A DNA stretch of 23,969 bases from a virus. Numbering within the stretch: position 1 is the stretch's first letter; every line of letters starts with the position of its first letter. The DNA lies in IMG/VR virus record IMGVR_UViG_3300032223_001135, positions 1 through 23,969 of that record; one strand, 5' to 3'. The notes below the pieces were generated by a model. The model did not search any database. It was not told the origin of the DNA and worked only from the letters and a program-made list of their open reading frames with translations. The translations under genes were made by a program, and so were the position numbers. Of the stretch, positions 1 through 23,969 are shown in pieces.

Positions 1-39
1 CGATCTCGAGGAAGGCACGCGGACAAAACTGACCCTTTC

Positions 40-64
40 GCTGGCCGGCTGTTCGCCGGCCAGC
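40..64. terminator. Perfect 10-bp hairpin upstream of terS
   Basis: The arms at 40-49 (GCTGGCCGGC) and 55-64 (GCCGGCCAGC) are exact inverted complements around a 5-base loop. A short T run (TTTT) follows about 10 bases later, so this is not a textbook intrinsic terminator. One forward frame closes with TGA at 30-32, so the hairpin could end an upstream gene. It could also be part of a packaging-site region, which often lies beside the small terminase gene. No gene can be supported in 1-123. Confidence 0.45.
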
Positions 65-123
65 AGCACAGCGGTTTTCGACTCCTTTGCGTGCCCCAGT
101 AGCCTTTCGATAGGCTGTTAGGC

Positions 124-603
124 ATGAAGGGTCGCCCGCCAACACCGAAGCACATCCTCGCGATGCGAGGATCGAAGCACGCCAAGAACCGCGAGGAACT
201 CGGCGCGGCCCCGGCTGCGCCGATCAAGCCGCCGGGGTGGCTGAAGCCTCGAGCGCAGGAGATTTTCTCCCGCGTTGTGGCGTGGCTCGACGGCATGGGC
301 ACCCTGGCCGAATCCGACGAGCACGTTATCACGAGGTACGCGACGACCTATGTGATGTGGGAGTATGCGACCCAGCAGCTCCAAGCGATCGACTCGGCCT
401 ACGTCGAGGTCTTGGCCCCCGACGGATCGATTCGATTCTCTCGTCCAGTGGCGATGGCAATGCAGGCAAAGGAATGCGGCGAGGCGCTTCGGCACCTCGA
501 GACCGTTCTCGGCCTCACCCCCGGCGACCGCACCCGACTCGGCTACGGAGCCGTGAAGGTCGTCGTCGATCCGATGGATGCTCTGCTCGCGAAGCGTGGT
601 TGA
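124..603 (+). CDS. terS: Terminase small subunit, P27 family
   Basis: This 159-residue protein is the likely DNA-recognition subunit of the packaging motor, which brings the large terminase to the packaging site. It starts with the typical P27-family opening (GRPPTPKHILAMRGS), then a basic stretch, a PPGWLKPRAQEIF segment and a helical middle around WLDGMGTLAESDEHVITRYA. The C-terminal part (LETVLGLTPGDRTRLGYG) matches the usual end of the family. Length is normal. The ribosome binding site before the ATG is weak (TTAGGC). The large terminase follows after one inserted gene, and terS-terL order is expected for HK97-like phages. The family assignment is from recognised sequence pattern; the DNA site it binds is unknown. 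Confidence 0.88.
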   Translation: MKGRPPTPKHILAMRGSKHAKNREELGAAPAAPIKPPGWLKPRAQEIFSRVVAWLDGMGTLAESDEHVITRYATTYVMWEYATQQLQAIDSAYVEVLAPDGSIRFSRPVAMAMQAKECGEALRHLETVLGLTPGDRTRLGYGAVKVVVDPMDALLAKRG

Positions 604-661
604 TTCACGCACATATCCCCGACTCGCAGTTTTGGCATGGAGCCATAACTCCGAGGGGAAT

Positions 662-1447
662 ATGCCAGCAAGGCGACAGATCAAGGCCGGCGACCGGCAC
701 GGCCGATGGACGGCGATCAAGGACGGCGACTATTCGTCTGGTCAGCAGATGGTCGATTGTAAATGCGACTGCGGGACTGAGCGAACTGTGTCTGCGGGGA
801 ACTTGAGGAGCCGAGAGTCGCCATCCTGCGGGTGCGCAAGGCGGGAGTCAATCGCTGCGAAGTGCAGGCAGCCAGTCTTGCAAGGAGAGCGATTCGGCCG
901 GCTGACGGCAGCGCGAGACGCCGAGTACGGCGAGACACCCCGCCCTACCGTCGCGTGCCTGTGCGACTGCGGCGAGGCGTGCGTCATCCATCAGCACTGC
1001 CTTCGTCGTGGAACCACGCAGTCCTGCGGCTGTCTGCACCGCGAGCGGTCGTCGCAGGCGGCTTCGCGAGACATTGGCAGCCGCGCGAACCTCAATCGGA
1101 TGTACGAAGGCGTTCGTGGAACGATCTGGATGCGGTCGTCGTGGGAGGTTGCCGTAGCTCACAGGCTTGATCGCGACGGACTGTCCTGGGAGTACGAGCC
1201 AGAATCGTTCCGCCTAGACGAGCACACGCGATACACGCCCGACTTCAAGGTCGACCTCGGCTCTCTTGGCGACTTGTGGGTTGAAGTGAAGGGCGAGTTC
1301 TTCGGCAGGTCGGAGGACAAGGTGGCCGCCTTCAGGGCAACAGGCAGGCCGCTCTATCTGGTCGGCAAAGACAACTTCAAGCAGTACGCAGGCATCAGCC
1401 CGTACATCGCGAATCGGCGATATCCGCCGAAGACGAGAGTCGCATGA
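662..1447 (+). CDS. Putative free-standing homing endonuclease: two CxCxCG zinc-finger repeats plus PD-(D/E)XK nuclease
   Basis: The 261-residue protein has two clear parts. Residues 16-58 and 81-124 are two copies of a cysteine module, each with CxCDCG followed about 18 residues later by SCGC (C33/C35/C37...C56/C58 and C99/C101/C103...C122/C124), presumably zinc-binding and DNA-contacting. Residues 155-215 look like a PD-(D/E)XK nuclease: E162 in SSWEVA, D194 in YTPDF, then E208 and K210 in WVEVKG. The same kind of finger accompanies HNH, AP2-type and other phage homing endonucleases. I chose the ATG at 662 because GAGGGG lies just upstream; the frame stays open back to 578 without a good start signal. 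It overlaps terL by ATGA. The domain reading is good. Homing is inferred from its place between the conserved terS and terL genes; a structural or repair nuclease remains possible. Confidence 0.72.
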   Translation: MPARRQIKAGDRHGRWTAIKDGDYSSGQQMVDCKCDCGTERTVSAGNLRSRESPSCGCARRESIAAKCRQPVLQGERFGRLTAARDAEYGETPRPTVACLCDCGEACVIHQHCLRRGTTQSCGCLHRERSSQAASRDIGSRANLNRMYEGVRGTIWMRSSWEVAVAHRLDRDGLSWEYEPESFRLDEHTRYTPDFKVDLGSLGDLWVEVKGEFFGRSEDKVAAFRATGRPLYLVGKDNFKQYAGISPYIANRRYPPKTRVA

Positions 1448-2961
1448 CACGAGAGCCGAGCCTATTTACTCAGTTCTGCGGAATGCTGCGGCACTCGAAA
1501 GGCGACTTCGCCAATAAGCCTTTCGAGTTGATGCCGTGGCAGCAGGACTTCTTCGACAAGCTGCTGTATACGTTCACGCCGGATGGACTCAGGCAATATC
1601 GCCGCGCTTTCCTTGCGTTGCCTCGCAAGTCAGGAAAAAGTCAGATGTGCGCGGCTCTCGGCCTCTACTGTCTCTTCATGGATAACGAGCCAGGGTCTGA
1701 GATTGTCGTTGCGGCCGGCGACAGATCGCAGGCTGGGATATTGCATACCGCCGCGAAGCACTTGCTTGAGTCGTGCCCGAGTCTTATGAAACGGGCGCAG
1801 GTGTATCGGAACTCGATCGTCGTCGAATCGACGAAGTCGACGATGATAACCGTCAGTTCAGAGAGTTCGACCAAACACGGCCTGAACCCCTCGGTTGTGC
1901 TTATCGACGAGTTCCATGTATTCCGCGATCGCGAACTGGTCGACGTGCTAGAGACGGGCATGGGTGCCCGCCGGCAACCCTTGACGATTTACATCACGAC
2001 CGCAGGCACTGACATGGACGGCCCGTGTTACAAGGACTGGCAGAGAGCCGTCAAGGTGAGGGACGGCGTTCTCAAGGATGACACTTTCCTGCCGTGCATC
2101 TATGCCGCCGATCCCGAAGACGACCCGTTCGAGGAGGAAACTTGGAAGAAGGCTAATCCGAACTATGGAATCACCTCCAAGCCCGAGTATTTTCGCCAGT
2201 TCGCCGCAAAAGCCAAAGAATCCCCGACCGACGAAGTCGTCTTCCGCACCCTCCACTTGAACCAGTGGCAAAAATCGGAAACCAAGTGGATTCGTCACGG
2301 TGCCTGGGATGCAAATAGTGCCCCGCTTCGGCCGACAGCGGGGCGGCCGTGCTGGTGCGGCGTCGACCTCGCCAGCACTTTCGACACGACGGCGTTCGTG
2401 GCGGTCTGGCCGGATGTCGACGGAACGTATGACATCCACGCGATGTTCTTCATCCCAGAAGAGAACGCGATCAAGCGAGGGCGTGAGGACAGGGTGCCGT
2501 ATCAAGCTTGGGCTGACGCAGGTTTGGTACAATTAACGGATGGTGACATAACGGACTACGACGTAGTCCGCGACTACATTCTCTCGTTTTGCGAGAAGAA
2601 TGCGGTTCGGTCTATTGCAATTGACCGCTGGAACGCCGTTCATCTGACGACCCAGTTGACCGCCGAAGGCATCGATGTGAAGCCGTTCGGACAAGGGTTT
2701 GCCAGCATGAGTGCGCCCAGCAAGCTGCTCGAGACGCTTTGCGTCGGCAAACGCCTGCGACACGGCGGCAACCCCGTCCTGGCGTGGCAGATGTCGAACG
2801 TGCAGGTGAAGGTAGACGACGCCGGGAACATCAAGCCGACCAAGAAAAACAGTCATTCCACGGCCCGCATCGACGGCGCGGTGTCACTGATCATGGCCTT
2901 GGGCATCGCCTCTGGCGAGAACCACGGCAATACCGACGAACCAACCCTCATGGTGCTGTAG
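1444..2961 (+). CDS. terL: Terminase large subunit (ATPase and nuclease)
   Basis: The 505-residue motor protein packages DNA into the prohead and cuts the concatemer. The ATPase half has Walker A at residues 60-67 (PRKSGKSQ), Walker B at 151-158 (VVLIDEFH) and the coupling motif TTAG at 185-188. The RNase H-like nuclease half has candidate metal-binding acids D308 (GVDLAS), D394 (AIDRWN) and D477 (RIDGAV). Length, motif order and the neighbours (P27 terS upstream, portal downstream) fit the Terminase_1/HK97 group. Its ATG overlaps the stop of the endonuclease gene. All key motifs look intact. Confidence 0.96.
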   Translation: MTREPSLFTQFCGMLRHSKGDFANKPFELMPWQQDFFDKLLYTFTPDGLRQYRRAFLALPRKSGKSQMCAALGLYCLFMDNEPGSEIVVAAGDRSQAGILHTAAKHLLESCPSLMKRAQVYRNSIVVESTKSTMITVSSESSTKHGLNPSVVLIDEFHVFRDRELVDVLETGMGARRQPLTIYITTAGTDMDGPCYKDWQRAVKVRDGVLKDDTFLPCIYAADPEDDPFEEETWKKANPNYGITSKPEYFRQFAAKAKESPTDEVVFRTLHLNQWQKSETKWIRHGAWDANSAPLRPTAGRPCWCGVDLASTFDTTAFVAVWPDVDGTYDIHAMFFIPEENAIKRGREDRVPYQAWADAGLVQLTDGDITDYDVVRDYILSFCEKNAVRSIAIDRWNAVHLTTQLTAEGIDVKPFGQGFASMSAPSKLLETLCVGKRLRHGGNPVLAWQMSNVQVKVDDAGNIKPTKKNSHSTARIDGAVSLIMALGIASGENHGNTDEPTLMVL

Positions 2962-2962
2962 C

Positions 2963-4606
2963 GTGGACAAGGTCGACGAGGAAGTCTCCGATCTGATCGA
3001 GCTTCGCGGCAATCTCTCTCGCATCTTCGAGGAGATTACGAATACCCGACGGACTGCGTCGGGCGTCACGGTATCGCCCGAGACTGCCCTGGAATGCACC
3101 GCGGTTCTCGCGTGCGTTCGTGTTCTGTCCGAGTCGATCGCCTCATTGCCTTTCAACGTCTACCGCAGGCTCCCCGGCGGCGGCAAGGAAATCGCCGAAG
3201 AGCAGCATCTGCACGAGGTGATCTGCTACCAGCCGAACTCGTGGATGACGGGCTTCGAGTTCAGGGAGCTTATGCAAAGCTGGCTCCTCCTCTGGGGCAA
3301 TGCTTTCGCCTACATCAAGGGCGGCCGGCAAGGCGGCGTGACCGAGCTGATTCCGTTGCATCCGTCGCGGATGGAGGTCAAGCGGCTCACGAACGGCAAG
3401 CTGCGGTATTACTACACCGAGCCGACAACGCCGATTCAGCCGCAGGTGAATGTGACCGAGTATCGCCAGGACGAGATTTTTCATCTTCGCTGGCTCTCGT
3501 CGGATGGGGTGACAGGATTTGTGCCAACAAACCTGTCCCGTGACGCGATCGGCCTCGCCAGAGCCACCGAGCTTCACTCGGGCAGCTTCTTCGGCAACGG
3601 AGCCCAGCCTGGGACGTACATCGAAACCGATCAGCCTCATAAGCCCGAAGTGCTCGCTCGCTTCAAGGAGCAGTGGAACGACGCTCACCAGGGGCCAGAA
3701 AAGGCATACAAGACGGTCGTCATGCCGTTCGGCTTTCACCGCAAGCAGGTGGAAATTCGCAACGATACCGCCCAGCTTATTGAGACAAGAAAGTACCAAG
3801 TCGAAGAGGTGGCGAGAGCGTATCGCGTGCCGCCGCATCTGCTCGGCGACTTGTCCAACGTCCGCTTCAGCACCGTCGAGCAGTCTGCCATCGACTTCGT
3901 CACCTTCAGCTTGATCCCGTGGTGCCGCCGCTGGGAAATGGCCTGCCGCCGCGACCTCGTCGTGGACGATAAGCAGTATTTTTGCCAGTTCGATGTGAAT
4001 GCCTTGATGGCCGGCGACTACGCGGCGCGGTCGCAATTCATCCGCGAGATGGCGAATCTCGGCGCGCTCGACGTTGACGAGATTCGCGCTCAGATCGGCT
4101 ACAACCCGTTGCCCGACGGTCAGGGGAAGAAGCGGTTCATTCAGGTCAATATGCAACTGCTCGATGCGTTCACGCTCGAGAACCCAACCGGCCAAAAGCC
4201 GCAGCCGGAGGCATCCCCTGCCCCGCCCGCCAGCGTCGATTCGCCCTCGGAGCCGCAGGCCGGCGACACAGCGGACACGACGGACGCTCGTCAGGTCGCC
4301 GGAGCCGAGGTGATCTTCAAGACGAATCTTCGCCGACTCGCCGCGGTCGAGGCCGACGGCGTGCTCGAGCGGAGGAACAAGCCCGAGAAGCTGGCCTCTT
4401 GGTTCGACCAGATGACTGCGAGGATGCGCGAAGAGCTTCGCGAGTCAGCAAAGGCCACTGGCCGCGACATAGATCAGTTTGTGGGAACGTGGATGAACCG
4501 CTCGCGAGAACTCCTGCTTGAGTGTCATCGCAGCGGCCAGAAGTACGAGACAGTCACCGAGGACTGGTGCGACAAGCACCTGACGACCGATGCCGCAGCC
4601 ACTTGA
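2963..4606 (+). CDS. Portal protein, HK97 family
   Basis: This 547-residue protein should form the dodecameric portal ring through which DNA enters and leaves the head. The first 120 residues carry the family's usual pattern (ECTAVLACVRVLSESIASLP, then a WLLLWGNAFAY segment). The core includes RVPPHLLGDLSN and the STVEQSAIDFVTFSLIPW helix, and the body ends near GYNPLPDGQGKK. Residues 410-547 are an extra tail: a Pro/Ala-rich linker followed by a helical, charged domain (SWFDQMTARMREEL). The start is GTG one base after the terL stop; the next in-frame Met is too far inside the conserved region. The 3' end overlaps the next gene by 17 bases. Confidence 0.93.
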   Translation: MDKVDEEVSDLIELRGNLSRIFEEITNTRRTASGVTVSPETALECTAVLACVRVLSESIASLPFNVYRRLPGGGKEIAEEQHLHEVICYQPNSWMTGFEFRELMQSWLLLWGNAFAYIKGGRQGGVTELIPLHPSRMEVKRLTNGKLRYYYTEPTTPIQPQVNVTEYRQDEIFHLRWLSSDGVTGFVPTNLSRDAIGLARATELHSGSFFGNGAQPGTYIETDQPHKPEVLARFKEQWNDAHQGPEKAYKTVVMPFGFHRKQVEIRNDTAQLIETRKYQVEEVARAYRVPPHLLGDLSNVRFSTVEQSAIDFVTFSLIPWCRRWEMACRRDLVVDDKQYFCQFDVNALMAGDYAARSQFIREMANLGALDVDEIRAQIGYNPLPDGQGKKRFIQVNMQLLDAFTLENPTGQKPQPEASPAPPASVDSPSEPQAGDTADTTDARQVAGAEVIFKTNLRRLAAVEADGVLERRNKPEKLASWFDQMTARMREELRESAKATGRDIDQFVGTWMNRSRELLLECHRSGQKYETVTEDWCDKHLTTDAAAT

Positions 4607-5063
4607 AGGCGTTGTCGACGCATTGCAGGCGTCCCTGGCCCTGCACTGGTCGCAGGCCGAGATGTACGACCTCCAGGCCGTCCACCTGACCCGCTGGGGC
4701 TACGGCAAGCTCGGCGAGACCTGGGCGTCCTACGCCGCCGAGGAGCGTGGGCACATCAAGAAGCTCTCCGAGCGACTCGAGTTCTTCGATGTCCAGCCGT
4801 CGCCGACTCACGACGAGCCGGAACTGCCCAGGCACGACTTCGAGGCGATCCTTGACTCCAACTACGAAGCCGACACGCAGGCCGCCGAGGTCGAGCGGGC
4901 TGGCTTCATGCAATGCATCTCCGTCGGAGACTCGGTATCGGCCAAGCTGTTTATGAAGCTTCGTCGTGGCAGCGAAGATTCGATGGCGAACATCGAAGCA
5001 ATTCGGAAGGTGATCGAGCAGATCGGGATCGACAACTACCTCGCGAATCAGGTGAGCGGATGA
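4590..5063 (+). CDS. Bacterioferritin-like four-helix protein, ferroxidase site apparently degenerate
   Basis: The 157-residue protein aligns by eye without net gaps to bacterioferritin over its whole length. Shared features are RWGYGKLGE (36-43 region), EERGH (51-55), a third helix around residues 84-105, and the bacterioferritin-like end IEQIGIDNYLANQ (142-154). Mapped on E. coli Bfr, the di-iron ligands become H19 (for E18), E52, H55, D95 (for E94), S128 (for E127) and S131 (for H130); the haem Met52 position is R53. Only two ligands are clearly kept. It may be an iron-binding relic, a structural four-helix protein or a head-assembly factor. It overlaps the portal gene upstream and the protease start (ATGA) downstream, so it is co-translated with head genes. 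Fold assignment is fairly firm; function is open. Confidence 0.75.
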   Translation: MPQPLEGVVDALQASLALHWSQAEMYDLQAVHLTRWGYGKLGETWASYAAEERGHIKKLSERLEFFDVQPSPTHDEPELPRHDFEAILDSNYEADTQAAEVERAGFMQCISVGDSVSAKLFMKLRRGSEDSMANIEAIRKVIEQIGIDNYLANQVSG

Positions 5064-7141
5064 GCAATGAAATTGAGCGTCGTACAACGGTTCAGGAAGC
5101 CACTGTCGAATATCGCGACATGGGCAACGGCGAGAAGAAGCCCGTGATTTCGGGCTACGCCGCCGTCTTCAACTCCGAGAGCCGCAACCTGGGCGGGTTC
5201 GTCGAGACGATTCACCCGAATGCGTTCGATGATGTGCTCGCCGAGCAGCCCGATGTCATCGGCGTGTTCAATCACGACCGCAATCTGCTCCTCGGCCGCA
5301 CCGGAAACGGGTCGATGAGGCTGATGAAAGACCCTTATGGTCTTCGTTACGAGATCATGCCGAACGAAAATACGTCCGTCGGTCGCGACGTTGTGCAATG
5401 GGTGAAGGATCGGACAGTCGTGGGCTCAAGTTTCGCCTTCGCAGTGCGCCGCGACGGCGGCGATTCGTGGTCTACGGACGGCCAGCGAGGCATCCGAAAG
5501 CGCGAAGTGCGTCAAATCGGCCTGCTCGAGGATGTCGGCCCCGTCGTGCGCCCAGCCTACGACTCTTCCAGCGTGGTTGTGAGCCGCCGAGCCATCGAAA
5601 TGGCCCTCGGTGAGTCGTTCCGGCCCGCCCAGACGATGGCGAATGCGTCGAAACGCGGCCTCAAGCTCGCGCAGAAGCACGAAAACGTCGATTCTCGCCT
5701 GCTTTGCATCGCCGAACGAGTCGCAAACCGCGAAATCGTCTCTGTTGAGGAGGTTTCGTACCTTGCCGGCGTCTACGAGCGGTGTCTTGCGGCGAAAGTG
5801 ACGGGCTGGTCGGGCTCGCCGGCCTGGATCGAGTGGCAACTGGCCGGCGGAGATGCTGGCGAGAAGTGGGTGGATCGGCGTGCTGCTTCCGCGCAGCCGG
5901 AAGCAGCCCCGTCGGTGGACTCTGCGGCCGAAATCCCCGCTGCTTCCGACGAAAGAATCGACTCGGGCATCAACCTAAAGCCGACGACCGGCATGGCGGC
6001 GGCTGCCGCAAGGGGGCTCGAGCTTCACGCTCAGGGAAGGGCCGGCGACGGCCTTGTGCCGCAGACTGTCGCGAACGCCAGGAAGATCGCGGCCCGCGAG
6101 AATCTCTCGCCAGCTCATGTCCGCAGGATGCGAGCGTGGTTCCGTAGGCATAAGGTGGACAAGCGTCCTGGCTGGTCGACGAAGGGCGCTGAGACCCCAG
6201 GTTACACAGCGTTCATGTTGTGGGGCGGGTCGGCGGCCATGCGGTGGTCTGAGGCCAAGGTTGCCCAGATGGATCGCGAAGGCGAAGGCGAGATGCGGGA
6301 CGCCTCGGGCTCGACCTCTCTGCCGATTGCCGACCGCGATCGGGCTTGGGACGCCACGGCGGCAGATGCCCGCGTCCGCGAGTGGGCCGGCGGCGACTCG
6401 ATCAACTGGAGCAAGTATGCCCGCGCGTTCTTCTACGTTGACCCCGACAAGTCGGAGGAGTTCGGCGGGTACAAGTTGGGGTTCGCCGACATCGTCGACA
6501 ACGAGTTGACGGCAGTACCTCGTGCGATCTTCGCCGTCGCGGCGATCCTGAATGGAGGCCGAGGCGGCGTCGATGTCCCCGAGGCCGACAAGATGGCGAT
6601 CGAGCGAAAGGTCAACTCGTACTACGCCAAGATGGCGAACAAGTTCGACGACGACTCGATCAAGTCTCCTTTGATGAAGGGCGAGAGCCGAAATGAAGGC
6701 GATGAGTCGATGGAAGGCGAAGAGGAGGAGTATCCCGGTACGCTATCTCCGGCATTCCTTGATCTCGCCGAATGCCAGGAAAACATCGTCGAAAACTACG
6801 GCGAGTGGTCGCAGGACACGGTTGACGGTGCCCACTACATGGGCGAGAGCCCGTTCTCAGGCCGCGGAATCATGTGTGCGAACTGCATCTTCTATCAAGG
6901 CGGCGGTGCGTGCGAGATCGTCAGCGGCGAAATCAATCCGAATGGTGTGTGCAAGTTCTGGATCATCCCCGAGGAACGTATGAGCGCAGAAGATAAGAAG
7001 CCGGAGCCCGCTCCGGTTGAGGATAAGCCGGCCGAGGACATGCGTGCGGAGCAGGAAGCGAACGACATCGCAGTGAAGCTGGCGTCACTGAAGGCGACAA
7101 TTCTTCGGACTCAGTTGCACGGCGCAGCGAAGGATCGCTAG
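5060..7141 (+). CDS. HK97-type prohead protease with long multi-domain C-terminal extension
   Basis: The protein has 693 residues, about three times the usual length of an HK97-type maturation protease. Residues 12-180 are the protease: ISGYAAVFN, candidate catalytic His72 (NHDR), candidate Ser124 (VGSSFAF), and the conserved LEDVGPVVRPAY strand. Residues about 199-275 and 318-404 are two versions of a phage-associated module ending in GW...P..(I/F)..LAGG/LWGG..(G/M).W. Residues 420-525 form another domain (LPIADRDRAWD, WAGGD, YKLGFADIVD, LTAVPRAIFA), then an acidic linker. Residues 600-636 hold C606, C609, C618 and C631 in a high-potential iron-sulfur-protein-like arrangement. The end is charged and helical. 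I chose the ATG at 5060, which overlaps the ferritin-like stop (ATGA), rather than the open frame from 4913. The protease call is firm; the roles of the appended domains are unknown. Confidence 0.88.
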   Translation: MSNEIERRTTVQEATVEYRDMGNGEKKPVISGYAAVFNSESRNLGGFVETIHPNAFDDVLAEQPDVIGVFNHDRNLLLGRTGNGSMRLMKDPYGLRYEIMPNENTSVGRDVVQWVKDRTVVGSSFAFAVRRDGGDSWSTDGQRGIRKREVRQIGLLEDVGPVVRPAYDSSSVVVSRRAIEMALGESFRPAQTMANASKRGLKLAQKHENVDSRLLCIAERVANREIVSVEEVSYLAGVYERCLAAKVTGWSGSPAWIEWQLAGGDAGEKWVDRRAASAQPEAAPSVDSAAEIPAASDERIDSGINLKPTTGMAAAAARGLELHAQGRAGDGLVPQTVANARKIAARENLSPAHVRRMRAWFRRHKVDKRPGWSTKGAETPGYTAFMLWGGSAAMRWSEAKVAQMDREGEGEMRDASGSTSLPIADRDRAWDATAADARVREWAGGDSINWSKYARAFFYVDPDKSEEFGGYKLGFADIVDNELTAVPRAIFAVAAILNGGRGGVDVPEADKMAIERKVNSYYAKMANKFDDDSIKSPLMKGESRNEGDESMEGEEEEYPGTLSPAFLDLAECQENIVENYGEWSQDTVDGAHYMGESPFSGRGIMCANCIFYQGGGACEIVSGEINPNGVCKFWIIPEERMSAEDKKPEPAPVEDKPAEDMRAEQEANDIAVKLASLKATILRTQLHGAAKDR

Positions 7142-7290
7142 GCTACATAGAGAGACATTGCTTCACGACGGATGTCGTGAGGGGCAGTGCGAGCGACTTG
7201 AGGATTCAAGCACGCGGCGCGCTAGCGGGAACACCCGCCGGCCGCCGCATTTCGCGATTGGCCGGCTCAAACCAAGGAGCAGGCCAAATC
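7142..7290. other. Intergenic leader of the capsid gene with two inverted repeats
   Basis: This 149-base gap is the largest between genes in the window. It holds a 7-bp hairpin with a GGAT loop (arms 7163-7169 and 7174-7180) and a GCCGGCC/GGCCGGC inverted repeat (7237-7243 and 7260-7266), the latter just before the AAGGAG at 7274-7279. No T run follows either stem. A role in mRNA stability, processing or translation of the abundant capsid message is inferred from position only. Confidence 0.45.
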
Positions 7291-8643
7291 ATGGCGTCGA
7301 ATCTCAAGCGTCTTCAGGAACGTGCAGCGGCTGTCGCCGCTCGGATGACCGAACTGTCCGGTGTCGAGGATCGCTCGGCCGAGCAGACCAAGGAACTCAT
7401 CTCGCTCGGCACCCAGGCCGACGACCTGAAGACCTCCCTCGAGTTCGAGGAGCGGATCGCTGCCAAGGAAGCCGAGCTGCGTGCGGTGGTCGAGAAGGCC
7501 GCCCCCGCCCCGGCCCCCGTGGCCGAAGTGGCCGCCAAGGTCGAGGACAAGAAGGTCGAGATTCGGTCGATCCAGCCCCATCACACGAGCCTGCGGGCGT
7601 TCAACGACGGCCCCGAGGCTGTCGAGAGTGCCTATCGCTGCGGCCGGTGGCTGCGGGCTCACATCTTCAAGAACGCCGAAGACCTCCGGTGGTGCAAGGA
7701 TCACGGCGTCGAGAACCGTGCTCTCGGTGAGAACAGCAACTCGGCCGGTGGCGCTCTCGTTCCCGAAGAGTTCGCGGCCCGCGTGATCCGGCTCGTCGAA
7801 AACTACGGCACCTTCGCGGCGAGCAACGTCGAGAAGGTGACGATGACCCGCGACACGATGATCATCCCGAAGCGTGTCACGGGCACCACGGCTTACTTCG
7901 TCGGCGAAGGCACCGCGGTGAGCGAGAGCGAGCCAACCTACTCGAACGTGCAGCTTATTGCCAAAAAATTGGCGTGCGGCACGAGGCTCTCGAGCGAGGT
8001 GGTGGAGGATGCTCTGGTGAGCATCGCTGACGCCGTTGCTGTTGAGTTCAGCACTTCGCTGGCTCTGAAGCAGGACATGTGCGGCTGGCTCGGTGACGGC
8101 ACTTCGGCCTACGGCGGAATCTACGGCGTGGTGCCGAAGGTCAACGACGGCACTCACACCGCTGGCGTTCTGACTGCCGGCACGGGCGCGACGGGTTTCG
8201 AGACCCTGACGGTGACCGACTTCATCAAGACCATCGGCAAGATGCCTCTCTATGCCCGTCAAGGGGCAGCTTGGTATATCTCGCCGGCCGGCTTCGCCGC
8301 GTCGATGGCTCGCCTCCGTTACGCGGCTGGCGGCAACACCGTCGAGCAGGTCGGCGGTGGCGTGAACGAGCAGTTCCTCGGCTATCCGGTGAACCTCGTG
8401 CACGTCATGGACGGCACGCTCGGCTCCGACCCAAGCAAGGTCAAGGTGCTCTTCGCGAACCTGGGCCTGTCCAGCATCTACGCCCGTCGCCGGGACTTCT
8501 CGGTGCGGATGTACGACCAAGTCTACGCCACGACCGACCAGCTCCTGCTCCAGGGCACGATGCGGTTCGATGTGGTTCACCACTCGCTGGGCGACAACAC
8601 GACCGCTGGCCCTGTGATTGCCCTCAAGACCGCGGCGTCGTGA
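7291..8643 (+). CDS. Major capsid protein, HK97 fold
   Basis: The 450-residue protein should form the icosahedral shell. Residues 1-145 are a scaffold-like delta domain: a predicted coiled coil (NLKRLQERAAAVAARMTEL, then Glu/Lys-rich helices) followed by an Ala/Pro linker (71-80). The capsid core begins near GGALVPEEF (153-161) and shows the usual pattern: ENYGTFAA, IIPKRVTG, TAYFVGEGTAV, KLACGTRLSSE, and a late GYPVNLV / RDFSVRMYDQ segment. The protease encoded just upstream is expected to remove the delta domain. The ATG at 7291 is preceded by AAGGAG at 7274-7279; the frame is open upstream to 7177 but that stretch does not look like family sequence. Confidence 0.95.
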   Translation: MASNLKRLQERAAAVAARMTELSGVEDRSAEQTKELISLGTQADDLKTSLEFEERIAAKEAELRAVVEKAAPAPAPVAEVAAKVEDKKVEIRSIQPHHTSLRAFNDGPEAVESAYRCGRWLRAHIFKNAEDLRWCKDHGVENRALGENSNSAGGALVPEEFAARVIRLVENYGTFAASNVEKVTMTRDTMIIPKRVTGTTAYFVGEGTAVSESEPTYSNVQLIAKKLACGTRLSSEVVEDALVSIADAVAVEFSTSLALKQDMCGWLGDGTSAYGGIYGVVPKVNDGTHTAGVLTAGTGATGFETLTVTDFIKTIGKMPLYARQGAAWYISPAGFAASMARLRYAAGGNTVEQVGGGVNEQFLGYPVNLVHVMDGTLGSDPSKVKVLFANLGLSSIYARRRDFSVRMYDQVYATTDQLLLQGTMRFDVVHHSLGDNTTAGPVIALKTAAS

Positions 8644-8683
8644 GCCTAACAACCAAAACCTCAAGGAAAGGAACCCCTAGACC

Positions 8684-9109
8684 ATGATTCACTCCCAGAT
8701 GGAGAAGGTTGTCGGCTCCGTGCCGACTGCGGTGGGCACGAGCGATGTGACCCTCACGATCGACACGATCGGCTATGACTACGCGAGCGTGACTGTCCTT
8801 CGGGCCAGCAACGCCTCGACGGTCTTCGCCAGCGCCCTGAAGATTCAGCAGTCGGACGACGGCACGGCCTACTCGGATGTGTCGGGCTTCGTCGGCGGCA
8901 CTGACTTCACGATTCCGGCCGTGACCGACACCGCGTCGGCGGCGATCGTGAAGCTGGATGTGAACACCCAGGCCCGCAAGCGTTACCTCAAGGTCACGGC
9001 GACCCCCGCGGTCAGCGTGAACACGATCGTGACGGCTCGGCTGTCTCGCGGCGAAAACGCCCCGTCGACTGCGTCCGAGGCTGGTGTCATCGGCTGGGTC
9101 AAGGGCTGA
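8684..9109 (+). CDS. Small beta-rich protein, probable capsid decoration or head structural protein
   Basis: I do not recognise a named family. The 141-residue protein is rich in Thr, Val, Ser and Ala with alternating hydrophobics typical of a beta sandwich (DVTLTIDTIGYDYASVTVL, LKIQQSDDGTAYSDV, RYLKVTATPAV). It has no Cys and no signal peptide. A purine-rich ribosome binding region (AAGGAAAGGA, 8663-8672) precedes the ATG. Placement directly after the major capsid gene is the usual position of decoration or head-fibre proteins, so a surface role is the best inference. If so, it is also a natural candidate substrate for the glycosyltransferase encoded next. Confidence 0.6.
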   Translation: MIHSQMEKVVGSVPTAVGTSDVTLTIDTIGYDYASVTVLRASNASTVFASALKIQQSDDGTAYSDVSGFVGGTDFTIPAVTDTASAAIVKLDVNTQARKRYLKVTATPAVSVNTIVTARLSRGENAPSTASEAGVIGWVKG

Positions 9110-9185
9110 TTCCCGAACTGCGGGACGGCCATGACGGCCGACAAAGGCGCATGGATGCGCGCCCGCTCCACACAAGGAGCGATCC
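9110..9185. other. Short intergenic spacer with small hairpins
   Basis: The spacer contains TCCCG/CGGGA (9111-9115 and 9121-9125) and GCGCA/TGCGC (9147-9151 and 9156-9160) stems, then AAGGAG (9174-9179) before the glycosyltransferase start. Neither stem is followed by a T run. They could weaken read-through or protect the upstream capsid message. Confidence 0.3.
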
Positions 9186-9914
9186 ATGCTGCTGAGAGTC
9201 GGAAACGTCGAAGCGGAAATCAAAGTCGCGGCGGTGATGAGCACCCCGCGACTTGGATTCACCGACAACTTCTTCTGCGTCTCGTCTGCCCTAGCCCCGC
9301 ATGGCATCAGTCCCGTTAAGGTGACGGGTGCCTTCTGGGGCCAGTGCCTTCAGCGGGCGATGGAACAGGTCATCGACGAAAACGATGTGATCCTGACCAT
9401 CGACTACGACACGGTCTTCAACGCGAAGACGGTCGAGGCGCTCCTGGCGTTGCTCATGCACTCTGGGTACGACGCCATCGCGCCGCTTCAGACCAAGCGA
9501 GAGGCGAATGCCGTGATGTTCGCCGTGTCCGGCACCGACGTTGAAGAGAAGACAACGGTTGACGGCTCGTTCTTCAAGAAGGTGGTTCAGCCGGTAGAGA
9601 CTGCCCACTTCGGCCTTACGTTCCTGCGAACCGCTGGCCTCAAGAAGATGAAGAAGCCCTGGTTCCTCGCCAAGGCGAATCCAGAGGGCGAGTGGACGGG
9701 CGGGCACGTTGACGAGGACATCGCCTTCTGGAAGTCGTGGGCGGCCTGTGGAAATACGCTGGGGATCGCCACGCATGTCAGCGTCGGCCACGCCGAACTG
9801 ATGGTGACATGGCCCTCAAGGAAGGCCGAGGGCGGCAAGGTGCAGCAGCACACGACTGAGTATTGGCTCAACGGCCAGAAGGCACCCGAGGACGCCTGGG
9901 GGCAAGTCCATTGA
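9186..9914 (+). CDS. Glycosyltransferase, GT-A fold (GT2-like)
   Basis: The 242-residue protein shows the pattern of a small nucleotide-sugar-dependent glycosyltransferase. It has an N-terminal beta strand (EIKVAAVMSTPRLGF), a helix before the DxD motif (ENDVILTIDYD, D73-Y-D75), a later acidic motif typical of the catalytic region (HVDEDIAFW, residues 175-182) and a possible metal-binding His202 (VGHAEL). There is no membrane segment, so it should act in the cytoplasm. AAGGAG lies 6 bases before the ATG. It lies between the probable decoration gene and the connector genes, which suggests that it modifies virion proteins, although DNA or host-surface glycans are also possible. Donor and acceptor cannot be read from the sequence. 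Confidence 0.8.
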   Translation: MLLRVGNVEAEIKVAAVMSTPRLGFTDNFFCVSSALAPHGISPVKVTGAFWGQCLQRAMEQVIDENDVILTIDYDTVFNAKTVEALLALLMHSGYDAIAPLQTKREANAVMFAVSGTDVEEKTTVDGSFFKKVVQPVETAHFGLTFLRTAGLKKMKKPWFLAKANPEGEWTGGHVDEDIAFWKSWAACGNTLGIATHVSVGHAELMVTWPSRKAEGGKVQQHTTEYWLNGQKAPEDAWGQVH

Positions 9915-10102
9915 AAATCCGCATCCTCCAGAACTTCGACTGCTACGAGAAGGGGCAAGTCTTCGAGGACTGGGCCGGCGGCATGTGCGACATCCTCATT
10001 CGCCGAGGGCTGATCGAAGAGGTCGAGACGGCCGAGGTTGTGCCCGAGGTGCTCGAGCGGGCGGAAATGGCCGTGAAGCACACACCGAAGAAGAGGCGAT
10101 AA
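9911..10102 (+). CDS. Small conserved phage protein between head genes
   Basis: A 63-residue protein beginning (M)KIRILQNFDCYEKGQVFEDW, resembling the short proteins often found beside head-tail connectors in siphophages (KIR.L..FD.Y..G, then a helix with ILIRRGLIEEV). The best start is TTG at 9911, whose TTGA overlaps the stop of the glycosyltransferase; the frame is open upstream to 9863 but that part is a shadow of the previous gene. The C-terminus is basic (KHTPKKRR). Function is unknown; a small head or connector-associated role is inferred from position. Confidence 0.65.
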   Translation: MKIRILQNFDCYEKGQVFEDWAGGMCDILIRRGLIEEVETAEVVPEVLERAEMAVKHTPKKRR

Positions 10103-10744
10103 ATGGACACGATTATCTTCGGCACGCCGCAGAACCCGACTCCGACGATCACGCCGTTTCGCAGTCTTCGGCGAATCACGAACCCGTCGGTGGAGCCGGT
10201 CAGCTTGCAGTTTGCCAAGCAGCACGCCCGCGTCGATACGGAGACGGACGATCTCTACATTCAGTCGCTGATCTCGGTGGCGAGGCAGTATGTCGAGGAT
10301 GTCCTCGACATCACGATCTGCACCACGGTCTGGGAGGTCAAGTACGACCTGTTCCCGATCTGGGCGATCATCCTGCCGCGGCTGCCGATGCAGGACAAGG
10401 AGATTACGGTGACGTACCGCACGGGCGACGGCACCTACGGCACGCTCTTGAGCGCGAACGGCAACTTCCAAGTGGACGCGAGCGTCCTGCCTGGACGCAT
10501 CTACCCGCTCTGGGCCAGCTCGTGGCCGGCGACTCGAGGTGACGAGAACTCTGTGACCGTCCGCTACACGGCGGGCTACGGCGATGACGGGCAGTCTGCG
10601 CCACCGATTGTGAAACACCTCATTCTGCTCCTTGTCGGCCACTGGTACGACACTCGCCAGCCGGCCGTCACAGGGGCACCCCAGTCGGTGCCGCAGACAT
10701 TTGAAACGCTTCTGGCTGCGGCCAGCCAAGGAGTCTACCGATGA
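10103..10744 (+). CDS. Head-tail connector, gp6-like
   Basis: The 213-residue protein probably forms the connector ring under the portal. Residues 30-70 carry the family pattern (EPVSLQFAKQHARVDTETDDLYIQSLI, helix ISVARQYVEDVLDI), followed by a beta region ending in VTVRYTAGYGDD and a C-terminal helix IVKHLILLLVGHWYDTR. This is the arrangement of HK97 gp6/YqbG-type and phiE125 gp8-type proteins. The ATG abuts the preceding TAA, and its ribosome binding site (AAGAGG) lies inside the upstream gene. Confidence 0.85.
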   Translation: MDTIIFGTPQNPTPTITPFRSLRRITNPSVEPVSLQFAKQHARVDTETDDLYIQSLISVARQYVEDVLDITICTTVWEVKYDLFPIWAIILPRLPMQDKEITVTYRTGDGTYGTLLSANGNFQVDASVLPGRIYPLWASSWPATRGDENSVTVRYTAGYGDDGQSAPPIVKHLILLLVGHWYDTRQPAVTGAPQSVPQTFETLLAAASQGVYR

Positions 10745-11070
10745 CCGTTCGTGCCCGTATCGACATCGACACCGTGTACCACGACGCCTCCGATACGTCG
10801 CTGACGATCGGGAACTTGGCGGAGCACCTCTCCCCTGCCCTGACGACGGCCCAGACGATCGATGCGAGCGTCGGCACGGCTGCGGTGCAGATCGTCGGCG
10901 CGACCCCGCTTTCGACGCTGGTTGTGAAGAATACGGGCTCAAGCGTCCTGCGGCTGGCTGGCAGCATCAACGTCTCTGCCGGCCGGCTGGCCGTCCTGCC
11001 GGTGACGGCGACGATCACGGTATCGGCTCCGTCTGGATCAGGCACATACACCGCCCTCTGGATGGGGTGA
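10741..11070 (+). CDS. Hypothetical small beta-rich structural protein
   Basis: Not recognised. The 109-residue protein starts at an ATGA overlap with the connector gene. It is made of short hydrophobic strands rich in Thr, Val, Ala and Ser (VVKNTGSSVLRLAGSINVS, VTATITVSAPSGSGTYTAL) and has no Cys. Its place among head-tail joining genes suggests a virion or assembly protein. It shares only general composition with the beta-rich protein at 8684-9109, so I do not call them paralogs. Confidence 0.6.
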   Translation: MTVRARIDIDTVYHDASDTSLTIGNLAEHLSPALTTAQTIDASVGTAAVQIVGATPLSTLVVKNTGSSVLRLAGSINVSAGRLAVLPVTATITVSAPSGSGTYTALWMG

Positions 11071-11073
11071 GCC

Positions 11074-11394
11074 ATGATTAACTCTGGCGCGATGCGCGAG
11101 CGGGTGACAATCCAGAAGCCCGTGGATCAGCAGAGCGCGTTCGGCGAGACAACCCTGACCTGGGTGGACGAGGCCACGGTCTACGCAAGCGTCATGGGCG
11201 TCAGGGCCGCCGACTACTTCGCCGCACAGCAGGCCGGCGTGCTCGTGACGCACCGCATTCGCATTCGCTTCTTTCCAGGCATCACGCATCAGCACAGGCT
11301 GATCTGGCGAGACCGCGTGATGGAGATTTCCAGCGTCCTTGAGCGAGAGGCTCGCTCTATCCATGAGATACTGGCGAGGGAGGACGCGACATGA
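11074..11394 (+). CDS. Head closure / head-tail adaptor protein
   Basis: The 106-residue protein has the opening typical of SPP1 gp16-like/HK97 head-closure proteins (GAMRERVTIQKPV, then FGETTLTWVDEATVYASV). The middle has the usual helix (VRAADYFAAQQAGV), and strands RIRIRFFPGI and RLIWRDRVMEI follow. Length and position after the connector fit. It closes the DNA exit after packaging and offers the binding surface for the tail. Confidence 0.87.
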   Translation: MINSGAMRERVTIQKPVDQQSAFGETTLTWVDEATVYASVMGVRAADYFAAQQAGVLVTHRIRIRFFPGITHQHRLIWRDRVMEISSVLEREARSIHEILAREDAT

Positions 11395-12128
11395 TTACGC
11401 AAGGGCAGGGATCGCCGCGGTCGTTCGGCGGAAGCACCGGAAAGTCGCTCGCCGAGGGTTTTGTCACGGTAAAGACGGCTGGCATCCGCGAGCTGGCAGA
11501 GGAATTGCAGATGCTCGCCGCCAAGATGGGCGAGCCGAAGGCACTCGAGGATGCCGTCAAGAAGGCGGCCGAGCACATTCGACGGGGGTATCGGTCAAAA
11601 GTCGGGAACGTCACCGGAAACCTGCGAAAGTCCGTCAGGATCAAGACTAAGACGTATGACGCAGCGACTGTAGCGATTGTCGGCCCGTGGCAGTCTGGAA
11701 ACGCAGGCAGCCGAGAGGGCGCAGAATCGGGGAACGCGGCATGGTTGGTCGAGTTCGGTACGGATCGGCGCAAGCCTGGAACAAAAGGCCGGCGGACGTA
11801 TCTCAATGTCCATCAGATGATCAACGGGAAGATGCGGCGGCACTCGTCGGCGAACAATCAGCAGTTCGCGAACATGGCGAAGGGCTACTACTTCCTCATG
11901 GGAAGCATTAACGAGGCCACTCGGCAGGCGGCCATGGGCAAGGGCTATCCGCACGACTTCGGCTACACAGACGGCAAGATGCATCCCGTCACGCTGCACC
12001 CAGGCGAGGACTACGGCGCGATGCCGGCAAGACACGCGATGGAGCAGACGATCGGCGAGCAGCAGACCGCCGTGTTCAACACGCTCAAGGCGGCCATCGA
12101 AAACACGCTGGCGAGGCTTACGCAGTGA
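11391..12128 (+). CDS. HK97 gp10-like neck/tail-completion protein with internal insertion
   Basis: Of 245 residues, 30-100 carry the gp10 pattern: GIRELAEELQMLAAKMG, helix ALEDAVKKAAEHIRRGYRSK, TGNLRKSV and a beta strand ending VAIVGPW. WLVEFGTD (118-125) and PARHAMEQT (212-220) are normally close together, but here about 85 residues separate them (QMINGKMRRHSS, YYFLMGSINEATRQ). The protein is therefore longer than typical members. It overlaps the head-closure gene at ATGA and the next gene at GTGA. The family call is good; what the insertion does is unknown. Confidence 0.8.
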   Translation: MITQGQGSPRSFGGSTGKSLAEGFVTVKTAGIRELAEELQMLAAKMGEPKALEDAVKKAAEHIRRGYRSKVGNVTGNLRKSVRIKTKTYDAATVAIVGPWQSGNAGSREGAESGNAAWLVEFGTDRRKPGTKGRRTYLNVHQMINGKMRRHSSANNQQFANMAKGYYFLMGSINEATRQAAMGKGYPHDFGYTDGKMHPVTLHPGEDYGAMPARHAMEQTIGEQQTAVFNTLKAAIENTLARLTQ

Positions 12129-12550
12129 TCATCTCCCCCGAGAAGCACGTTTTTCAGAGGCTGATCACCACGCCAGGGGTGGCGCGGCTCGTCGGTTTTC
12201 AGGTCTACCCGATTGCAGTGCCCAAAAATGCCGCATTGCCGTTCTGCGTCTACAAGCGAAACAACATCTCCCGAGATGCCGCATTCGTCGGCCCTCTGTA
12301 TCAGCCAGTGGTGAGCCTTCAGATTGCCTCGTGGGCTCTGTATTACGACGCAGCACGCGAACTGGCAGACGAGGTGCGGCTAGCTCTGGATGGCCGCATT
12401 GGCACCCTGTCGGGCGTTACAATAAGTGATATACGGCTCGTGTCTGAGACAGACGACTATCTAGACCCCGCAGCCGTGGGAGCGCAACTCCCGCCCGCAT
12501 ACGAGGTTCGACAACTATTTCAGATTCGGTGGTCAGAGGCCACTGAATAA
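12125..12550 (+). CDS. Tail terminator/completion protein, DUF3168-like
   Basis: A 141-residue protein starting with GTG that overlaps the previous stop (GTGA). The pattern VFQRLITTPGVARLVGFQVYP, PFCVYKRNN, and then VVSLQIASWALYYDAARELADEVRLAL is that of DUF3168-type tail completion proteins, which cap the tail tube and join it to the head. The end (YEVRQLFQIRW) gives the usual final strand. Position between gp10-like and tail-tube genes agrees. Confidence 0.8.
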   Translation: MIISPEKHVFQRLITTPGVARLVGFQVYPIAVPKNAALPFCVYKRNNISRDAAFVGPLYQPVVSLQIASWALYYDAARELADEVRLALDGRIGTLSGVTISDIRLVSETDDYLDPAAVGAQLPPAYEVRQLFQIRWSEATE

Positions 12551-12574
12551 GACTTTAGCGCAAGGAGGCGCACT

Positions 12575-12907
12575 ATGGCCGGTGTTGCTGCGATGGGAAT
12601 TTCGGTGGTCTATTCGGGGATCACCGTCACCGCTACGAGCTTCAATGTCAGCGATCAGGTCGACAACGCCGACGGCTCGCACCTCGGGATCGCCCCTGGC
12701 GGTCGCCGCGAGTACGTTCCCACGTTCGTGCAGCGCGAGGTTTCTTGCGACTATATCTCCACCACCATCATCACGAATCAGACTGGCTCCATCAGCATCT
12801 CGGGGAACGGCATTTCCTTCACGGGCAATGCAACGCTCACCGCGTCATCCATCGGTGGCCAGTTGGGCGACCTTGTCAAGGGCAGCATCACTTGGCGGGT
12901 GGCCTAA
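12575..12907 (+). CDS. Small tail-tube-like protein, copy 1
   Basis: The 110-residue protein is beta-rich (GISVVYSGITVTATSFNVS, SISISGNGISFTGNATLTAS) and ends GDLVKGSITW. A strong AAGGAGG (12562-12568) lies 6 bases before the ATG, suggesting high expression as for a tube subunit. It resembles the next gene in its MAG...A.G start, in a central G/VPT segment and in its ending (GELVRGSLRF), so the two look like paralogs. Tail-tube identity is inferred from position before the assembly chaperones and from this pattern. Confidence 0.6.
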   Translation: MAGVAAMGISVVYSGITVTATSFNVSDQVDNADGSHLGIAPGGRREYVPTFVQREVSCDYISTTIITNQTGSISISGNGISFTGNATLTASSIGGQLGDLVKGSITWRVA

Positions 12908-12927
12908 CGCCCTGGAGGTGACCCGAC

Positions 12928-13293
12928 ATGGCCGGGGCCACCGCACAGGGCGCGACTTTTTCATTTCTGTCGTTCAGCGGCAAGCTGACCGGCATCTCCG
13001 TGGAGATGCCGACAGCAGAGGTCACCAACATGACCGCCGCATCGGACAGTCTCGGATACACCTTTATGGTGCCGACCGGAGAACAGACCGGCGGCACCAT
13101 AACGGTGGACTTTCTCACGATCAACGCCGACCCTTGGACGTTCGTGAAGAAAGTCGGCACTCTCACGTTCACATCTGCCGGCTACACCGTCAGCCGTCGG
13201 GTGATCTGCGAATCGGCGTCCGTGAGCGCCCAGGCCGGCGAGCTTGTTCGCGGCTCTCTTCGTTTTCTTATAACTGATTATCAGGGCACATAG
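12928..13293 (+). CDS. Small tail-tube-like protein, copy 2
   Basis: A 121-residue beta-rich protein (GISVEMPTAEVTNMTA, GGTITVDFLTI, GTLTFTSAGYTVSRR, then GELVRGSLRF). The GGAGGTG at 12914-12920 is a strong ribosome binding site. It is a likely paralog of the gene just upstream. Phage major tail proteins of this size class end in a strand like this one, and its place directly before the G/T chaperones is the normal site of the major tail protein. Which of the two copies builds the tube, or whether both do, cannot be told. Confidence 0.62.
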   Translation: MAGATAQGATFSFLSFSGKLTGISVEMPTAEVTNMTAASDSLGYTFMVPTGEQTGGTITVDFLTINADPWTFVKKVGTLTFTSAGYTVSRRVICESASVSAQAGELVRGSLRFLITDYQGT

Positions 13294-13337
13294 TCGGCAG
13301 GATGCCGCAACTGGGTCACTTTCTGGAGCACACCGCA

Positions 13338-13709
13338 ATGGCACTTGACCGCAAAAGCATCCTGGCAGCCGACGACGTTCGCAAGGAGAAGATCGCCGTA
13401 CCCGAGTGGAAGGGCGATGTGTTTCTTCGCGTTCTCACCGGAACCGACCGCGACAGGTTCGAGGAGTCCTACGCCGACCAGAAGATGAAGTCGTTCCGCA
13501 TTCGCTTCCTTCTGCTCGCGCTGTGCGACGAGGATGGCGAGCGCCTCTTCAGCGACGACGAGGCCGACATCCTCGGCAAGAAGTCGTCCGTCGTGATCAA
13601 TCGCCTCTTTGAGGCCGGCTGGAAGCTGAACGCCTTCACGCAGGAGGCAGTGGATGCCTTGGGGGAAGATTCCGAAGCCGCCCCGAGCGGAGGTTCTACT
13701 TCCGCCTAG
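13338..13709 (+). CDS. Tail assembly chaperone, G-like
   Basis: A 123-residue protein that probably binds the tape measure during tail assembly. It starts (M)ALDRKSILAADDVRKEKIAVPEW, a pattern common to siphophage G-type chaperones, followed by LRVLTGTDRDRFEESY and a helical second half. The tail of the protein (AAPSGGSTSA) is a low-complexity linker. I chose the ATG at 13338 with GGAG 10 bases upstream; a start at 13302 would add 12 unrelated residues. Near its end, GGGGGAA at 13661-13667 could direct a fraction of ribosomes to the -1 frame to make the G-T fusion. Confidence 0.82.
   Translation: MALDRKSILAADDVRKEKIAVPEWKGDVFLRVLTGTDRDRFEESYADQKMKSFRIRFLLLALCDEDGERLFSDDEADILGKKSSVVINRLFEAGWKLNAFTQEAVDALGEDSEAAPSGGSTSA
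13661..13667 (+). promoter_or_regulatory. Candidate -1 ribosomal frameshift site
   Basis: GGGGGAA is read in the G frame as ..G GGG GAA. A -1 slip re-pairs fully in the P site (GGG) and partly in the A site (GGA). Small stems lie downstream (CCGC/GCGG at 13678-13681 and 13687-13690; GCGGA/TCCGC at 13687-13691 and 13701-13705, mutually exclusive). The -1 frame is open from 13613, past the G stop at 13709, to 13984. Confidence 0.68.
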
Positions 13710-13984
13710 CGGCCACGCTGGGCATGAGCGTCAAGCGGCTGTTGCAGGAGGTCGACAGCGCGGAGATAGCCGAGTGGTACGCATACGATCAGAGGTGGCC
13801 GCTGCCTGACTCATGGGGTCAAACGGCCAGACTGTGTCGAGTGATCATGGCGTCGTCTGGGAACTACAAGAAGCACGACATCCCAGACGAATCCGCGTTC
13901 ATTCCGACTGCGGTCAAGCCGGAGCAGACGGACGCTCAGATCATGGCCGAGATGATGAAGTTAACCAAGCCAATTCAGGGATGA
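13667..13984 (+). CDS. Tail assembly chaperone T extension, made by -1 frameshift from G
   Basis: The -1 frame read from the slippery site continues as a T-like domain: RRFYFRLAATLGMSVKRLL, then DSAEIAEWYAYDQRW. This is the usual start of the T part in siphophages, and it begins before any start codon in its frame. The ATG at 13724 lies inside this conserved stretch and has no good ribosome binding site, so independent initiation there is unlikely. The fusion would be about 110 residues of G plus 105 residues of T. The end is helical (QTDAQIMAEMMKLTKP). It lies directly before the tape measure gene, as expected. Confidence 0.75.
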   Translation, partial: RFRSRPERRFYFRLAATLGMSVKRLLQEVDSAEIAEWYAYDQRWPLPDSWGQTARLCRVIMASSGNYKKHDIPDESAFIPTAVKPEQTDAQIMAEMMKLTKPIQG

Positions 13985-13988
13985 ATCG

Positions 13989-16900
13989 ATGGGAAACGGC
14001 TATCTCGGCAAGATCAGTGCGGTTGTCTCGGCGAATACGGCCGACTTTCAGAGCAAGCTCAACGCCTCTGCAAAAGACGTTCAAGCGTTTGCCCGCAGCG
14101 TTCAGAGCAATCTGACTTCTGCCTCTCGTGACGCCGCAAGGTCTTTCGAGAGCATCTACACCCCGCTTCAAAAGTTTGAGCGATCGCTTCAGGCGGCGTC
14201 TTCGCTGAAATTGTCGTTCAAGGGCTTTGCGGGTGCCATTAAGGACGTTGATGTCCTTCGGCAGCGTCTCGGAAGCATGAAGGATTCGCAGATTTCGCTG
14301 GTTCTCAAGGCCAGCGGAATGAAGAACATCACTGATGTTCGCGAAGCACTTGTGGGTCTGCGGGCGAAAGACCTCCAGATCGTCGCCAAGGTCGGCGGCA
14401 TCGAGAAGGTGAGAGAACTGCGGGCGCTATCGGCAGAGAAGCGTGTCGATTTCGCGATTAACCTGATCGACTCGGGGCTGAGTCGAAAGCTTGCCGACGC
14501 CAAAGCCAAGGTGCAAGAGCTGAAGGCCACGGTAGCGTCCGTCAAAGACGGAGGTGCCGCACCAACAGGTGGCATCGCAGCCCTTGCTGGCGAGTACCGA
14601 GAAGCGACTGCGGAGGTTAAGCGACTTCAGGAGATTGGTCGGCAGACGATCAAGACAACGCTCGGAGTCAACGTCCAGAAGGACGCCGACGTTGACCGAA
14701 TTCTTCAGGCTGGCGAGCGGGCGGAGGCGATCCGGCTTCCTGTCATTCTGGACGTTCTGGGCGAAGCCGCCATCAAGGAGGCCGTCACTCAGAGTCAGCG
14801 TCTCCGCTCTGTAGCCGAGCAGATCAACAAACCTTTTGGCGATGCGGTTCAAAAGATTTCGGCGATGTCTGTTGAAGTCCAGGCAAGCTTTCTCCCGGCG
14901 ATGAAGCGGTCGCAGTCGCAAGTCGAGTCGCTGAAGTCAAGCATTGAGAAGGGAGTCCTGCCGGCATCTGCGATTGCGCAGCAGTTTGATGTTGTCGAGA
15001 AGCGAGTGTCTGCGGCAGTGGCGGCGGTTAATAGGCTTGCCGAGGCTTCTCAGAAAATCGGCAACATGAAGACCGGCCGAGAGCTTGCCTTCGCAAACCC
15101 GGCCCTGGCAGCCTCGCTGGATCGCGGCGTCGAGATGGGCAACAAAGCCGCTGGCCTCCCAGCGGCGGCGATTCAGTCTAACCCGAGGATTGCTGCGATC
15201 CTCGGCGAGTATCAAGATCGGGCGAACCAAGCCGCTGCGGCATATGGAAGGCTTCAGGCAAAGGTTGCCAGCGGACTGCCGACGGGGTCGGCTGAACGTC
15301 AGCTAGAGAGCTTGCAGAGCAAAATGGCTGCTCTTGCAAACGAATTCGGGAATCTTTACGCCGCAGCCGCACCAGACCGCAACGCAGACCGCATCGGCGA
15401 GATGTCGCCGATGGACAGGAACGCAGGCAACATCGGTGCTCGCACCAGCCTCGGCGCGATGGGGGATCGCACTGACATCTCCGACATGGGGAGATCGTCA
15501 AGCCTTGAAGACCGCCGCAGGATGCTCGCGAGACAGGCAGTCGGCGAAGACATCGAAGCTCCGCGCCGCCAGCTTGCCGCCCTCGCTGGCAGCATTACAT
15601 CGGTCAAGAGTCAGATCGACACGCTTCCAGACGGCGTTCGCACTCGCTTCGTGCCTGCGATCCGCGAGGCCGAGGCGGAATTCATTCGGCTTTCGGCAGC
15701 CCCCCACGCGCTGCCCGCTGCCATCGAAGCCGCCCGACAGCGAGTTCAGCAGCTCTCGGCAGATGCCGTCCGCGCAACCCAGGCGATGAACTTTCAGCAG
15801 TCATTTGGTGGTGCAGGAGCTGCTGGAATCAGCCTTGGCCTAGATCAGCGATCCCTGCAAGGTTACAACGCCCAGTTGCAGATTCTGCAAGGCGCAATCG
15901 GCAGAGCGAGTGCAGAGGCTCGCGGGCCGGCGATCGCCGCCTTCGAGAGACTGCGAAACGCAGTGGCGACGGCCTTCGACGAGGGAAACATCGACGCTGC
16001 CGCAACCCGACAGAGGCTTGCGGGCATAAGGACTGAAGCCATCGCCGCAGCCGCCGCAGCGGGGGGCATTCGTGTCGGCACGCTCACCAGAGATGTGGCA
16101 CGGGCAGGCGACGTTGGCCGACAGGGCTTCGACAGATTCTCGCTCGCCCTCAATCAGGCAGCGTTCGCAGTCGATGACTTCATGTCTTCGACGGGCGGCA
16201 TCGAATTCAAACTGCGGGCCGTTAGCAACAACATCACGCAGTTGGCGTTTGTCCTGGGCGGGACAACGGGTTTGTTCGTCGGACTCGGTGCCGTCATCGC
16301 GGGGCAAGCCGCTGTAGCTCTCATCAAGTTTATGAACAGCGGTCGATCCGCAGAGGATCAGACCAAGGCTCTCAACGATGCGCTTGCAAAACAGAAGAGC
16401 CTTGTCGATGGCTTGGCTGAGTCTCATAAGGCGCTCGCCGACGCGATCCTACGAGGCACCACATCAAGCTCATCTGAGTCCGAAAGGAAGATCGTATCTG
16501 GGCAGTCTGGATTGAGGAGACAGTCCGCGGAACTGTCGGCCGAGCGAAAGGCTGCGGCAGATACGGCTCCTCTGGCACCGCAGTCAATATCACAAATGAT
16601 CGGCGAGTTCTTTGAGACTCGCCAGAGACGAAACGAGTTCCAAGGTGTCGCCGAGCTTCGGGCTGAACTCAATAAGCTTGAGAAGCAGCTTCAAGCAGCA
16701 ACGACCGTCGGCGAGCGTGCGACGATTCAGGGTCGCATTCGTGACACTGGGCGGGCGGAGTTGGCTACCAGAGGCCGTCTGGCCTCAGAGCAGACGCCAG
16801 ATGCGACCGTCGTGCAGTCAGCGATTAGGGGTTCGGCGGCTTCGTCTGAAACGGCTTCGGGCGGGACGTTCCTCGGCATGAACTCGCAGCGACTGTTCTC

Positions 16901-19226
16901 TAACGTCGCCACAGGAAGCCTGTCAGCGATTCTGGGCATAGACAGGGCAAGGCGCAACCAGCAGAACGCAGCCAACGAGGGGCTCCGCGGCCTTGCGGAA
17001 CAGGTGCCGACATCCTTCCAAGGGCAGATCGAGGCGTTGCGCAGAGCGCAGGAGCTAAAGAGACCAGAGCAGTCACAAGCAGACCTTGGATTCGCTAAGA
17101 CAGCCGCAGCACTGGACGCCGATCGTGAGATCGCAAAGTTCGAGGCGATGATTCAGTCGCTGCAAAAGGTGATGGAAAGCGGCATTGTCGATTCAGCCGC
17201 AAAAACATATGCCGCGTCAGTTGATGCAGCCAATTCGATCAGGGCAGCGCAAGAGGATGTGGCAGACGCAATCAAGCGTGGCGTGCCATCTGCGCTCGCA
17301 TTTCAGGCAGAACTGGACAAGCTCGCCTCCGAGCTTGCCTCGGCAGATGACGAGCTACGCACGGCCGTTACCGCAAACCCCGACGACCCGAATGTCACGC
17401 CACAGAGCCGCGAGAACGCCATCAAGAGGGCGCAGGATCGCGTGGAGAGCGTCAATCGGCAGCGTGCCGATGTGGAGTCACGCGCAAGAGAAGTTCGCCT
17501 GGGTCGCACATTCGGAGGCGAGCGGGCAACAGGAGCACTCTCTTCGCTCGAGGGCAACGAAAGGTTTGCGAGCGAGCAAGCCGGTCTGGTCGCTCGCCTC
17601 AAGCGAGTTGTCGATGACGAGGTGCAGGCTCGTCGCAAGGCTTCAGAGGCGGCTGGCAGAGAGGCAGCCATTGTCGATCTGATCGCCAAGAAGCGGACGG
17701 AGATCGCAAACTCAGGCAGCGACATAAACAAGAGGATGATTGCCGAAGCCGACATGAAGGCGGCGGAAGCAGACCTTGAGAAGGCGAAGAGGGCTAGAGA
17801 GGCGGCATCGGCGGAATCCGACCTTGCACAGGCCGCCTCCGAAGCCGCCGCCGCCCTCGCCGAGGCCGCCGCGGGCATCGAGGCCGCCCTGACCCGTATC
17901 CGCAAAGTCGGCGATTCGGCGTTGCAGCGATCCGAGCAGGGCGCGGACGCGGCGCAGCGGGCGTTTGAGGAGAACCCGCAGCGAGCTGGCGGCCGCGCGG
18001 CCAGGGACGCCGCCGAGGAACGGCTGATCAATGATCGGGCTTTGGTCGGCAACGCCCAGGCCAACTTGGATAATCGCCGTCGCGAGATTCAACAGAATCC
18101 GCAGATGCAGGCTATTAACGGCGAACTTGAGGCAATTACTCAACGCCGCCAAGACCTTGAGGCCAAGAGCAGGATCGGCGGCGGGCTGAACGCCGCAGAG
18201 AGCAAAGAGCTTGACGCCGCGACGAAGCGAGAGATCGAGTTGATCCGTCAGCGAGAAATGGTGGCTCGCGAGTTGACGGAGGCCGAGCGGAAGCAACTTG
18301 ACGCAATCAATAACGGCGTTCTCGCCCGCGAGAAGGAGCTAGAGAAGAGCCGACAGCGTGACGCCGAAGACCCGACGTTCAAGCGTCGCATGGAGGCCAC
18401 GAACCAGCTCATCGCCGACAGTGAGCGGCAAGCAAGCGAGGCGCAGCAGCGATACATCAACAATCCGACAGAGAAAAACCTCAACGAGCGGGACGATGCC
18501 GACGCAAGGCTCCGAGAAGACCGTCAACGAGTTCAGAAGTTGCAGGATGACCTTGACAACAAGCGTAAGGAGATGGAGAGCGACCCAATGGTCGCGGCAA
18601 ACAATCGGGAAGTCGAGAGGCATACCAACCTTCTTGCCTTTGCCGCACAGAAGGAGGCTAGAGAGGGGCTCACTGAAGATGAAAAGCAATTTCGAGAGGA
18701 ACTTCAAGAAAGGGTTCGCTTACTTCGAAGCGAAAATGATGAGATTATCATCGCCGGCACTCGCGACGAGCAAAGAGCCATCGACAAAGAGCAATTCACA
18801 AGAAACCAACGCGACCGCGCCCTTCGTGGCCGTGACCTCGGCCTTACGGAGCGCGAGCGGTTTCGCAAGGAATTCACCGAGGGAGCCGGAGCCGACATCA
18901 ACGCTCGCGCCAAGGAACTGCGTGACCAGGGCGTCAACCCGCAGGGTTTCCTCAAGCAAGCCGTCAAGAACCAGATGGAGCAGGTCGCTCCGATGCTCAA
19001 GCAGTTCGAGGAGGAACGGCAGAACGCCATCCTCCAAGGCCCATCTCGCGCCGCCCTCAACGTCTCCGACGTATCGACGAGCCAGGGTGCCAGCGAACTC
19101 ACCCGCCTCATCCGCGGCGACGATTCGGCGAAGGATGTGAATCTCGCGGAACTGCGAAAGCAAACGGACAGGCTGGACGAGGTCGTTAGGGCGATCAGAG
19201 AAGCAAACCCTGGAGTCCTCCTCTAA
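13989..19226 (+). CDS. Tape measure protein
   Basis: At 1745 residues this is the largest protein here. It sets tail length and probably aids DNA delivery. The N-terminal part has short repeated units (DSQISLVLKASG at residue 99, DLQIVAKVGG at 128, DFAINLIDSG at 154). Most of the rest is Ala/Glu/Arg/Gln-rich helix. Residues 728-785 form the typical membrane-active centre (VDDFMSSTGG, LRAVSNNITQLAFVLGG, then a hydrophobic TGLFVGLGAVIAG stretch). Residues from 1311 contain a long coiled-coil tandem duplication. AGGGA lies 7 bases before the ATG. Using the common rule of about 0.15 nm per residue, the tail would be near 260 nm, long for a siphovirus. Confidence 0.94.
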   Translation: MGNGYLGKISAVVSANTADFQSKLNASAKDVQAFARSVQSNLTSASRDAARSFESIYTPLQKFERSLQAASSLKLSFKGFAGAIKDVDVLRQRLGSMKDSQISLVLKASGMKNITDVREALVGLRAKDLQIVAKVGGIEKVRELRALSAEKRVDFAINLIDSGLSRKLADAKAKVQELKATVASVKDGGAAPTGGIAALAGEYREATAEVKRLQEIGRQTIKTTLGVNVQKDADVDRILQAGERAEAIRLPVILDVLGEAAIKEAVTQSQRLRSVAEQINKPFGDAVQKISAMSVEVQASFLPAMKRSQSQVESLKSSIEKGVLPASAIAQQFDVVEKRVSAAVAAVNRLAEASQKIGNMKTGRELAFANPALAASLDRGVEMGNKAAGLPAAAIQSNPRIAAILGEYQDRANQAAAAYGRLQAKVASGLPTGSAERQLESLQSKMAALANEFGNLYAAAAPDRNADRIGEMSPMDRNAGNIGARTSLGAMGDRTDISDMGRSSSLEDRRRMLARQAVGEDIEAPRRQLAALAGSITSVKSQIDTLPDGVRTRFVPAIREAEAEFIRLSAAPHALPAAIEAARQRVQQLSADAVRATQAMNFQQSFGGAGAAGISLGLDQRSLQGYNAQLQILQGAIGRASAEARGPAIAAFERLRNAVATAFDEGNIDAAATRQRLAGIRTEAIAAAAAAGGIRVGTLTRDVARAGDVGRQGFDRFSLALNQAAFAVDDFMSSTGGIEFKLRAVSNNITQLAFVLGGTTGLFVGLGAVIAGQAAVALIKFMNSGRSAEDQTKALNDALAKQKSLVDGLAESHKALADAILRGTTSSSSESERKIVSGQSGLRRQSAELSAERKAAADTAPLAPQSISQMIGEFFETRQRRNEFQGVAELRAELNKLEKQLQAATTVGERATIQGRIRDTGRAELATRGRLASEQTPDATVVQSAIRGSAASSETASGGTFLGMNSQRLFSNVATGSLSAILGIDRARRNQQNAANEGLRGLAEQVPTSFQGQIEALRRAQELKRPEQSQADLGFAKTAAALDADREIAKFEAMIQSLQKVMESGIVDSAAKTYAASVDAANSIRAAQEDVADAIKRGVPSALAFQAELDKLASELASADDELRTAVTANPDDPNVTPQSRENAIKRAQDRVESVNRQRADVESRAREVRLGRTFGGERATGALSSLEGNERFASEQAGLVARLKRVVDDEVQARRKASEAAGREAAIVDLIAKKRTEIANSGSDINKRMIAEADMKAAEADLEKAKRAREAASAESDLAQAASEAAAALAEAAAGIEAALTRIRKVGDSALQRSEQGADAAQRAFEENPQRAGGRAARDAAEERLINDRALVGNAQANLDNRRREIQQNPQMQAINGELEAITQRRQDLEAKSRIGGGLNAAESKELDAATKREIELIRQREMVARELTEAERKQLDAINNGVLAREKELEKSRQRDAEDPTFKRRMEATNQLIADSERQASEAQQRYINNPTEKNLNERDDADARLREDRQRVQKLQDDLDNKRKEMESDPMVAANNREVERHTNLLAFAAQKEAREGLTEDEKQFREELQERVRLLRSENDEIIIAGTRDEQRAIDKEQFTRNQRDRALRGRDLGLTERERFRKEFTEGAGADINARAKELRDQGVNPQGFLKQAVKNQMEQVAPMLKQFEEERQNAILQGPSRAALNVSDVSTSQGASELTRLIRGDDSAKDVNLAELRKQTDRLDEVVRAIREANPGVLL
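17919..18800 (+). repeat. Tandem duplication inside the tape measure protein
   Basis: Two diverged protein copies start at residues 1311 and 1474, an offset of about 163 residues. Matching landmarks include ENP / NNP (1328-1330 and 1491-1493), the segments LDNRRREIQQNP and LDNKRKEMESDP, and GLNAAESKELDA / GLTEDEKQFREE. The repeat is visible at protein level only. The end of the second copy is approximate. Confidence 0.7.
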
Positions 19227-20311
19227 TGCCCAAGCTCGTATCAGAACTCGCGCAGGGCAAATCCTTCAGCCGGAGTGCGGAGGGCGGGCAGCTCGCCGAT
19301 CAGGCGACCCGAACGTGGAAGATTCTGCTCAATTCGCCGAACGAGTCTTTCATCATCTCTGACGCGATCGGCGTCAACATCGGCGACCCCCTGGGCTCGA
19401 CGAACCCGATCCCGTGCGTGAGCCTTGATGTCAAGGCGGACGGCGAAAGCCGGCTCGTGCGGATCGTCACGGCGCAGTACCGCAGCAACCCAAGCGTGGG
19501 CGACGTAGACCCCGGCACGCAGCAGCCTACGCAGCGGCCGGCGATGTATTCGATGTCAACGTCGCTCACCGAGATTGCCGCCTGGGGCGGCGCGCCCGTG
19601 ACAAACGGCGTGTCAGGAGATTGGACTCCGGCTGTTAATCCGGTCGGCGACCTCGTCGATGGCGTGACTCGGCTTGAGCCAGTCGTGAACATCAACATCG
19701 ATCAGTATTCTTCCAGCGACATGAGCCAGATGTTGGGCTACTGCGGCTATGTGAACAGCGACTCGTTCACGTTCAGCAGCCTTTCGATCGGTGTGCATTG
19801 CTGTATGCTCCAGAGCGTCTCGTCGAATGCTATTGTCGAGCAGTTTGGCGATGTGACATTTCGTGGATTCAAGGTGACATTTGGGTTCGCCGTGAGGGCG
19901 CACTGGACGATCACTCGCGAGGGCTTTCAGGCCATCGGCTGGGATATGGCGATCCCGCAGACCGGATTCAACATCATCAATAGCGGCCTCTCAAGGAATG
20001 ACGTTGACAAAAAGGCGCTCGCTCTTGAGCACAAGGATGCGAAGGTTTATTTGATCGGCGGGACGTACCCAGTGCTCGCCCTCGGCACCGAGCAAAGCAA
20101 AGTCAGAGCTATGGTGACAGTGCCGGCAGGCGACGGCGGATACCTTCAGAGGCCGTCAGCCCAGCCAGTCGCCCTCAACGATGACGGCACGCCAAGAAAC
20201 GCAGACAATTTCTCGGTCGCTCAGAAAGTCCTTATCAACCGCATCTGCATCCAGCCCGAGATGGCGTTCGGCAACAACTTCTCCAACTTCGGCATTCGCT
20301 GGTTCGCATAA
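19226..20311 (+). CDS. Tail tip protein, possible distal tail or hub component
   Basis: The 361-residue protein follows the tape measure, with its ATG sharing one base with the previous TAA. It opens with a segment RTWKILLNSPNESFIISDA, then IGDPLGSTNPIPCVSLDVKA and SRLVRIVTAQYRSNP. The rest is mixed beta structure (PVVNINIDQYSSSDMS, VTFRGFKVTFGFAVRAHW) and it ends NFGIRWFA. I do not recognise a named family. Position after the tape measure is that of distal tail or tail-hub proteins, so the role is inferred from place. There is no signal peptide or membrane segment. Confidence 0.6.
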   Translation: MPKLVSELAQGKSFSRSAEGGQLADQATRTWKILLNSPNESFIISDAIGVNIGDPLGSTNPIPCVSLDVKADGESRLVRIVTAQYRSNPSVGDVDPGTQQPTQRPAMYSMSTSLTEIAAWGGAPVTNGVSGDWTPAVNPVGDLVDGVTRLEPVVNINIDQYSSSDMSQMLGYCGYVNSDSFTFSSLSIGVHCCMLQSVSSNAIVEQFGDVTFRGFKVTFGFAVRAHWTITREGFQAIGWDMAIPQTGFNIINSGLSRNDVDKKALALEHKDAKVYLIGGTYPVLALGTEQSKVRAMVTVPAGDGGYLQRPSAQPVALNDDGTPRNADNFSVAQKVLINRICIQPEMAFGNNFSNFGIRWFA

Positions 20312-21022
20312 ATGGCAGAGCCTGGAAAATATCTGATCGGCGAGAGCCTCCGCGAGAAGCTGAAAAGCACGATCTCGAAGGTGGACTCGCTCGCCTTTGG
20401 CGGGCCGGTGAGCCGCATCCCGACCGTGCTCGAGGACGGCGGCAGCAGTTTCTCGCCCAAAATCTTCCGCGTCTGCACATCCGCCGGCTCGTGGCCGATC
20501 GATACGTCGAAGAGCGTGACGTATTACGGCGTCACAAGCACGCCGAACACGGCCAGCGTGCTGAACAAGCTCGTCAGCCTGCCGGCCCCAAGCAGCACGA
20601 ACGCGACCAGAATCGTCAACATCGCCAAGGACGGGACGCAATGGTATCTGGTTAGCTTTCAGATGTCTTCCGCGACGGCCGTGTTCGCGCGGGAGACGCA
20701 GACAATCACTGTTGTCGGAACTGCCGCAACTCAGGCGATCACCTTCATCGATCCTCACAGCACGCAGACCATCACATACACGAGCCCAGGCTCAGATGTC
20801 TCCGTCGTGACGGACTTGACCGCAACCCTCAATACAGACAACTGCTCTATCACGGTAAACAAAATCACGACCAGCGTGAAAACAGTTGGCGCATCGCACA
20901 CCGCCGCAGTTGTCTCGGTTGCCGGCACGCAGACCGCCACGACCATGTCGCTCGCCGGCACTCAGACGTTTGCGTTTACAACTGGCACCTACACGGCAAC
21001 GTACATCAGGCTGGAGATATAG
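20312..21022 (+). CDS. Beta-rich tail protein with Thr-rich repeats
   Basis: The 236-residue protein directly abuts the previous stop (TAAATG). Residues 1-125 look like a compact mixed domain (IFRVCTSAGSWPIDTSKSVTY, DGTQWYLVSFQM). Residues 125-236 are rich in Thr, Val and Ala with short near-repeats (ETQTITVVG, STQTITYTS, VAGTQTATT, LAGTQTFAF), as in fibrous or receptor-exposed tail parts. No family is recognised. A tail-tip or fibre role is inferred from position and composition. Confidence 0.55.
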   Translation: MAEPGKYLIGESLREKLKSTISKVDSLAFGGPVSRIPTVLEDGGSSFSPKIFRVCTSAGSWPIDTSKSVTYYGVTSTPNTASVLNKLVSLPAPSSTNATRIVNIAKDGTQWYLVSFQMSSATAVFARETQTITVVGTAATQAITFIDPHSTQTITYTSPGSDVSVVTDLTATLNTDNCSITVNKITTSVKTVGASHTAAVVSVAGTQTATTMSLAGTQTFAFTTGTYTATYIRLEI

Positions 21023-21024
21023 CG

Positions 21025-21540
21025 ATGGCTTGCCCATGCTGCGGCCCGAAGTGGGCTTGCTATCAGTGCTGTTGTCCAGACGGCTCGGCGGCCCGCAATT
21101 CAATTGGCATACAAGTCACCGCAAACAACGAGTACCGTGTTCCGTATCAAATGTTCGAGGGAACATACACGCTCACGCTTGACCCGATTGGCAGCGTCGG
21201 TGTCCAAACCGTTCTCGCGGACTCGCGAGCAAGGGGGGCGACTTGCCTGCGGTATTCGTTCGAGAGCGCTGCCGACAACACTGGTTGTCGGCAGGGGGAG
21301 CCGTCGAAGCGCATTGCGTTTTGCCAGCTATACGACGGTGTTGTGTTGACTTACTGGGAGTTCTGCGGGAAGGACGAGCAGGGCAGGTGCGTTTTTGCTG
21401 GCTCGATCGCATACAGCACTCTCATTTCGTACCTGTGCGGAGGGTTTTCTGGCTTGGCTATGTCTTTTGTGCTTCCTGTGACCTTGATGTCAACAGGGCA
21501 GCAAATCGGACGGGCTGCGTTTGACATTTACATACAGTAG
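21025..21540 (+). CDS. Cysteine-rich tail-region protein (13 Cys)
   Basis: A 171-residue protein with seven Cys in its first 17 residues (MACPCCGPKWACYQCCCPDG) and six more at 74, 88, 100, 114, 122 and 138. The middle is beta-rich (YTLTLDPIGSVGVQTVL). A GGAG lies about 10 bases before the ATG. The Cys cluster could bind metal or form disulfides. There is no signal peptide. No known family is recognised. It is the first of three successive Cys-rich genes, which suggests a shared tail-tip role. Confidence 0.6.
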   Translation: MACPCCGPKWACYQCCCPDGSAARNSIGIQVTANNEYRVPYQMFEGTYTLTLDPIGSVGVQTVLADSRARGATCLRYSFESAADNTGCRQGEPSKRIAFCQLYDGVVLTYWEFCGKDEQGRCVFAGSIAYSTLISYLCGGFSGLAMSFVLPVTLMSTGQQIGRAAFDIYIQ

Positions 21541-21553
21541 CAAGGGCGTTGAA

Positions 21554-21775
21554 ATGGCGTGCAGCAAGATAGGAGACCCGGCCGCTCCTCCGTACTACGG
21601 ATGGACGCGAGTTCTGAAGTCATACGCCACCCAGGAGGCGTGTGAGCAGGAATGCGATTCGGCTGCGGGAGCTTGCACGAGCTTCAATGGCGTTTGCCGA
21701 GTGGTTAAAGCGTGCCTCTGCGTAGGCAACCAGTTCTTCGCTGGCGTCGGGACAACGTGCAATCCACTTCCATGA
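21554..21775 (+). CDS. Small cysteine-rich protein (8 Cys)
   Basis: A 73-residue protein beginning MACSKIG, with Cys at 3, 30, 34, 41, 48, 54, 56 and 69. The spacing around YATQEACEQECDSAAGAC and CRVVKACLC resembles small disulfide-rich modules. The ATG at 21554 has AAGGGCG upstream, and its start falls 14 bases after the previous stop. Its first three residues match the preceding Cys-rich protein. Function unknown; probably a virion tail-tip part. Confidence 0.55.
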   Translation: MACSKIGDPAAPPYYGWTRVLKSYATQEACEQECDSAAGACTSFNGVCRVVKACLCVGNQFFAGVGTTCNPLP

Positions 21776-22239
21776 TCACCTGCCATCGCTCTAACCTTGA
21801 GGCTCGCTGCATCGAGCGCGGCTACACGCTCGACGAGGTGATGCCGTGCGTCATCGCTCAGGACGGCGACGAGTGGACGATCGACGTTGACAGTGAGTTT
21901 TATCCCCGCGCGCCGAAAGAAGGCTACGAACGACCGCAGTCGTCGGAACCAGACCTCACCCGCACCGACGCGCCATCGTTCCTCACCAAGGTCAAAAACT
22001 TTGCCAGCGCCGCCGTCCAGCACGTTGCCGCGGGGATGCCGATGGCGAGCGACGAGGAGATCATCCGACGCCACGACATCTGCTTGCAGTGCGAGCATCT
22101 GCAAAACAATGCCTGTGCGCTCTGCGGCTGCCCAGTGGCACGAGCCGCCGGATACGTCAGCAAGTTAAGCTGGGCCGACCAGGAGTGCCCTGCCGGCAAG
22201 TGGGGCAAGGTAGAACCAAAATCTCACATTGACCCCTAA
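21772..22239 (+). CDS. Phage protein with C-terminal zinc-ribbon-like CPAGKW motif
   Basis: The 155-residue protein starts at an ATGA overlap with the previous gene; the longer open frame from 21712 is a shadow. Residues 1-45 form one module (CHRSNLEARCIERGYTLDEV, VIAQDGDEWTIDVDS). Residues 101-145 form a second, with paired cysteines C104/C107, C115/C118/C120 and C139 followed by PAGKW. Zinc-ribbon-like proteins ending this way recur at the end of phage tail modules. Metal binding is likely; the function is not known. Confidence 0.65.
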   Translation: MITCHRSNLEARCIERGYTLDEVMPCVIAQDGDEWTIDVDSEFYPRAPKEGYERPQSSEPDLTRTDAPSFLTKVKNFASAAVQHVAAGMPMASDEEIIRRHDICLQCEHLQNNACALCGCPVARAAGYVSKLSWADQECPAGKWGKVEPKSHIDP

Positions 22240-22263
22240 AGCCTACTGGGCGACACTACAGTC

Positions 22264-22491
22264 ATGGGCAAAACGCCGCCACCAGCGAAGGACTTCGTCT
22301 TCTCGGACGACTATGACGACGAGGATGTCGCTGGTGGCGGCATTCCAGACGACGACGGGTGGATTCACCTTCAGGGAAAGCAGGATGGAACCAAACCTCG
22401 CGAAGGAGATTCTGGAAAGCGCAAAGCCATTGGAAGGAAACCAAAGTTGGTTCAGCGCTCTATCAAGCGATCACCAAAGCGCAATCCTTGA
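22264..22491 (+). CDS. Small hypothetical protein, acidic then basic
   Basis: A 75-residue open frame with an acidic first half (FVFSDDYDDEDVAGG, DDDGW) and a very basic end (RKPKLVQRSIKRSPKRNP). No clear ribosome binding site precedes the ATG. Its last 107 bases overlap the next gene in a different frame, and the basic end lies wholly in that overlap. The acidic half fills a gap that has no other good gene, so at least this part may be coding, perhaps joined to the next frame by a shift. Confidence 0.4.
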   Translation: MGKTPPPAKDFVFSDDYDDEDVAGGGIPDDDGWIHLQGKQDGTKPREGDSGKRKAIGRKPKLVQRSIKRSPKRNP

Positions 22492-22636
22492 GGTTCGGGA
22501 GTCCTGGCGAAAGACGGCTGAGAAGACAGGTGTGTCTGCCAGCCAGCTCGCCAAGACGATCGTCGAAAAGCTGTCGGCCCGCGGCTACAAGACCCCTAAG
22601 TTCAGGCAGGTGCAGCGATGGCTGACTCAGGGCTGA
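22385..22636 (+). CDS. Small helical protein, HTH-like DNA-binding candidate
   Basis: The 83-residue protein (start MEPNLAKEI) is helical: WFSALSSDHQSAILEVRESWR, then TGVSASQLAKTIVEKL and a final FRQVQRWL. Helix, turn and WL ending suggest a small helix-turn-helix protein. The frame is open upstream to 22229, but the upstream part has poor composition, so I use the ATG at 22385. Its end overlaps the phosphoesterase start by 19 bases, so the two are co-translated. This suggests a DNA-binding partner for that enzyme, which is inference. Confidence 0.55.
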   Translation: MEPNLAKEILESAKPLEGNQSWFSALSSDHQSAILEVRESWRKTAEKTGVSASQLAKTIVEKLSARGYKTPKFRQVQRWLTQG

Positions 22637-23793
22637 CCGGCGACATCCTGTCCTCGGCGGCTGCCGCGTCCACGCCAAAACCGGCGGCCGATGCCGAGCA
22701 GGTCACGCAGCGGCGAGACGGCGATGTCCTTGAGGCCCGTTCCACGAGCCGCCGCATAAAGACGGTCGATGATCTCCTGGCTCACATTGAGGCTGACTTA
22801 TCCAAGATGGAAGTCAGTGCATCCGAAGCGACCAAGTGGGAGGTCGCGACGGCCGGCGATGACGGCGAGCCGACGGTCACCGAGTTGCACCGCGTCTGGG
22901 TGCGGCTCAAGCCCAAGGCTGGCCCAGGCATCAAGGAAATCGTCGAGTCGATGATCGCGGCGGCGAATCTGCCACGGACGAAGCTCGCCAAGCACAAGAC
23001 GGCGAAGCGGTCTGGCCTCTGGCAGGTGCTGCCGATCGGCGACGTACACTATGCCAAATACGCCTACGGCAAATCGACGGGCGGCGATGACTACGATCTC
23101 AAGATCGCCGAGCGAGTTGTCAAAAACCTGAGCGACGAACTGCTCGAGATCGGCGACTCCTACAAGCCGGCGAAGCGGACGATTCTCTTCCTCGGCGACC
23201 TCTTCAACTCCGACGGCCCCGCGGGGCAGACGACGGCCGGCACGCAGCAGGACAACGACAGTCGCATTCAGCGGATGATTCAGGTCGGCTGCGACTCGCT
23301 GCTCTCGCTGGTCGAGAGGTCGGCGGCCACGGTCGAAACCGATGTGCTCGTCGTGCCGGGGAACCACGACGAAACCTTGACCTGGGCATTTCATCGCATC
23401 CTTCAGGAGAGGTTCAGGAACGACGGCAGGGTGACGGTGTCGGACAAATACACCCGCCGACAGTATGTCTCCTACGGCTCGAATCTGATCGGAGCCGCCC
23501 ACGGCGACCGCGCCAAGAAGAAGCTGCCTCAGTTGATGGCCCTGGAGGCCGCGTCCGACTGGGCCAGATGCTGGTATCGCGAGTACCACACGGGGCACCT
23601 CCATGGGCAGGCCGCCGAGAAGTTCATTGAGTCTGCGGATTCTGTGGTGATCCGAGTCTGCCCCTCGATCAGCCCGCCCGATCAGTGGCACTCCGACTCG
23701 GGCTACGTCGGAAATCGTCAGTGCATGGAGACGTTCATCTATGTGCCCGAGGGTGGCCTGACAGCCATGCACGTTGCGGGGCCAACGAAATGA
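22618..23793 (+). CDS. Calcineurin-like metallophosphoesterase
   Basis: The 391-residue protein carries all the usual di-metal motifs in order: GDVH (D142, H144), GDLF (D194), GNHDE (N249, H250, D251), AHGD (H295) and GHLHG (H327, H329). Residues 1-130 are a phage-specific front part: low-complexity start, a helix (TVDDLLAHIEADLSKM) and a beta section (VTELHRVWVRLKPK). Such proteins are common in phages and resemble SbcD-type nucleases, so action on DNA ends or nucleotides is likely, but no substrate is visible. It overlaps the dCMP-deaminase-like start at ATGA. Confidence 0.88.
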   Translation: MADSGLTGDILSSAAAASTPKPAADAEQVTQRRDGDVLEARSTSRRIKTVDDLLAHIEADLSKMEVSASEATKWEVATAGDDGEPTVTELHRVWVRLKPKAGPGIKEIVESMIAAANLPRTKLAKHKTAKRSGLWQVLPIGDVHYAKYAYGKSTGGDDYDLKIAERVVKNLSDELLEIGDSYKPAKRTILFLGDLFNSDGPAGQTTAGTQQDNDSRIQRMIQVGCDSLLSLVERSAATVETDVLVVPGNHDETLTWAFHRILQERFRNDGRVTVSDKYTRRQYVSYGSNLIGAAHGDRAKKKLPQLMALEAASDWARCWYREYHTGHLHGQAAEKFIESADSVVIRVCPSISPPDQWHSDSGYVGNRQCMETFIYVPEGGLTAMHVAGPTK

Positions 23794-23969
23794 CCGAACT
23801 GGACTACCTCCGAGAGGCGTGCCGATACGCCACGCAGCACTCGGGAGACGGGAACACGCAGAACGCTGCCATCCTCGTTACGCCTCGCCGCACGGTTTAC
23901 GCCGCAAACACATTCCCGACCGGCATCGCCCGATACGACAGCCGCCTCTCGCCGCCGAATAAATACTTC
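23790..23969 (+). CDS. dCMP/cytidine deaminase-like protein, cut by the window end
   Basis: Only the first 60 residues are present. They show the N-terminal pattern of deoxycytidylate deaminases: a first helix (YLREACRYATQHSGD), the strand AAILVTPRRTVYAAN, NTFPTGI and RLSPPNKYF, which normally lies just before the HAE zinc motif. That motif is outside the window, so activity cannot be confirmed. It would convert dCMP to dUMP for thymidylate supply. The ATGA overlap ties it to the phosphoesterase gene. Confidence 0.65.
   Translation, partial: MTELDYLREACRYATQHSGDGNTQNAAILVTPRRTVYAANTFPTGIARYDSRLSPPNKYF

Follow-up and report, generated by a model that had tools for sequence, protein, structure and literature searches.

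The locus examined here raises the question of why a phage should read a gene for a ferritin-like protein together with its head genes, what has become of the iron site of this protein, and whether the protein belongs to the phage particle. The window, that is, the whole stretch of 23,969 nucleotides of virus DNA that was analysed (IMG/VR record IMGVR_UViG_3300032223_001135), encodes the small and large terminase subunits, a portal protein, a prohead protease and a major capsid protein of the HK97 type. The large terminase subunit has its best match, at 42%, in gut Clostridia phages, and we find no close cultured relative; the carriers of the gene family are uncultured phages.

A bacterioferritin-family gene between portal and protease

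The original prediction placed an open reading frame for a bacterioferritin (Bfr)-like protein between portal and protease and described it as co-translated with head genes. The reading frame is real, and its ends are interlocked with both neighbors:

2963..4606, + strand: portal protein gene, upstream neighbor (PF04860, E = 3.9e-94)
4590..4606, + strand: 17-nt overlap between the 3' end of the portal gene and the 5' end of the Bfr-fold gene
4590..5063, + strand: Bfr-fold gene, 157 aa, with altered di-iron and haem sites (allele I; ATG at 4590, TGA at 5061-5063)
4644..4646, + strand: codon for H19 (position of Bfr E18)
4743..4754, + strand: codons for E52, R53 (position of the haem ligand Met52), G54 and H55
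4872..4874, + strand: codon for D95 (position of Bfr E94)
4971..4982, + strand: codons for S128 (position of E127), E129 (cage hot spot E128), D130 and S131 (position of H130)
5060..5063, + strand: ATGA overlap of the Bfr-fold stop and the protease start (protease ATG at 5060-5062)
5060..7141, + strand: prohead protease gene of the S78 family, downstream neighbor (PF04586, E = 7.6e-36)
7177..8643, + strand: major capsid protein gene, HK97 type (phrog_10, E = 1e-40)

The protease gene most likely extends from 5060 to 7141 and not from 4913 to 7141, because its start at 5060 forms the ATGA overlap with the Bfr-fold stop and homologous proteases share this start point. The two overlaps leave no intergenic space for a promoter or terminator of the Bfr-fold gene's own, and support its coupling in translation to the head genes.

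Several lines of evidence agree on the fold. The protein passes the gathering threshold of the Pfam Ferritin family (PF00210, E = 6.9e-11; 42.7 bits against 24.5). Its best NCBIfam match, as in all 35 members of the family that were scanned, is the bfr equivalog TIGR00754, at 35.3 bits and thus far under the cut-off of 125.55 bits. A phmmer search of the PDB sequences retrieved Bfr chains in gap-free alignments (E = 4e-10), with the Bfr of Blastochloris viridis on top. AlphaFold2, given an alignment with 35 related rows, predicted the monomer with a pLDDT of 95 and a pTM of 0.88 as a four-helix bundle followed by a short fifth helix (helices 8-35, 39-65, 84-111, 115-145 and 147-152). The model superimposes on Bfr structures with Z scores of 23-24 and an rmsd of 1.0-1.4 A over 154-155 residues (Z 24.4 and 1.0 A over 154 residues for P. 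aeruginosa BfrB), and the top Foldseek match is 9iig, a subunit of a mixed Bfr cage (TM 0.94). All of the top structural matches listed are Bfr or FtnA, and the monomer model contains no BC helix of the Dps type. The model of the sister allele, which was built from phage proteins only, has identical helices (pLDDT 95.4). Membership in the Bfr family is, in our judgment, practically certain.

The alignment without gaps that the original prediction had made by eye is confirmed as well: residues 2 to 156 of the model correspond to residues 1 to 155 of the Bfr chains throughout. Because this offset is constant, no shifted register restores the missing ligands; we looked for one that would bring back all six, and none recovers E127 or H130, in keeping with the gap-free phmmer alignments. 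In length, gapless alignment and fold the protein resembles the Bfrs of E. coli (1bcf), P. aeruginosa (BfrB, 6nlj) and B. viridis (4am2), and it retains the positions Y25, W35, R61, E128, E135 and N148. It differs by the replacements E18H, E127S, H130S/A and M52R, by its equivalog score below the cut-off and by its location in a head operon. PHROGs contains no family for it, and PADLOC reports no match to a defence or anti-defence family.

A second, independent Bfr occurs in the head region of an unrelated phage lineage (L067:7983-8456; also in L068, L069 and L070). This is a true six-ligand Bfr with the haem Met, encoded about 2.7 kb downstream of the gene for a capsid protein of the SU10 type (L067:4220-5260). 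A glycosyltransferase-like reading frame in the window (9186-9914; PF13632, E = 2.6e-4, below the cut-off) lies between capsid and head-tail connector genes and is conserved in relatives; L067 has one beside its bfr too.

Metal, haem and cage-contact residues

We surveyed the ligand positions in 43 distinct family members in one alignment that included the Bfrs of E. coli, phage L067 and record MT835709. The position of E18 holds H19 in 43 of 43 members, while E52 and H55 (Bfr E51 and H54) are kept in all of them. S128 stands at the position of E127 (42 of 42), and the position of H130 is occupied by S131 in 29 members and by A131 in 13. At the position of E94 the change to Asp is allele-specific: D95 is found in 20 of the 43 members, and the sister allele retains Glu (E95 in 23). 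The haem ligand Met52, which in Bfr lies at the two-fold interface, is replaced by R53 without exception. In the same alignment all six ligands and the haem Met are present in the Bfrs of E. coli and L067; the E. coli sequence fits the PDB match ranges, and the L067 sequence, derived by the search tools, displays the same pattern. The Bfr of MT835709 keeps five of the six ligands (Asp at H54) and the haem Met. This record (MT835709.1, L023), labelled "Bacteriophage sp." and derived from human faeces, was the only record from a phage collection that we found as a possible carrier. Judged by its reading frames it resembles a piece of bacterial chromosome, actinobacterium-like and with an ordinary bfr, and we rejected it as a phage carrier.

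The ligand assignments made from the single sequence hold up across the family, as does the replacement of the haem Met, with the qualification that D95 is a property of allele I. The site had been called partly erased. Four of the six ligands (three in the E95 allele) and the haem Met are indeed lost, yet this wording is too weak, because the replacements do not vary and strong purifying selection acts on the gene. The ratio dN/dS within alleles, obtained from codon comparisons, is 0.02-0.21 and near that of the portal gene. The fixed replacements and these low ratios show a metal site that was remodelled under selection and is not decaying. The family has lost E127 and H130, on which the second iron and the bridge depend; therefore a normal di-iron ferroxidase cycle is not expected. 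The two remaining histidines (H19 and H55) and one or two carboxylates (E52 and D/E95) could hold one metal ion, and the invariant E24 together with R53 would occupy the former haem pocket.

The contacts needed for the cage give a different picture from the metal site. No member of the family alignment varies at R62, E129 or E136, the counterparts of the hot spots R61, E128 and E135. In the Bfrs of E. coli and R. capsulatus, changes of R61, of E128, or of E128 and E135 yield dimers and not cages (reviewed in PMC3179174). Other positions that matter for assembly in E. coli (R30, Y114, N34 and D132) are changed in the phage family; however, none of the four is conserved in the true Bfr of L067 either. 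For these two reasons we consider cage formation likely. The protein probably still builds a dimer of the Bfr type and probably a 24-mer, either alone or mixed with the Bfr of the host.

Optional presence and exchange of alleles

About 59 further IMG/VR records contain the gene, always beside portal and/or protease, and on every contig of sufficient length it lies between the two. It is absent from 20 relatives, namely L106, L107, L108 and 17 more distant ones; the relatives are represented by metagenome contigs, of which several are fragments, and absence from elsewhere in the genome rests partly on these. The protease ATG comes 2 nt after the portal stop in L107 and L108. L033, in which the gene is present, shares their portal tail, which is then followed by the ATG of the Bfr-fold gene; presence and absence thus differ exactly from ATG to ATG. 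In L106 (one record) the C-terminus of the portal protein reads STDQIGLDNYLVNKVQE; these are the final residues of the Bfr-fold protein, joined to the portal in frame (L106:6560-6670), and the fusion keeps the overlap with the protease start. From its sequence, this fusion is the scar of an in-frame deletion. The head proteins of L106 are 85% (portal), 85% (protease) and 89% (capsid) identical to those of the window; across the close relatives without the gene the values are 84-85%, 73-85% and 80-89%. Presence or absence at one site among near relatives is one mark of accessory genes of the "moron" type, which the Bfr-fold gene resembles solely in this optional presence, as it has no room for a promoter or terminator of its own. 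It behaves as an accessory cassette that is read with the late head genes via start-stop overlap.

Thirteen of the records without the gene were searched in full, and none contains a ferritin at another site; each of 10 family-bearing records searched in the same way has a single ferritin-type gene and no second subunit. No partner ferredoxin of the Bfd type was present in the records searched. One scan of bacterial genome contigs for prophage copies returned only an ordinary Chloroflexi bfr, situated beside genes for a carbamoyltransferase and an amidohydrolase.

The family falls into two alleles that are 49-59% identical and sit on nearly identical backbones. The window and L037 share 95% identity in the portal and 92% in the capsid protein but 56% in the Bfr-fold protein, and along the stretch from portal through Bfr-fold gene to protease core the drop in DNA identity is confined to the Bfr-fold gene. 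L033 and L063 show the same pattern. Between alleles, dS in the Bfr-fold gene is 1.2-1.3, compared to 0.33-0.54 in the portal genes of the same pairs. Hence the two alleles predate the backbones on which they are now found and were moved by recombination. The Bfr tree unites allele I in a single supported clade, whereas on a portal tree of 60 rows the allele label switches at least 10 times and presence changes to absence, or the reverse, at least 4 times; these counts are approximate, since both trees are quick ones with a few long branches.

Another reading frame of optional occurrence lies between the terminase genes of the window (578-1447, 289 aa). Among the relatives only some have it (L033, L040, L056 and L063); it has a weak Pfam match to Phage_endo_I below the cut-off, and is possibly a mobile endonuclease gene.

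The role of the protein

The original prediction suggested that the protein may have been recruited for structure or assembly. As a required scaffold or assembly factor derived from a ferritin it would account for a site among head genes and for purifying selection; however, the exact absence in L107 and L108, the scar in L106, the 17 further relatives without the gene and the lack of any ferritin in the records without it that were searched whole make this reading very improbable. Because close relatives, with head proteins 73-89% identical, do without it, and divergent alleles are swapped on nearly identical head modules, the recruitment proposal is not sustained in this form. A gene that heads can do without in nature, and that is both exchanged and strongly selected, is more readily explained as an accessory factor than as an assembly protein, and we regard it as probable that it is an accessory gene not needed for heads.

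An optional component of the virion, be it a decoration, a part of the portal vertex or an internal cargo, which is injected or stabilizes the head as non-essential accessory capsid proteins do in other phages, is a different matter. The fixed site between portal and protease and the start-stop coupling on both sides are compatible with it, the unrelated phage L067 also has its bfr in the head region, and the invariable link to head genes might indicate a role in the virion. Some viral models in BFVD named prohead protease match ferritin-like structures weakly, and encapsulins are HK97-fold shells able to hold ferritin-like cargo (PMC8346489, PMC9321382). The likeness to the encapsulin cargo proteins EncB and EncC is one of ferritin fold and HK97-fold shell, but the window family lacks a targeting tail, and nothing indicates that it is packaged. 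Nearly all of the proteins are 154-157 aa long and end like ordinary Bfr, at the C-terminus as originally noted, with no added targeting peptide at either end. No encapsulin-type cargo-loading peptide was found, and two members reach 162 aa with a short tail. The portal, protease and capsid proteins of relatives that lack the gene are 73-89% identical to those of the window, and the alleles are swapped without a matching change in the head proteins. We consider a virion component unlikely, although less so than the assembly factor. Finding the protein in a virion preparation could be misleading, as Bfr cages may co-purify with virions; the host's Bfr was found in a preparation of phage AXL1 (PMC9206674).

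Ferritin-type genes have been found in viruses before (PMC10904782, PMC8008677). The bfr of a predicted Bathyarchaeia virus was described as likely functional and of archaeal origin (PMC10904782), and the Dps and Mn-catalase genes known from Gratiaviridae and Lactobacillus phages are thought to act on iron and oxidants (PMC8008677). The Bathyarchaeia virus and phages L067 to L070 carry a Bfr gene, as does the window, but in L067 to L070 all six ligands and the haem Met are kept, unlike in the window family. The phage Dps and Mn-catalase proteins are of the same superfamily and a different subfamily, and neither a lost active site nor a cassette between portal and protease has been described for them. 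In the open-access literature that was searched, we found no description of a ligand-altered Bfr family at the portal-protease junction. By analogy with these virus-borne genes, and with E51, H54, D/E94 and Y25 kept within the Bfr fold, the protein might be a working Bfr for iron storage or detoxification with an unusual but active di-iron site, comparable to the Dps and Mn-catalase of gut phages. This is improbable: none of the 43 distinct members retains E18, E127, H130 or the haem Met52, no shift of register brings these residues back, and in Magnetospirillum Bfr1 the changes E18Q/H54A/H131M nearly abolish oxidation (PMC6529640).

With its cage contacts retained and catalytic ligands gone, the phage protein resembles the non-catalytic partner in mixed Bfr cages. 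A precedent is the Bfr2 of Magnetospirillum gryphiswaldense, a ferroxidase-poor subunit that forms cages with low oxidation and works in a mixed cage (PMC6529640). It shares with the phage protein the Bfr fold and the replacement of several di-iron ligands; however, Bfr2 binds haem and its gene adjoins that of the partner subunit, and the phage protein has neither feature. Ferroxidase-poor subunits of mixed cages have also been proposed for Synechocystis, and SoBfr12 of Shewanella is a mixed cage of solved structure. As we found no partner gene in the phage records searched, the partner in a mixed cage would be the host's, and host Bfr in this capacity is hypothetical.

The explanation that we prefer is an accessory, horizontally exchanged subunit of the Bfr family, read with the late head genes through start-stop overlap. 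Deficient in ferroxidase activity and haem, it would form a cage alone or with host Bfr. The site made up of H19, E52, H55 and D/E95 could bind one metal ion, and the protein may buffer metal in the infected cell; alternatively, the phage subunit may dilute the ferroxidase and haem subunits of the host and so shift the levels of free iron or oxidants in late growth. Taken as a whole, an accessory cage-type subunit with altered metal chemistry and a swappable gene seems to us reasonably probable. Its action on iron or oxidants through a pure or mixed cage is a tentative proposal, more doubtful than the accessory status itself. Rather speculative is the extension that the phages employ as a host-facing tool a Bfr subunit that is ferroxidase-dead and haem-less; it would enter the host's Bfr cages late in infection and alter the storage or release of iron, its alleles being swapped to match different host Bfrs or host responses.

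If the preferred reading is right, phages trade as a cassette a Bfr gene that is linked in translation to capsid genes and whose product had its iron chemistry rebuilt while the key cage contacts were retained. This would amount to a new phage route to cellular iron or oxidants, or to a new optional component of the capsid. With allele I, allele II, exact absence and deletion scar as a natural series, existing phages can be compared to test the question.

The downstream neighbor has a feature of its own. The prohead protease (5060-7141 in the window) has a long C-terminal part past the S78 peptidase domain, and its DNA identity to relatives drops sharply after about position 5850.
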